This document shows, piece by piece, positions 1-58,405 of a stretch of 58,405 nucleotides of DNA (position 1 is the stretch's first letter; each line of letters opens with the position of its first letter). The notes under the pieces are model-generated. The model had not been told where the DNA came from, ran no database searches, and saw only the letters and a list, made by a program, of their open reading frames with translations. The position numbers and the translations under genes are program-made. Source of the stretch: Erysipelothrix aquatica (GTDB lineage Bacteria; Bacillota_I; Bacilli_A; Erysipelotrichales; Erysipelotrichaceae); NCBI RefSeq assembly GCF_009828775.2, contig NZ_WTSY02000012.1, positions 1-58,405 on the forward strand, in the 5' to 3' direction.

Positions 1-42
1 TTGGTCTTTTATTTTTTTATTTAATTGCTTATACTTCATATG

Positions 43-76
43 GGAGCTCCTTTTAGTCGGGTGGGCTCCTTTTATT
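43..76 (+). terminator. Rho-independent terminator of an upstream gene
   Basis: A 7-bp stem (GGAGCTC at 43-49 with GGGCTCC at 63-69, one G-U pair) encloses a 13-nt loop and is followed by TTTTATT. It probably ends a transcript that enters from left of the window. Confidence 0.55.
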
Positions 77-86
77 ATACAAAAAC

Positions 87-109
87 AACCGCACCTTGGT
101 GGTGCGGTT
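87..109 (-). terminator. Hairpin with U-tract on the minus strand
   Basis: A perfect 9-bp stem (aaccgcacc / ggtgcggtt) with a 5-nt loop. The T-run lies on the minus-strand side (complement of aaaaac at 81-86), so it is oriented as a leftward terminator. No leftward gene is visible to its right; it may only block antisense transcription or be one arm of a compound structure. Confidence 0.4.
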
Positions 110-125
110 GAGATTTGAATTTAGG

Positions 126-153
126 AATAACCCTGCTGGTGGGGTTATTTTTA
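126..153 (+). terminator. Rho-independent terminator or leader hairpin
   Basis: An 8-bp stem (aataaccc 126-133 with gggttatt 142-149) is followed by TTT. It is the third hairpin in about 110 bp and lies just upstream of the first gene's promoter, so it more likely ends incoming transcription than attenuates the gene. Confidence 0.5.
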
Positions 154-180
154 TGCTTAGTTTTAGTATAGGGATAGTTA

Positions 181-189
181 TGTTACAAT
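181..189 (+). promoter_or_regulatory. Extended -10 promoter for the exonuclease gene
   Basis: TGT-TACAAT (TG motif at 181-182, -10 at 184-189) lies about 20 bp before the start codon. No good -35 is visible, so recognition would rely on the extended -10. Confidence 0.45.
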
Positions 190-210
190 ATCTCTAGAAC
201 AGAGGTAGTT

Positions 211-798
211 ATGCGATATGTAGGCAAAAATTTGTTGCAATTTGTAACAAACTTTACAGTAATCGATTTAGAAACGACAGGTCGAAGTAATAAATTTCAT
301 GACATTACAGAGATTAGCGCAATCCGTTATCGAAGTGGTGTTGTAGTGGATTCTTTTTCAACACTTGTTAAGGCAAGAAATAGTATCCTTCCTTTTGTGG
401 TATCCTTAACGGGCATCACAGATGAGATGCTTGAAGGCGCTCCTTATATCGAAGAAGTGATAGAGAAAGTGGTTGCATTTATTGGTGATGATATTATTTT
501 GGGTCATAATGTCCAATTTGATTACTTTTTGATTTACGACGCTTACAGTGTTTGTATGGATGGTATCATGCATAATGACTATATTGATACACTCCGTATC
601 TCAAGATTGTTAAATAAAAATATTAAAAACCACAAATTAGAAACTTTATGTGAGTATTTTGGCGTTGAGCGAAAGATTGGTCATCGTGGGTTTGATGACA
701 GTCTTCAGACAGCGCAGGTCTACCTTAAAATGAGAGAAAAATACTTAATGTTGCGTGAGCAAAAGCGTGAAAGAGAGGGTTATTATGAACGTATATGA
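211..798 (+). CDS. DEDDh 3'-5' exonuclease (DnaQ/PolC epsilon-like)
   Basis: A 195-residue stand-alone exonuclease domain of the DnaQ superfamily, expected to remove nucleotides 3'-5' from DNA or RNA using two metal ions. Exo I is DLETTG near residue 19, Exo II is HNVQFDYF near residue 99, and the Exo III/DEDDh signature HRGFDDSLQTA lies near residue 150. There is no polymerase or helicase domain, so it is not PolC itself. The ATG at 211 follows an AGAGGTAG ribosome site. The 3' end overlaps the HAD gene by 14 bp, so the two are translationally linked. The domain assignment is firm; substrate and role (repair, RNA turnover) are unknown. Confidence 0.85.
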   Translation: MRYVGKNLLQFVTNFTVIDLETTGRSNKFHDITEISAIRYRSGVVVDSFSTLVKARNSILPFVVSLTGITDEMLEGAPYIEEVIEKVVAFIGDDIILGHNVQFDYFLIYDAYSVCMDGIMHNDYIDTLRISRLLNKNIKNHKLETLCEYFGVERKIGHRGFDDSLQTAQVYLKMREKYLMLREQKREREGYYERI

Positions 799-1339
799 TT
801 GGGATAAAACGATTTATGATGGAGATAGTTCAATTGACTTTTACAAGTTTAACTTAAGAAAAGATAAGAAGCTATCTAAGTTATGGTTGAAGCAAACGAA
901 AGCTGCTGCTGATTACAAACGCGGTAAAATCAGTAAAACTGAAATGAAAACTGTATTTTATGAGTATTTTAAAGAGATTGAGGATATTGATCTACGTGTT
1001 TTAGAGTTCTGGGCAGAGCATAAGCACAAAATTAAACAATGGTACTTTGATCAACGTCGTGATGATGATTTAATTATCTCTGCTTCTCCTGAGTTTCTTT
1101 TGGAACCGATTGTTGTTGAAGAATTGGGATTAAGTTTAATCGCAAGTCGGGTGGATAAATATACTGGGGCTCATGATGGTGAAAACTGTTATGCTGCTGA
1201 AAAAGTCCGTCGTATGCGAGAGTTGTATGATTTATCTGAAATGGAGTCATTTTATTCTGATTCTTACTCAGATGACCCATTAGCCCAGTATGCGAAAGCA
1301 AGCTATTTTGTTGTCGGAAATGATATAAAACCATGGTAA
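785..1339 (+). CDS. HAD subfamily IB phosphatase
   Basis: A 184-residue haloacid dehalogenase-type hydrolase resembling phosphoserine phosphatase-like subfamily IB proteins. Motif I is DWDKT (D5 and D7 as nucleophile and acid/base), motif II is the ISAS segment, the motif III lysine lies in AAEKVRRM, and motif IV is DSYSDDP near the C-terminus. ATG 785 is chosen over an in-frame start at 755 because GAGAGGG precedes it and the HAD fold begins at once. It overlaps the exonuclease gene and ends in a strong terminator, so the two form a bicistron. The substrate cannot be read from sequence. Confidence 0.82.
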   Translation: MNVYDWDKTIYDGDSSIDFYKFNLRKDKKLSKLWLKQTKAAADYKRGKISKTEMKTVFYEYFKEIEDIDLRVLEFWAEHKHKIKQWYFDQRRDDDLIISASPEFLLEPIVVEELGLSLIASRVDKYTGAHDGENCYAAEKVRRMRELYDLSEMESFYSDSYSDDPLAQYAKASYFVVGNDIKPW

Positions 1340-1363
1340 CAGTTTGAACTGTTACTTTTTTTT
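1336..1363 (+). terminator. Rho-independent terminator after the HAD gene
   Basis: A near-perfect inverted repeat gtaacagtt / aactgttac (1336-1355) is followed by eight T residues. The stop codon lies inside the left arm. Confidence 0.9.
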
Positions 1364-1374
1364 AGGATTACGAT

Positions 1375-1380
1375 TATACT
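1375..1380 (+). promoter_or_regulatory. Possible -10 element for comFA
   Basis: TATACT lies 25 bp before the comFA start, just after the preceding terminator. The -35 region would fall in the T-tract (TTACTT) and is weak. No competence-specific (ComK or CIN-box) element was recognised. Confidence 0.35.
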
Positions 1381-1405
1381 CTTCGTATTTATTAGAGGTG
1401 ATGTA

Positions 1406-2512
1406 ATGAGAATCTGTTGGAAGTGCTTGGAGGATAACGCAAACTTGATTTCGGAGACATTTTGTAAGAGATGTTGCTTTATGCAATATTTTAATCTCGA
1501 AGAAGAATCGAGTCTAACCCATCAAAATGCAAGGAAAAAGCGCTCTTTAAAGCTAACAAATATACAGCAACGTGCGAGTGATCAGATTTTGGATCGTATC
1601 TTGAAACAGTCAATCTTTGTTGATGCAGTTTGTGGAGCGGGTAAAACAGAAATCTGTATTCCTGTTTTACGATATCTCCTTAAAAAGGGATTGCATGTTG
1701 GGTGGGCAATTCCGAGACGGGAAGTCGTGGTCGAACTAGCAGAACGAATTCAGTCATATTTGGATGATTATCATGTTACTGCAGTATTTGGTGGATGTGT
1801 TGATAAATTGTCGGGTGATTTGATTGTTTGCACAACACATCAACTATTTCGTTATCCTCAGTATTTTGATGTCCTGATACTTGATGAGCCGGATGCATTT
1901 CCGTATGTAAACGATGACCTACTTGTGCGTTTCGCAAAACTAGCTTGTCGAGGAACGTTTTTATATCTATCTGCCACATATGATATTGCTCATGTATATC
2001 GTATTGTTGTTCCATTGCGGCCCAGTGGTAAACTTCTACCAGTCCCTATTGTCAAATGTCGATATTTTCCAATAATCACATTGTTTCAAGATCTTATGAA
2101 TTTGAAACAGGAAATGGTACTTATTTTCGTACCAACTATGAAAATAGGAAAGTATATATCGCGACTCTTACGGTGTGCGTTAATAACCTCGGAATGTGTT
2201 GACAAGGAAAGTATTTTATCAACATTTCGGGAAAAGCGAAATTGGATTGTTTGTACCACAATTTTAGAGCGGGGCGTGACTTTCGAAAATTGTTATGTTT
2301 GTGTTTATGAAGCACATCACAGGGTTTTTAGTGAGTCGTCACTTGTTCAAATTACGGGGCGGGTAATGAGAGGGATGAAACCATTAAAAGGTACTGTTGT
2401 TTTCTACTGTCGCGAGTATTCAACTTCGTTACAATCGTGTGTCAATCGAATCAAAACTGCGAACGATGCTGCGCGGGGTGTTTTAAATCAGTCGATACAG
2501 GAAAAGGCATAA
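1406..2512 (+). CDS. comFA: ComFA-like DNA translocase/helicase
   Basis: A 368-residue superfamily 2 ATPase that in transformable Firmicutes helps pull single-stranded DNA into the cytoplasm. An N-terminal zinc-knuckle region has CWKC (C4, C7) and CKRC (C20, C23). Walker A is GAGKT at 77-81, the DEAD-box equivalent is DEPD at 160-163, motif III is LSAT near 188, and motif VI is QITGRVMRG near 318. It is shorter than Bacillus ComFA (about 460 residues), mainly at the ends. An AGAGGTGATG ribosome site precedes the ATG. It overlaps comFC by 76 bp, and this pairing supports the name. All ATPase motifs look intact. Confidence 0.88.
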   Translation: MRICWKCLEDNANLISETFCKRCCFMQYFNLEEESSLTHQNARKKRSLKLTNIQQRASDQILDRILKQSIFVDAVCGAGKTEICIPVLRYLLKKGLHVGWAIPRREVVVELAERIQSYLDDYHVTAVFGGCVDKLSGDLIVCTTHQLFRYPQYFDVLILDEPDAFPYVNDDLLVRFAKLACRGTFLYLSATYDIAHVYRIVVPLRPSGKLLPVPIVKCRYFPIITLFQDLMNLKQEMVLIFVPTMKIGKYISRLLRCALITSECVDKESILSTFREKRNWIVCTTILERGVTFENCYVCVYEAHHRVFSESSLVQITGRVMRGMKPLKGTVVFYCREYSTSLQSCVNRIKTANDAARGVLNQSIQEKA

Positions 2513-3063
2513 TTGACTTTTTTTTGGATAGTCCGCATTTGTGCGGATTATGCCAGCTATCAACAAACGTATTGAATTTAAATGTTGGAGAATTTAAGGT
2601 GCTCAGTTTCTATAAATACGAAACTACGGTTCGGGTCTTGCTGTTGCGATATAAAGATGGCCGTGATCGTTCATTAGCGCAACCAATCATGTGGCGAATT
2701 AAGAAAAAATTAAAGAAATACACACGTGGGAAAATGGTTGTAGTAGTTCCGTCTCGTCTAGATTCTCAAATATCACGAAGTTTTCATCATGTCGAGTATC
2801 TTCTTGATTCTGCGGGAATTGTCTCGCACTCTATTTTTGAAAACAAAGCATTACACGACCAAACTAACGTATCCGATCGAACCGACATCACTAATAATAT
2901 TATCCTAGTTGCGTTCGCAGAAATAGTAAACAAAGATGTAGTAGTTGTTGATGATATTATTAGTTCAGGGTCGAGTTTAGAGGCTTGTATGAGACTTGTT
3001 AAGCCTTATGTTAAAAGTGTTAAGGGGATTTCAATTTCATATTCTAAGCGTTTCGAAAAATAA
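2437..3063 (+). CDS. comFC: ComFC-like phosphoribosyltransferase-fold protein
   Basis: A 208-residue ComFC/GntX-family protein with a type I phosphoribosyltransferase fold; the family is needed for late steps of transformation with ComFA. Two cysteine pairs near the N-terminus (CERCCAGC, then CGLC) suit the family zinc finger, and VVVVDDIISSGSS near 170 is the PRPP-binding loop. No ATG fits the full finger. The GTG at 2437 is the best start and places it inside the comFA end, giving an unusually long overlap. The intact reading frame argues against decay. Biochemical function is not established from sequence. Confidence 0.82.
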   Translation: MCQSNQNCERCCAGCFKSVDTGKGIIDFFLDSPHLCGLCQLSTNVLNLNVGEFKVLSFYKYETTVRVLLLRYKDGRDRSLAQPIMWRIKKKLKKYTRGKMVVVVPSRLDSQISRSFHHVEYLLDSAGIVSHSIFENKALHDQTNVSDRTDITNNIILVAFAEIVNKDVVVVDDIISSGSSLEACMRLVKPYVKSVKGISISYSKRFEK

Positions 3064-3079
3064 AAGTAAGCGATTTCAC

Positions 3080-3108
3080 TTGTCTTTTAAGTGGCTCTGA
3101 CGTATAAT
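3080..3108 (+). promoter_or_regulatory. Sigma-A-type promoter for the cold-shock gene
   Basis: TTGTCT (3080-3085), a 17-bp spacer and a consensus TATAAT (3103-3108). The predicted untranslated leader to the ATG at 3145 is about 30 nt, much shorter than in E. coli cspA. Confidence 0.75.
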
Positions 3109-3144
3109 CAAACATGTCAGATGTAGAAAGGTATAGGATTTGAA

Positions 3145-3342
3145 ATGCAAGGAAAAGTAAAAAAGTTCAATAAGAACAAAGGATTCGGATTTATCACAAC
3201 AACAGAAGATAGTGATGTATTCTTTCACTATTCACACCTTGTGATGGAGGGGTTCAAGACTATCGAAGAAGGAACTGATGTCGAGTTCGAATTAATGGAT
3301 ACCGAGCGAGGCTTACAGGCACATAACATCGTTAGAATCTAA
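3145..3342 (+). CDS. csp: Cold-shock protein (CspA family)
   Basis: A 65-residue single cold-shock domain that binds single-stranded RNA/DNA and acts as an RNA chaperone. RNP1 is KGFGFI (residues 12-17) and RNP2 is VFFHYS (residues 25-30). Its length is typical. It is monocistronic, with its own promoter upstream and a strong hairpin immediately downstream. The family call is certain; whether it is cold-induced cannot be told. Confidence 0.95.
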   Translation: MQGKVKKFNKNKGFGFITTTEDSDVFFHYSHLVMEGFKTIEEGTDVEFELMDTERGLQAHNIVRI

Positions 3343-3347
3343 AGATA

Positions 3348-3372
3348 AAGTTGGCATCTGCCAACTTTTTTA
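3348..3372 (+). terminator. Rho-independent terminator after the cold-shock gene
   Basis: A 9-bp stem aagttggca / tgccaactt followed by a T-run at 3366-3371. Confidence 0.9.
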
Positions 3373-3376
3373 ATGA

Positions 3377-3405
3377 TTTCATATCAATAATGATTATGAT
3401 ACAAT
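3377..3405 (+). promoter_or_regulatory. Extended -10 promoter for secA
   Basis: TGA-TACAAT (-10 at 3400-3405), with a weak -35 TTTCAT at 3377-3382 and 17-bp spacing. GGAGG lies 8 bp before the secA start. Confidence 0.6.
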
Positions 3406-3429
3406 AAAAAATGAATGGAGGCATGAAAT

Positions 3430-5772
3430 ATGGCTGGATTTTTTAATAATTTATTTAGCGGAGACCGCAAAATTCTTAATGAAGTAGAAAAGACTGCTCA
3501 TGCTATTGATGCGCTGAAAGATGAGATTCGCGCACTCTCAGACGAAGAGCTAAAAAACAAAACAGAAATCTTTAAACAACGCCTCAACAATGGTGAAACA
3601 TTGGATGACTTATTGGTTGAATCCTTTGCGGTTGCACGTGAAGCCGCATACCGTGTAATTGGAGAATTTCCATATATTGTTCAATTAATGGGGGGTATCA
3701 TCTTACATCGTGGCGATATCGCTGAAATGCGCACCGGTGAAGGGAAAACATTAACGGCAATATTACCAACTTACTTAAACGCTTTAGATGGCAAAGGTGT
3801 TCATGTCATTACAGTTAATGAATACCTTGCGTCTCGTGATGCGGAGTGGATGGGTGAAATTCACCGCTTCTTAGGACTTACTGTAGGTACAAACTTACGT
3901 CAATTATCTGCATCTCAAAAACGAGAAGTATATGAAATGGATATTACGTATACGACGAACTCTGAAGTAGGATTTGATTATTTACGTGATAACATGGTTA
4001 CTCGTATCGAGGATCGCGTATTACGTCCACTTAATTTCGCGTTAATCGATGAGGTTGACTCGATTCTTATTGATGAATCACGTACACCTTTAATTATTTC
4101 AGGTGGTGCTCGTGAAGGCGCTCGTTTGTATGAACAGGCAGATAAATTTGCTAAGAAACTTTCACAAGGTGCTGATTATGTGGTTGATGTAAAATCAAAA
4201 ACTGTACAGCTTACGGAGTCAGGTGTTGAAAAAGCAGAAAATACATTTAAAGTAAATAACCTTTATGATTTAGACAACACAGCATTACTTCACCATATCA
4301 ATAATGCTTTGAAGGCAAACTACACAATGTTGAAAGATATTGAGTATGTTGTTCAAGACAACCAAATCGTAATCGTTGACCAATTTACAGGTCGTTTGAT
4401 GGAGGGTCGCGAGTATTCGGATGGTTTACATCAAGCACTAAGTGCAAAAGAAAATGTCGCTATCAAGCAAGAAAGTGTTACACTTGCTACGATTACATAC
4501 CAAAACTTCTTCCGTCTTTACAACAAATTATCTGGGATGACTGGTACAGCTAAAACTGAAGAAGAAGAATTCTTAGAAATCTATAATATGCGTGTCTTAG
4601 TCATTCCAACGAATCGACCAGTAGTACGTATGGATAACGAAGACTTAATTTTTGGAACGAAGAAAGCTAAATTTGAAGCACTTATTCAACAAGTTAAAGA
4701 AATTCATGAGACAGGACAACCTGTACTTGTGGGTACTGTTGCAGTTGAAACATCAGAGTATCTAAGTATGATGATGACACAACGCAAAATCAAACATGAA
4801 ATTTTGAATGCTAAGAACCATGCTCGTGAAGCGCAAATTATTGAACGCGCAGGACGTAAAGGTTCAGTAACAATCGCTACCAACATGGCTGGTCGTGGAA
4901 CTGACATCAAACTAGATGACGAATCACGTGCACTTGGAGGATTAGCGGTGATTGGTAGTGAACGTCACGAATCACGTCGTATTGATAACCAGTTACGTGG
5001 TCGTTCAGGACGTCAGGGAGATCCGGGAATGTCTCGTTTCTTCGTATCATTTGAAGACGACCTTATGATTCGTTATGGAAGTGAACGTTGGGAATCAGTC
5101 ACATCACGTCTTGGCGATGTTGCGGTTGAAAATAAAACTCTAACAAAACAAATTAGTGCAGCACAAAAACGTGTTGAAGGAATTAACTTTGACATTCGTA
5201 AAACATTGCTTGATTACGATGATGTTTTACGTCAACAACGCGAAATTATGTATGAACAACGTAACTACATTCTTGAAAATGATGATGTTCATAGTATCAT
5301 TTTTGAAATGTTCGAACGTGTTATCTCAAATACAATTGGCTCATTTAGAAATATGGAAAGTAAAGACCAGTCAGTCGATATCAATGGCTTAGTCGAAGCA
5401 CTTGAAAAACTGGGCCTTATTACTGATGCCGTTAATGAAGCATCTTTAAGTGCCATGAATGTGAATGAACTTCAAGCATTTATTGTTGGCGATGCATGGG
5501 GTCGTTACGAAGCGAAAATTGCGGAAGTATCTGACCAATTTACACGTGTCGAAAAAGATATGGCACTTCGCATGATTGACCGTTCTTGGATCGATCATAT
5601 CGATGCAATGAGCAAGTTACGCGAAGGAATTCATTTACGTTCCTATGCTCAAGAAAAACCACTACAAGCATATGTGAATGAAGGCTTTGAAATGTTTGAC
5701 GAGATGCTAGGAGCAATCGCTCAGGACATTGTAATGTTCTGCATCAATGTAAAAATTGAATACAGACAATAG
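3430..5772 (+). CDS. secA: SecA preprotein translocase ATPase
   Basis: The motor ATPase that drives secretory proteins through SecYEG. Walker A is RTGEGKT at 101-107; DEVDSILIDESRTPL is the DEAD-region signature, and GMTGTAKTEEEEF, NMAGRGTDI and QLRGRSGRQGDPG are the later helicase motifs. At 780 residues it is about 60 shorter than Bacillus SecA: it ends after the helical scaffold and lacks the C-terminal linker with the CXCX8C[HC] zinc motif. Some SecAs naturally lack this tail. It sits directly before prfB, as in many Firmicutes, and no terminator separates the two. Confidence 0.97.
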   Translation: MAGFFNNLFSGDRKILNEVEKTAHAIDALKDEIRALSDEELKNKTEIFKQRLNNGETLDDLLVESFAVAREAAYRVIGEFPYIVQLMGGIILHRGDIAEMRTGEGKTLTAILPTYLNALDGKGVHVITVNEYLASRDAEWMGEIHRFLGLTVGTNLRQLSASQKREVYEMDITYTTNSEVGFDYLRDNMVTRIEDRVLRPLNFALIDEVDSILIDESRTPLIISGGAREGARLYEQADKFAKKLSQGADYVVDVKSKTVQLTESGVEKAENTFKVNNLYDLDNTALLHHINNALKANYTMLKDIEYVVQDNQIVIVDQFTGRLMEGREYSDGLHQALSAKENVAIKQESVTLATITYQNFFRLYNKLSGMTGTAKTEEEEFLEIYNMRVLVIPTNRPVVRMDNEDLIFGTKKAKFEALIQQVKEIHETGQPVLVGTVAVETSEYLSMMMTQRKIKHEILNAKNHAREAQIIERAGRKGSVTIATNMAGRGTDIKLDDESRALGGLAVIGSERHESRRIDNQLRGRSGRQGDPGMSRFFVSFEDDLMIRYGSERWESVTSRLGDVAVENKTLTKQISAAQKRVEGINFDIRKTLLDYDDVLRQQREIMYEQRNYILENDDVHSIIFEMFERVISNTIGSFRNMESKDQSVDINGLVEALEKLGLITDAVNEASLSAMNVNELQAFIVGDAWGRYEAKIAEVSDQFTRVEKDMALRMIDRSWIDHIDAMSKLREGIHLRSYAQEKPLQAYVNEGFEMFDEMLGAIAQDIVMFCINVKIEYRQ

Positions 5773-5801
5773 ATTTAAAGAATAGACAAGGGTGATGAAT
5801 T

Positions 5802-6906
5802 TTGGAATTATTTGAAATAGCTCAAATTTTAGAAGAATCATTAGATTCACTGAAAGCGCTCGGTGATTCACTTTGACTTAGCTCAAAAGCAAAGCAAAGT
5901 AGAAGCATTAGAAGCAGAGATGGTGGTTGAAGGGTTTTGGGATGACCATAAAAAAAGTGCCCAACATATTCAGACACTAAACCAAATTAAAAAAATAGTT
6001 GAAACATATAATCAACTAATAAAGCGCATTGATGATGGTCTTGATACATTAGCATTGCTCAAGGAAGAATTCGATGAAGAGTTCAAAGAAATGCTTGAAC
6101 TAGAAGTTAAAGATATTGAGAAGGAACTAGATTCGTTCTCAATAATGATTTTACTGAGTCATGATTACGATCAAAAAAATGCAATTGTAGAGATACATCC
6201 GGGTGCTGGTGGAACTGAAAGCCAGGACTTTGCGGAGATGTTGTATCGTATGTATACACGTTGGGCACAAGACAAAAAATACAAAGTCTCGGTTCTTAAC
6301 TATTTGGATGGTGATGAGGCAGGCCTAAAAGCAGTTTCTTTCTTAGTCAGTGGACCATTAGCTTATGGCTATTTAAAAGCTGAAAAAGGGGTGCATCGTC
6401 TTGTGCGAATAAGCCCGTTTGATTCGTCAGGTAGACGCCATACATCGTTTGCATCGGTTGATGTCGCGCCAGAATTTGACAATAGTATTGAAATTGTGAT
6501 CAATCCAGAAGATATTGATGTCGATACAATGCGCGCATCTGGAGCAGGTGGACAGCACGTTAATAAAACCGATTCTGCAGTACGTATCACGCACAAAGAA
6601 TCGGGAATAGTCGTGACTTGCCAAACCGGTAGAAGTCAATTGCAAAACCGAGAAGAAGCGCTTATGATGCTCAAAAGTAAACTTTACCAACGTGAAATTG
6701 AGCAACAACAAGCAAATCTAGCGGCAATCAAAGGGGAGCAAAAACTTATAGAGTGGGGATCACAGATCCGTTCATATGTTATGCATCCATATTCAATGGT
6801 AAAAGATCATCGTACAAAGCATGAAACAAGCCAAGTTGATGATGTTTTAGATGGTGAAATTGATGACTTTATTGAAGCATTCTTGAAAATGAACGTAGGT
6901 GTATAG
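5802..6906 (+). CDS. prfB: Peptide chain release factor 2, with programmed +1 frameshift
   Basis: RF2 ends translation at UGA and UAA. Translation starts at TTG 5802 (AGGGTG just upstream), reads 24 codons to CTT, meets the in-frame TGA at 5874-5876, and must slip +1 to continue at GAC 5875. The joined product is 367 residues, normal for RF2. It has SPF (stop-codon recognition) in RISPFDSSG and the catalytic GGQ in ASGAGGQHV. A start at the later ATG 5863 would delete the conserved N-terminus and is rejected. The shift makes RF2 autoregulate: scarce RF2 favours frameshifting. Confidence 0.95.
5862..5877 (+). promoter_or_regulatory. prfB recoding site
   Basis: The slippery element CTT TGA C (5871-5877) matches the conserved RF2 shift site. 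Upstream, GGTGA (5862-5866) can pair with the 16S anti-Shine-Dalgarno end, 4 nt before CTT, and is the likely stimulator. It is weaker than the AGGGGG of E. coli. Confidence 0.9.
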
Positions 6907-7752
6907 ATGAAACAATACCAAGACAAAATAACAAATGCACTCTTATTGGTGCTCGGAAATTTTGTGCTTGCGTGTGGTGTTACATTCTTTATTCTACCAA
7001 ACAATATTTTATCGGGCGGTGTGGCAGGAGTTGCCGTCGCCCTTTATCCTATTTTAAGGGTGGAGCCGAGAATTATGATGAACATCATAATCGGGCTCGC
7101 TTTCTTAATGGGATTTGTATTTTTGGGGAAAAAGTTTGCATTAAAAACACTGGCAAGTAGCATATTATATCCGCTTTTCGTTAATTTATTGAGTTTAATT
7201 CCGTTCAATGCAACACTTGATCCTCTAATCGCATCACTGTTTGGTGGTATTTTTATGGGTATTGGTCTCGGATTAACATTTAAAACAGGTGCAAGTACAG
7301 GAGGGATGGACATACCACCTCTCATTTTATCGCGTTATACGGGAGTCCGTGTGTCGGTCTATATTTTTGCAGTAGATGCAGCTACAGTACTCTTGGGATT
7401 CCACAGCTACACGTTGAATCAGGTTCTTATGGGATTCATATCCATTTATGCGTCAACAAAAGCAATCGATAAAATATCCCTCATTGGTGGGATAGATGCA
7501 CGACAAGTTACGATTATTTCAGATGAGTATGAGTCGATTTTAGATTATCTTCATAATAATATTGATCGTGGCTCAACAATCATTACAGCACGTGGTGGTT
7601 ATACGCAAGATCGCAAAGAAATTGTCATGACCGTGATCAGTAAAAAACAATACAATGACCTTGAAAAGGCGGTCCTTTCGATAGATTCGGAAGCCTTCTT
7701 AGTTGTTTCGAATGCAACGGAAGTCCATGGCAAGGGCTTTAGGACGGTCTAG
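6907..7752 (+). CDS. YitT-family membrane protein (DUF161 + DUF2179)
   Basis: A 281-residue membrane protein with five to six hydrophobic segments in residues 10-190 and the glycine-rich GASTGGMDIP region typical of the YitT/DUF161 family. The hydrophilic C-terminal domain (about 200-281, containing DRGSTIITARGGYT) matches DUF2179, a small predicted ligand-binding domain. The family function is unknown. The ATG directly follows the prfB stop, so it is co-transcribed and probably translationally coupled. A promoter for ftsE follows. Confidence 0.85.
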   Translation: MKQYQDKITNALLLVLGNFVLACGVTFFILPNNILSGGVAGVAVALYPILRVEPRIMMNIIIGLAFLMGFVFLGKKFALKTLASSILYPLFVNLLSLIPFNATLDPLIASLFGGIFMGIGLGLTFKTGASTGGMDIPPLILSRYTGVRVSVYIFAVDAATVLLGFHSYTLNQVLMGFISIYASTKAIDKISLIGGIDARQVTIISDEYESILDYLHNNIDRGSTIITARGGYTQDRKEIVMTVISKKQYNDLEKAVLSIDSEAFLVVSNATEVHGKGFRTV

Positions 7753-7777
7753 TTTCACGCAAACTTCAAAAGTCGTA

Positions 7778-7786
7778 TGCTATAAT
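7778..7786 (+). promoter_or_regulatory. Extended -10 promoter for the ftsEX-M23 operon
   Basis: TGC-TATAAT (-10 at 7781-7786) lies 29 bp before the ftsE start. No convincing -35 at normal spacing. GGAG at 7801-7804 is the ribosome site. Confidence 0.6.
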
Positions 7787-7814
7787 TTAAAATGAATAAA
7801 GGAGTGAGAGATAG

Positions 7815-8504
7815 ATGCTAGTACTAAAAGACGTATCAAAAAAATATAAAAATGGTGTCAATGCACTATATGACATCAATCTATCTGTAGACCAAGGTGA
7901 ATTTGTCTACATAATTGGTCCTACTGGTAGTGGGAAATCCACACTAATTAAGCTCCTAGATGGTGAAGAAATTCCAACTTCAGGAAGTGTTAATGTAGGA
8001 GACTATAACGTTGGAAAGTTACGACATTCCAAAGTTCCTATTTATCGACGAAGAATTGGTGTCGTATTTCAAGATTTCAAACTCTTAGAACGTAAAACTG
8101 TTTTTGAGAATATTGCGTTTGCCCTCGAAGTAGTGAATACACCAAACGCCAAGATTCGATCACGTGTTCGTGAAGTTTTAAGGTTGGTTGATTTGAGTGA
8201 AAAAGCGAATGCGTTCCCTCAAGAGTTAAGTGGTGGACAACAACAAAGAGTTGCTATCGCAAGAGCGATTGCGAATAAGCCTCAATTGCTTATTGCCGAT
8301 GAACCAACGGGTAACTTAGACCCTGAAAAATCAAATGAGATTATTATGTTATTAGAGCGTATAAATCGAGAAGAAGAAACAACTGTACTTATGGTTACGC
8401 ATGATGTAGATATTGTAAATAATAACAAAAAACGTACGATTGCCTTAGATGCTGGACATATTGTTGCAGATTTAACATCTGGAGGATACATCAGTCATGA
8501 ATAG
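7815..8504 (+). CDS. ftsE: Cell-division ATP-binding protein FtsE
   Basis: The ATPase of the FtsEX complex, an ABC-type mechanotransmitter that switches on cell-wall hydrolases at division. In 229 residues it has Walker A GPTGSGKST (35-43), signature LSGGQQQR, and Walker B LLIADEPTG. Length is typical. The stop overlaps ftsX by 8 bp, and the two downstream genes encode secreted wall hydrolases, so the operon holds sensor, transmitter and effectors. Confidence 0.95.
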   Translation: MLVLKDVSKKYKNGVNALYDINLSVDQGEFVYIIGPTGSGKSTLIKLLDGEEIPTSGSVNVGDYNVGKLRHSKVPIYRRRIGVVFQDFKLLERKTVFENIAFALEVVNTPNAKIRSRVREVLRLVDLSEKANAFPQELSGGQQQRVAIARAIANKPQLLIADEPTGNLDPEKSNEIIMLLERINREEETTVLMVTHDVDIVNNNKKRTIALDAGHIVADLTSGGYISHE

Positions 8505-9399
8505 AGTATTAAGACATATTAAAGAAGGATTCTTGGGAATGGTGCGTAACTTTGCGCTGTCGTTATCAAGTATTTCATCTGTTACAGTGACGCTATTAAT
8601 TATGGCGCTTTTCTTATTGTTAAGTGCAAACCTTGGTGTCATCACGAAACAAATTGAAGAGAGTGTTCAAATCGCTGTTCACGTTAATAATAACTATGAG
8701 AGTCAAGAAAACATCGACCGAATTTCTAAAGCAATTGAGGTTATTCCCAATGTAAAATCTGTAGGTTTTTCTTCGAAGGAAGAAGAACTAGAGATGTTTA
8801 TAAAAAACTCAGGTGAAGACGCAGAGTTACTCTTCGGATCATTCAGAGGTGAGTCTAACCCCATGCCACTTACATTTTTAGTTCAAGCTGAAAAGGGTGA
8901 GTATTTGAAACAAATTACCCAGGAAATACTGAAAATTGAAGGTATTGATGATGCGATTTACGGTGGTGATGCGACATCTACTTTTGTGCACGGTTTGGAG
9001 CAAGTTCGTAATATTGGATTTGCAATCGTCATTGCATTGGGTGTAGTTGCAGTATTCTTAATTTCAAATACGATTCGTGTATCGATTCATTCACGTCGTC
9101 GTGAAATCGGTATTATGCGTACCGTAGGTGCTACTAACTGGTACATCAGATGGCCATTTATTATTGAAGGAATGTTGATTGGTTTAATTGGCTCGTTTGT
9201 TCCAATTCTTATCACAATCTTCGGGTATCAATATTTATTTGAATCAGTCGGTGGATTCTTATTTTCAAAAATGTTTGTATTGGTATCACCAACACCGATG
9301 GTATACCAGATATCTATTGTATTGGCACTAATTGGTTCAACTGTTGGAGCAATTGGTAGTGTCTTTTCTGTCGGGAAGTTCTTAAGGTGGACGCGATGA
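8497..9399 (+). CDS. ftsX: Cell-division membrane protein FtsX
   Basis: The membrane partner of FtsE, 300 residues with four predicted transmembrane segments: one near residues 20-45, then three in the C-terminal 130 residues. The roughly 120-residue extracellular loop between the first two would bind the coiled coil of the hydrolase. The motif RREIGIMRTVGATNWYIRWP before the third helix is the conserved FtsX/MacB-type coupling region. It overlaps ftsE by 8 bp and the first M23 gene by 4 bp (ATGA). Confidence 0.95.
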   Translation: MNRVLRHIKEGFLGMVRNFALSLSSISSVTVTLLIMALFLLLSANLGVITKQIEESVQIAVHVNNNYESQENIDRISKAIEVIPNVKSVGFSSKEEELEMFIKNSGEDAELLFGSFRGESNPMPLTFLVQAEKGEYLKQITQEILKIEGIDDAIYGGDATSTFVHGLEQVRNIGFAIVIALGVVAVFLISNTIRVSIHSRRREIGIMRTVGATNWYIRWPFIIEGMLIGLIGSFVPILITIFGYQYLFESVGGFLFSKMFVLVSPTPMVYQISIVLALIGSTVGAIGSVFSVGKFLRWTR

Positions 9400-10856
9400 A
9401 AAAACTATTTCGAAACACAATTCAAGTAGTGACAGTATTATCAATGATGATCTTAGTATCAACATCTGTTTATGCTACGTCTGATGATGAATATGAAAAT
9501 AACCTCACTTACTATCAAGAGCTGTGTCGCGGAATAGAAAGTGAAAGTGTTAAAACAACCTGTGATGGGTACCGCTCATTCCTTGAACGCCGTGCTGGTA
9601 ATAAAGAAGCAGAACGTGCTGAAATTGCAAGCCGTCGTGAAAAAGTAGACACAGATTTAAAGAGCAATTTATCAATCCTTGGTGAGTATGAAGGAAAGAT
9701 AAAGGATCTTGAAACGCAAATTAAAACGTTAGAGGCCCAAATTGTACAAAATGAGGCTCAAATTGCGCTTATAGAAATTCAAATAGCGCAACGATTGGAA
9801 GACATTAAAGGATTAGAAGAAGACATTAAAGCATACATGGTTAAGAGTCAATCGACCATGCGTGTCAATGGATACATCGAATTCTTAATGGGAGCAACTG
9901 ATTTCTCCGATATCATTCGACGCGTTGAAGGTTTGAATGCTATTAAGAGATCAAATGAGAAAATGATTGATGCATTTAAAGTACAACAATTGAAACTCCA
10001 AGAAGATCGCGCATTAATCGAAAATGAGAAATTTGCGATTGAATTGAATAAAAAGGCAATTGAATCTGAACGTGAACTCGCAAAAGCATATGAAGCGGAA
10101 ATTCAGTATGTCTATGCGAAATTATCTGAACAAAAAGACATTTTGGATGTGGCGGATGCCCAAGTTCAAAGTGAAATTACAATTAGTAACGATTTAGCAA
10201 GTCAAATTGGCGATCTTGTCTTGGTACCAAAACCAGAGCCTGAAAAACCAGATCCTGGCAAACCGGTTGATCCTGGAGACCCAGATCCTGGAAACCCGGA
10301 TCCTGGACCTGGAGAAGGTTCTACCGACATATATCATCCTGTTCCGGGTACGTCATTGACAGCCAGTGTATGGCAGTACCCATGGGGTGGATGGCATCTC
10401 GGTAATGATTTAGGTGCGGACATTGGCACACCATTAAGAGCAATTGGTAATGGAGTCATTGTAGTTGCTCAAGGTGGTTGCGGGAATAATGCTGATGGAT
10501 GTAACGGTGGGCTCGGAAATCATATTTCAATGATTTTCCAAGATGGCGATCGTTCATATGGCGCATTATTCATGCACTTATCAAGTACCGCAGTTGGACA
10601 ACTTGCTGTTGTTCCTGCTGGAACTGTGATTGGTTACACTGGAAACTCAGGAACATCTACAGGGCCACACGTCCATATAGAAATTTTCGATTTGGGGCCT
10701 GGTACTGTCGTTGATGGATTAAATCTATGGAATAATGGTCATCGAACTGCTCAATTTGGACTTGGTGGATCAAGTGGTGGAAATTCATCACTATGTGATT
10801 ATCGTGGAGGCTATCCATGTCGAACAGATCCAGGTCGCTATGTATACAGCACATAA
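9396..10856 (+). CDS. Secreted M23 endopeptidase with PcsB-like coiled coil, FtsEX effector
   Basis: 486 residues: signal peptide (about 1-28, ending VYA), a long coiled coil (about 60-265), a Pro/Asp/Gly-rich linker (about 278-309) and a C-terminal M23/LytM peptidase. The zinc ligands are all present: H334 and D338 in HLGND, and the H425/H427 pair in HVH, with FMHL between. This predicts active cleavage of peptidoglycan cross-bridges, unlike EnvC, whose LytM domain is degenerate. FLMGATDFSDIIRR resembles the segment found in PcsB and CwlO coiled coils. The start at 9396 (ATGA overlap with ftsX) follows AAGGTGG. It is paralogous to the next gene. Confidence 0.88.
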   Translation: MKKLFRNTIQVVTVLSMMILVSTSVYATSDDEYENNLTYYQELCRGIESESVKTTCDGYRSFLERRAGNKEAERAEIASRREKVDTDLKSNLSILGEYEGKIKDLETQIKTLEAQIVQNEAQIALIEIQIAQRLEDIKGLEEDIKAYMVKSQSTMRVNGYIEFLMGATDFSDIIRRVEGLNAIKRSNEKMIDAFKVQQLKLQEDRALIENEKFAIELNKKAIESERELAKAYEAEIQYVYAKLSEQKDILDVADAQVQSEITISNDLASQIGDLVLVPKPEPEKPDPGKPVDPGDPDPGNPDPGPGEGSTDIYHPVPGTSLTASVWQYPWGGWHLGNDLGADIGTPLRAIGNGVIVVAQGGCGNNADGCNGGLGNHISMIFQDGDRSYGALFMHLSSTAVGQLAVVPAGTVIGYTGNSGTSTGPHVHIEIFDLGPGTVVDGLNLWNNGHRTAQFGLGGSSGGNSSLCDYRGGYPCRTDPGRYVYST

Positions 10857-10874
10857 TCAATAGATGAGGTGAAC

Positions 10875-12242
10875 ATGAAACGAATCTTAAAAAATACAAT
10901 TATTATCTCAATTATTTTAATGATGCTACTTGGCGTACTTGCCCCGATATTTGCTAGTAATCGTGATGATTTCGAATCCAATCCTGGAAAGTATGATCAA
11001 CTTTGTAGCTCGTATTCGGAGTCATCTGCGCAAGTTTGTCGTGAGTATCGTGCGTACTTGTTAGAGCGTGCTCAAAACAATCAAGCAGCAAAAAATGAAA
11101 TCTCAAATAAACTTAAAGATATTGAGACGAATTTGATGGAAAATCTTGGACTTATTCAAGAGTTTGAAAATCAGATTACTGCATTAGACGCGAATATAAA
11201 AACACTAGAACTTGAAATCGCGCAAAAGGAACAACATATTCAAGAACTCCAAGTTGAAATCCAAACTCGTGAAACTGAGATTGCAAAACTTGAGGAAGAA
11301 ATTAAAACGTATATGGTTCAGAGTCAAATGAACATGCGTGTCAACGGATATATTGAATTCCTTATGGGCGCAACTGATTTCTCCGATATTATGCGTCGTG
11401 TTGTAGGAATGAATAGTATTCGTCGCTATAATGAATCGCTTATTGATAACTTTAAGACCCAAAAACAAGCGCTCGAAGAAACAAAGTCTGCGGTCGCAAC
11501 TGAAATTGAGAATATCGAACTTAATAAAAGTTTAGTCGTTGTCGACAAAGAAAATATTGTATATCTTCAAGCTGGCGTACAAAAAATTTATGATGAATTA
11601 GTCATTCAAAAAGTTAACTTTGAAATGCAAGAGGCACAAGTTCAAGCAGCAATCGAACTTGACCAAGCAACTGCCGATGCGATCAATGCAATCCCTCCAA
11701 CTAATGGCTTATCAAGTCCTGTACCAACCGGAAGAAAAACCGAATCAGTATGGGGATACAGCTGGGGTGGAACGCACCTTGGAGTGGACTTATCAGCTGG
11801 TTATTTTGAACCAATTTATGCTGTTGGTAATGGCGTAGTTGTGGTAACTCAAGGTGGATGTGATACTTATTCAAGTTTTGGTTGCAATAGTGGTCTTGGA
11901 AATCATCTATCAATGATTTTCGAATCAAATGGCAAAGTCTATGGTGCGTTGATCATGCATATGGCGAATGGATCATTTAAGGTTGGTCCAGGTAGCGTTG
12001 TGAGCCAAGGTCAACAAGTAGGCGGTGTCGGAAACTCAGGAAATTCTATCGGATCACACGCCCATATTGAAATATTTGATCTAGGAGTCGGTTCGGTTTC
12101 AGAAGGAGTGTCAATGTGGAATAGCACATGGCGTACTGCTCAATTTGGTTTGGGTGGTTCTGACCGTGGTCAAAGCAGTCGTTGTGAATATAAAGGATCA
12201 ACACCGTGCCGTATTGACCCAGAAGCATTCTTAGGTGTTTAA
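10875..12242 (+). CDS. Second secreted M23 endopeptidase with PcsB-like coiled coil
   Basis: 455 residues with the same layout as its neighbour: signal peptide (about 1-29, ending IFA), coiled coil (about 60-265) and an M23 domain with H301/D305 (HLGVD) and H395/H397 (HAH). It lacks the Pro/Asp/Gly linker. The coiled-coil core RVNGYIEFLMGATDFSDI is shared with the first copy, as is a C-terminal extension containing RTAQFGLGGS and a cysteine pair, so tandem duplication is clear. ATG 10875 is preferred to GTG 10869 because GAGGTG sits just before it. The two probably differ in timing or substrate; this is inference. Confidence 0.87.
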   Translation: MKRILKNTIIISIILMMLLGVLAPIFASNRDDFESNPGKYDQLCSSYSESSAQVCREYRAYLLERAQNNQAAKNEISNKLKDIETNLMENLGLIQEFENQITALDANIKTLELEIAQKEQHIQELQVEIQTRETEIAKLEEEIKTYMVQSQMNMRVNGYIEFLMGATDFSDIMRRVVGMNSIRRYNESLIDNFKTQKQALEETKSAVATEIENIELNKSLVVVDKENIVYLQAGVQKIYDELVIQKVNFEMQEAQVQAAIELDQATADAINAIPPTNGLSSPVPTGRKTESVWGYSWGGTHLGVDLSAGYFEPIYAVGNGVVVVTQGGCDTYSSFGCNSGLGNHLSMIFESNGKVYGALIMHMANGSFKVGPGSVVSQGQQVGGVGNSGNSIGSHAHIEIFDLGVGSVSEGVSMWNSTWRTAQFGLGGSDRGQSSRCEYKGSTPCRIDPEAFLGV

Positions 12243-12245
12243 AAA

Positions 12246-12288
12246 AAAGGTGTATCAGTGAACAAATTAGTTCAGAGATACACCTTTT
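12246..12288. terminator. Convergent terminator between the ftsEX operon and the LOG gene
   Basis: An 11-bp stem (aaaggtgtatc 12246-12256 with gatacaccttt 12277-12287). On the minus strand it is followed by eight T residues, giving a strong stop for the LOG gene; on the plus strand only a short TTTT follows. The hairpin contains the last codons of the LOG gene. Confidence 0.85.
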
Positions 12289-12815
12289 ACTATGGCATCA
12301 ACAATTGCTACTGATGTTGCTTCAAATTGAATTGCTTCAAGATGTGATGGGTACATAAATGTGTTGGCTACGGATGTTTTTAAGAATTCATGAATTCCGT
12401 CATAATAACCATCAATATTTGCAAAACCAACTGGTTTGTTGAAGTATTCAATTTGATTTAATGTTATCACTTCAAAAATTTCATCCATTGTGCCACAACC
12501 TCCAGGAAATGCGACGAAGGCGTCAGACATCTCGTTCATCATCGTTTTACGAACACTCATGTCGTCTACAATTACAAGTTCTGTAAGTCCCGGATGCGCA
12601 ATTTCTTTATCAACCAAAATCTTGGGCATGACGCCAATGACTTTACCATTCAATGCGATCATCTCATCAGCGATTATCCCCATAATGCCTGATCGCGCAC
12701 CACCATACACCATCGTTATATCTTTAGATACCAATGTCTTTGCTAAAATCTTTGCTTCTTTCACAATATTGTGATTGCTTGTATCGCGCGAACCACAGAA
12801 AACAGCTAATTTCAT
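12267..12815 (-). CDS. LOG-family protein (TIGR00730 Rossmann-fold)
   Basis: 182 residues of the LONELY GUY family, annotated historically as lysine decarboxylase-like. Members cleave nucleoside 5'-monophosphates to base and ribose phosphate. The nucleotide-binding GGARSGIMG (near 38) and the catalytic signature PGGCGTMDE (near 103) are both intact. It is the only leftward gene in the first 55 kb, with its own extended -10 promoter. GGAGGG precedes the ATG. The physiological substrate in Firmicutes is unclear. Confidence 0.9.
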   Translation of the reverse strand: MKLAVFCGSRDTSNHNIVKEAKILAKTLVSKDITMVYGGARSGIMGIIADEMIALNGKVIGVMPKILVDKEIAHPGLTELVIVDDMSVRKTMMNEMSDAFVAFPGGCGTMDEIFEVITLNQIEYFNKPVGFANIDGYYDGIHEFLKTSVANTFMYPSHLEAIQFEATSVAIVDAIVKGVSLN

Positions 12816-12838
12816 ATAAACCCTCCACTTTTAAGGTC

Positions 12839-12847
12839 ATTATACCA
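12839..12847 (-). promoter_or_regulatory. Extended -10 promoter for the LOG gene
   Basis: On the minus strand TGG-TATAAT (-10 at 12839-12844) lies about 24 bp before the start. It is divergent from the oxidoreductase promoter in the same 78-bp gap. Confidence 0.55.
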
Positions 12848-12865
12848 TGTGTGGATAAGCGTGGT

Positions 12866-12874
12866 TGATAAAAT
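12866..12874 (+). promoter_or_regulatory. Extended -10 promoter for the oxidoreductase gene
   Basis: TGA-TAAAAT (-10 at 12869-12874) lies 19 bp before the start, giving a short leader that carries TGGAGG. The -35 is not clear. Confidence 0.4.
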
Positions 12875-12893
12875 AGACAATGGAGGATTCAAA

Positions 12894-13460
12894 ATGAAAA
12901 CAACAATCGTATATACACATCCATGGGATGGAAGTTTTAATCATCACGTTTTAGAAGTAACGAAAGCTCAATTGCTTGCGAAAGGTCACGATGTAGATGT
13001 CATCGATCTGCATCAAGACGGGTTTGATCCTGCATTTCACGCAGAAGATTTGAAATTGTTTGGCAAAGGTGAGTACAACGATCCGAAAGCTGAAGATTAC
13101 ATGAAGCGCTTGAAAGCAAGTGATGAAGTCATCTTTGTATTTCCTGTTTGGTGGTATGGCGCACCGGCTATGCTCAAAGGTTTTTTTGACAAGGTGCTTT
13201 TAAAAGGACATACTTACGATATGGATGAAAATCATAATTTGGTTGGGAAATTGGATATCAATAAAGCTGCAGTTTTTACAACTGGAAACATAAGTAAAGA
13301 AATCTTTGAACATATTGGCGATCCTATTAACAAAACAATGATCGAAGCGCTGTTTGGAACTGTGGGTATTAAGAATGTCACATGGCTACATTGCAAGACA
13401 GTGCACATGGAAGAAACACGAAATCAGTTTCTGTCAGAAATTGAACAATACTTGAAATAA
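12894..13460 (+). CDS. Flavodoxin-fold NAD(P)H oxidoreductase (quinone reductase-like)
   Basis: 188 residues of the Flavodoxin_2 family (MdaB, YwrO, KefF-like quinone reductases). FMN-binding elements are the N-terminal THPWDGSFNH loop and the PVWWYGAPAMLKGFFDKVL segment near 84, which is the family hallmark. These enzymes reduce quinones and related electrophiles by two electrons. ATG 12894 is chosen because GGAGG lies 6 bp before it; an upstream in-frame GTG lacks any ribosome site. Monocistronic. Exact substrate unknown. Confidence 0.85.
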   Translation: MKTTIVYTHPWDGSFNHHVLEVTKAQLLAKGHDVDVIDLHQDGFDPAFHAEDLKLFGKGEYNDPKAEDYMKRLKASDEVIFVFPVWWYGAPAMLKGFFDKVLLKGHTYDMDENHNLVGKLDINKAAVFTTGNISKEIFEHIGDPINKTMIEALFGTVGIKNVTWLHCKTVHMEETRNQFLSEIEQYLK

Positions 13461-13480
13461 ATCCCTTAACTGGGATTTTT
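13460..13480 (+). terminator. Rho-independent terminator after the oxidoreductase gene
   Basis: A 6-bp stem aatccc / gggatt with a 6-nt loop, followed by TTTTTA. Confidence 0.75.
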
Positions 13481-13520
13481 ATTATGTGCTGTGATAAACT
13501 TAGTACATTGAGGTGGAATC

Positions 13521-15017
13521 GTGGATAAAGAAGAAAATAACAAACATCAAATTCGTCTAGAGCGTCATAAATGGCCTGACGAAATTAACCGAGAAAAAAA
13601 GAAAAAGAAGGTTATCATTGCGACTGCATCAGCGGTCGTTATTGCATTCTTGCTAGGATGGCAAGGAAATAGGCTTCTAAATAGTTTTATAGGTAATGGT
13701 AAGAACTCAGAGGCACTTGCTCTTTTTGAGCGTGTCTACTCAGATGTCCGTTCAAGTTGGTTTTTTGTTAATGATATGGAAGATCCTGATAAGACGTTGG
13801 TTGAAAATGCCATCAAAGGAATGTTACAGCGGAATGGTGACCAGCATACTGTGTATATGACGGATGAAGAAACGAAGAAATTGAATGATTCGATCAATAT
13901 GTCTTTCGTCGGTATCGGGGTTACATATATGGAAGCTGCTGACACAAATATGGTTACCAACGTTATCAAAGGATCGCCTGCTGAAGCTGGTGGAATCTTG
14001 GCTGGTGATGTAATTTCAAAAGTGGACGGTGTTTCAACGTTTTCAAGTGACATCCCCATTAAAGAAATGATTCAAGGTGAAGCAGGACAACCGATTAAGA
14101 TGGAAGTCTTAAGAGCGGGCAAACCTGTTACTTTGGAGATCGTTCGGGGTCGTGTTGAAGCATTAGCGTTTGGTGAAGTTATTGAACCAGGGGTTGGCTA
14201 TCTTGAAATGAAATCATTTGGACGTGGTCTTGCTGATGTAACGGAGTCGATTTTAAAAGATTTTAAAGCCAAGGGCGTCAAAAATTTAGTTATCGATTTA
14301 CGTGATAACGGTGGCGGTTATTTGGATGCGATTCAGGATGTTGCGCGCCTATTCCTGGATGAAGGGGCAATCGTTTATCAAGAACATTTTACGAATGGTA
14401 AAACAGAAACTTATACGGTTAAAAATTCAGTCGCATCAAACTATAAGTTTGACGATATTACGATTTTGATTAATGAGGGGACTGCGAGTGCTTCAGAGGT
14501 CCTTACATTAGCTTTAACCGAAAATCTCGGAGCGAAAACAGTCGGTATGAAGAGTTATGGAAAAGGGACAGTCCAAACGCAACGAATCTATGGTGACAGT
14601 TCTAACTTGAAAATCACAATTGCGGAATGGCGCAGCCCAAGTGATATTAGTATCAATAATGTTGGTATTTTACCGGATCATGAAGTTAAGTTACCGGATG
14701 TATTCTACGCATCATATCCGCTCATTGGAACATCAGAATATGCCTATGATACGGTCAGTGTCGCAGCATCTTATGCTCAACATGCGCTAACATATCTTGG
14801 ATATCACAATGGTCGCACGGATGGTTACTATGATAGTGCTACACGTGACGCGATTTTAGCATATGCAAATGCGGAAACAATAAATACTGATGGAACAATA
14901 AACCAAACGCTTTTACAACGGATGTATAGTTCTGTCTTATACACTTGGAATGGTAATCGTGCCGTTGATGACGTTCAACTCATTAAAGCATTGGAGGTTG
15001 CGAAACATGGATCATAA
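13521..15017 (+). CDS. S41 C-terminal processing protease with PDZ and peptidoglycan-binding domains
   Basis: 498 residues: a short cytoplasmic N-terminus rich in Lys/Glu, one transmembrane anchor (about 30-48), a PDZ domain (about 120-210), an S41 peptidase core (about 215-390) and a C-terminal peptidoglycan_binding_1-like region (about 410-490). The catalytic Ser is in [10 protein letters not shown] and the Lys in [10 protein letters not shown], as in CtpA/CtpB. It should act outside the membrane on protein C-termini. It starts at GTG with GAGGTGG upstream. Its end overlaps uvrB by 11 bp, an unusual link between an envelope protease and DNA repair. Confidence 0.9.
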
Positions 15018-16980
15018 ATTTGAACTAGAATCCCGTTTTGAACCAAAGGGCGATCAAATTAAAGCAATTAAGGAACTAACTGAAGGTATTCTTGCGGGTA
15101 AGAAAGATCAAGTACTCTTAGGGGCAACGGGTACTGGTAAAACGTTTACGATTTCACAGGTCATTCAGGAATTGAACCGTCCTACGCTTGTATTTGTTCA
15201 TAATAAGACACTGGCGGGTCAACTGTATTCGGAGTTTAAAGAGTTTTTTCCACATAATCGTGTTGAGTATTTTGTTTCAAACTTTGATTATTATCAACCA
15301 GAAGCATATTTACCAGGATCGGATACGTATATTGAGAAGAGTTCGATGATAAACCAAGAACTCGATATGCTGCGTCATGCGGCTCAAAACTCTGTCTTAC
15401 AACGTCGTGATACGATTATTGTTGCTTCAGTTGCGAGCATTTATGCTACTGCCGATCCCGAGTACTATAAGGCAATGCTTTATGTCATGCGAGTTGGCCA
15501 AGAAATTTCGCGCGAAACACTGTTGATGGACCTTGTTAAGCGCCAATATGTTCGGAATGATATTGAGCAATCACGGGGAACCTTTCGAGTTCGTGGCGAT
15601 GTCGTAGAAATTGTACGTGGGGATACGGATGATATCGTTGTGCGTGTCGAATTCTTTGGTGATGAAATTGATCGTATTGTTGAAGTTGATCGCATTACTG
15701 GTAATGTAAAGCAAGGTTATAAGATTTATGATATATTTCCTGCAAACGAATATGCTCGCGATATGGATCAAATTAAAATTGCAGCAGATGCAATTGAAGA
15801 AGAGTTAAAAGAGCGTCTAGAGTATTTTGAAAAGGAAAATAAACTTGTTGAGTATCAACGACTTGAGCAAAGAACAAAGTATGATTTAGAGAATCTTCGT
15901 GAGTTTGGAATAACTTCGGGTATCGAAAACTACTCAATGCATATTGATGGGCGACCACCGGAGCAAAGACCATACACGCTCTTCGACTATTTCCCAGACG
16001 ACTATTTGTTTGTGGTGGATGAGTCGCACGTTTCCCTTCCACAGATTCGTGGAATGTATAATGGTGACCAATCAAGGAAACGGACCTTAGTTGAATTCGG
16101 GTTCCGCTTGCCGAGTGCATTGAATAATAGACCGATGACCTTTGAAGAATTTGAAACCGTCCAAAATCAAACAATTTATGTCTCTGCAACACCGGGCGAC
16201 TATGAGATGGAAAAGGTTAATCATGAAATTGTAGAGCAAATTATTCGACCAACAGGATTGTTGGATCCGACCTTAGAAATTAAACCAAGTCGCGGCCAAG
16301 TTGATGATATTGTTGATCAAATTTTAGTGCGTCGCGATCGTAATGAACGCGTGTTGATTACAACGCTTACTGTAAAAATGGCGGAAGATTTAACCAGTTA
16401 CTTATTAGAAACTGGCATTAAAGTAGCATACATTCATCATGAGACCAAAACGTTAGAACGTATTGAAATTCTTCGTGATTTGCGTTTGGGCAAATATGAT
16501 GTTCTCGTTGGAATTAACTTACTTCGTGAAGGACTTGATCTCCCTGAGGTAAGTTTAATCACAATTTTGGATGCAGATAAAGAAGGCTTCTTACGTTCAT
16601 ATCGATCACTTGTCCAAATTGTAGGACGTGCAGCGCGTAATGCGAATGGTCATGTTATCATGTATGCTGATAAAATAACTGACTCAATGCAACGTACAAT
16701 TGATGAGACACAACGTCGTCGTGATATTCAAATTGCGTATAATGAGAAACATGGCATTACACCAACTACTATCATTAAACCAGTTCGTGAGATTATTGCT
16801 GGAAAAGAAACTGCTGCTCTAACTGCCAAAGTTAGAAGTGGAAAACGTGATAAGAAAGCAATTGTTGAGTTGATTGAACGTCTTGAGAAAGAAATGCGTG
16901 AAGCGGCCGCTATTCTCGATTTCGAGCGTGCAGCACAGCTTCGTGATGTTATCATGGAAATGAAATCAGAAAATCTATAG
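15007..16980 (+). CDS. uvrB: UvrB, excinuclease ABC subunit B
   Basis: 657 residues, normal length. The damage-verifying helicase-like subunit of nucleotide excision repair. It has Walker [10 protein letters not shown], the beta-hairpin YYQPEAY that clamps damaged DNA, DESH, motif [11 protein letters not shown], and the C-terminal UVR domain (about 620-657) that contacts UvrC. ATG 15007 is chosen over upstream in-frame starts because GGAGG at 14993-14997 precedes it and UvrB begins at [13 protein letters not shown]. It ends in a strong terminator, so uvrA is transcribed separately. Confidence 0.97.
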
Positions 16981-17004
16981 CAACCTTCGGGTTGCTTTTT
17001 TTTT
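16979..17004 (+). terminator. Rho-independent terminator after uvrB
   Basis: A 6-bp stem gcaacc / ggttgc closed by a stable UUCG tetraloop, then nine T residues. The left arm begins in the uvrB stop codon. Confidence 0.95.
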
Positions 17005-17048
17005 GAGTGAAACATTCTTGAAACATGCAGTATTTATTGCAATTCGTT

Positions 17049-17077
17049 TTGCGAGCAACATGAATTGACCGTATAAT
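17049..17077 (+). promoter_or_regulatory. Sigma-A promoter for the ANT(6)-like gene and uvrA
   Basis: TTGCGA (17049-17054), 17-bp spacer and TATAAT (17072-17077). No SOS (LexA/DinR GAACN4GTTC) box was recognised nearby. Confidence 0.75.
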
Positions 17078-17103
17078 GAAACAAATGGGAATGGAGAATC
17101 ACT

Positions 17104-17997
17104 ATGCACCAAAATGAACAATTGATGGATATCGTTAAAGATATTGCGGCACAAAGCCCGTACATCTATGTTGTAGCAATGAATGGCTCTCGCGTGAATA
17201 CGAATGTAGGCGCTGATGCTTGGCAGGATTATGATGTGGTTTATATTGTTGAAGATGTTTCAATCTTTGTGAAAGATCGCAGTTGGTTGGATTTTTTTCC
17301 GAAGCGCTTAATTATGCAAGTACCAACGGACATGGGAAGTGATCAGCCATGGCCTACTTTTTTGATGCAGTTTGAAAATGGTGATCGTGTTGATTTAATG
17401 TTCGTCCCAGTCACAGATTTAGCGACGTATTTGCAATCAGATTCGCTTGTGAAAATAATCATGGATAAAGAAGGCATGATGGAGGGATATGACCTACAGG
17501 AACCCGATGATTCTAAATACTGGATTCAAAAAGCAACACATTCAGATTATCAAGACAGTGTTAATGAATTCTTATGGCTATCGCTTTATGTAACCAAAGG
17601 GTTGAAGCGGAAGGAGCTTTTGTACGCCATTGATCACTTATCAATCATGCGCGACGAGTTATTGAAGATGATGACATGGATGGTAGGTAACAAAACAAAT
17701 CATAAAATCAGTCTTGGTAAGAATCATCGTTTGTTGAAAGTATTCATCGAAGAGGATATGTGGGCACGATTTATGACGACCTATAATTTATCAGACGCAG
17801 CATTGATTTGGGAGGCGTTAGAGACACTATTGTCACTTTATGAAATCGTTGCTGATCGCGTAGCGGATAACCAACATTTTACGTATGATCGTGGCCAATA
17901 TCACGCGATTCGAAATACAATTCTTGCGTTGCGCAAGGACGCAAATCTCTACTCAATCCATGATATAATAAGAGATACAAGTTTGGAGGTATTATGA
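17104..17997 (+). CDS. Aminoglycoside 6-adenylyltransferase-like protein (ANT(6)/AadE family)
   Basis: 297 residues aligning by eye along the whole length of streptomycin adenylyltransferases. The nucleotidyltransferase motif is GSR (28-30) with D42 and D44 in QDYDVVY; further conserved blocks are VDLMFVP and the VTKGLKRKELLYAIDH helix near 165. Family members attach AMP to streptomycin. Chromosomal homologues may have other substrates, so resistance is only a possibility. It has its own promoter, and its stop overlaps the uvrA start by 4 bp, which makes uvrA expression depend on this transcript. Confidence 0.87.
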   Translation: MHQNEQLMDIVKDIAAQSPYIYVVAMNGSRVNTNVGADAWQDYDVVYIVEDVSIFVKDRSWLDFFPKRLIMQVPTDMGSDQPWPTFLMQFENGDRVDLMFVPVTDLATYLQSDSLVKIIMDKEGMMEGYDLQEPDDSKYWIQKATHSDYQDSVNEFLWLSLYVTKGLKRKELLYAIDHLSIMRDELLKMMTWMVGNKTNHKISLGKNHRLLKVFIEEDMWARFMTTYNLSDAALIWEALETLLSLYEIVADRVADNQHFTYDRGQYHAIRNTILALRKDANLYSIHDIIRDTSLEVL

Positions 17998-20819
17998 ACA
18001 ACGATAAAATTGTAATTAAAGGTGCAAAAGAAAATAACTTAAAAAATGTAAGCTTGGAAATCCCACGTAATAAATTGGTAATCATGACAGGTCTATCCGG
18101 CTCCGGAAAGACCTCACTTGCTTTTGATACGATTTATGCAGAGGGGCAACGTCGCTATGTTGAATCACTCAGCTCATATGCACGTCAATTCTTGGGGAAT
18201 ATGGAAAAGCCTGATGTTGAGCTAATTGAAGGATTGTCGCCAGCAATTGCGATTGATCAGAAAACAACGAGTAATAACCCGCGTTCAACAGTCGGAACTG
18301 TAACTGAAATCTATGACTACTTACGTCTTATGTATGCCCGTGTTGGTGTTCCATACTGCCCAATCCATGGGATTGAAATTACCTCGCAAACAATCAAACA
18401 AATGGTTGATCGCATTATGGATTTTGAAGATCAAGCACGCCTCGAAATCCTAGCGCCAATTGTTAAGGATCAAAAGGGAGAGCATAAAGAGCTTCTTGAA
18501 TCCATGCGTAAAGAGGGATTTGTCCGCGCATATATTAATGGAGAAATGGTTCAACTTGATGAACCGTATACAGTTGAAAAGAATAAGAAAAATTCAATCT
18601 CAATTGTTGTCGATCGTGTTATCAAAAAAGAAGACAGTCGCTTCCGCTTGAGCGACTCACTCGAAACAGCAATAAAGATTAGCGATGGAATCGTAAATGT
18701 TAAAGTCGGTTCGGAAATTCATGTTTTTTCTAGTAAATTTGCATGTCCAGTCTGTGGCTTCAGTGTTCCGTCGATTGAACCGCGTCTTTTCTCGTTTAAC
18801 TCTCCGATGGGAGCGTGTCATACATGTAACGGATTAGGTATTACTCAATCTGTTGATGTTGATTATCTCATTCCCGATCCTACGTTAACGATTATGGAAG
18901 GTGGCATTCGCTACTACAAAAATATTGTTGGTAGTCAAAATATTGAGTGGCAAACATTCGAGCAACTGATGAAATTTGCGAAGGTCAATGCGGACACACC
19001 AATCAATAAAATTCCGAAAGCAAAACTCGATATTTTACTGTATGGATCGCAAGTCCCAGTGAAGTATATCATTGAATCACGTTCTGGGAATGTGTTCCAT
19101 AGAACAGAAGTAATTGAAGGTGTTGTGAATCTTATTGAGCGTCGTTTCCAAGAAACAACCTCAACATCTTCTCGCGAGTGGTATGGTTCATTCCATAGTG
19201 AATCAACATGTACAACGTGCCATGGTTCTCGTTTGAATGAAAGTGCACTGAGTGTCAAAGTAGATAACACAAATATTAGTGAATTTACCCATCATTCAAT
19301 TCGTGACGCACTTCATTTTATGGAGCATTTGAAACTTGAACCGATGAAAGCCGAAATTGCAGAACTTGTAATTCAAGAAATCGTAGGGCGCTTGTCATTC
19401 CTAAAAGATGTTGGGTTGGATTACTTAACATTAGATCGAATTGCAGGTAGTCTTTCTGGAGGCGAATCGCAGCGTATTCGTCTTGCAACGCAAATCGGAT
19501 CACGCCTTACAGGTGTTCTCTATGTTTTGGATGAGCCATCTATTGGACTTCACCAACGCGATAATGCCCGACTCATTGAAACCTTGAAAAATATGCGGGA
19601 TTTAGGGAATACACTTTTAGTTGTCGAGCATGATGAAGAAACAATGGAAGAAAGTGACTGGATTGTTGATATTGGACCTGGTGCTGGAGCACTCGGTGGT
19701 GAAGTTATTGCGAATGGACCATTATCAGAAATTATTGATAATGAAGCATCATTAACTGCTGCATATCTAAGTGGTCGCCGTAAAATTCCAACTCCGACGA
19801 AGCGTCGTAAAGGAAATAAACTTGCGATTGAAATTGTTGGAGCAAGTGAAAATAACTTAAAGAATCTAACAATAAAATTCCCACTCGGTACACTCACAAG
19901 TGTGACCGGGGTCAGTGGGAGCGGTAAATCATCGCTGGTTAATGAAGTATTAAGCAAAGCAGTCTATCAATCATTAGGTCGTCAACGTATCAAACCAGGA
20001 AAACACAAACGTATTAAGGGACTTGAAAACATTGATAAGCTAATTACGATTGATCAAAACCCGATAGGTCGAACACCACGTTCAAATCCGGCAACGTATA
20101 CAGGTGTCTTTGACGACATTCGTGATCTCTTTGCGAAGACTCAAGAAGCGAAGATGCGTGGGTATGATAAAGGCCGTTTCTCCTTTAACGTAGCAGGAGG
20201 TCGTTGTGAAGTCTGTAAAGGTGATGGTGTCAAACGTATCTCTATGCACTTCCTACCAGATGTTTATGTTAAATGTACAGAATGTGATGGACGCCGCTAT
20301 AACGAAGAAACCCTGCAAGTCCGATACAAAGATAAAACTATCTATGATGTCTTAGAAATGAGTATTGATGAAGGTGTTGTTTTCTTTGATGCAATTTCTA
20401 AAATTCGTAAAGGATTGCAAACGTTGAGTGATGTAGGACTTGGTTATATTAAGTTAGGGCAATCAGCGACAACACTATCAGGTGGAGAAGCCCAACGTGT
20501 AAAACTTGCGAGTGAGCTTCAACGTCCTTCAACAGGAAAAACAATGTTTGTTCTTGATGAACCAACAACAGGATTGCACAGTTACGATGTAGAAAAACTG
20601 ATTGGTGTACTCCAACATATCGTTGATAATGGTGACACAGTCGTCGTTATTGAGCACAACCTTGATGTAATCAAGAATGCAGACTATGTTATTGATTTAG
20701 GACCTGAAGGTGGTGACGGCGGAGGAACACTTGTTGCTAAAGGAACACCAGAAGCTATTATTAAAGTGGCCGAAAGTCATACAGGACAGTATTTGAAAAA
20801 AGTATTAGATAAGGGGTAG
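17994..20819 (+). CDS. uvrA: UvrA, excinuclease ABC subunit A
   Basis: 941 residues, the usual length. The damage-sensing ABC ATPase dimer of nucleotide excision repair. It has two ATP sites: Walker A GLSGSGKTSL near 33 with signature LSGGESQRIRL, and GVSGSGKSSL near 640 with LSGGEAQRVKL. Zinc modules are CPVCG/CHTCNG near 255-285 and CEVCKG/CTECDGR near 740-765. TTGGAGGT is the ribosome site. Unlike the common uvrB-uvrA order, another gene separates the two. Confidence 0.98.
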   Translation: MNNDKIVIKGAKENNLKNVSLEIPRNKLVIMTGLSGSGKTSLAFDTIYAEGQRRYVESLSSYARQFLGNMEKPDVELIEGLSPAIAIDQKTTSNNPRSTVGTVTEIYDYLRLMYARVGVPYCPIHGIEITSQTIKQMVDRIMDFEDQARLEILAPIVKDQKGEHKELLESMRKEGFVRAYINGEMVQLDEPYTVEKNKKNSISIVVDRVIKKEDSRFRLSDSLETAIKISDGIVNVKVGSEIHVFSSKFACPVCGFSVPSIEPRLFSFNSPMGACHTCNGLGITQSVDVDYLIPDPTLTIMEGGIRYYKNIVGSQNIEWQTFEQLMKFAKVNADTPINKIPKAKLDILLYGSQVPVKYIIESRSGNVFHRTEVIEGVVNLIERRFQETTSTSSREWYGSFHSESTCTTCHGSRLNESALSVKVDNTNISEFTHHSIRDALHFMEHLKLEPMKAEIAELVIQEIVGRLSFLKDVGLDYLTLDRIAGSLSGGESQRIRLATQIGSRLTGVLYVLDEPSIGLHQRDNARLIETLKNMRDLGNTLLVVEHDEETMEESDWIVDIGPGAGALGGEVIANGPLSEIIDNEASLTAAYLSGRRKIPTPTKRRKGNKLAIEIVGASENNLKNLTIKFPLGTLTSVTGVSGSGKSSLVNEVLSKAVYQSLGRQRIKPGKHKRIKGLENIDKLITIDQNPIGRTPRSNPATYTGVFDDIRDLFAKTQEAKMRGYDKGRFSFNVAGGRCEVCKGDGVKRISMHFLPDVYVKCTECDGRRYNEETLQVRYKDKTIYDVLEMSIDEGVVFFDAISKIRKGLQTLSDVGLGYIKLGQSATTLSGGEAQRVKLASELQRPSTGKTMFVLDEPTTGLHSYDVEKLIGVLQHIVDNGDTVVVIEHNLDVIKNADYVIDLGPEGGDGGGTLVAKGTPEAIIKVAESHTGQYLKKVLDKG

Positions 20820-20821
20820 TT

Positions 20822-21769
20822 ATGGAAGAAAGAAAAACAACAACAGTACGTGTACTTGTTGAACATTTAAAGCTTACACAATTAACCGGAGATGATGCAT
20901 CATTAAATCGTTTGGTCACAGTACCCAATACGAATCGTCCTGGACTTGAATTATCCGGATTCTTCGATTATGCAGAGAATAAACGGATCGTAATCATCGG
21001 TAAAAAGGAAACAGCATTTATTAAAGGTTTACCAGAATCTGAACAATTCAAACCATGGGATTTTCTGACATCGGAAGAAACACCGCTTATCTTAATTACA
21101 AGTAGTAATCCTTTGCCGAAAGTCCTAGCTGAAATTGCGACTGAGAAAAATTTCCCAGTATTCCGAACCGAACGCGCAAGTTCAGATGTCATGGTTGATA
21201 TGGTGACATTCTTAGATGAGGAACTCGCTCCAACAACAAATGTTCATGGAGGACTCATGAATGTCTACGGTCGTGGCGTACTTATTATTGGTGGCAGTGG
21301 AATGGGGAAATCGGAGCTAGCTCTTGAACTCATCAATCGTGGTCACTCATTGGTTGCTGATGATCGTGTTGATATTAGTCGTGTCAAAGATATGATTATT
21401 GGCTCAGCACCTGAACTTTTACGCGGAATGTTAGAGATTCGAGGAATCGGAATCATTGATATTACAAAAATGTTTGGGACTCATGCTTACCTCGAAGCGA
21501 AAGAAGTTGATTTCGTCGTCGAACTTGAAAAGTGGGACGATTCAAAAGAGTACAGACGCGTTGGAATAGAACAAGATGCTCATTATGATGCCTTTGGGTT
21601 ACAAATTCCACACCTAGTATTTCCAGTCCGAGAAGGTCGAAACATGGCCGTATTGGTAGAATCAGCAGTGCGTGATTTCATTCTGAAACAACGAGGCGTT
21701 GACACTGCTGCGGAATTTGATGCCCGCGTCATGAACTTTATTCAAAAACAAAATGAGGAGCATAAATAA
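20822..21769 (+). CDS. hprK: HPr kinase/phosphorylase
   Basis: 315 residues, bifunctional. It phosphorylates HPr on Ser46 using ATP or PPi and removes the phosphate by phosphorolysis, releasing PPi. The P-loop is GGSGMGKSE near 155, and the HPrK signature ELEKWDDSKEYRRVG lies near 235. HPr-Ser-P is the co-repressor for CcpA, tying this gene to carbon control of the maltodextrin region. It starts 2 bp after uvrA and overlaps lgt by 1 bp (TAATG). Confidence 0.96.
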   Translation: MEERKTTTVRVLVEHLKLTQLTGDDASLNRLVTVPNTNRPGLELSGFFDYAENKRIVIIGKKETAFIKGLPESEQFKPWDFLTSEETPLILITSSNPLPKVLAEIATEKNFPVFRTERASSDVMVDMVTFLDEELAPTTNVHGGLMNVYGRGVLIIGGSGMGKSELALELINRGHSLVADDRVDISRVKDMIIGSAPELLRGMLEIRGIGIIDITKMFGTHAYLEAKEVDFVVELEKWDDSKEYRRVGIEQDAHYDAFGLQIPHLVFPVREGRNMAVLVESAVRDFILKQRGVDTAAEFDARVMNFIQKQNEEHK

Positions 21770-23226
21770 TGATTGAATTTTTTCCAAACACTAAAATATT
21801 TTTAGAAATAGGACCTGTATCGATTACGTGGTATGCAGTACTTATCATGACAGGAGCAATTATTGCTTTCGTTATCAGTAAACGTAATTTACTAAAAGTG
21901 GGTTATAAAGCGGACGATATCGATGACATCTTTATTGGAACACTATTAAGTGGATTTGCTGGAGCACGTATCTGGTATATCTTATTCTTTGACTTTAAAC
22001 AATACCTCAAAGATCCAATGATGATTTTTAAAATTTGGGAAGGAGGACTCGCAATTCAAGGAGGCCTCATTGCCGGCGCAATTTTCTGCTATTTCTACAT
22101 GAAGCGTAAGCGCATCAATTTTGTTCAAGCGGCTGATCTAATTTTACCTAATGTTCTGATTGCACAAGCAATTGGTCGTTGGGGAAACTTCATGAACCAA
22201 GAGGCATTTGGCGGTATCGTTCCAGAATCCTTCTTTAATGGATTTCCAACATTTATCAAAGACATGATGTTTATCAATGGGAATTACCACCATCCCACTT
22301 TCCTCTATGAAAGTGTTGCTAATATCGTTGGTTGGATTCTCATCGTGCTCGTTTTGAAACGCTTCAGTCGTATCAAACGTGGTGATCTAACATTTGCATA
22401 TCTTATGTGGTATGGTGCTACACGATTCTTTATTGAGGGGCTTCGAACAGACAGTCTATATTTCTTCAATATTCGTATCGCACAATTAATATCTGTTATA
22501 TTCTTGCTTGTTGGCTTGTTTGGATATCTTGGTGGATTCCAAAAAATTATTGGGAAACCAAAGCCAATTATCCTTTGGGATTTCGATGGAACACTTGGAA
22601 ACACACAAGAACTTATTATTAAAACATTTAAAAAAGTATTTGAAATCCATAAACCAGACTATAACTTAAGTGATGAAGAAGTTCGTTCATTCTTAGGTCC
22701 TACGTTAGAAGATACGTTTATGAAGCATTTTGATGCTAATCGCGTGGATGCCATTATTGATGAATATCGTGAAATAAATATTGCAATGCATGCGGATTAC
22801 GTCACCGAAATGGAACACGCAACAGAAGTTTTAACTGCTTTAAAAAATGATGGCTACCGTATGGGAATTGTCTCGAATAAACAAACGGCATCCCTTATGG
22901 TTGGCGTTGAACTTCTCGAAATGCAAGATTTCTTCGAAGTTGTATTGGGAAGCGATCTCTTCAATCCTGAAAAACCTGACCCTGCGGGAATCGATCTTGC
23001 CCTAGAACAGATGAATGTCGATAAAGGTGGTGTTATCTATATTGGAGATACCCCAAGTGATATCATCGCTGGACAGCGGGCAGGTTCATTTACAATTGGT
23101 TACGTATTTGATAAAATGCGTGAGAAAGAACTTCGTGAGACCAATCCAAATCGTGTGATTGATGACTTACGCGAAGTTCAAGAAATTTTGAAGGAGGATC
23201 ATGAATGGACAATAACTATGATGTAA
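21769..23226 (+). CDS. lgt: Lgt prolipoprotein diacylglyceryl transferase fused to a PpaX-like HAD phosphatase
   Basis: 485 residues in one frame. Residues 1-255 are a seven-helix Lgt with the signature GRWGNFMNQEAFG (136-148) and TRFFIEGLRTD near 218; Lgt moves diacylglycerol from phosphatidylglycerol to the lipobox cysteine. Residues 266-475 are a soluble HAD enzyme: DFDGT with nucleophile D271, then SNKQT, NPEKPDP and IGDTPSD. In Bacillus, hprK, lgt and ppaX are separate neighbours and PpaX hydrolyses the PPi made by HprK, so the fused half is most likely PpaX; phosphoglycolate phosphatase is the alternative. No stop or internal start with a good ribosome site separates the halves. The 3' end overlaps trxB by 22 bp. 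Confidence 0.93.
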   Translation: MIEFFPNTKIFLEIGPVSITWYAVLIMTGAIIAFVISKRNLLKVGYKADDIDDIFIGTLLSGFAGARIWYILFFDFKQYLKDPMMIFKIWEGGLAIQGGLIAGAIFCYFYMKRKRINFVQAADLILPNVLIAQAIGRWGNFMNQEAFGGIVPESFFNGFPTFIKDMMFINGNYHHPTFLYESVANIVGWILIVLVLKRFSRIKRGDLTFAYLMWYGATRFFIEGLRTDSLYFFNIRIAQLISVIFLLVGLFGYLGGFQKIIGKPKPIILWDFDGTLGNTQELIIKTFKKVFEIHKPDYNLSDEEVRSFLGPTLEDTFMKHFDANRVDAIIDEYREINIAMHADYVTEMEHATEVLTALKNDGYRMGIVSNKQTASLMVGVELLEMQDFFEVVLGSDLFNPEKPDPAGIDLALEQMNVDKGGVIYIGDTPSDIIAGQRAGSFTIGYVFDKMREKELRETNPNRVIDDLREVQEILKEDHEWTITMM

Positions 23227-24143
23227 TTATCATTGGAGCAGGACCTGCGGGATTAACTGCGGCAGTCTACGCTGGGCGTGCTGGTTTGAAAACAGCAATG
23301 TTAGAATATGAAGCACCTGGTGGAAAAATGATCAAAACAGATATCGTATGTAATTATCCTGGAGTCGATAATGTTTCAGGTGTAGACTTATCCATGAAAA
23401 TGTTTGAACATTCCACAGCTTACGGAGCTGAATACATTTATGGTGAAGTATCAGAAATCATCGATGAAGGGGAATGGAAAATCGTAAAAGCGAGTGGCAC
23501 TGAGTATAAGACACATGCTGTAATTATTGCTACCGGAACCAATGAACGCACATTAGGTTTTGCTGATGATGAACGTCTCTTAGGAAAAGGGTTATCATAC
23601 TGTGCAGTTTGTGATGGCGCATTCTTTAAAAACAAAGATGTCGTTGTTATCGGTGGCGGTAACTCCGCGCTTGAGGAATCGGTATACTTAACACAATTTG
23701 CAAATAAAGTTGACCTTGTAATCCGTCGTGACGTATTCCGTGGTGACGAAGCAAATCAACGTCAAGTACTTAATAATCCAAAAATTAATGTAATCCGTAA
23801 ACACGTTCCTGTAGACTATATTGTTACAGATGAAGGAAAAGTTGGCGGTATCAAATTCAAAGATGTTGAAACCGGTGAAGAATTAGATGTTGCATCGGAA
23901 GGAGTCTTTCCATATATTGGTGCGATTCCAGCAACGGGATTCCTAGAAAATCATGAAGGTATGGTTGATGAAGAAGGGTATTTAATTGTAAATGAACAAT
24001 TGGAGACTGTCATTCCTGGAATCTTTGGTGCAGGTGATGTTATTCAAAAACATCTACGTCAAATCGTCACTGCAACAAGTGATGGTGCGATTACAGCACA
24101 AAACGCATTCCACCATATACAAAATCTAAAATCTAAGGTATAA
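23205..24143 (+). CDS. trxB: Thioredoxin reductase
   Basis: 312 residues, a low-molecular-weight NADPH- and FAD-dependent thioredoxin reductase. FAD binding is at GAGPAGLTAA near the N-terminus, the redox-active pair is CAVC, NADPH binding is at GGGNSALEE, and the second FAD motif is GIFGAGDV near 275. GAAGGAGG lies at the correct distance upstream, inside the previous gene. It closes the hprK-lgt operon, as shown by the terminator that overlaps its stop codon. Confidence 0.95.
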   Translation: MDNNYDVIIIGAGPAGLTAAVYAGRAGLKTAMLEYEAPGGKMIKTDIVCNYPGVDNVSGVDLSMKMFEHSTAYGAEYIYGEVSEIIDEGEWKIVKASGTEYKTHAVIIATGTNERTLGFADDERLLGKGLSYCAVCDGAFFKNKDVVVIGGGNSALEESVYLTQFANKVDLVIRRDVFRGDEANQRQVLNNPKINVIRKHVPVDYIVTDEGKVGGIKFKDVETGEELDVASEGVFPYIGAIPATGFLENHEGMVDEEGYLIVNEQLETVIPGIFGAGDVIQKHLRQIVTATSDGAITAQNAFHHIQNLKSKV

Positions 24144-24155
24144 CCTTAGATTTTT
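24128..24155 (+). terminator. Rho-independent terminator after trxB
   Basis: An 11-bp stem (aaaatctaagg 24128-24138 with ccttagatttt 24144-24154) has the stop codon in its loop and runs into TTTTT. The end of the T-tract is also part of the next promoter. Confidence 0.85.
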
Positions 24156-24163
24156 GCTATAAT
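24155..24163 (+). promoter_or_regulatory. Extended -10 promoter for rapZ-yvcK-whiA
   Basis: TGC-TATAAT (-10 at 24158-24163) starts at the last T of the preceding terminator. No normal -35 is present, since that region is the hairpin itself. Confidence 0.6.
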
Positions 24164-24182
24164 AGAGGTAAGAGGTGTTAAT

Positions 24183-25055
24183 ATGAATCATCTAAATAAA
24201 CCAAAAATTGTATTAGTAACCGGACTTTCAGGTGCAGGAAAAACCAGTGCAATGGCTGTCTTAGAAGATATGGGCTATCATTGTATAGACCGCTTCCCTG
24301 CTGCTTTGATTGATAATCTTATTGATGAAATTATTGCAAAGAAAACGCCTGGATATGAAAATGTTGCATTATCAGTAACTGCAAAAGATTTCTTTAAATT
24401 CTATAAACGTTTAAAAGGTATTGATGCCGAACTAACGGTGCTCTTCCTGGATGCCTCAAAAGAGCAGCTGCTTTTACGATACAAATACAACCGTCGTAAC
24501 CATCCGCTTGTGGTGGCAGGTCTTGCAAATAGCCTTGAAGAAGGACTTGATGCGGAGATAACAGAGTTTTCCGAAATTAAATCATTCGCAAGTATTATCA
24601 TAGATACGACATTCTTAACAGCGCAAAATTTAACACAAAGAATTCAACGCTTCTTTAGTGTTGAAGGTAAACAAACGCTAAATATTAGTTTCATTTCATT
24701 TGGGTATCGTAAAGGTTTACCACGAGATGCAGACCTTGTTTTCGATGTACGTTTCTTAAACAATCCATATTGGGAAGAATCGCTTCGTGAAAAAACTGGA
24801 AACGATGTCGCAGTTTACAACTACGTATTGGATGATCCCAAAACTCAAGAGTACTTAGAATATTTGAAACCATTTTTGGACTATTCCTTTGATAAATACG
24901 TGGAAGAATCCAAACATTTATTAACTGTTGCGATTGGCTGTACAGGGGGGCAACACCGTTCTGTGTCAATTGTTAATTGGCTCTATGATCAATACCGTAA
25001 AGACTACACATCCTTCAAAAACCATCGTGATGTGAAGGACGAAAAAACCGTATGA
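24183..25055 (+). CDS. rapZ: RapZ/YvcJ-family nucleotide-binding protein
   Basis: 290 residues. The N-terminal P-loop is GLSGAGKTS near 13. The C-terminal domain contains SFGYRKGLPRDADLVFDVRFL near 165 and the conserved IGCTGGQHRSV near 255. E. coli RapZ is an RNase E adaptor controlling GlmZ RNA; Bacillus YvcJ binds and hydrolyses GTP and affects competence. It overlaps yvcK by 4 bp. The conserved trio rapZ-yvcK-whiA supports the assignment. Confidence 0.95.
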   Translation: MNHLNKPKIVLVTGLSGAGKTSAMAVLEDMGYHCIDRFPAALIDNLIDEIIAKKTPGYENVALSVTAKDFFKFYKRLKGIDAELTVLFLDASKEQLLLRYKYNRRNHPLVVAGLANSLEEGLDAEITEFSEIKSFASIIIDTTFLTAQNLTQRIQRFFSVEGKQTLNISFISFGYRKGLPRDADLVFDVRFLNNPYWEESLREKTGNDVAVYNYVLDDPKTQEYLEYLKPFLDYSFDKYVEESKHLLTVAIGCTGGQHRSVSIVNWLYDQYRKDYTSFKNHRDVKDEKTV

Positions 25056-26011
25056 ATGTTGTAGTTGTCGGTGGTGGAAAAGGGCAATCTGCACTACTTC
25101 GCGGACTTAAGAACGTTGAAGGAATTAATTTGAAAGCAATCGTAACTGTCGCTGATGATGGTGGAAGTACAGGGCGTTTGCGCGAAGAATTTAATTTACC
25201 CGCAATGGGTGATATTCGAAACGTTATGCTTTCGCTTGCCGAGTCAGAAACGTTACTCTCAGTTATTATGAACTATCGCTTCGATGAAGGAACACGATCG
25301 TCATTGGCTGGGCATAATTTAGGCAACTTAATTTTCACTGCGCTTGCAACTGCGTCTGGAAACTTTATGGAAGTCATCACGCAGCTGTCACAAGTTCTCA
25401 ATGTTAAAGGAGAAGTTATCCCGGCATCGATGGATTTTATTACCCTATGTGCTCGTATGGAAGATGGTACCATTGTACGTGGAGAATCCAATATCCCTAA
25501 GTATAGCAACACCATTGATCACGTCTACTACGATGTGGATGTGAAAGCAACAGAGAATGCTGTTGCAGCAATTATGGAAGCGGATGTAATAGTAATGGGT
25601 GTGGGGTCTGTATATACATCGATTCTACCAAATCTCATCATTCCCGAAATTAAAGAAGCCATTCGTAAAACGAAAGCAAAAAAAGTCTATTACTGTAACG
25701 CAATGAGCCAGCCTGGAGAAACTGATGGCTATACTGCAGAAGATCATGTTAATGCGATTCTCAAGCACATTGATGCATCACTTGATCTAGTCGTAGCAGC
25801 TTCAGATCCAATTTCAAAAGAAGTCTTGGAACATTACGAAGAAGAAAATAGTTACCCGGTTCTCTTTAGAACACAAAATCATACCTATCCTGTTCTACAA
25901 CAAGATTTATTACATTTTGACAACAATCGTATCCGTCATGATCATGATAAAGTAGAAAAAGGATTCAAAGAAGTTTTGGAGGCATTAGGATGTCCTTTAG
26001 CAGTGAAGTAA
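25052..26011 (+). CDS. YvcK/CofD-like protein (gluconeogenesis factor)
   Basis: 319 residues of the YvcK family, which shares the CofD fold and binds UDP-sugars. In Bacillus, YvcK is needed for growth on gluconeogenic carbon sources and for cell shape. The N-terminal GGGKGQSALLRGL, then VADDGGSTGRLR and GDIRNVM, are the family hallmarks; VGSVYTSILPN and NAMSQPGETDGY are further signatures. It overlaps rapZ by 4 bp and whiA by 22 bp, so translation is coupled. Confidence 0.94.
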   Translation: MNVVVVGGGKGQSALLRGLKNVEGINLKAIVTVADDGGSTGRLREEFNLPAMGDIRNVMLSLAESETLLSVIMNYRFDEGTRSSLAGHNLGNLIFTALATASGNFMEVITQLSQVLNVKGEVIPASMDFITLCARMEDGTIVRGESNIPKYSNTIDHVYYDVDVKATENAVAAIMEADVIVMGVGSVYTSILPNLIIPEIKEAIRKTKAKKVYYCNAMSQPGETDGYTAEDHVNAILKHIDASLDLVVAASDPISKEVLEHYEEENSYPVLFRTQNHTYPVLQQDLLHFDNNRIRHDHDKVEKGFKEVLEALGCPLAVK

Positions 26012-26934
26012 AACATGAAATAACTACCGTTCCGTTCAAGCCATGTTGCGAACGTGCTTTATTGTCTGCATTTTTACATATAAACTCAAATTTACTGATT
26101 GTTAATAAGCAGATGCAATTACAAATTGAAACAGAAAATGCAGCGATTGCAAAACGAATGTATCAAATAATTAAGAATCGATACGAAGTTCAAATCGAAT
26201 TAACAGTGGTACGAAAACAACGACTCAACAAGAGCAACGTTTACGTCTTGCGAGTTTTAGAAAAGGGCATTGAAATTTTAGAAGATGTGGGAATCTATTC
26301 ATCCAAAGGGATGCGAGAAACACCTTCTAAGATCATAACGCTCAAAGAGTGTTGTGCAAAAGCTTATCTAGCAGGAGCCTTCTTAGCGAGTGGTAGCATT
26401 AATGCTCCCACAACCGCTAACTATCATCTAGAAGTCTCTACGGCTGAAGAAGCGTTATCTCGCTATATAATGCGTTTAATGAAAATGTTTGATATAGGTG
26501 CGAAGGTTACCGAACGTCGCGGACGCTACATTGTTTATGTCAAAGCGGCAGACCAAATCGCTGACTTCTTAAAAATAACAGGAGCACATTCAAAAACACT
26601 TGAATTTGAAGATGTTCGTATTCAACGAGATTTTAGAAATTCTCTAACTCGTCTTGATAATTGCGAAGTTGCGAATGAAGTAAAAACAATAAAAGCCGGG
26701 AATGCACAAATTGATGCAATCCAAAAATTAATCGAACATAATCGATACAGTCATATTGAAGAACGCCTCATTCAGGTTGGGGATTTACGTATGGAAAACC
26801 CTGAGACTAGCCTCAATGAGCTTATCGAGCTCTATCAAGAAAAGTATAATGAACCCATTAGTAAATCAGGACTACAACATCGCTTTAAAAAGCTGATCGA
26901 GTTAGCTGGAAAAATAGAAGAATCAGAACAATAG
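25990..26934 (+). CDS. whiA: WhiA DNA-binding protein
   Basis: 314 residues. The N-terminal part (about 1-215) is a degenerate LAGLIDADG homing-endonuclease-like fold and the C-terminal part (about 225-305) a helix-turn-helix. In Streptomyces it is a sporulation regulator; in Bacillus it affects division and chromosome segregation. Conserved features are the SSEVKHEI start, AYLAGAFLASGSI near 118, and the C-terminal ISKSGLQHRFKKL. GGAGG lies at 25978-25982. In Bacillus, crh follows this gene; here there is a terminator instead. Confidence 0.95.
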   Translation: MSFSSEVKHEITTVPFKPCCERALLSAFLHINSNLLIVNKQMQLQIETENAAIAKRMYQIIKNRYEVQIELTVVRKQRLNKSNVYVLRVLEKGIEILEDVGIYSSKGMRETPSKIITLKECCAKAYLAGAFLASGSINAPTTANYHLEVSTAEEALSRYIMRLMKMFDIGAKVTERRGRYIVYVKAADQIADFLKITGAHSKTLEFEDVRIQRDFRNSLTRLDNCEVANEVKTIKAGNAQIDAIQKLIEHNRYSHIEERLIQVGDLRMENPETSLNELIELYQEKYNEPISKSGLQHRFKKLIELAGKIEESEQ

Positions 26935-26939
26935 GTGGT

Positions 26940-26969
26940 GAAGTCTTAAGCAATGCTTAAGACTTCTTT
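26940..26969 (+). terminator. Rho-independent terminator after whiA
   Basis: A 12-bp perfect stem gaagtcttaagc / gcttaagacttc with a 3-nt loop, followed by a short TTT. The strong stem partly makes up for the weak U-tract. Confidence 0.7.
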
Positions 26970-27001
26970 AGAATTACATGACAAGGAGACATCATTACGA
27001 A

Positions 27002-27517
27002 ATGATTTTTACATTACGAGAAGCAAAGCCGTCCGATGCCCAACGCCTTTTTGAGGTATCCTGTGATGAAGATGTCATGGAATATTATGGAACGGAAGCA
27101 TATACAAGTATTGAACAAGCGTATCATGAACTTGATTGGTTTCATGAACTCTCGGCAACAAAAACAGGTTTTAGATGGGTTATTGCTGATGAACATGACA
27201 TGTATATTGGTAACATTGGTGTTTTTGGATTTGATCCTAAAAATAACCGGGTCGAAATGGGATATCAATTAGATAAAGCATATTGGGGAAAAGGAATCAT
27301 GACTGACGCAATTCAGACAGTGCTTTATCACTGCTTTAATCAATATTACTACAATCGTGTTCAAGCGGTAATTGATCCATTAAACATTGGTTCGCGTCGT
27401 GTCCTTGAAAAGAATGGATTTGTGCGTGAGGGATTATTACGCGATTATGAGTTTGAACGTGGCCACTATGTCGATATCGAGATGTATGCAATCCTCGCTA
27501 AAGACTACATTATGTGA
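27002..27517 (+). CDS. GNAT N-acetyltransferase (RimJ/RimL-like)
   Basis: 171 residues of the GNAT superfamily, acetyltransf_3 type, which transfer acetyl from acetyl-CoA to an amine such as a protein N-terminus or small molecule. The acetyl-CoA loop is YWGKGIMTDAI near 92, with the GSRRVLEKNGFVREGLLRD block near 133. ATG 27002 is chosen because AAGGAG lies before it and inside the longer frame starting at 26978. It stands alone between terminator and promoter. Substrate unknown. Confidence 0.85.
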   Translation: MIFTLREAKPSDAQRLFEVSCDEDVMEYYGTEAYTSIEQAYHELDWFHELSATKTGFRWVIADEHDMYIGNIGVFGFDPKNNRVEMGYQLDKAYWGKGIMTDAIQTVLYHCFNQYYYNRVQAVIDPLNIGSRRVLEKNGFVREGLLRDYEFERGHYVDIEMYAILAKDYIM

Positions 27518-27563
27518 TGGTTGCGTGAATGTTGCGATAATCACTCTGACATCTGTTTTTTCA

Positions 27564-27572
27564 TGATATAAT
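27564..27572 (+). promoter_or_regulatory. Extended -10 promoter for the small membrane protein gene
   Basis: TGA-TATAAT (-10 at 27567-27572) with a poor upstream CTGACA at 27546-27551 (15-bp spacer). The start codon is 20 bp downstream. Confidence 0.55.
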
Positions 27573-27591
27573 GTGCGAAAGGTGGTATATT

Positions 27592-27864
27592 ATGAGTTAT
27601 TTAATTTTATTACTAATTATGGTGGTTTTTGTGATGCTATTGCCGCAGTTAGTGGGAATATTTTTAGTCATTTGGTTAGTCTATACAATTCTGAGAGTTT
27701 TTGGCGTAATCCGTCGAGAAAAACAACCACAACAAAATCAACAATATACGCAGTATACAAACAACCAAAGCAATTCACAGTATCAAAATCAATCAACGCA
27801 ACGACCTAAAGGTGATGTCATTGATGTTGAATTTACCGAACATGAAGTAGACGATAAAAATTAA
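27592..27864 (+). CDS. Small membrane protein of unknown function
   Basis: A 90-residue protein that I do not recognise. Residues 1-35 are strongly hydrophobic, probably one long or two short membrane segments (SYLILLLIMVVF, then LVGIFLVIWLVYTIL). After a basic stop (RVFGVIRREK), residues 45-75 are rich in Gln, Asn, Ser and Tyr. The tail is acidic (DVIDVEFTEHEVDDKN). The layout suggests a membrane-anchored, disordered cytoplasmic tail with a short acidic peptide. AAGGTGG precedes the ATG. It is 18 bp before the next gene, so the two are probably one operon. Confidence 0.75.
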   Translation: MSYLILLLIMVVFVMLLPQLVGIFLVIWLVYTILRVFGVIRREKQPQQNQQYTQYTNNQSNSQYQNQSTQRPKGDVIDVEFTEHEVDDKN

Positions 27865-27882
27865 TCGTTTTGGAGGTATTCT

Positions 27883-28761
27883 ATGTTACGCCATGCAAAC
27901 CCAACAGATCTTGCCGATCTAAAAGCTAAGTTTGAACGAGAGGTCCATGAGAATGTGGATTCGATAGCAATCGGATCCTTTTTAACGCATGATAATACGT
28001 TTGTGTTTCAAAATGAATCCAGCAAAATGGGTCATGCAGTCATTATGCCCAAAGTACTCGAACTTCATGGTAAACGGTTGAAAGCTTCATATATCATCGA
28101 TATAGAAGATGAAGATGAAACAATCTTAGAAGAACTTGTTGCGGCATCATCGCATGAAGAGTTGGTAACATTGCTCCAATCGAGCGATGCACGAAAATAT
28201 GAAGGCATCGGCTTTGAGCCTGTTGTAGAAATAATGGAGTACAATATTCAAGCGTCATCACTTCCTGAGTTAGGCGTTGAGGGAATTGTTTTGGATCCCG
28301 TGAGTCAAGATTTAGTGAGTGTATATAATCGTTTTATGAAGCATTTTACTGGATACTTTATTCGTGATGTATCAAGTTTTGAAGCCATGAAGAAAGAATT
28401 AGATTCGATTCGTGGTGGGATTATTGGATTTAGCGAAAATGGGATTCTTGTTGGCTATGCAATCTATGAGAACAAAGGTAGCTTCATGAAAATACGAGAG
28501 TGTATCTATGAAAAGAGTGGGCACTTGTTAAGAATGCTGTCATTTCTATCAAGAGGGAAATCACGGATTATTCTTCAAACATCTGTTTCTGAACATATTA
28601 ATCGACTCATTCCAGATGCGAAAAGAGTTAAGAAACACTTTCTTTTAGCCCGTATAAATGATAAACAATTATTCGAACGCCTATTTCACATAAAAATTAT
28701 TAGTTCATACTCTGGCTTCAATGCGTTCGGAAAGCCACTATGGAATAGGGATTTTTACTAG
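27883..28761 (+). CDS. Hypothetical protein, possible divergent GNAT/Eis-like acetyltransferase
   Basis: 292 residues with no firm family. The start LRHANPTDLADLKAKF resembles GNAT N-termini, KASYIIDIEDEDETILEELV takes the place of the usual acetyl-CoA strand and helix, and YEGIGFEPVVE looks like a GNAT C-terminal GFE segment. A second domain (about 125-292) ends in FNAFGKPLWNRDFY. The usual R/Q-x-x-G-x-G/A loop is missing, so it may bind but not acetylate. Eis-type multidomain acetyltransferases are the nearest idea, with low certainty. GGAGG lies before the ATG. Followed directly by the gap promoter. Confidence 0.6.
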   Translation: MLRHANPTDLADLKAKFEREVHENVDSIAIGSFLTHDNTFVFQNESSKMGHAVIMPKVLELHGKRLKASYIIDIEDEDETILEELVAASSHEELVTLLQSSDARKYEGIGFEPVVEIMEYNIQASSLPELGVEGIVLDPVSQDLVSVYNRFMKHFTGYFIRDVSSFEAMKKELDSIRGGIIGFSENGILVGYAIYENKGSFMKIRECIYEKSGHLLRMLSFLSRGKSRIILQTSVSEHINRLIPDAKRVKKHFLLARINDKQLFERLFHIKIISSYSGFNAFGKPLWNRDFY

Positions 28762-28780
28762 ATTGATAGCAGTATCACAA

Positions 28781-28808
28781 TTGACAATAGATACCAATGG
28801 TATATAAT
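28781..28808 (+). promoter_or_regulatory. Strong sigma-A promoter for gap
   Basis: Consensus TTGACA (28781-28786) and consensus TATAAT (28803-28808), 16-bp spacer. AAGGAGG follows before the ATG. It is the closest match to consensus in the window, as expected for a major glycolytic gene. Confidence 0.88.
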
Positions 28809-28838
28809 ATAAAGGTCAATAAGGAGGATTTATAGACT

Positions 28839-29843
28839 ATGGCAGTAAAAGTAGCAATTAACGGTTTTGGCCGTATTGGACGTTTGGCAACACGCTTAAT
28901 GATCGGTTCAGAAGATATGGAAATCGTAGCAATCAACGATTTAACAGATGCAGCAACATTAGCTCACTTGTTAAAATATGATTCAGCACAAGGACGTTTC
29001 GATAAAGAAATCGAAGTTAAAGACGGTGCATTCGTAATCGACGGAAAAGAAATCAAAGTTCTTAGCGAACGTGATCCTAAAAACTTACCTTGGAAAGAAT
29101 TAGGAATCGACGTAGTTATCGAAAGTACAGGAATCTTCACAACTGAAGAAAAAGCTGGACTTCACCTTGAAGCAGGAGCACGTAAAGTTATCATTTCAGC
29201 TCCAGCAACAGGAAACATCAAAACAGTTGTTTACAACACAAACCACGACATCTTAGACGGTTCAGAAACAATCATCTCAGGTGCTTCATGTACAACAAAC
29301 TGCTTAGCTCCAATGGCTAAAGTATTACAAGACCAATTTGGTATCGTAAGTGGAACAATGACAACAATTCATGCTTACACAAACGACCAAAACACATTAG
29401 ACGGTCCTCATCCAAAAGGTGATTTACGTCGTGCTCGTGCAGCAGCAGAAAACATCATTCCTAACTCAACAGGAGCAGCTAAAGCAATCGGTTTAGTAAT
29501 CCCTGAGTTACAAGGTAAATTAGATGGTGGAGCACACCGTGTTCCAGTTATCACAGGTTCAATCACAGAACTTGTTGCTGTTGTTGAAAAAGACGTAACA
29601 GTAGAAGCAATTAACGCAGCTATGAAAGCAGCAGTTAACGAATCATACGGATATACTGAAGATCCAATCGTATCATCAGACGTAATCGGTATGGCTTACG
29701 GTTCACTATTTGACGCAACACAAACTAAAGTTACAACACTTGGTGGTGTAAACTTGGTTAAAGTTGCTGCATGGTATGACAACGAAATGTCATATACAAA
29801 CCAATTAGTACGTACAGCACACCACGTTGCTTCAAAATTCTAA
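28839..29843 (+). CDS. gap: Glyceraldehyde-3-phosphate dehydrogenase
   Basis: 334 residues, the glycolytic NAD-dependent enzyme. The N-terminal [13 protein letters not shown] binds NAD, the catalytic Cys is in SCTTNCLAP near 150, and [13 protein letters not shown] is the conserved C-terminal block. Codon choice is visibly more restricted than in its neighbours (TTA, ACA, GCA, AAC, ATC repeated), which suits very high expression. Here it is monocistronic, not joined to pgk-tpi. In pathogens of this group GAPDH is also often reported on the cell surface; there is no signal peptide here. Confidence 0.98.
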
Positions 29844-29863
29844 TTGATAGACAATTAACCTTT

Positions 29864-29892
29864 AAAGATACAGCGCCTGCTGTATCTTTTTT
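29864..29892 (+). terminator. Rho-independent terminator after gap
   Basis: An 11-bp stem aaagatacagc / gctgtatcttt with a 4-nt loop followed by further T residues. Confidence 0.92.
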
Positions 29893-30001
29893 ATGCCTAT
29901 AAATCCAAAAGAAGAATACAATCAAAGTAGGAAAGATAGACTGCAATGGTGTATACTTAACACTATAGAAATGTATAACGATACATACTACTGGAGGTCC
30001 C

Positions 30002-31339
30002 ATGAAACTATACAATTCAAAACATAATAAAATAGAGACATTTAGCCCGATTGAACCTGGCAAAGTGATGATGTATGTCTGTGGACCAACAGTGTACAAT
30101 CACCCCCATATTGGAAACGCAAGACCTATTGTTGTTTTCGATTTGCTGCGACGCATTCTTGATGCAATTGGCTACGATGTGAAGATGGTTTCGAACTTTA
30201 CAGATGTTGACGATAATATTATTAAAAAAGCACAACATGAAGGTGTAGATGAAACAGTTATTACACAACGTTACATTGATGCCTATAATAAAGTTCGTAC
30301 TGAATTACATGCAGAAGGAATCGATGCAACACCTAAAGTAACTGAAACGATGGATCGAATTATTGAGTTTATCGCAGAGCTTGTCGATAAAGGGTTTGCT
30401 TATGAAGCCAAAGGTGATGTTTACTTCCGAGTAACTAAAGTTAAAGATTATGGAGAAATCTCCTCGCAACGTATTGAAGATTTAATGGTCGGTGCGAGAA
30501 TTGAAGAAAATACTAATAAAGAAAATCCACTTGATTTTGCCTTATGGAAGTATACTAATGATGACGGTATCAAATGGGATTCACCATGGGGAAAAGGACG
30601 TCCTGGGTGGCATACTGAGTGTGTCGTAATGATTAATGATGAGTTTAAGCAAGAGCGTATTGATATTCACGGTGGTGGTCAGGATTTAAAATTCCCACAC
30701 CATGAAAATGAATCAGCACAATCCAAAGCAATTCATAATCATGATTTAGCGAACTATTGGGTTCATAATGCAATGTTGAATCTTGATGGTGCTAAAATGA
30801 GTAAATCTTTGGGGAATGTTCAATGGGCGCAAGAGTATATTGATACATTGGGTTCTAATCTTACACGTTGGGTACTCTTATCAACACATTATCGACTCGT
30901 TCTCAATATAACTGATGCGCTTGTGGAACAATCGCGGAAAGAACTTCAAAAAATTGAACAAGGACTCAACAAAGCGTACATCGCCTTGGAACTTGCTAAT
31001 GTTGAAATAATGGAAAGTTATGATGTTGCTTTATATGATGCGTTTTTAGATGCATTAAAAGATGACATGAATGTGGCGAATGCGACAATGGTTCTCTTTG
31101 ATGCAGTGAAGGCGCTCAATCAAGCCTTACGAACGAAGGAAATTGATGCGCAAGTGGTAAGCGATTATGTACAAACGGTAGAAAAAATGATAAATATCCT
31201 TGGAGTAAAAATTCCAAGAATTACCCTTACAGAATCGGATAAAGGACTTTTTGCGAAATGGAATGAGGCCAAACAAGCAAAAGATTTTGAAGCCGCAGAT
31301 AATGCACGCGCAGCACTCATAGAACGAGGTTTAATCTAA
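30002..31339 (+). CDS. cysS: Cysteinyl-tRNA synthetase
   Basis: 445 residues, class I synthetase charging tRNA-Cys. The HIGH motif is NHPHIGNARP near 31 and KMSKS is intact as KMSKSLGN near 262. Zinc ligands include the early Cys of YVCGPTVY and HTECVV near 207. TGGAGG is the ribosome site. Upstream (29844-30001) holds the gap terminator, a possible TATACT -10 at 29952 and a small dyad atgtat-aacg-atacat, but no T-box. It overlaps mrnC by 1 bp, giving the conserved order cysS-mrnC-rlmB-sigH. Confidence 0.97.
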   Translation: MKLYNSKHNKIETFSPIEPGKVMMYVCGPTVYNHPHIGNARPIVVFDLLRRILDAIGYDVKMVSNFTDVDDNIIKKAQHEGVDETVITQRYIDAYNKVRTELHAEGIDATPKVTETMDRIIEFIAELVDKGFAYEAKGDVYFRVTKVKDYGEISSQRIEDLMVGARIEENTNKENPLDFALWKYTNDDGIKWDSPWGKGRPGWHTECVVMINDEFKQERIDIHGGGQDLKFPHHENESAQSKAIHNHDLANYWVHNAMLNLDGAKMSKSLGNVQWAQEYIDTLGSNLTRWVLLSTHYRLVLNITDALVEQSRKELQKIEQGLNKAYIALELANVEIMESYDVALYDAFLDALKDDMNVANATMVLFDAVKALNQALRTKEIDAQVVSDYVQTVEKMINILGVKIPRITLTESDKGLFAKWNEAKQAKDFEAADNARAALIERGLI

Positions 31340-31716
31340 TGTCACAGCTCTCTGGAAACGTTTTAGCATTTATTGGGGATGCTGTTCTTTCGCTTCAAGT
31401 GCGCCAACATTTAGTTGCGCAAGGAATCACGAAAACAAAACAACTGCAAGAATTATCAACACGATTTGTCAGTGCAAAATCGCAAGCACTGTTCATGAAA
31501 AATCTTTTAGAGAACGATGCATTAACCGAAGAAGAAATGGTAATGTATAAACGTGGTCGAAATGCCAAAAGTACATCGATAGCAAAAAATGCAGATGTGA
31601 CAACCTATCGCATTGCAACGGGATTCGAATCACTTTGGGGATATCTCTATGAAACACAACAAACTGAACGACTGGACCAATTGTGGAACGCGTTCATAGA
31701 AACGGTAGAACTATAA
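31339..31716 (+). CDS. mrnC: Mini-ribonuclease III
   Basis: 125 residues, an RNase III catalytic domain without the double-stranded-RNA-binding domain. In Bacillus it trims 23S rRNA. The catalytic Asp is in FIGDAVLSLQV near 13, and the C-terminal acidic site is in ATGFESLWGYLYE near 98. The usual GDAVYE-type signature reads GDAVLS here, so one normally acidic position is Ser. The core acidic residues seem kept, so activity is likely. Position between cysS and rlmB confirms identity. It overlaps rlmB by 1 bp. Confidence 0.9.
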   Translation: MSQLSGNVLAFIGDAVLSLQVRQHLVAQGITKTKQLQELSTRFVSAKSQALFMKNLLENDALTEEEMVMYKRGRNAKSTSIAKNADVTTYRIATGFESLWGYLYETQQTERLDQLWNAFIETVEL

Positions 31717-32435
31717 TGTCAGAATATATCTTTGGAAAAAATACAGTAACAGCATACTTAAAGAGTGGTCAAAAACCCAAGAACGTCTATTTGTTCAATA
31801 AAGGGAGTTATCCCGAAATTGTAGCGATTGCAAAAGAAAAGAACATCAATGTCCAATTTGTGGATAAATTCCGTTTGGACAAAATGGTAAAAGGCGTCCA
31901 TCAAGGAGCTGTCATTGAAATCCAAGACTATCGTTACGCTGACATTGAAACGATTGTTGAAAATGCAAAACATAAGTTAATTGTTGTCTGCGATCAATTG
32001 GAAGACCCACACAATCTTGGAGCCATTTTACGAAGTTCAGATGCTGCGGGTGTGGATGGTGTTGTTATTGGTAAACATCGAAGTGTGAGTTTAACTGCTA
32101 CCGTTGCGAAGGTATCAACAGGTGCGATTAATACAGTACCAGTGGCACAGGTTACCAACTTAGTTCAAACGGTTCAGTACCTCAAACAACAAGGATATTG
32201 GGTTGTTGCTGCAGAAAATGCAGTGGATGCAGTATCGTATGATCAGTTCAATGTTGACATGCCAATCGCATTAGTCGTAGGTTCAGAAGGCAAAGGAATA
32301 TCTCGACTCATGAAAAAAGAATGTGATATTCTCACGACAATCCCAATGTTTGGTACTGTTAACTCTTTAAATGTCTCTGTTGCGACAGGTATCCTTCTCT
32401 TTGAAATCGTCAGACGTCGAAACTTACTAAAATAA
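31716..32435 (+). CDS. rlmB: 23S rRNA 2'-O-ribose methyltransferase (RlmB/TrmH family)
   Basis: 239 residues of the SPOUT class: an N-terminal RNA-binding L30e-like domain (about 1-75) and a knotted methyltransferase domain. Motifs are DQLEDPHNLGAILRSSDAAG (near 94), LVVGSEGKGISRL (near 187) and NSLNVSVATGILLFE near the C-terminus. RlmB methylates G2251 in E. coli numbering. ATG 31716 overlaps the mrnC stop (TAATG). The upstream ribosome site is weak, so it probably depends on coupling. Confidence 0.93.
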   Translation: MSEYIFGKNTVTAYLKSGQKPKNVYLFNKGSYPEIVAIAKEKNINVQFVDKFRLDKMVKGVHQGAVIEIQDYRYADIETIVENAKHKLIVVCDQLEDPHNLGAILRSSDAAGVDGVVIGKHRSVSLTATVAKVSTGAINTVPVAQVTNLVQTVQYLKQQGYWVVAAENAVDAVSYDQFNVDMPIALVVGSEGKGISRLMKKECDILTTIPMFGTVNSLNVSVATGILLFEIVRRRNLLK

Positions 32436-32449
32436 GATAGGAGTTATTA

Positions 32450-33058
32450 ATGCCTGGAGATTATGAATATCTTTACATGATTCGACAGAATCATACAGAA
32501 GCACTAACTACATTAATGAATAATTACAAAGGTCTTATATGGAAACGCACTCATGTTTATTGGCGAATGTACTCACCGCAAGGTATTGGTATCGATGATG
32601 TATTTCAGAATGCGTCATTAGGCTTCATCGAAGCGATTTATATGTATAAAGAGAGCATGGATGTAGGCCTTGCGCATTTTATAGCCATCTGTATCGATTC
32701 ACATATTCAAAGCAGTCTTCGCAAGTGTCGTGGAAAGTCATACACACTTTTAGATTCAAAACGCTCTTTAGATATGACAATAAATGAAGATGCGTCACTT
32801 TTTCTTAGTGATATCCTCATTGAAAAAGATGTTCGTAAAGATCCGCAATTTATGTCACACTACTATGAAGCACTGAGCGACCTCAATAGAATCTTAGATG
32901 GTCTGAGTGAAGTCGATCGAACCGTTTATAACCTTCGTGAGGCAGGTTATGGTTATGTCGAAATTTCTGAGCTGCTAAACATTAGTAAAAAGCAGATTGA
33001 TAATACTTTGCAAAAAGTACGTAGGATGGTTCATAAGTCATCGGAATACAGTAAATAA
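32450..33058 (+). CDS. SigH-like sigma-70-family RNA polymerase sigma factor
   Basis: 202 residues: a region 2 with DDVFQNASLGFIEAI near 44 (core binding and -10 recognition) and a region 4 helix-turn-helix with YVEISELLNISKKQIDNTLQ near 165. There is no anti-sigma gene. It lies exactly where Bacillus sigH is (cysS-mrnC-rlmB-[yacP]-sigH-rpmG-secE-nusG), so it is the positional and probable ancestral SigH. In a lineage not expected to sporulate it may serve competence (comFA/comFC are in this window) or stationary phase. yacP is absent. Confidence 0.85.
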   Translation: MPGDYEYLYMIRQNHTEALTTLMNNYKGLIWKRTHVYWRMYSPQGIGIDDVFQNASLGFIEAIYMYKESMDVGLAHFIAICIDSHIQSSLRKCRGKSYTLLDSKRSLDMTINEDASLFLSDILIEKDVRKDPQFMSHYYEALSDLNRILDGLSEVDRTVYNLREAGYGYVEISELLNISKKQIDNTLQKVRRMVHKSSEYSK

Positions 33059-33060
33059 TA

Positions 33061-33098
33061 AAGATGATGATAAAGGAATAATCTTTATCATCATTTTA
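33061..33098 (+). terminator. Rho-independent terminator after the sigma factor gene
   Basis: A long AT-rich stem of about 15 bp (aagatgatgataaag with ctttatcatcatttt, one G-U pair) with a 7-nt loop. The U-tract is short. Confidence 0.75.
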
Positions 33099-33141
33099 AA
33101 TTATAAAATCAAGAATGATCGTATCAAGATAACGTATCAAA

Positions 33142-33170
33142 TTGACACTCAGTTTCGATTATGATAAAGT
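33142..33170 (+). promoter_or_regulatory. Promoter for rpmG-secE-nusG
   Basis: Consensus TTGACA (33142-33147), 17-bp spacer and TGA-TAAAGT (-10 at 33165-33170, extended). It separates the translation/export block from the cysS operon. Confidence 0.65.
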
Positions 33171-33199
33171 TATAGAGCACGAAAGTGGGTTTTTTTATA

Positions 33200-33358
33200 A
33201 TGTCAAACAAAAGAGAAAAAGTGATTCTAATTTGTACAGAGTGTCTCTCAAGAAACTACTCAACAAGTCGAAATCATACAAACGCAAGTGAGCGTTTAGA
33301 GATTAAAAAGTTTTGCAAACGATGCGGAAAACATACATTGCATCGCGATTCTAAATAG
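33200..33358 (+). CDS. rpmG: 50S ribosomal protein L33
   Basis: A 52-residue protein starting [11 protein letters not shown]. Two cysteine pairs, CTEC (13-16) and CKRC near 40, form a zinc ribbon, so this is the zinc-containing form of L33. An AAGTGGG-type ribosome site precedes ATG 33200. It lies 12 bp before secE in the standard rpmG-secE-nusG cluster. A second, zinc-free L33 elsewhere is common in Firmicutes but cannot be judged here. Confidence 0.93.
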
Positions 33359-33370
33359 GAGGTTTTAGTT

Positions 33371-33553
33371 ATGAGTTGGTTTACAATTGCAGGAATTAAA
33401 GAAGAAATTCGTAAAATCCATTGGCCAAGCCGAAAAGAACTTTCAAGCAATACGGTTATTGCGATTTCGTTTATTCTTTTCTTTGTAGTCTATTTCCTAT
33501 TCACAGAAATTGTGTCAATCGAAGCATTAAAATTACTTGGAATTGGTGGATAA
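33371..33553 (+). CDS. secE: SecE preprotein translocase subunit
   Basis: 60 residues, the short Gram-positive SecE with a single membrane segment (about 27-50, FILFFVVYFLF) after the conserved amphipathic helix EIRKIHWPSRKEL. It clamps SecY, the channel driven by the SecA encoded at 3430-5772. TAGGAGG is the ribosome site, and nusG starts 6 bp later. Confidence 0.95.
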   Translation: MSWFTIAGIKEEIRKIHWPSRKELSSNTVIAISFILFFVVYFLFTEIVSIEALKLLGIGG

Positions 33554-33559
33554 TAAACT

Positions 33560-34096
33560 ATGGAAGATAAACAATGGTATGTCGTTAATACTTATGCTGG
33601 TCATGAAAACCGTGTTAAGGAAAATTTAGAACGACGTGTTGAGTCAATGGGAATTGAGGATTCATTATTCCGCATTCTTGTTGCTGAAGAAAAAGAAATT
33701 GAATATAAAAATGGTAAAAAAGTAGAGAAGATGCGCAATCTTTTCCCAGGATACCTTTTCGTTGAAATGATTATGACTGATGAAGCATGGTATGTTGTAC
33801 GTAATACACCAGGTGTCACAGGATTTATCGGATCATCAGGTGGTGGAGCGAAGCCGTTCCCAGTTTCGCCAGAAGAAATTGAATCAATCTTACAACGTAT
33901 GGGTATGAGTGATCAAAAACTTATCGTAGATTTCGAAATTGGAGATACAGTTCGAATTTTATCCGGACCGTTTGCCGGAATCGAAGGTACAGTTGACAGT
34001 ATGAATGATGATTCACAGTCAGCGATGGTTCTTACAATTCTCTTTGGACGTGAAACACCTACTGAAATTTCATACACAGATATTGAACGTATCTAA
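33560..34096 (+). CDS. nusG: Transcription antitermination/pausing factor NusG
   Basis: 178 residues: the N-terminal NGN domain (WYVVNTYAGHENRVKENL at the start, then RNLFPGYLFVEM) and the C-terminal KOW domain (about 125-178, GDTVRILSGPFAGIEGTV). It binds the RNA polymerase clamp and links it to the ribosome or modulates pausing. Last gene of the cluster, ended by a hairpin. Confidence 0.97.
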   Translation: MEDKQWYVVNTYAGHENRVKENLERRVESMGIEDSLFRILVAEEKEIEYKNGKKVEKMRNLFPGYLFVEMIMTDEAWYVVRNTPGVTGFIGSSGGGAKPFPVSPEEIESILQRMGMSDQKLIVDFEIGDTVRILSGPFAGIEGTVDSMNDDSQSAMVLTILFGRETPTEISYTDIERI

Positions 34097-34100
34097 CACT

Positions 34101-34136
34101 AACTCTCTAACCATCTAGGCTAGAGAGTTTTCTTTA
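34101..34136 (+). terminator. Rho-independent terminator after nusG
   Basis: A 9-bp stem aactctcta / tagagagtt with an 11-nt loop, followed by TTCTTTA. Confidence 0.8.
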
Positions 34137-34185
34137 TGTAATTTCATGAATTTATGTGAAGCGATTATTTGTAAATAAAATGATG

Positions 34186-34191
34186 TATAAT
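34186..34191 (+). promoter_or_regulatory. -10 element for the mevalonate operon
   Basis: TATAAT (34186-34191) with TG directly before it; the -35 is weak. The predicted start of transcription falls near 34198, within about 10 nt of the start codon. Confidence 0.55.
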
Positions 34192-34208
34192 AGATACGGA
34201 TGGTAAAT

Positions 34209-35147
34209 ATGAATCAAATTGGAATCGGAATCGCAACAGGAAAAATAATCTTGATTGGTGAGCATGCTGTTGTTTATGGTAAACCAGCAATTGCTTTACC
34301 TTTTTATGCTGCGAAAATTGAAACAACAGTAACAATAACTCAATCTGAATCAACCATAGATTGTGTCTTTTATACAGGCAAATTGAACACAGCACCAGAA
34401 TCGATAGAAGGAATAACTGCCTTAATTCATGCTGTTTTAAAATATTTAAATAAAGAAAATGTGAATATTGATATCAACATCAATTCAATGCTTCCAGCTT
34501 CACGAGGACTCGGGTCCAGTGCGGCAGTATCTGTATCGATTGTCCGTGCATTGTTCGATGCTTTTGAGATTAAAATTACAGAAGATATTATGAAAGAACT
34601 TGTTTTGGTGGCGGAGTCAATTCACCATCTTAATCCAAGTGGCTTGGATGCAAACACAATTACACGTGGTGTACCAACGTTATTTGAACGCGATAAACTC
34701 ATGGACTCAATCGCGATGAACATGGATGGTTACTTGGTTGTTGCAGATACAGGTGTATTAGGAAATACAAAAGAAGCAGTTGCTACTTTTGGAACTCAAC
34801 TGGAATGTGAACCTGAAAAAATGAAACCTTATTTGGATGAGTTTACACAACTAGCAATGAAAACTGTCCGTGGCCTTGAACTCAATGATATTGCGAGTGT
34901 AGGTGAAGCAATGAACCGTGCACATGAGATATTGCGCCTCTTTGGTGTGTCTGAACCGACTTTGGATACTTTAGTTAATGCAGCGCGTCGTGCTGGTGCA
35001 GTCGGTGCTAAATTGACGGGTAGTGGTCAAGGTGGATGCATGATTGCACTTGCTCCTAATTTAACAGTTGCCTCGGAAATCTCAGCAGTCTTAACAGGTC
35101 ATGGAGCAGTTCAGACATGGCAATATCACTTAAGGGAAATGGTGTAA
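34209..35147 (+). CDS. mvk: Mevalonate kinase
   Basis: 312 residues from ATG 34209, a GHMP kinase converting mevalonate to 5-phosphomevalonate. The GHMP ATP loop is PASRGLGSSAAVSVS near 97, the N-terminal substrate block is KIILIGEHAVVYGKPA, and GAKLTGSGQGGCMI near 277 is the C-terminal motif. An in-frame ATG at 34200 exists, but it lies too close to the -10 to have a ribosome site; GGATGG before 34209 serves the later start. First gene of the isoprenoid operon; HMG-CoA synthase and reductase are not in this window. Confidence 0.95.
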   Translation: MNQIGIGIATGKIILIGEHAVVYGKPAIALPFYAAKIETTVTITQSESTIDCVFYTGKLNTAPESIEGITALIHAVLKYLNKENVNIDININSMLPASRGLGSSAAVSVSIVRALFDAFEIKITEDIMKELVLVAESIHHLNPSGLDANTITRGVPTLFERDKLMDSIAMNMDGYLVVADTGVLGNTKEAVATFGTQLECEPEKMKPYLDEFTQLAMKTVRGLELNDIASVGEAMNRAHEILRLFGVSEPTLDTLVNAARRAGAVGAKLTGSGQGGCMIALAPNLTVASEISAVLTGHGAVQTWQYHLREMV

Positions 35148-35148
35148 T

Positions 35149-36090
35149 ATGAAAACAGTTCGTGCACATACAAACATTGCGCTGATTAAGTATTGGGGCA
35201 AAAAAGACAATGCGTTAAAAATTCCACATAATTCAAGTTTGTCATTGACACTCGATCAATTTTATACTGAAACACGGGTTGAATACGATGCTTCATTAAG
35301 ACAAGACCAATTCATGTTGGATGGAGAATGGGTTGATGATAAAACCAGTCAACGCGTTTATTGGTTTATGGACCGAATTCGTGAACGATACGGTATTCAA
35401 GAGTATGCCCGCATCATATCGGAAAATCATGTACCGAAAGAAGCAGGACTCGCATCAAGTGCGTCAGCTTTTGCTGCGCTCGCTAAAGCTGCGACTTTAG
35501 ACTTAAATCTCGACGATAGGGAAATATCAAGACTTGCTCGTTTGGGATCGGGAAGTGCGTCACGATCGGTCTACGGGGATTTCGTACGATGGAATCGTGG
35601 GACTTCTGATGAAGACAGTTTTGCCGAACCAATAGCCATGGAACCCTGGTCTGATTTTAGAATGATTGTTTGTATCTTAAATGATCAGATAAAACCTTTT
35701 TCGAGTACGGATGCCATGAACACAACCGTGGCAGATTCACCATATTATGAATCATGGGTTGCATCAACAGAAGCAGATCTTGTGCAACTTGAAGAAGCTG
35801 TCAAAAATCATGATATCGACCGTGTCGGTGAAATTGCACAGACCAATGCATTGAAAATGCATGCCTCTTTAATGGCGGTGAATATGTGGTATTTTGAACC
35901 AATGACGGTAGAAATTATGAATCGGGTCCGTCAACTCCAAAAATCAATTCCAGCATACTTTACAATGGACGCAGGACCAAACGTCAAAATTATGACAACT
36001 GCAGCTCATGTAGATTCAATTTTAGAATCACTGCCACCAACAGTTACAACAGTTGTTTGTAAGTCAGGATCAGGTCTAATTGTTTTATGA
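35149..36090 (+). CDS. mvaD: Diphosphomevalonate decarboxylase
   Basis: 313 residues, a GHMP-fold enzyme that phosphorylates and decarboxylates 5-diphosphomevalonate to isopentenyl diphosphate. The start ALIKYWGKKDNALKIPHNSS, AGLASSASAFAALAKA near 100 and the active-site block FTMDAGPNVK near 275 (with the catalytic Asp) are all typical. It starts 1 bp after mvk and overlaps the next gene by 4 bp. Confidence 0.96.
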   Translation: MKTVRAHTNIALIKYWGKKDNALKIPHNSSLSLTLDQFYTETRVEYDASLRQDQFMLDGEWVDDKTSQRVYWFMDRIRERYGIQEYARIISENHVPKEAGLASSASAFAALAKAATLDLNLDDREISRLARLGSGSASRSVYGDFVRWNRGTSDEDSFAEPIAMEPWSDFRMIVCILNDQIKPFSSTDAMNTTVADSPYYESWVASTEADLVQLEEAVKNHDIDRVGEIAQTNALKMHASLMAVNMWYFEPMTVEIMNRVRQLQKSIPAYFTMDAGPNVKIMTTAAHVDSILESLPPTVTTVVCKSGSGLIVL

Positions 36091-37103
36091 AATTCCCTGG
36101 AAAATTGTTCTTAATGGGCGAATATGCAGTGATGGAACCAGGATTTCCATCAGTTGTAATGGCTGTTGATAAAACAATTATTACGGAAATTTACGCGGCT
36201 GATGAATTTACAATCGTGAGCCAGTATGGTCAGTTATCAGGTAAGACGCTCTTAACTGATACTGAAGGTATGCGTTATGTGTCTACAGCATTGCGTACTG
36301 TCAATCGTTTTTATCCACTTCAAGAACCGTTTCACCTCACTATTGAAAGCGAACTAGAATCAGTCAATCATCAGAAGTATGGATTTGGTTCATCAGGAGT
36401 TGTGATAGTTGCGGTAATTGCATCGATCCTTGATTTTTACCAAATTTCGATATCAAAAATAGAACTATTTAAGATGGCGGTACTAGCACAACTTGAGATG
36501 CATGAATTGAGTTCTGGTGGTGATTTGGCGGCTGCGGTCTTTGGTGGTCTGATTATCTATGAACGCTATGATGTCCAGTGGCTGAAAACTCATCAGTCTT
36601 CATCAGAAATTCTCCATCTAGAATGGCCCCTTCTTAAGATTGAACCGTTGCAAGATGATAATTTTAAAATTCATGTTGGCTGGACACAGTCCGTCAATAG
36701 AACGGTCTCATATCTTAAAACGTACTATCGACGTGCAGATGAGGATCCTTTGACGTACCGAGCATTATTGTTAGGATCTAAATCGTGCGTAGATACATTT
36801 ATTAATGCTTGGCAAGAAAATAGTTATGAAGGTATTCGATCATCAATGCATCATTACCGTAAATGGATGCAAGCAGTTGCGTCATGGACTCAACTTGATA
36901 TTGAAACGGTAGCACTAACAGCTCTTATTGAAAAAGCAGAAATCTTAAACTTAGGTGCGAAAATCTCTGGATCTGGTGGTGGCGACTGCGGAATCGCAAT
37001 TTATGAGTCCCATAATTATGAAAAAATTATCAAATTAGACATGGAATGGAAAAAAAATGATATTGTATCATTAGATGTAGAGGTATTTAGACATTATGAG
37101 TAG
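36087..37103 (+). CDS. mvaK2: Phosphomevalonate kinase
   Basis: 338 residues, the GHMP kinase that makes 5-diphosphomevalonate. The substrate block is GKLFLMGEYAVMEPG at the N-terminus, the ATP loop is YGFGSSGVVIVAV near 95, and KISGSGGGDCGIAI is near 293. The arrangement mvk-mvaD-mvaK2-fni is the same as in streptococci and enterococci. It overlaps fni by 8 bp. Confidence 0.95.
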   Translation: MKFPGKLFLMGEYAVMEPGFPSVVMAVDKTIITEIYAADEFTIVSQYGQLSGKTLLTDTEGMRYVSTALRTVNRFYPLQEPFHLTIESELESVNHQKYGFGSSGVVIVAVIASILDFYQISISKIELFKMAVLAQLEMHELSSGGDLAAAVFGGLIIYERYDVQWLKTHQSSSEILHLEWPLLKIEPLQDDNFKIHVGWTQSVNRTVSYLKTYYRRADEDPLTYRALLLGSKSCVDTFINAWQENSYEGIRSSMHHYRKWMQAVASWTQLDIETVALTALIEKAEILNLGAKISGSGGGDCGIAIYESHNYEKIIKLDMEWKKNDIVSLDVEVFRHYE

Positions 37104-38115
37104 TATACGATCCCAACGAAAAGACGATCACGTCGCACATGCATTGGAACAAAACGGTTTCAAAAACGATTTTGAGTTAGTGCGTTTTATCCACAATAGT
37201 TTACCGAATATGAATTTTTCGGATGTTGACTTAAGCAGCCATTATTTTGGCCATGCTTTTGAGTATCCGGTTTATATTAATGCGATGACGGGTGGTAGTG
37301 ATAAAACACGCGAAATTAATCAAAAACTCGCAATGATTGCGAAGCATTTTGGTCTTGCAATGGCCGTTGGTTCGCAGCATGTTGCCCTGGACGACGCATC
37401 ACAAATTCCAAGCTTTTCAATTGTTCGTGAAACAAACCCAGATGGATTTATTATTGGTAATATTAATGCGAATGCATCGGTCGACGATGCAATCCGTGCG
37501 ATTCAAATGATTAAAGCAGATGCTTTGGGTATCCACATTAATATTGCGCAAGAAATTACAATGGATGAAGGTGACCGTGACTTTGCACACTGGTTGGATC
37601 ATATTGAGGCAATTATTCGCAGTGTTGATGTTCCTGTAATCGTTAAAGAAGTAGGCTTTGGCATGAGTGATGAAACAGTCCGTCAATTGCTTGATCGCGG
37701 CGTACGCTATGTTGATGTAAGTGGTCGCGGTGGTACCAATTTCATCATGATTGAAAATGCTCGTTCTGAACGAAAACGTTATGATTATCTTGCGGATTGG
37801 GGTTTAACACCGGTTGAATCCTTACTTATGACGCAGCCTTATCACCATCAAGCACAGATGTTAGCCTCAGGTGGTGTAACGAATCCCTTGGATGTCATGA
37901 AACTGCTCCGATTGGGAGCGCATGGTGTTGGTATTTCAGGATACTTCCTCAAAGCAGCACACTTAGAAACAGATGCAATGTTTGATGAAGTCGAACTTTT
38001 CCTTGAGGATTTAAGGAAACTCATGGTGCTGATTGGCGCTTCAGACTTAACAGCATTGCGTAAACGTAAAATACAACTATTAGAGAGATTGGTGATGTAC
38101 GATGAAACAAAATAA
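37096..38115 (+). CDS. fni: Type 2 isopentenyl-diphosphate isomerase
   Basis: 339 residues, an FMN- and NADPH-dependent TIM barrel that interconverts IPP and DMAPP. Residues RKDDHVAHAL at the N-terminus, NAMTGGSDKTREIN near 62, VKEVGFGMS near 187 and DVSGRGGTNF near 210 are the type 2 (not type 1) signature. It completes the lower mevalonate pathway. It overlaps the binding-protein gene by 14 bp. Confidence 0.96.
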   Translation: MSSIRSQRKDDHVAHALEQNGFKNDFELVRFIHNSLPNMNFSDVDLSSHYFGHAFEYPVYINAMTGGSDKTREINQKLAMIAKHFGLAMAVGSQHVALDDASQIPSFSIVRETNPDGFIIGNINANASVDDAIRAIQMIKADALGIHINIAQEITMDEGDRDFAHWLDHIEAIIRSVDVPVIVKEVGFGMSDETVRQLLDRGVRYVDVSGRGGTNFIMIENARSERKRYDYLADWGLTPVESLLMTQPYHHQAQMLASGGVTNPLDVMKLLRLGAHGVGISGYFLKAAHLETDAMFDEVELFLEDLRKLMVLIGASDLTALRKRKIQLLERLVMYDETK

Positions 38116-39676
38116 ACCCACAATAATAGGGATTGTCCTTGTTTTAGTTGTGGCTTTATTTGCAACATCGTACTTTGTGATTGCGAACCGATGTACTTTA
38201 GATGGACAATCGGTTTGTTATGACAAAGAAACAGAACGCTTCTTGATCGAAGAGAATGCAACATTAAAGATTCAAGTCGAAAGTGAAGCATTGGGTGAAT
38301 ATGTCGTTGCGACATGGAATGAGGCACATCCTAATCATATTGATGCCATCACGTACGAAGTTGCAGCCCCACTAACTGCAAAGCAATTGAATGAACCATT
38401 TCAAACAGATATTTTGGTAACAAAGCAGAATGATGCAGCGTACTTCCTTGATAAATTTCATGATATGGGTGGGAAACTCGACTCGATCGTTGGATCGAAA
38501 ATCCCTGTTCAAATACAAGATACCATTAACTTGACGGGCTATTATTTTATTCAAAATAGTATCTCTGGTCCGACTTTTGCATACAATGAGACCTTAATGA
38601 AATCACTTGGCTATAATATCGAAGACAGTGATACATCAGGACTCCCGGATGTTTTTGATTCATGGACAAAAATCATGAATCAAAGTAAAACATTGAATGA
38701 ACAAGTAGATGTTATTTTTCCTTTGACTTTCACCGATCAACAAAGTTTTTATCCAATGTTAACGGCGGGTCGTTGGACATTGAATTTCACTAAAAAAGGA
38801 TCCAATCCTGGATTTAATACACGTGAGTTCCGAGAAGGGCTAGAACTCATTGATGCGATGGGAGATATCGTCTGGGATCGAACAGTTGCTAAAGATTTCC
38901 CGGATCCCAATGCGCCAATTCCAACAGAAACAAAACAAGATAATCATGCAAATGCAAAAGATGGCGAAGCGGATGCTCAAAAACCAAGCACCACTACAGA
39001 TAAACCAAGTGATTCTGAAAACACGACCGAAACAAACACAGACCAGGCTACAACAACAGATGGAGATTCTGATGTGAAAACACCAGTAGTTCCTACAGTT
39101 AAACGGAATGTTGCTGAAGAGTTAACATGGCAGTATGAAAAAGCGTTCTATGAAAACCGAGCTCTTTTCACAATTATTAACGATTTTGACATGGCTGCAC
39201 AATATGAGGAAAGCACAGGACAAAAATATGTCTATGCACCATTCCCATCCTATCAAGATCACCGTTTATCACCGATGGCAGAGACAGATGGTTATGTCGT
39301 TTCAAAAGATGTACAGTATCCTTCAGCTACAGCAGAAGTCATTCGAATTCTGCGTTCGCCAGAAGCTGTCTCAATTCACAATGCATCCACAGGAAAAATT
39401 CCAGTCTATCATAAAACATATATTGATGAATTGAAGATTGAAGATAGACATACGAAAGAACGAATTTTTGCTTACAATACTAGCGATACTCCGCCTGTCA
39501 TGGCATTGGATAACAATCCTAATGTGCTCGCACGTACGTTGTACTCAGAGGTCGATATTATGCAACCTTTGCGTGATCTTTATAATGGAAAAATAGATGT
39601 CAAAAAAGCTCAAGAAGAAATTCAAAAGCTTGCTGACGAATGGATTGCGAAAAATGATATACTAAAAGAAGCGTAA
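38102..39676 (+). CDS. Orphan MalE-like extracellular solute-binding protein, membrane-anchored
   Basis: 524 residues. An N-terminal hydrophobic segment (about 7-27) is followed by CTLDGQSVC. There is no standard lipobox, so the segment is more likely an uncleaved anchor. The rest resembles type I maltose/sugar-binding proteins, including a TFAYNETLMKSLGY hinge region and a C-terminal YNGKIDVKKAQEEIQKLADEW helix. A Thr/Asp/Glu/Asn/Gln-rich insert (about 265-335) interrupts the fold. No permease or ATPase is adjacent; it overlaps fni by 14 bp and is transcribed with mevalonate genes. It may serve a distant sugar transporter or be a surface receptor. Ligand unknown. Confidence 0.82.
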   Translation: MKQNKPTIIGIVLVLVVALFATSYFVIANRCTLDGQSVCYDKETERFLIEENATLKIQVESEALGEYVVATWNEAHPNHIDAITYEVAAPLTAKQLNEPFQTDILVTKQNDAAYFLDKFHDMGGKLDSIVGSKIPVQIQDTINLTGYYFIQNSISGPTFAYNETLMKSLGYNIEDSDTSGLPDVFDSWTKIMNQSKTLNEQVDVIFPLTFTDQQSFYPMLTAGRWTLNFTKKGSNPGFNTREFREGLELIDAMGDIVWDRTVAKDFPDPNAPIPTETKQDNHANAKDGEADAQKPSTTTDKPSDSENTTETNTDQATTTDGDSDVKTPVVPTVKRNVAEELTWQYEKAFYENRALFTIINDFDMAAQYEESTGQKYVYAPFPSYQDHRLSPMAETDGYVVSKDVQYPSATAEVIRILRSPEAVSIHNASTGKIPVYHKTYIDELKIEDRHTKERIFAYNTSDTPPVMALDNNPNVLARTLYSEVDIMQPLRDLYNGKIDVKKAQEEIQKLADEWIAKNDILKEA

Positions 39677-39688
39677 GCTTCTTTTTTT
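39664..39688 (+). terminator. Rho-independent terminator of the mevalonate operon
   Basis: A 9-bp stem aaaagaagc / gcttctttt, loop GTAA overlapping the stop codon, followed by T residues. Confidence 0.85.
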
Positions 39689-39701
39689 AATGGAGGTATC
39701 T

Positions 39702-40355
39702 ATGAGTACTTGGCAAGAACTACTTCAAGAAGAATTTGAAAAACCTTACTTTATTTCACTGGCGCAATTTGTTCGTGAGCGCCGCCTGAAAGTCCCAGTC
39801 TATCCGCCTGAACAAGATGTTTTTGCTGCATTTGACGATACCCCGCGTGATGACGTAAAGGTTGTGATTTTGGGACAAGACCCGTACCATCAACCAGGGC
39901 AGGCGATGGGTCTTAGTTTTTCAGTACATAAAGATATCCCACTTCCGAAAAGTCTCATCAATATGTATAAAGAATTAGAACGAGATTTAGGAATCGTTAA
40001 CACGCACGGTGATTTATCCTCGTGGGCAAAACAAGGTGTTTTCATGCTTAATACAATTTTGACGGTGGAGGAAAGTCAACCGTTATCTCATCAAAAAAAA
40101 GGCTGGGAGACATTTACGGATACAGTTATCGCAACGCTTGGAAATCAAGATAAACCAATTGTTTTCGTCTTGTGGGGTAAAAAGGCACAAGAGAAAAAAG
40201 CACTAATAAAAAAGCATCATATTTTTGTTGAAAGCAGTCATCCTTCACCGTTGGGTGCCTATCGCGGATTTAATGGATCGCGCCCTTTCTCAACCATAAA
40301 TCATCATTTAGAAGAACTTGGCGAAACGCCAATTGATTGGAGTCTCAATGTATAA
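39702..40355 (+). CDS. ung: Uracil-DNA glycosylase
   Basis: 217 residues, family 1. It removes uracil from DNA as the first step of base-excision repair. The catalytic motif GQDPYHQPGQAMGLSFSV near 58 and the minor-groove loop HPSPLGAYRGF near 182 are intact. ATG 39702 is preferred to 39690 because TGGAGG lies between them. It overlaps folC by 8 bp. Confidence 0.97.
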   Translation: MSTWQELLQEEFEKPYFISLAQFVRERRLKVPVYPPEQDVFAAFDDTPRDDVKVVILGQDPYHQPGQAMGLSFSVHKDIPLPKSLINMYKELERDLGIVNTHGDLSSWAKQGVFMLNTILTVEESQPLSHQKKGWETFTDTVIATLGNQDKPIVFVLWGKKAQEKKALIKKHHIFVESSHPSPLGAYRGFNGSRPFSTINHHLEELGETPIDWSLNV

Positions 40356-41565
40356 CGATATTCATATAGCTTTAGATGCATTGATGCAACGTAAAAACCA
40401 AACATACGGCATCGATCATTTTAGAAAACTTTTAAAAAGTATGGGCAATCCTCAAGATCAGCTGCAGACCATTCATATTGGAGGAACCAATGGGAAAGGT
40501 TCAACTACAAACTACACACGCTCAATCTTGCAAGAAGCAGGGTTTCGTGTGGGAACATTTACATCGCCGCATCTCATTGTTCACAATGATCGAATTCGCA
40601 TCAATAATGTACCAATTGCGGATGATATCTTTTTAAACTATATCAATCAAACATATCCACTATGGGACGAACATCACCTAAGCATGTTTGAAATTGATAT
40701 GTTGATTTCAATTCTCTATTTTTTAGATGCAGGTGTCGATTATGTTATCTATGAAGTAGGTTTAGGCGGTCGTTTGGATGCAACCAATGTAATCAATCCA
40801 GAGATATGTGCTATTACGAACATTGGTTTAGATCACCAAGGAATATTAGGCGACACAATTGCAGCAATTGCACATGAAAAGGCGGGTATTATCAAAGAGG
40901 GAGTGCAGCTTGTCACAACAATCCAAGATCGAGAAGCTTTGGATGTGATGATTAATACGGTGCACGACCACCATGGAAAACTGAAACAGTTATGCATTCC
41001 TCGCTACAAGCGCGTGGACAAGTCCTATTATTTTGAACATGAAAATGTCACGTATACACTTAAGAATCAGGGTAGTTATCAAGTCGGCAATGCTGCCTTA
41101 GCGGCGTCAATCGCGCGGTTCATAATTCCGGAGTTAGCGGCTGATGTCTTTCAACGCGGTGTTCGCCTTGCATCATGGGCAGGACGTTTTGAAGAAGTAT
41201 TGCCCAATGTTTACGTTGATGGTGCACACAATGAAATGGGAATTGAACGTTTGGTTCAAAGTGCTGAAATTTTACCACGTCCACATGTTGCTGTTTTCGC
41301 AGCACTTAAGGATAAAGAATATGGGAATATGGTGCATCAACTTACGGAAGCATTTGATACAGTGATTGTTACAGAGTTTGATTTTTTCCGTGCTGCTCGA
41401 GCACAAGAACTTGCAGAAAATCAAAATGTCCAAACAATGACACCCTATACACAAGCGATTGATACGGCCCTTGAGAATCAAGGGACAGGGAGCATCATTG
41501 TAACGGGTTCTCTTTATTTTATTTCTGAAGCACGCGAGTATTTAATGAAAAAGGTCAAAGAATGA
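40348..41565 (+). CDS. folC: Folylpolyglutamate/dihydrofolate synthase
   Basis: 405 residues, a Mur-ligase-fold enzyme that adds glutamates to folates; many bacterial FolC also make dihydrofolate from dihydropteroate. The P-loop is GGTNGKGSTTN near 47; the conserved HEKAGIIKEG lies near 174 and DGAHNEMG near 290. ATG 40348 with GGAG before it is favoured over 40318. Whether it has both activities depends on the rest of folate synthesis, which is not in the window. Confidence 0.93.
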   Translation: MYNDIHIALDALMQRKNQTYGIDHFRKLLKSMGNPQDQLQTIHIGGTNGKGSTTNYTRSILQEAGFRVGTFTSPHLIVHNDRIRINNVPIADDIFLNYINQTYPLWDEHHLSMFEIDMLISILYFLDAGVDYVIYEVGLGGRLDATNVINPEICAITNIGLDHQGILGDTIAAIAHEKAGIIKEGVQLVTTIQDREALDVMINTVHDHHGKLKQLCIPRYKRVDKSYYFEHENVTYTLKNQGSYQVGNAALAASIARFIIPELAADVFQRGVRLASWAGRFEEVLPNVYVDGAHNEMGIERLVQSAEILPRPHVAVFAALKDKEYGNMVHQLTEAFDTVIVTEFDFFRAARAQELAENQNVQTMTPYTQAIDTALENQGTGSIIVTGSLYFISEAREYLMKKVKE

Positions 41566-41575
41566 CCTTTTTTTT
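41548..41575 (+). terminator. Rho-independent terminator after folC
   Basis: A 10-bp stem aaaaaggtca / tgacctttttt-type with a 5-nt loop carrying the stop codon, followed by T residues. Confidence 0.88.
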
Positions 41576-41636
41576 CAATCTAATGGCACAAAGGGAATCG
41601 GTAATGCTATTGTCTATTTATTCAACGGCTTCTTGG

Positions 41637-41664
41637 TTGCAATTTTACACGCGTTGTATATAAT
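41637..41664 (+). promoter_or_regulatory. Promoter of the amylase-pullulanase operon
   Basis: TTGCAA (41637-41642), 16-bp spacer, TATAAT (41659-41664). The operator dyad starts 10 bp after the -10 and so overlaps the expected +1 to +15. Confidence 0.75.
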
Positions 41665-41673
41665 GAACATGAG

Positions 41674-41685
41674 GAAAACGTTTTC
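41674..41685 (+). promoter_or_regulatory. LacI-family operator 1 (GAAAACGTTTTC)
   Basis: A perfect 12-bp palindrome centred on CG, the form bound by LacI/GalR regulators. It lies just downstream of the promoter, where bound repressor would block initiation or elongation. The same dyad is found at 50996 and, with one change, at 44907. Confidence 0.8.
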
Positions 41686-41697
41686 TCGGAGGTTTGC

Positions 41698-43110
41698 ATG
41701 AAACGTATTTTATTACAAAATTTTGAGTGGTATATGAAACCAGAAACAAATCTATGGGCAGAAATTGCATGTGATGCTTATCAGTATGCGCAAGATGGCA
41801 TTACAGAATCTTGGTTGCCGCCAGCATATAAAGCTAAAAATGGAATCAATGATGTTGGCTATGGAGTCTATGATTTATACGATCTTGGTGAGTTTAATCA
41901 AAAGAACACGGTTCGGACCAAGTATGGAACATGTTCAGAATATGAGCAAGCAATTAAAGCGCTTCAGGCGCAGGAGATTAAAGTCTATGCAGATATTGTC
42001 TTAAATCATAAAATGGGTGCTGATGGTGTTGAGCGTGTGAATGCAACGGTATCACATGCAACGAATCGCTTAAATATGAAGCACCAAACAGAGATTGAAG
42101 CATGGACAGTTTTTAATTTCGATAATCGTAATAATATGTATTCGGATTTTAAATGGAACAAGCATCATTTCAAAGCAGTTGACTTTGATCATCGTTCGAA
42201 GACATCCGAAATTTATCTTTTTGATGGTAAATCATGGTCAGAGAACATCGATGTTGAGCTTGGAAATTATGACTACCTTATGGGTGCAGATATTGATGTG
42301 TCGAATCCTGAAGTGCGCCAACATTTAAAAGATTGGGGTCACTGGTATACCAAACGTTTTGGTTTGGATGGCTATCGAATTGATGCAGTTAAGCATATTG
42401 ATTTTGACTTTTATGATGAGTGGCTTCAGGAAATGCAGTCTGAAGCACCGAAGTATGCCGTCGGTGAATATTGGAGTCCTGATTTGCGAGCACTTCATAA
42501 CTATCTTCAAGAAACACAGTACAGTATGTCATTGTTTGATGTCCCGTTACACTTTAACTTTCATATTGCAAGTTTTCTTGGGGATAACTATGATTTACGA
42601 AAAATATTCAATGGCACACTTGTTGCAACACAACCCGAGTATGCAGTGACGTTTGTGGACAATCACGATACACAAGTCGGCCAATCGCTAGAGTCGTATG
42701 TCAAACATTGGTTTCGTTATCATGCGTATGCATTGATTCTACTGCGTACAGAAGGTGTACCGTGTGTATTTTATCCTGATTATAAAACGCATCTTCCCAA
42801 ATTGGCACGCATGATGCGCGTATCGCATCGACTTAATGGTAAACAGTTCGATATGATTGATGACACTCATGTTATTGGCTGGAGTTTTGATGGCGACTAT
42901 CCTGGGGCGGTCGTCATGAGCAACCGCTACAATAGTATTAAAAAAATGTACGTTGGAAAACAACATGCAGGAAAAGAATTTGTTGATTTAATGGAACACA
43001 CTGAAGGTGTGGTTACGATCAATGAGAAGGGAATTGGCTTGTTCCCGGTTGCTGCTAAAGTATGCAGCGTCTATATAACAAAGGAGAATTATCATGAAAG
43101 TATTCTATGA
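41698..43110 (+). CDS. Cytoplasmic alpha-amylase (GH13, AmyA-like)
   Basis: 470 residues without signal peptide, resembling the cytoplasmic GH13 subfamily 5 amylases. It starts LLQNFEWYMKP, has WLPPAYKA and DIVLNHKMGADG, the nucleophile Asp in GYRIDAVKH near 228, the acid Glu in AVGEYW near 257 and the third Asp in FVDNHDTQ near 322. It should cut alpha-1,4 links in imported maltodextrins or glycogen. CGGAGG precedes the ATG, directly after the operator. It overlaps the pullulanase gene by 17 bp. Confidence 0.93.
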   Translation: MKRILLQNFEWYMKPETNLWAEIACDAYQYAQDGITESWLPPAYKAKNGINDVGYGVYDLYDLGEFNQKNTVRTKYGTCSEYEQAIKALQAQEIKVYADIVLNHKMGADGVERVNATVSHATNRLNMKHQTEIEAWTVFNFDNRNNMYSDFKWNKHHFKAVDFDHRSKTSEIYLFDGKSWSENIDVELGNYDYLMGADIDVSNPEVRQHLKDWGHWYTKRFGLDGYRIDAVKHIDFDFYDEWLQEMQSEAPKYAVGEYWSPDLRALHNYLQETQYSMSLFDVPLHFNFHIASFLGDNYDLRKIFNGTLVATQPEYAVTFVDNHDTQVGQSLESYVKHWFRYHAYALILLRTEGVPCVFYPDYKTHLPKLARMMRVSHRLNGKQFDMIDDTHVIGWSFDGDYPGAVVMSNRYNSIKKMYVGKQHAGKEFVDLMEHTEGVVTINEKGIGLFPVAAKVCSVYITKENYHESIL

Positions 43111-44848
43111 TACACTTGGAAAATTAACATGGCGTGAACCTATAAATTTATATTATCAAGGTGTTCTCATTGAAAATGGAATCGTACCAAATTTAGAGTT
43201 GGGCATTGACCATGTTGTGACGGATCAATTTGGAACAGTTTATCCAATCATCTACCGTGGTATTGTGCATACGTCTTGGTTTGATGCTACCTTTGATGCA
43301 ACGCATGAGCGCTTAGGCAGTTCCGTTGAAGCAGATGAAACGACTTTTAGTGTTTTTGCTCCAACGGCAATTGCAGTATACTTACGCATCGATAATGCCC
43401 GTATTTTAATGCACCGCAAAGATAACGGTGTTTATACGCACACGATTGCACAAAATCTTCATGGGACAATTTATAACTATGAAGTTCATGTAAATGGGGA
43501 CGTCAATATCACGACTGATATTTACGCAAAAGCCTCAATGCCGAATGGTTCTGCCAGTGTGGTAGTTGATTTCAATCAAATGCATCTTGAAACGAATCCA
43601 ATTGAGTCTCGCTCTGGGGTCATTTTGGAAACGCAGGTGCGTGATTTTTCAATGGATCCGAATGTTGGATTTAAGTATCGTGGTAAGTTCCTTGGCATGT
43701 TGGAATCTCATGGCGACTATGGGATGCAACATATCCTCGATATGGGAGTTAGCCATATTCAGTTGATGCCTATCAATGATTTCGGAAGTGTTGACGAACT
43801 CAATCCCTTGGAAAACTATAACTGGGGCTATGACCCAATGCAGTACATGGCATTGGAAGGATCATACAGTACTGATCCTAATGACCCACTTCGTGCCATT
43901 TCGGAGTTTTCCACATTGGTGAATGGTTATCACAAACACGGCATAGGAGTTAATGTTGACGTTGTTTTTAATCATGTCTATGAAGTCGCACCATCAGCAT
44001 TTCATCAAACGGTCCCATACTATTACTTCCGTTATGACAATGTCTTCGAACATTATCATGGAACATTCTGCGGAAATGAGCTTGCCTCAGAGCGTCCTAT
44101 GGTTCGAAAAATGATCGTCGATGCATGTCGCTACTATGTCGAGACATTTAGAATTGATGGTTACCGTTTTGATTTGATGGGCATAATGGACATTGACACC
44201 ATGCTAGCAATTCAAGAAGCCATTCCGAATACAACGTTATACGGAGAAGGTTGGCATATGGCATCGGGACTCCCTGATAGTCTTAAAGCGAGTATGGAAA
44301 ATACTGCGAGCTTGCCAGGTATCGGACATTTTAATGATCAATTCCGTAATCTTGTAGGAGGCGATACTGATGCTCGTAATTTAGGGTATGTAGATACAGG
44401 GCTAACGCCGCTTATCAAAGAAAGTATTCTGGGGAGTCGTAATCTTTTCGCTGAGGCTGCTTTAAGTATTAATTACATTGAATGTCACGATAATTATGCA
44501 CTTGCGGATAAAGTCGTTTTAAATCATAAACAGGTTGAGGCAATCGATGTTTTAAATGCATTGGTGATTTTATCGAAGGGTGTTCCTTTCATGCAAATTG
44601 GTCAAAGTTTCTTCCGAAATAAACACCGAAATCATAACTCCTATAATTTACCAGATGCGGTCAATCAGATTGATTGGTCATTTGTGAAGACATATCGCGA
44701 TTATCATGAAAATGTGAAGCGATTCATTGAATTTAGAACAAAAAACAAAAATTATTCTATAGATTTTGTAGGCGATGAAATTGTGTTCAAAGGTACTCAT
44801 GGAGCGATATCTGTGACACCCAATAATGTTATCTTCCAAGATGAATAA
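43094..44848 (+). CDS. Type I pullulanase (GH13 debranching enzyme)
   Basis: 584 residues without signal peptide. An N-terminal beta-sandwich (CBM48-like, about 75-165, ETTFSVFAPTA) precedes the catalytic barrel. The type I hallmark YNWGYDP lies near 245; catalytic residues are Asp in YRFDLMG near 360, Glu in YGEGW near 388 and Asp in ECHDNYA near 463. It hydrolyses alpha-1,6 branches inside the cell, so GlgP and amylase can go on. It is compact compared with the roughly 700-residue Bacillus enzyme. AAAGGAG is the ribosome site. Confidence 0.93.
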   Translation: MKVFYDTLGKLTWREPINLYYQGVLIENGIVPNLELGIDHVVTDQFGTVYPIIYRGIVHTSWFDATFDATHERLGSSVEADETTFSVFAPTAIAVYLRIDNARILMHRKDNGVYTHTIAQNLHGTIYNYEVHVNGDVNITTDIYAKASMPNGSASVVVDFNQMHLETNPIESRSGVILETQVRDFSMDPNVGFKYRGKFLGMLESHGDYGMQHILDMGVSHIQLMPINDFGSVDELNPLENYNWGYDPMQYMALEGSYSTDPNDPLRAISEFSTLVNGYHKHGIGVNVDVVFNHVYEVAPSAFHQTVPYYYFRYDNVFEHYHGTFCGNELASERPMVRKMIVDACRYYVETFRIDGYRFDLMGIMDIDTMLAIQEAIPNTTLYGEGWHMASGLPDSLKASMENTASLPGIGHFNDQFRNLVGGDTDARNLGYVDTGLTPLIKESILGSRNLFAEAALSINYIECHDNYALADKVVLNHKQVEAIDVLNALVILSKGVPFMQIGQSFFRNKHRNHNSYNLPDAVNQIDWSFVKTYRDYHENVKRFIEFRTKNKNYSIDFVGDEIVFKGTHGAISVTPNNVIFQDE

Positions 44849-44862
44849 TGTAAACGTATACA
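44849..44862 (+). promoter_or_regulatory. Candidate CcpA cre site upstream of malE
   Basis: TGTAAACGTATACA fits the broader cre consensus WTGNAANCGNWNNCW and differs at one position from TGWNANCGNTNWCA. It lies just upstream of the -35, distinct from the GAAAACG dyads. The sequence match is seen; CcpA binding is inferred, supported by hprK in the window. Confidence 0.5.
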
Positions 44863-44870
44863 TTTCCCTC

Positions 44871-44898
44871 TTTACAAATGCAAAAGTCTTGCTATAAT
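44871..44898 (+). promoter_or_regulatory. Promoter of the maltodextrin ABC transporter operon
   Basis: TTTACA (44871-44876), 16-bp spacer and TGC-TATAAT (-10 at 44893-44898). The operator follows 8 bp downstream. Confidence 0.75.
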
Positions 44899-44906
44899 AG
44901 GTTTAA

Positions 44907-44918
44907 GAAAACGATTTC
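44907..44918 (+). promoter_or_regulatory. LacI-family operator 2 (GAAAACGATTTC)
   Basis: The same dyad as at 41674 with one base changed, again a few bases after the -10, overlapping the expected transcription start. Confidence 0.75.
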
Positions 44919-44942
44919 CTAAATCGTGAGGAGGAAGAAGTA

Positions 44943-46139
44943 GTGAAACGATTTGTTAAAGTTATGACGGTACTTATGGTATCACTAGCACTAGCAGGAT
45001 GTTCATCAGGCAAGCCAGCATCCGAAACAATTAATCTGAAAGTATGGGGTTCCCAAGATTCTCAAGAGTTCCTATCAAAACGCATTGAGAAATTCAAAGA
45101 ACTAAATCCGGACAAGACATACAATATTGAATTAGGTGTTGTTGGGGAACCTGACGCGCGTGATTATGTAACACAAGATATCGAAGCAGCTGCAGATGTC
45201 TTCGCATTTGCTAACGACCAAATCACAGACTTGGTTGAAGCAGGTGCATTATATGAAATCACTAAAGATAAAGAACGTATTGTTAAAGACAATGTTCCGG
45301 GATCAGTTGATGCAGCAACAATCGATGGTAAACTTTACGCTTACCCAATGACTGCAGATAATGGATACTTCATGTACTATGACAAAAATGTCTTTACAGA
45401 AGAAGATGTTAAGTCATTAGATTCAATGATCAAAGTTGCTGAAGCGAAAAACAAGAAAATCTTCATGGACGTTTCAAACGGCTGGTATAATGCATCATTC
45501 TTCTTAGGAGCTGGTGGAAAACTTGCTGTTGAAAATGGCAAACAAGTCACAGACTTCAACAACGCACGCGGACTTCAAGTCGGAGAATATATGCGCTCAT
45601 TCACAGCTTCACCAGCATTCTTAACAGGTGATGATACAGTCTTACAAGCAGGTATGGGCGATACAATTGCTGCTGGTGTATCTGGAACATGGGTTGCAGA
45701 ATCAATGGAAAAAACATTGGGTGATAACTATGCTGCGACAAAACTTCCAACATTCAACATTGGTGGTGAAGATGTTCAAATGGCAAGCTTCGGTGGCTAC
45801 AAACTCATGGGTGTTAAAACAAAAACAAAACATCCAGTTGAAGCAATGGCTTTAGCAGACTTCTTAACAAATGAAGAAAGCCAATTAGAACGTTTCAACA
45901 CATTGAAACTTGGACCATCAAATATTAAAGCTGCAGAAAGTGAAGCAGTTCAAGCTAACGTTGCATTAAGCGCTTTAGCAGAACAAGCACAATTTGCACA
46001 CAGTCAAAAGAGTGTCCTTTCAAACTACTGGACACCATCTGAAGCATTCGGCCTTGCACTTGAAGATAAGAATCCTGCACCTATGCAAGAACTCTTAGAT
46101 CAAATGGTCAAACAAATTCAAGAAGGTGTAATAGAGTAA
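44943..46139 (+). CDS. Maltodextrin-binding lipoprotein (MalE-like)
   Basis: 398 residues, starting at GTG after AGGAGG. The signal peptide ends in a lipobox LALAGC with the lipid-bearing Cys at 20, which Lgt (encoded at 21769) would modify. The mature part is a type I sugar-binding protein with the MalE-like blocks IDGKLYAYPMTADNGYFMYYDKNVF near 120 and GVSGTWVAESM near 240. It delivers maltodextrins to the MalF/MalG pair downstream. Substrate is inferred from the surrounding amylolytic genes. Confidence 0.92.
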   Translation: MKRFVKVMTVLMVSLALAGCSSGKPASETINLKVWGSQDSQEFLSKRIEKFKELNPDKTYNIELGVVGEPDARDYVTQDIEAAADVFAFANDQITDLVEAGALYEITKDKERIVKDNVPGSVDAATIDGKLYAYPMTADNGYFMYYDKNVFTEEDVKSLDSMIKVAEAKNKKIFMDVSNGWYNASFFLGAGGKLAVENGKQVTDFNNARGLQVGEYMRSFTASPAFLTGDDTVLQAGMGDTIAAGVSGTWVAESMEKTLGDNYAATKLPTFNIGGEDVQMASFGGYKLMGVKTKTKHPVEAMALADFLTNEESQLERFNTLKLGPSNIKAAESEAVQANVALSALAEQAQFAHSQKSVLSNYWTPSEAFGLALEDKNPAPMQELLDQMVKQIQEGVIE

Positions 46140-46144
46140 CAATT

Positions 46145-46166
46145 AGGGGCGTAAGCCCCTTTATTT
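46145..46166 (+). terminator. Intercistronic hairpin between malE and malF
   Basis: A 6-bp GC-rich stem aggggc / gcccct with GTAA loop, followed by TTATTT. It is likely a partial terminator or a 3' stabiliser that gives more binding protein than permease. Confidence 0.65.
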
Positions 46167-46183
46167 ATTAAGGAGAACGTGAA

Positions 46184-47539
46184 ATGGAGAAACTAACTCT
46201 ACCGTTTAAAAGGTATATCAACGGATTTGTTAAGGGTGATACAGCCACACGATGCGCATACTTAATCATGGGTTCGGGGGCCTTCTTAAGAAAGCAATTT
46301 ATAAAAGGATACCTGTACCTATCGGCACAAATCTTATTTGTGTTGTATATGCTACGATTTGGTGTAAACCAGCTCGCAGGACTCGTGACATTAGGAACTA
46401 ATGTCCAAGGAAAAGTCTTTGACGAAGCATTGGGGATTTATATTTATACTGAGGGTGATAACTCGATGCTTATGCTTCTATTTGGAGTATTTTGTATCTT
46501 TATCATTTTAGGATTTTTACTGATTTACTTTATTAGTGTTAAAGGTGCAATTAACAATCAAAAAATGATTGAAGAAGGGCACCCTTTACCAACATTCAAA
46601 GAAGAACTTAAAACACTTCTGAACGAACGCTTCCACATTACAATATTAGCGTTACCAACGATTTTGACCTTTGCATTCACAATTGCACCGTTAATTTTTA
46701 TGATTTTAATTGCATTTACCAACTTTGATAAAAATCACCAACCACCAGGTAATATCTTCGGATGGGTTGGAATCAAAAACTTTACGGATATGCTCTATAA
46801 TAATAAAATCATTTCTGGAACATTCTTTGCATTATTGAAATGGACCTTTATTTGGGCAATCTTTGCAACATTCTTGAACTATATCTTTGGAATGTTGTTA
46901 GCGATGCTTATCAACGCCAAAGGCATTAAAATTAAAAAATTCTGGCGAACAATTTTCATTGTTTCGATTGCGATTCCGCAATTTGTAAGTTTAATGATAA
47001 TGAGTCAACTTTTACATGATCTTGGTCCTGTTAATGTCTTGCTTCAGAACTGGGGTATCATCAACGAGCCGATTCGTTTCTTAACGAACGGTACGCTGGC
47101 CAAGATAACGGTTATTGTTGTTAACTTATGGGTTGGGGTTCCTTATACAATGTTAATCACATCTGGAATCCTAATGAACATTCCACAAGATATGTACGAA
47201 AGTGCGCGAATTGATGGTGCCGGACCGGTCCGCCAATTCTTTAGTATTACGTTACCATACATGTTAAGTGTTACGACACCCTATCTTATTACACAGTTCA
47301 TTGGTAACCTCAATAACTTCAACTTAATTTATCTATTAACAGGTGGTGGTCCATTATCCTTGAACTACTACCAAGCTGGTGAAACTGACCTCTTAGTAAC
47401 GTGGCTCTATAAGCTAACGCTTACAGACAAAAACTACGCTCTTGCATCAACGGTCGGTATTATTATCTTCATTATCAGTGCAGTCTTATCATTAGTAGTC
47501 TTTAGAAGGGTTACATCGAAGGAGAGTGATTTCCAATGA
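46184..47539 (+). CDS. Maltodextrin ABC permease, MalF-like
   Basis: 451 residues with about eight membrane helices. An N-terminal cytoplasmic stretch (TRCAYLIMGSGAFLRKQFIKG) precedes two helices and a long loop, then the binding-protein-dependent transport core. The EAA loop, which docks the ATPase, reads ESARIDGAGPVRQFFSITLP near 342. AAGGAG precedes the ATG. The malG start overlaps its stop by 4 bp. The N-terminus resembles that of many Firmicutes MalF proteins. Confidence 0.92.
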   Translation: MEKLTLPFKRYINGFVKGDTATRCAYLIMGSGAFLRKQFIKGYLYLSAQILFVLYMLRFGVNQLAGLVTLGTNVQGKVFDEALGIYIYTEGDNSMLMLLFGVFCIFIILGFLLIYFISVKGAINNQKMIEEGHPLPTFKEELKTLLNERFHITILALPTILTFAFTIAPLIFMILIAFTNFDKNHQPPGNIFGWVGIKNFTDMLYNNKIISGTFFALLKWTFIWAIFATFLNYIFGMLLAMLINAKGIKIKKFWRTIFIVSIAIPQFVSLMIMSQLLHDLGPVNVLLQNWGIINEPIRFLTNGTLAKITVIVVNLWVGVPYTMLITSGILMNIPQDMYESARIDGAGPVRQFFSITLPYMLSVTTPYLITQFIGNLNNFNLIYLLTGGGPLSLNYYQAGETDLLVTWLYKLTLTDKNYALASTVGIIIFIISAVLSLVVFRRVTSKESDFQ

Positions 47540-48390
47540 TCCGAGGTATTAAAGCAAAACGCCGTGCAACAAGTGCAGCAGGCCATACTGTCCTAACAAT
47601 CCTAAGTTTTATCTGGTTACTACCAGTAGCGTGGGTTGTCATGACATCGTTCCGTGGAGAAGGCGGAGCATTTACAAGTTATATTATTCCGAAAACATGG
47701 ACATTCGATAACTATACACGTCTGTTTACAGATACGACATTATTTAACTTTCCACGTTGGTTTATGAACACATTGATTGTTGCGATCTTTACCTGTGCGA
47801 TTTCGACGGTTATTACGCTCGCAACATCGTATGCATTTTCCCGATTACGCTTCAAATTGCGTAAACCCATGATGAATGTGGTATTAGTTATTGGGATGTT
47901 CCCTGGCTTTATGGCGATGATCGCAATTTATTATCTTATTAAAGCAATTGGGTTGGATCAATCACTAGCAGCACTTGTACTTGTTTATTCAGGTGGAGCA
48001 GCGATGGGATACTATATCTCAAAAGGATTCTTTGATACGATTCCAAAGGCCATCGATGAATCAGCGATTATTGATGGTGCTACCCGTAACGATATTTTCT
48101 GGAAAATTACATTACCACTTTCCAAACCAATTATTGTCTATACAGTCTTAACATCATTCTTAGCACCATGGGTCGATTTTATCTTTGTAAGTTTTATCAT
48201 GCGTGATAACTACAATAACTATACAGTTGCTCTTGGACTCTTTGAGATGTTGAAACGTGAGAATATCTATCAATACTTTACGCGCTTCTGTGCGGCAGCG
48301 GTATTGATTGCGATTCCAATTACAATTCTCTTTATCTTTATGCAAAAATACTATGTAACAGGTGTTACCGGAGGCTCTGTTAAAGGATAA
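47536..48390 (+). CDS. Maltodextrin ABC permease, MalG-like
   Basis: 284 residues with six predicted helices. The EAA loop reads ESAIIDGATRNDIFWKITLP near 175, and the C-terminal YVTGVTGGSVKG tail is typical of MalG. It pairs with the MalF-like permease. No ATPase gene follows, so an MsmX-type shared ATPase encoded elsewhere is required. Its last base overlaps the lipoprotein gene start (TAATG). Confidence 0.93.
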   Translation: MIRGIKAKRRATSAAGHTVLTILSFIWLLPVAWVVMTSFRGEGGAFTSYIIPKTWTFDNYTRLFTDTTLFNFPRWFMNTLIVAIFTCAISTVITLATSYAFSRLRFKLRKPMMNVVLVIGMFPGFMAMIAIYYLIKAIGLDQSLAALVLVYSGGAAMGYYISKGFFDTIPKAIDESAIIDGATRNDIFWKITLPLSKPIIVYTVLTSFLAPWVDFIFVSFIMRDNYNNYTVALGLFEMLKRENIYQYFTRFCAAAVLIAIPITILFIFMQKYYVTGVTGGSVKG

Positions 48391-49874
48391 TGAAAAAATT
48401 GAGTTTACTTCTAATCTTAGTCTTATTGATTTCAGGATGTGCATCGTCACAGACATCGTATGTTCATCCTGAAGTACCGTCAGTCTATTACGAAATATTT
48501 GTCGCATCGTATTATGACAGTAATGGTGACGGTATGGGTGATCTTGATGGTGTTCGTGAGAAACTTCCATATATCCAAGAGACATTGGGGATTTCAAATG
48601 TATGGTTCATGCCAGTTATGCCATCACCGTCATATCATAAGTATGATGTCACCGATTATAAGACAATTGATCCTCAGTATGGGGATATGGAATCAATGAA
48701 GAATTTGTTAACCGCAATGGAATCTCGAAATATGACCTTGATTCTCGATTTGGTACTCAATCATACATCTATTGAGCATCCATGGTTTACCCAGGCAGTT
48801 GCTGCGAAACAGACCAACACATGTGATACAAACAAATACTGTGATTACTATAATTTCAGTGATACGTGGCAAACGGGGTACCGTGAATATGCACCGGGTA
48901 TCTGGTATGAATCTGTATTCTCTGAGCATATGCCAGATTTAAATTTGGATAGTTCAGAAGTACGACGGGAGATCTCGGAAATCGTAGCATTTTGGCTCGA
49001 CATGGGTATAAAAGGCTTTCGTCTCGATGCAACCAGTCATTACTATGCTGATGATGTAGCCCGTAACAATGAATTTTTAGATTGGCTCAATACTGAAGTG
49101 AAAACACATACAAAAGACGCATACATCGTTGCGGAAGCATGGATTCCGAATGCTATTGTAACGGATATGTATGCATCAAATATTGACTCATTCTTTAATT
49201 TTGGACTCAGTCAAGCAAACGGTATGATTGCAAAGAGTGTGAAAAAAGGTGACGGTCAATCCCTTGCACAGTTTGTTGCAGAATATAATCAAGCAATTAA
49301 AGCAAATAATGAAAATGCCTTAGATGCACCCTTTATATCGAATCATGATCAGGGTCGATCAGCAACATACTTTAATGATGTCGATCAGCAAAAAATGGCT
49401 GCATCATTATACCTGATGATGCCGGGAAATCCGTTTGTTTACTACGGAGAAGAGATTGGGATGAAGGGAAGCGGTGTTGATGAAAACAAACGCTTGCCTA
49501 TGGTCTGGTCTCAAAAAGATGCAACGGGTCAAACGAAAGCACCACAAAATGCGGACTACACAGTACCTTTTGATTCGTCAGTTGCTGATCAAGAAAAGGA
49601 CAAAGCATCGTTACTTAATCATTATGCGCACGCAATTAAAATTCGAAACAAGTATCCACAACTGGTTACGAGCTCACCCACTGCGGTGACATCCAGTGCA
49701 ACATTATACGTCATGAAACATGACGACATTACTGTTATTCATAATTTATCGCAGGAATCACAAATATTGCCAGGATCGTATTCCGTCCTAGATACCATTC
49801 AAGGAGCTGCAAAAGCATCATCAGATGGATTGCAAATCGAAGGCATGAGTAGTATTATCGTTAGAGACAAATAA
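48390..49874 (+). CDS. GH13 alpha-glucan hydrolase lipoprotein
   Basis: 494 residues: a lipoprotein signal LLISGC with Cys17, then a GH13 barrel. YYEIFVASYYDSNGDGMGDL near 32 is the calcium/first-strand motif of oligo-glucosidase-like and neopullulanase-like members. The nucleophile Asp is in GFRLDATSHY near 211, the Glu in VAEAW near 248 and the third Asp in FISNHDQGR near 313. Anchored outside the cell, it should shorten starch or glycogen for uptake. Exact specificity (amylase or alpha-glucosidase) is not readable. Last gene of the transporter operon. Confidence 0.9.
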   Translation: MKKLSLLLILVLLISGCASSQTSYVHPEVPSVYYEIFVASYYDSNGDGMGDLDGVREKLPYIQETLGISNVWFMPVMPSPSYHKYDVTDYKTIDPQYGDMESMKNLLTAMESRNMTLILDLVLNHTSIEHPWFTQAVAAKQTNTCDTNKYCDYYNFSDTWQTGYREYAPGIWYESVFSEHMPDLNLDSSEVRREISEIVAFWLDMGIKGFRLDATSHYYADDVARNNEFLDWLNTEVKTHTKDAYIVAEAWIPNAIVTDMYASNIDSFFNFGLSQANGMIAKSVKKGDGQSLAQFVAEYNQAIKANNENALDAPFISNHDQGRSATYFNDVDQQKMAASLYLMMPGNPFVYYGEEIGMKGSGVDENKRLPMVWSQKDATGQTKAPQNADYTVPFDSSVADQEKDKASLLNHYAHAIKIRNKYPQLVTSSPTAVTSSATLYVMKHDDITVIHNLSQESQILPGSYSVLDTIQGAAKASSDGLQIEGMSSIIVRDK

Positions 49875-49935
49875 AACAAAAGATATGTGATACTTGCTGA
49901 AAAAAGCGTGATTTTCTACGTATTTGCAGTTAGAA

Positions 49936-49944
49936 TGCTATAAT
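49936..49944 (+). promoter_or_regulatory. Extended -10 promoter for the LacI-type regulator
   Basis: TGC-TATAAT (-10 at 49939-49944), no clear -35. No GAAAACG dyad is found here, so the regulator does not look self-repressed by the same operator. Confidence 0.6.
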
Positions 49945-49968
49945 TAAGCAGTGTAAGGGAGGCAACAC

Positions 49969-50958
49969 ATGGCCAGTATAAATGATGTCGCTAAAAAAGC
50001 AGGCGTAGGGGTTTCAACTGTTTCTAAAGTTTTAAACAACTACAATAATATTAGTGATGCAACACGTGCAAAAGTACTTGCAGCAGTTGAAGAACTCAAC
50101 TATGTGCCAAACTCCATTGCATCTGCTTTATCATCCAAGCAAGGCAAAAGGGTGGCGTTGGTCATCTTCATCAATAACCACCGCCAAGCAATTGATGAAA
50201 TTAATATGCAGTATCTCTTTGGGGCGATGAATCATTCCAAAGAACTTAAAATTGAAGTCATACCTGTCTTTTCTAATCTTCTAGAAGGAAAGAATGCGAA
50301 AGAAATTCTTCAGCATTTTAATTCACTTCGAGTGAGCGCAGTTATCTACTATGGATTATCGAAAGAAGCTGTCTCGTACAAAGAATTGATAGACATGGAT
50401 GTGTTCCCAAGCGTTGTGGTTGATGCACCAATCATTGGTCCCCGAACCAGTTATGTCATGGTTGATCATGAAAAGGCCCAATACGATATTGCAGTCAAAA
50501 TGATCAAACGTCATAAAGCGACACGTATTTTGTATTTGGCTGGACGTCGTGATGGTTATGTTACAGACTTAAGGATGCAAGGTGTTGTGAATGCTTGCGA
50601 TGAATTGGGCGTCACCATGAATGCGCAGTATGCAAACTTTAGTGAGAAACGGGCACGTGAATTAGTGAAACAACACGCACTAAAATCAGATCTTGTGATC
50701 TGTGCTTCAGACCTTACTGCCATTGGGGCTGTACACGGTCTGAAGGAAATTGAAGAATTCCGCCCAGTTTGCGGATTTGACGGGATTACACTATTAGGGT
50801 ATATTAACTATAAAATTGATACAGTACGTCAAGATTTCTACCAGGTATCGGTAAATGCGATGAATGCAGTGAGCCGCTTACTCCAAGGAAACCCATCTGA
50901 GGAAATCTTAATGGACTATGAACTGACTACGATATCATACGATGATGTCATCATGTAA
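49969..50958 (+). CDS. LacI/GalR-family transcriptional regulator (MalR-like)
   Basis: 329 residues. The N-terminal helix-turn-helix (DVAKKAGVGVSTVSKVLNN, residues 5-23) and hinge helix (NSIASALSSKQ) precede a periplasmic-binding-protein-like sensor domain (about 60-329). Its place between the transporter operon and the phosphorylase operon, and the repeated CG-centred dyads in front of both and of the amylase gene, make it the likely maltodextrin repressor. The inducer is presumably maltose or a maltodextrin. AAGGGAGG is the ribosome site. Confidence 0.92.
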   Translation: MASINDVAKKAGVGVSTVSKVLNNYNNISDATRAKVLAAVEELNYVPNSIASALSSKQGKRVALVIFINNHRQAIDEINMQYLFGAMNHSKELKIEVIPVFSNLLEGKNAKEILQHFNSLRVSAVIYYGLSKEAVSYKELIDMDVFPSVVVDAPIIGPRTSYVMVDHEKAQYDIAVKMIKRHKATRILYLAGRRDGYVTDLRMQGVVNACDELGVTMNAQYANFSEKRARELVKQHALKSDLVICASDLTAIGAVHGLKEIEEFRPVCGFDGITLLGYINYKIDTVRQDFYQVSVNAMNAVSRLLQGNPSEEILMDYELTTISYDDVIM

Positions 50959-50962
50959 TAAC

Positions 50963-50984
50963 TAGGGCGAAAGCCCTAATTATT
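50963..50984 (+). terminator. Weak terminator after the regulator
   Basis: A 6-bp stem tagggc / gcccta with a GAAA tetraloop followed by ATTATT. The poor U-tract suggests read-through into glgP, as no clear promoter separates the two. Confidence 0.5.
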
Positions 50985-50995
50985 AACATCTTTTA

Positions 50996-51007
50996 GAAAA
51001 CGTTTTC
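50996..51007 (+). promoter_or_regulatory. LacI-family operator 3 (GAAAACGTTTTC)
   Basis: An exact copy of operator 1, placed 12 bp before the glgP start and directly touching the GGAGG ribosome site. Bound repressor here could act as a roadblock to read-through transcription. Confidence 0.75.
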
Positions 51008-51018
51008 GGAGGAAACCT

Positions 51019-53259
51019 ATGATAAAACAAGAATTAGAACATATATTAGATACGGATATGCGTACTGTGTCGGTCGATAAATTATATGAAGCTGTGCTAG
51101 AAATTGCACAAAATCGTATTGCTAAAGTACCAGCTGTGACGGGCGAACGCAGCGTTTACTACATGTCGGCAGAGTTTCTAATTGGAAAACTATTATCCAA
51201 TAACTTAATGAATTTAGGCATCTATGATGAAGTTCGCGATGTGTTAGCAGCGAATGGTCGCAATATTTCTGAAGTTGAAGATTATGAACCAGAACCATCA
51301 CTAGGAAATGGTGGATTAGGACGACTTGCAGCTTGCTTTATGGATTCAATCGCAACATTAGGACTAAATGGCCAAGGGCTCGGTTTAGTCTACCACTACG
51401 GTCTGTTCCGACAAGTGTTCCGGAATCGACTTCAAGCGGAAGAAAAAGATACATGGTTGGACAAACCAGGTTGGTTACGTAAGACTGATTTTACAGTGCC
51501 CGTTCAAATTGGCGATGTCGCAGTAACGGGTCGTATGTATGAAATTGACGTACTCGGATACAACGGTGAAAAAGCACCGCTTCGTTTATTCGATCTTGAG
51601 TCAATTGATGATTCAATCATTACCGAAGGAATTCGTTTTGATGAGCGTGCTGTCGACAAAAACTTAACGTTATTCTTATATCCAGATGACTCAACCGAAG
51701 AAGGCTTACGTCTTCGCTTTGCACAACAGTATTTTATGGTTTCAGGGGGACTTGCGTGGATTTTAGAAGAACACAAGGACCATCTTGACCGTTTAGATTC
51801 TTATGCAACCATTCAAATTAACGATACACACCCATCGATGGTCATCGTATTACTTTTAAAAGCCTTGTTGGCAGATGGTATTGCATTTGATCGTGCCGTT
51901 GAAATTATTTCAAACACCTGTGCATACACCAACCATACAATCTTGGCAGAAGCGCTTGAAAAATGGCCACTCGCATACTTTGAAGCAGTTGACGCAAGTT
52001 TAGTGCCATTATTACATCAACTTCAAGATCTTGCGGCAGCTCGAAGCAATGATGCTCGCACTGCAGTAATTGATCACGAAGGACGTGTACATATGGCATC
52101 ACTCGCAATCCATTTCAGTAAATCAACGAATGGCGTTGCAGCCCTACATACAGAAATCTTAAAAAACAGTGAACTTAAACCATTCTATGATATGTATCCT
52201 GACCGTTTTAATAATAAGACTAATGGGATTACATTCCGTCGTTGGCTCCAACATACCAACCGACCACTAACTGAATTTATCGAAACACGTATTGGTGATG
52301 GATTTAAACAAGATGCTATGGAATTACTGAAGTTAGAGCGTTTTGTGGATGATGAAGCAAGCCTTCAAGAATTATTAGCGATCAAACATACGAAGAAAGA
52401 AGACCTTGCTGCATATATCGAAAAAACGGAAGGTATTAGCGTTAATGCGGATGCTATCTTCGATATTCAAATTAAACGTCTTCATGAATACAAACGCCAA
52501 CAAATGAATTTACTCTACGCAATTCACATGTACCATGAAATTAAAGCAGGATATGTTCCAACACGTCCACTTACAATGTTCTTTGGTTCGAAAGCCGCAC
52601 CTGCCTATACTATCGCTAAGGATATTATTCATGCACTACTCACTTTATCCAAAGTGATTGCGGATGACGAACTCGTAAGTCAATACTTACAAATTGTCTT
52701 TGTGGAAAACTACAATGTATCAAAAGCCGAAATGTTGATTCCTGCATGCGATATCTCTGAGCAAATTTCGCTCGCATCTAAAGAAGCAAGTGGAACAGGA
52801 AATATGAAATTTATGCTGAATGGTGCTTTAACACTGGGAACTATGGATGGTGCTAACGTTGAAATCAGCGAGCTTGTAGGCGATGAAAATATTTACATCT
52901 TTGGTGAATCCAGTGATACAATTATCGAACACTATGCGAAAGCTGATTATGTATCAAGAGAATATTATGAAAAGAGTCCTCAAATTAAACAGGCTGTTGA
53001 TTTTATCAATGGACCATTAATGCTTGCAAGTGGAACAAAAGAAAATCTTGATCGCTTGCATCACGAACTAATTAGTAAAGACTGGTTCATGACTTTGATT
53101 GACATTGAAGCTTACATTGCAACTAAGAACACCATGATTGCGGACTATGAAGACCGCATGACCTGGGCTAAGAAGACATTAATTAATATTGCACGCGCAG
53201 GTTTCTTCTCAAGCGACCGTACGATTTCGGAATACAATCGTGATATTTGGAAGGTATAG
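51019..53259 (+). CDS. glgP: Glycogen/maltodextrin phosphorylase
   Basis: 746 residues, GT35 family. It releases glucose 1-phosphate from alpha-1,4 glucans. The pyridoxal-phosphate lysine lies in EASGTGNMKFMLNGALTLGTMDGANVE near 600, and SLGNGGLGRLAACFMDS near 94 is the N-terminal hallmark. The short size fits bacterial maltodextrin phosphorylases. CGGAGG is the ribosome site. With malQ one base pair after it, it forms the intracellular degradation unit. Confidence 0.96.
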   Translation: MIKQELEHILDTDMRTVSVDKLYEAVLEIAQNRIAKVPAVTGERSVYYMSAEFLIGKLLSNNLMNLGIYDEVRDVLAANGRNISEVEDYEPEPSLGNGGLGRLAACFMDSIATLGLNGQGLGLVYHYGLFRQVFRNRLQAEEKDTWLDKPGWLRKTDFTVPVQIGDVAVTGRMYEIDVLGYNGEKAPLRLFDLESIDDSIITEGIRFDERAVDKNLTLFLYPDDSTEEGLRLRFAQQYFMVSGGLAWILEEHKDHLDRLDSYATIQINDTHPSMVIVLLLKALLADGIAFDRAVEIISNTCAYTNHTILAEALEKWPLAYFEAVDASLVPLLHQLQDLAAARSNDARTAVIDHEGRVHMASLAIHFSKSTNGVAALHTEILKNSELKPFYDMYPDRFNNKTNGITFRRWLQHTNRPLTEFIETRIGDGFKQDAMELLKLERFVDDEASLQELLAIKHTKKEDLAAYIEKTEGISVNADAIFDIQIKRLHEYKRQQMNLLYAIHMYHEIKAGYVPTRPLTMFFGSKAAPAYTIAKDIIHALLTLSKVIADDELVSQYLQIVFVENYNVSKAEMLIPACDISEQISLASKEASGTGNMKFMLNGALTLGTMDGANVEISELVGDENIYIFGESSDTIIEHYAKADYVSREYYEKSPQIKQAVDFINGPLMLASGTKENLDRLHHELISKDWFMTLIDIEAYIATKNTMIADYEDRMTWAKKTLINIARAGFFSSDRTISEYNRDIWKV

Positions 53260-53260
53260 T

Positions 53261-54694
53261 ATGACACAGACAAGACGTGCTGGTGTCCTGATGCCAGTGT
53301 CCAGTTTTGAAGGGACACTAGGCATCGGTGACTTTGGATCAAGTGCTTATACTTGGATTCAAAATCTCGCAAAAACAAACGCAACTATTTGGCAAATATT
53401 GCCACTCAATCCTGTCGGATATGGAAACAGTCCATACCAAACGTATTCATCGTTTGCAGGCGATGAAATTTATATATCGATCGAGAAGTTATATGCAACT
53501 TTGCATCTCGAGTTTGACCAAGAACCTGTTTTTGGCAAGCGCGTCAATTTTGGAGCTGTTCGCACTTTGAAAACAGCATACCTTCGTAATGCATTCCAAC
53601 ATTTTAAGAAAGACGCATCTTATAATGACTTTCTTGAAGTAGCGGCAACGTGGCTTGATGAGTATGTGATGTTTATTGCTCTAAAAAAATTGAACGATAA
53701 TGCGTCATGGACAGAATGGAAAGTCATGGAAGTTTCAGAGTCTGAGCTCGAATACGAACGTTTTGTTCAATATGTATTCTACATGCAGTGGATGGAACTT
53801 AAAAAGTATGCGAATGACTTAGGTATTCGTGTCGTTGGTGATATTCCGATTTACTTAGGTCATGACTCTGCTGAGGTGTATCATCATCGTGATCAGTTCT
53901 TACTGAACCGCGATGGGACACCAGCTTGGGTTGCAGGTGTCCCGCCGGACTATTTCAGTACTGAAGGGCAGTTGTGGGGAAATCCTATTTATGATTGGAA
54001 AGCGATGGCGCGTAATGACTATGCGCTTTGGGCAGATCGTTTGCGATGGAATCAAGAAATGTTTGATGTGATTCGAATTGACCACTTCCGTGCTTTTGAT
54101 ACCTATTGGATCATTCCGGGAGAAAGTGAAACGGCACGTATTGGTGAATGGAAAATTGGTCCACGCAATCACTTCTTCGATGCTATGTACCGTCAAATTG
54201 AAAATTTGGAACTTGTGGTTGAGGATTTGGGTGATTTACGACCAGAAGTCCTTGAACTTCGTGATGACTACGATCTCATGGGTATGAAGATAATTCAATT
54301 CAATCTCAATCCGCATGAACTTGAAGCCAACGCCCTTGTTGATTCGAATATTCTTGTTTACACAGGAACGCATGATAATCAAACCATGGCAGGTTGGACA
54401 GACGAACTCACCATCAAAAAATACAAAGAAATTACCAAAAATCTTAAAGATCTCGGCCACGATTACCCGTCGTTATGGCAACAAGTCGCATCGTATACAC
54501 TCTCACTAAATGCGAACTGGGCGATACTGCCGATTCAAGATCTTATGGGACTTGATAATGAAGCACGAATCAATGAACCAGGAACGATTGGGTCTCCTAA
54601 CTGGGAATGGAAACTCGATTTAAATACCGACCTCACTGATGCCTTTCAATTTCTAGCAACGCTTGTATCAGCGTTTGATAGAGTTGTTGAATAA
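53261..54694 (+). CDS. malQ: 4-alpha-glucanotransferase (amylomaltase)
   Basis: 477 residues, GH77. It disproportionates short maltodextrins so that the phosphorylase can use them. The start GVLMPVSSFEGTLGIGDFG and QILPLNPVGYGNSPYQ near 46 are the family hallmarks; catalytic residues are Asp in IRIDHFRAF near 273, Glu in VVEDLG near 322 and Asp in YTGTHDNQT near 370. ATG 53261 follows GGAAGG and lies 1 bp after the glgP stop. Confidence 0.96.
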   Translation: MTQTRRAGVLMPVSSFEGTLGIGDFGSSAYTWIQNLAKTNATIWQILPLNPVGYGNSPYQTYSSFAGDEIYISIEKLYATLHLEFDQEPVFGKRVNFGAVRTLKTAYLRNAFQHFKKDASYNDFLEVAATWLDEYVMFIALKKLNDNASWTEWKVMEVSESELEYERFVQYVFYMQWMELKKYANDLGIRVVGDIPIYLGHDSAEVYHHRDQFLLNRDGTPAWVAGVPPDYFSTEGQLWGNPIYDWKAMARNDYALWADRLRWNQEMFDVIRIDHFRAFDTYWIIPGESETARIGEWKIGPRNHFFDAMYRQIENLELVVEDLGDLRPEVLELRDDYDLMGMKIIQFNLNPHELEANALVDSNILVYTGTHDNQTMAGWTDELTIKKYKEITKNLKDLGHDYPSLWQQVASYTLSLNANWAILPIQDLMGLDNEARINEPGTIGSPNWEWKLDLNTDLTDAFQFLATLVSAFDRVVE

Positions 54695-54712
54695 AAACAT
54701 ACAATCTCCTTA

Positions 54713-54742
54713 AAAGACCTACACCTGTAGGTCTTTATTATT
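54713..54742 (+). terminator. Rho-independent terminator after malQ
   Basis: A 10-bp stem aaagacctac / gtaggtcttt with a 4-nt loop, then ATTATT. It closes the maltodextrin region. Confidence 0.8.
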
Positions 54743-54756
54743 CCTCGCATAAACTA

Positions 54757-54762
54757 TATAAT
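54757..54762 (+). promoter_or_regulatory. -10 element for the choloylglycine hydrolase gene
   Basis: TATAAT at 54757-54762, 22 bp before the start codon; the -35 is weak. AGGGGGC is the ribosome site. Confidence 0.5.
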
Positions 54763-54784
54763 ATTAAAAAAGGGGGCTTTATTT

Positions 54785-55768
54785 ATGTGTACAAGCGTTT
54801 CATTAAAGAGTCGTGATGATTTGCATTTACTTGCACGAACCATGGACTTTTCCTATGATCTCTCACCAGAGATGACAATAATTCAGCGAGATTATCCACT
54901 GAAATTTGGTTTGCTTGATCAACCATTGACCAATCATTTCGCATTCTTAGGTTTATCAAAAAATATCGGTGATCATATTATGGCAGACGGATTGAATGAG
55001 CATGGACTAGCAGCTGCAGTATTGTATTTTGAAGGGTATGCTCACTACAATAATCAAAAAGATGGTGCACTCAACCTTATGTCCCATGAAATTGTAAACT
55101 GGATTCTTGCATCGTATACTTCGATTGAAGAAGTAATAGATGCTTTTGGTCGCATTAATATTACCAATGATGCCAATCCGATGTTAGGGATTGCGTCGCC
55201 ATTGCACTGGGTGTTTACCGATGCAACAGGACGCAGCATTATCGTAGAACCGCTAAAAGATGGGCTTAAAATTCATGAAAACAAACTGGGTGTTATGGCT
55301 AACAGTCCGGATTACGACTGGCATAAAACCAATATTCGTAACTACATAGGCGTTAATCCAAAACAAGTAGAACCCGTTGAACTCTTTGAAGAAACCTTTA
55401 AACCATTTGGTCAAGGATCGGGTACCTTTGGTTTACCTGGCGACTACAGTCCACCTTCACGATTCATTCGTACGCTCTTTGCGAAATTAACACGCGTGCC
55501 AAACTATGGCGAGGAAGATCTCGTCAACAGTGCATACCATATTCTTAGTGGTGTTGATATTATGAAAGGATCCGTTGTGACACAACGAAACTCCTTAGAC
55601 TATACGCAATACACAACATGTATGATGACAAATACTCGTACGTATTACTTTAAGATGTACAACAACTCACAAATCGTTCGCGTAAATCTAAATGACTACA
55701 CATTGGATGGGCAAGATGCCTTAAGTCATCCTGTACCAACCCAACAAGTATTTGGTTCAATAAAATAA
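54785..55768 (+). CDS. Choloylglycine hydrolase/penicillin V acylase family protein
   Basis: 327 residues of the N-terminal-nucleophile linear amide hydrolase family. Cys2 becomes the catalytic N-terminal residue once Met1 is removed; R18 and D21 (ARTMD) occupy exactly the bile salt hydrolase positions, and further active-site residues are in ANSPDYDW near 172 and PPSRF near 226. There is no signal peptide, so it acts in the cytoplasm. It may cleave conjugated bile salts or penicillin V-like or acyl-homoserine-like amides; sequence alone does not decide. Monocistronic. Confidence 0.88.
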   Translation: MCTSVSLKSRDDLHLLARTMDFSYDLSPEMTIIQRDYPLKFGLLDQPLTNHFAFLGLSKNIGDHIMADGLNEHGLAAAVLYFEGYAHYNNQKDGALNLMSHEIVNWILASYTSIEEVIDAFGRINITNDANPMLGIASPLHWVFTDATGRSIIVEPLKDGLKIHENKLGVMANSPDYDWHKTNIRNYIGVNPKQVEPVELFEETFKPFGQGSGTFGLPGDYSPPSRFIRTLFAKLTRVPNYGEEDLVNSAYHILSGVDIMKGSVVTQRNSLDYTQYTTCMMTNTRTYYFKMYNNSQIVRVNLNDYTLDGQDALSHPVPTQQVFGSIK

Positions 55769-55780
55769 CATAATACAGAC

Positions 55781-55801
55781 AAAGGCCGCACGGCCTTTTT
55801 G
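55781..55801 (+). terminator. Rho-independent terminator after the choloylglycine hydrolase gene
   Basis: A 7-bp stem aaaggcc / ggccttt with GCAC loop and following TT. Confidence 0.85.
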
Positions 55802-55865
55802 TATGTCTCTTTATATGAAAGTACCATTATACATTGTTTATGGTAAGGATACTGTCGTTTAAATG

Positions 55866-55899
55866 TTAAAAAAAGCAACACATGTCGATGTGTTGCTTT
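55866..55899 (-). terminator. Rho-independent terminator of the amino-acid transporter operon
   Basis: A 12-bp stem aaagcaacacat / atgtgttgcttt with GTCG loop. On the minus strand it is followed by a T-run (complement of 55867-55874). Confidence 0.9.
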
Positions 55900-55915
55900 C
55901 TTAATATTAATGAAT

Positions 55916-56650
55916 CTATAAAACTTTACTGAGGAATTCTTGAGTACGAGGACTTGTTGGATTATCGAAAATTTGTGAAGGTGTTCCTGCTTCTTCAATA
56001 ATACCGTCGTCCATGAATAATACGGTATCACTGATGTGTTTCGCAAAGTTCATTTCGTGTGTCACGATCACAATCGTCATTCCCGAATCTGCTAATTGAT
56101 TGATAACATCCAAAACATCTTTTACCATTTCAGGGTCAAGTGCACTGGTTGGTTCGTCAAAGAGCATGACATCAGGATTCATCGCTAAGGCACGCACAAT
56201 CGCTAACCGTTGTTTTTGACCACCTGATAGTTTCGTTGGGAAGGTATCGGCCTTGTCAGCCAATCCAACGCGCTCTAGGAGTTCTAATGCTTGTGCTTTA
56301 GCATCTGCCTTAGAAATACCTTTCTCAAGTGTAGGAGCTAATGTTATGTTCTCAAGTACCGTCAAATTGGGGAAGACGTTGAAGTGTTGGAAGACCATTC
56401 CAATTTCTTGACGAATCTTGTCCAGTGATTTCCCTTTAGCACTTAAAACTTGTCCTTTAAATTCAATCGTTCCATCTGTTGGAACTTCGAGAAGATTCAA
56501 GCATCTTAGGAATGTTGATTTACCCGATCCAGAAGGTCCGATAATTGAAATAACTTGACCCTTATTGATGGTGAAGTCGATGCCTTTGAGGACTTCGAGA
56601 CTACCATAGTTCTTTTTAAGATTTTTTATTTTGATGAGTTCGTTAGTCAT
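55916..56650 (-). CDS. Polar amino acid ABC transporter ATPase (GlnQ-like)
   Basis: 244 residues. Walker A is GPSGSGKST near 38, the signature LSGGQKQR near 139, Walker [14 protein letters not shown] near 159, and the switch His is in TVIVTHEM-type [13 protein letters not shown]. This is the His/Glu/Arg (PAAT) subfamily. ATG 56650 ([12 protein letters not shown]) is chosen over a longer in-frame start because an AAAGGAC ribosome site precedes it. It overlaps the permease gene by 8 bp. It powers the fused transporter; the T-box upstream suggests arginine. Confidence 0.95.
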
Positions 56651-58139
56651 GGTTTGTTTGTCCTTTCTTTTCAAAGTATTGAACAACTTTTGAAAGTGAG
56701 AATGTCAGAATAAAGTAGATAACCCCAACAATCATTAATGCTTCAAGTTTCATGTGTGTTGCAGCTGAAACAATGGATTGTGATGTCATTAAACTGTTAA
56801 TAAAGAAGATAGATGCCAATGATGTTTCTTTGATCATGGTGATAAACTCGTTACCAAGTGCGGGTAAGATGTTTTTTACAGCTTGTGGCATGATTACTTT
56901 AATCATCATGTTGCGATCAGACAGACCCAAACTCTTCGCAGCTTCGAATTGTCCTTTGTCAACAGCTTGGATTCCAGCACGGAAGATTTCTGCAACGTAA
57001 GCACTGGAGTTGAAGATTAAGGCAAAGATGACCCACATTTGATCACTGATTCCATTAGGGAAGAACTGTGCCCCTCCAAATACGAATAAGTAGAGTTGTA
57101 AGAGAATTGGTGTTCCACGGACCAGTTCGATATAGGCGGTCGCAAACCATTGTAACGGTTTAAATTTCGACATTTTAGAGAGGGCAAGTAATGCACCACC
57201 AATTGTCCCAAAGAAAACAACGATTAAGGATAACCAAATTGTTCCCAAAGTTCCTTGCCAGAAGACATTTCCATAGGCACCTAATAATGTAAAGACATTT
57301 GGTTTTGCAGCACCCAGTTCACCAACCTGTGCAGATAATGCTTTCGCATCACTTAACCATTGTGTATATAAACCAGCATCTTTTACTGCGATAATACTTG
57401 TATTGACGGCCTCAAGTAATTCTGGCTCACCCAATGGCATAATAACCATTGTTCCGATAGCATCACTGACCGCGAAGAGTGTATCACTAAGTTTAAGTTC
57501 TGGATTGTTGGCAAGGAATCCTTCACCGGATTTACAGCTTACTGCGACAGCGTCTGTCTTGCCAGCTTTTAGTTCTAATGCCCCATCTTCTAGCGCTGTA
57601 ACGAATCGAACGTTAGCCCCAGGGAGTTGTTGCTCTGTATATTGTTGTTGGACGGAACCGTTTTGAACAGTAACGGTCGCATTGTTGAAATCATCAAGTG
57701 ACGTAAATGTGTTATCCGAACGAACGAGGAATCCTTGGCAAAGGGATTCGGAGTTATCGTAAGGTTCACTGAACTGAATAACTTTAGCCCGATCATCTGT
57801 GTACGTAAAACCGGATAATCCGATATCAAATTTACGTTCTTTGACAGCTGTCGGGATGTCATCAAAGTTCATCGCTTTAACGGTTAACTTAACCCCTAAG
57901 TCATCCGCAATTTGTTGGGCCAGATCGATGTCAGCACCAACGTATTGATCTTGACCTAATTTGGAAGGATCAATAAACTCGAATGGTGCATAGTCAGGGG
58001 ACGTTCCAACAATGAGTTCTCCACGTTGTTGAATTTCCTCAAGCATATTTTGAGGTGGTGCTGTCTCAGTTGATGTTGTATTAGCACCACACGCTGTGAG
58101 GACTAACACCATGATGAGACTTAATAATAGTTTCTTCAT
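56643..58139 (-). CDS. Amino acid ABC transporter: binding protein-permease fusion, lipoprotein
   Basis: 498 residues. A signal peptide ends in a lipobox VLTAC (Cys17). Residues about 35-260 are a polar amino acid-binding domain ([17 protein letters not shown] at the start), and residues about 285-495 are a PAAT permease with several helices and the EAA loop [20 protein letters not shown] near 400. Such fusions are known in lactic acid bacteria (GlnP). Joining guarantees two receptor domains per dimeric transporter. An arginine-type T-box lies directly upstream, so arginine is the inferred substrate. The chimera is a real single frame. Confidence 0.94.
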
Positions 58140-58160
58140 ATTCTTTCTCTCCTTATAATA

Positions 58161-58189
58161 AAAAAACTCTAGACAAGATTTGTCTAGAG
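58161..58189 (-). terminator. T-box-controlled terminator
   Basis: A 10-bp perfect stem ctctagacaa / ttgtctagag with GAT loop, followed on the minus strand by six or more T residues, 22 bp before the start codon. It competes with the antiterminator formed by the T-box sequence. Confidence 0.92.
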
Positions 58190-58395
58190 ACGAAGTTATC
58201 GCGGTACCACTCTAATTGCTAAATAGATTATTTAGCCACTCTTTTTGGTAACGCAGTATCTGCGGGTTATGCTACTTCAGTTCACATAACCATCTTCCAA
58301 GTGCGGTTCATTATTGTTGAGTCACTAAGCTTCCACCATCCTTAGTTCGCTTTCACATCCCAATAATTACTCTCTTGTTCCTTGATGTTATTGAT
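58161..58395 (-). ncRNA. T-box riboswitch, predicted specifier CGC (Arg)
   Basis: Read on the minus strand: the stem I lower part has AGAGAGTA, then a stem attattg / caataat; the apical part GTGAAAGCGA...GGTGGAAGCTTAG closely matches known T-box AG-bulge and distal-loop elements (as in Bacillus glyQS). After the stem, GAAC-CGC-A fits the pattern GAAN-specifier-A, giving codon CGC at 58303-58305. The T-box sequence AGAGTGGTACCGCG is at 58200-58213; its UGGU bulge would pair with a tRNA ending ACCA, consistent with A73 in tRNA-Arg. Uncharged tRNA-Arg would stabilise the antiterminator and turn on uptake. The T-box is certain; the Arg call is moderately sure. Confidence 0.92.
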
Positions 58396-58405
58396 GATCT
58401 AGAAA

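Follow-up and report, generated by a model that had tools for sequence, protein, structure and literature searches.

We analysed a window of 58,405 nucleotides (the whole stretch of Erysipelothrix aquatica DNA under study) in which the gene directly following hprK encodes a fusion of two enzymes made from separate genes in relatives, an N-terminal Lgt and a C-terminal HAD phosphatase (Table 1). It is a single frame that opens with ATG and runs for 485 codons without interruption. A sequence-only reading had proposed a complete Lgt and a complete HAD hydrolase in one frame, within a gene order of the hprK-lgt-ppaX type, and both proposals are borne out: the Pfam LGT and HAD_2 models each match their half, both active sites are intact, and the hprK stop codon overlaps the start codon of the fusion gene by one base (TAATG, 21767-21771). 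The cluster is preceded by uvrA. Directly upstream of uvrA, at 17104-17997, lies a gene of the streptomycin/aminoglycoside adenylyltransferase family (PF04439, 275 bits). A separate HAD protein made from an internal start was considered and rejected, as at the junction in the window the 25 codons ahead of the HAD motif contain no in-frame start that has a ribosome site, while in relatives no such start is conserved and a weak match is seen in 12 of 75.

Table 1. Features of the hprK-fusion cluster, with positions in the window.
Feature	Position	Strand	Basis or remark
hprK (HPr kinase/phosphorylase)	20822..21769	+	stop codon overlaps fusion start by 1 base
GAGGAG ribosome site of fusion gene	21755..21760	+	8 bases upstream of start codon
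Lgt-HAD fusion gene, 485 aa	21769..23226	+	frame and Pfam/NCBIfam matches
Lgt domain, residues 1-256	21769..22536	+	Pfam, alignment, AlphaFold
Lysine-rich junction, residues 257-266, TM7 to first HAD strand	22537..22566	+	AlphaFold, start-site scan
HAD IA (C1-cap) phosphatase domain, residues 267-475	22567..23193	+	Pfam, NCBIfam, motifs, AlphaFold
trxB-like thioredoxin reductase	23205..24143	+	overlaps fusion end by 22 bases
rapZ, yvcK-like (CofD), whiA, extending cluster	24183..26934	+	downstream of trxB

Identity of the two halves

The N-terminal half is recognised by both the Pfam LGT model (residues 10-252, 227 bits against a cut-off of 24.9) and the NCBIfam lgt equivalog TIGR00544 (209 against 118.9). 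Throughout the genome PF01790 (LGT) matches the fusion gene alone, which is thus the only Lgt by this model. The GRWGNFMNQEAFG motif pointed out from the sequence is found at residues 136-148, and R137, N140, E145, G148, R219 and E223, the equivalents of R143, N146, E151, G154, R239 and E243 in Escherichia coli Lgt, are kept and are invariant in alignment A1. We take N146, E151, G154 and E243 to be essential or important in the E. coli enzyme. R143 and R239 have been shown to be essential there (PMC4728403). The fold is the same as that of E. coli Lgt (PDB 5azb), from which the window protein differs in its added C-terminal HAD and in having Q97 (22057-22059) where the HGGL motif has H103. In E. 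coli Lgt, H103Q abolishes complementation. However, Q97 does not exclude Lgt membership, because Q is the natural state in most Lgts of family f2 and half of those sampled from f1 (f numbers denote families, f1 being that of the window, and g numbers genera); it is also found in f19 and f21, while f8 has L, V or M.

The C-terminal half matches Pfam HAD_2 over residues 268-444 (161 bits, cut-off 23.8) and carries a C1 cap together with the DxDxT, S/T, K and DxxxD motifs of HAD IA proteins: D271xD273xT275, as had been noticed, followed by S369, K402, D427 and D431. The best HAD model for the fused domain is the PpaX model NF009804, at 172 bits against a cut-off of 218, and unfused orthologs in relatives exceed that cut-off, with 232, 234, 258 and 277 bits. 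In addition, the fused HAD occupies the PpaX position after hprK-lgt and is the ortholog of the gene found behind hprK-lgt in relatives; the trees were built without Bacillus PpaX, to which orthology rests on the curated model and gene order. Together these results support the earlier description of the domain as PpaX-like, with pyrophosphate (PPi) as the leading candidate for its substrate.

An AlphaFold model of the fusion (pLDDT 90.5, pTM 0.83), whose top PDB matches are 5azb and C1-cap HADs, has transmembrane helices at 21-43, 48-74, 96-114, 118-142, 177-199, 206-225 and 237-253. With TM7 ending at 253 and the HAD beginning at 267, the linker is about 10 residues long. Because the known topology of Lgt puts its C terminus on the cytosolic side, the HAD half should lie in the cytosol, with which the lysine-rich junction agrees. 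Other HAD phosphatases joined to a second enzyme are known, such as the bifunctional MtlD (PDB 7ocn). However, MtlD is soluble and catalyses sequential reactions, whereas the enzyme joined to the HAD here is an integral membrane transferase and shares no obvious metabolite with it.

Distribution, origin and decay of the fusion

Our sample comprised 138 genomes of the order, including 95 from Erysipelotrichaceae (f1). Many of the genomes analysed appear fragmentary. A search for Lgt-HAD architectures revealed the fusion in nearly the whole family of Erysipelothrix: an intact protein of 477-519 aa is encoded right after hprK in about 71 of 95 family genomes (a tally from the table), beyond which one fusion runs off its contig and another carries a frameshift. 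This conservation and an ortholog in Erysipelothrix anatis, 99% identical over the protein, rule out an assembly frameshift, which the sequence-only reading had raised, or a chimera. In all, hprK precedes 75 fused loci. Among 74 aligned fusions (two rows being truncated or frameshifted), D271 and D273 are present in 74, T275, S/T369 and K402 in 73, and D427 and D431 in 72, and R137, N140, E145, G148 and E223 are retained in the 66 whose Lgt half has not decayed. When intact fusions are compared, the Lgt half is more conserved than the HAD half in 55 of 55 pairs. Three near-complete f1 genomes (G028, G076 and G136) have neither an Lgt nor an HprK match, through joint loss or an assembly gap, and G114 is left unclassed, its contig ending about 500 bases past hprK without showing a frame for either HAD or Lgt.

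Separate hprK, lgt and HAD genes in this order, often overlapping, are found at 23 loci across the class. In f2 the HAD gene stands apart from lgt; trxB comes next at each of the four loci examined, and then rapZ at the one locus checked. Since these are the downstream neighbours seen in the window, hprK, lgt, HAD, trxB, rapZ is the most likely ancestral order. An apparent fusion in f2 genus g35 (frames of 503-511 aa) proved to be two adjacent genes. The Bacillota hprK-lgt-ppaX cluster (PpaX/YvoE) has the same three genes in the same order, and its PpaX-type neighbour is orthologous to the HAD of the fusion. The differences are that a single gene here takes the place of lgt and ppaX, that the fused HAD scores below the PpaX cut-off, and that some fusions occur in genomes lacking HprK.

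Fused Lgt-HAD proteins also exist outside f1, in f11 (genus g114), f21, f6 and f8. The Lgt tree requires at least six changes between the fused and separate states, as does the HAD tree, which mirrors it. AU tests rejected a single clade of all fusions (lnL difference 406), a single clade of all non-f1 fusions, an f1+f6 clade and an f6+f11+f21 clade. Grouping f11 with f21 (p 0.47) or the two f6 fusions (p 0.29) was compatible with the data and each pair may be one event, so that a safe statement is that the fusion arose at least four times independently. No description of it was found in the open-access literature that we searched, which misses most subscription papers; what is new here is the occurrence of fusions in at least four lineages, their presence in genomes without HprK, and the retention of a decayed Lgt half with an intact HAD.

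This last situation is seen in eight genomes (seven of g45 and one of g61), where the gene after hprK still codes for both halves. E145 and G148 are lost from the Lgt half, mostly along with N140, E181, R219 and E223, while all HAD catalytic residues stay, and the HAD half is the more conserved in 28 of 28 pairs, the reverse of what intact fusions show. The decayed half keeps 5-7 strongly hydrophobic segments and its model is still Lgt-like (5azb, E 3e-8) but without the periplasmic head. In one close pair (L090/L091) its dN is 0.17 against a dS of 1.36, which suggests continued constraint. In another genome (G015, g4), a membrane domain of seven segments that the LGT model does not match at all forms the N-terminal half, and in seven others (five g45, one g4, one g5) a soluble, bare HAD comes right after hprK. 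All these loci nest inside the f1 fusion clade in the HAD tree and thus derive from the fusion. The opposite loss is found in genus g42 (L098, L099), in which Lgt is kept behind hprK and the HAD is a remnant of about 105 aa without the catalytic motif.

A further Lgt-like gene elsewhere in the genome accompanies 16 of 16 decayed, G015-type and bare-HAD cases, compared to 9 of 71 intact ones (tallies read from tables; Fisher 2e-11, no phylogenetic correction). The extra genes sampled are all of a GCCYG type and are the sole intact Lgt candidate where the fused Lgt half is dead. Nine loci (L114-L122, from G065, G107, G015, G135, G113, G114, G115, G014 and G063) encode this second, divergent Lgt-family protein, with for example GRIGCFLAGCCYG where the usual Lgt has GRWGNFMNQEAFG.

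Possible role of the fused protein

We favour, at a probability of roughly 0.62, a reading in which fused operon neighbours yield a PpaX-like phosphatase that is anchored in the membrane, faces the cytosol and has a wider role in PPi or small-phosphate metabolism. Two old neighbours between hprK and trxB, lgt and the ppaX-type HAD gene, would have merged into one membrane protein, probably because they already overlapped. The Lgt half is most likely still active in diacylglyceryl transfer, which takes place on the outer face of the membrane. The HAD half is attached at the cytosolic end of TM7, where its most likely activity is hydrolysis of a small phosphate ester or anhydride, PPi being the leading candidate. 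The main effect of the fusion would probably be the translation at a fixed ratio of genes that already overlapped, together with membrane tethering of the phosphatase, and it is tethering that seems to have been retained in the sub-lineage whose Lgt half has decayed. Several observations go against this reading. The link to HprK is not obligatory, as HprK-less genomes also retain the HAD, adjacent to Lgt or joined with it; in g42 the HAD half is wrecked although HprK is present; the fused HAD scores below the PpaX cut-off; and some relatives keep a soluble HAD without the Lgt half, which makes tethering dispensable.

The identity of the substrate is where most alternatives lie. A phosphoglycolate or broad sugar-phosphate phosphatase would have the same fold, and the top PDB matches of the domain are unassigned or Gph-like HADs; but this is unlikely, since the Gph models are not passed and give at most 91 bits (TIGR01449, 69 against 180; NF009695, 91 against 225) compared to 172 for PpaX, whose cut-off the orthologs exceed. 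Repeated fusion to Lgt itself, including in HprK-less genomes, could instead point to a phosphatase of sn-glycerol-1-phosphate, or another glycerophosphate, that recycles the Lgt by-product. We consider this very improbable because the active site of Lgt is in the periplasmic half (PMC4728403), so that the by-product is freed on the opposite side, and because the HAD stays by hprK even where the Lgt half is dead and the other Lgt-like gene lies elsewhere, unlinked. More can be said for a dedicated scavenger of the PPi formed when HprK dephosphorylates P-Ser-HPr, held at the membrane beside the PTS. The gene is directly behind hprK and stays there where Lgt has been lost, the genome encodes HprK and an HPr with His15 and Ser46, such a role was proposed for Bacillus yvoE/PpaX (Mijakovic 2002, as cited in PMC2937029), and a Brucella pyrophosphatase binds HprK/P and NPr (PMC2937029). 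PpaX-like HADs are also present in 32 of 36 genomes with HprK compared to 20 of 44 without (Fisher p 5e-5, no phylogenetic correction). However, three fusions (G374, G404 and G399) occur in genomes without HprK, as do about a dozen lgt-HAD neighbour pairs, so that clearing its PPi cannot be the only role of the HAD, and a soluble CBS-type family II pyrophosphatase in the E. aquatica genome (family I being absent) means that the HAD is not the sole candidate pyrophosphatase. A role confined to HprK is therefore doubtful, and the sequence-only reading, which had the HAD remove the PPi of HprK phosphorylase, does not hold as a sole explanation: PPi removal for HprK is plausible yet insufficient.

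The fusion might alternatively have no function of its own, overlapping neighbours having been joined by loss of a stop codon through a neutral link that leaves the halves independent. This is a possibility that we hold tentatively, somewhat ahead of the dedicated HprK scavenger. Overlaps of 1-50 nt exist between the separate genes in many relatives, the HAD remains beside its former neighbours regardless of the part that is lost (behind hprK without Lgt, ahead of trxB in f2), and either half can decay. Fixed gene dosage alone, which had been offered as an alternative to placing PPi removal at the membrane, may likewise be the effect of the fusion. A neutral link is harder to reconcile with at least four independent fusions, and with the retention in eight genomes of a catalytically stripped, frame-intact seven-helix Lgt half, for which the one close pair (L090/L091) still shows the low dN against dS given above. 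We rate as an even bet that in g45 and its relatives this half has become a dedicated seven-helix anchor for the PpaX-like phosphatase, lipoprotein maturation having been taken over by the GCCYG-type Lgt. If so, holding such a phosphatase at the membrane is worth keeping in itself.

Recurrent fusion, on which our preferred reading of a membrane-anchored phosphatase draws, is classically taken to indicate a functional link, here between lipoprotein maturation and a phosphatase whose gene order connects it with carbon catabolite control. Lineages in which one half is dead are natural experiments that set enzyme against anchor, and they lead to the prediction that the divergent GCCYG-type Lgt suffices to mature lipoproteins in genomes with a dead fused Lgt. 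Erysipelothrix includes animal pathogens, and the only Lgt of this genome is a two-domain protein.

One fusion is built differently from the others. In f8, the HprK-less genome G399 encodes a 732-aa Lgt-HAD protein (L131) with a long N-terminal part and extra membrane segments between Lgt and HAD.
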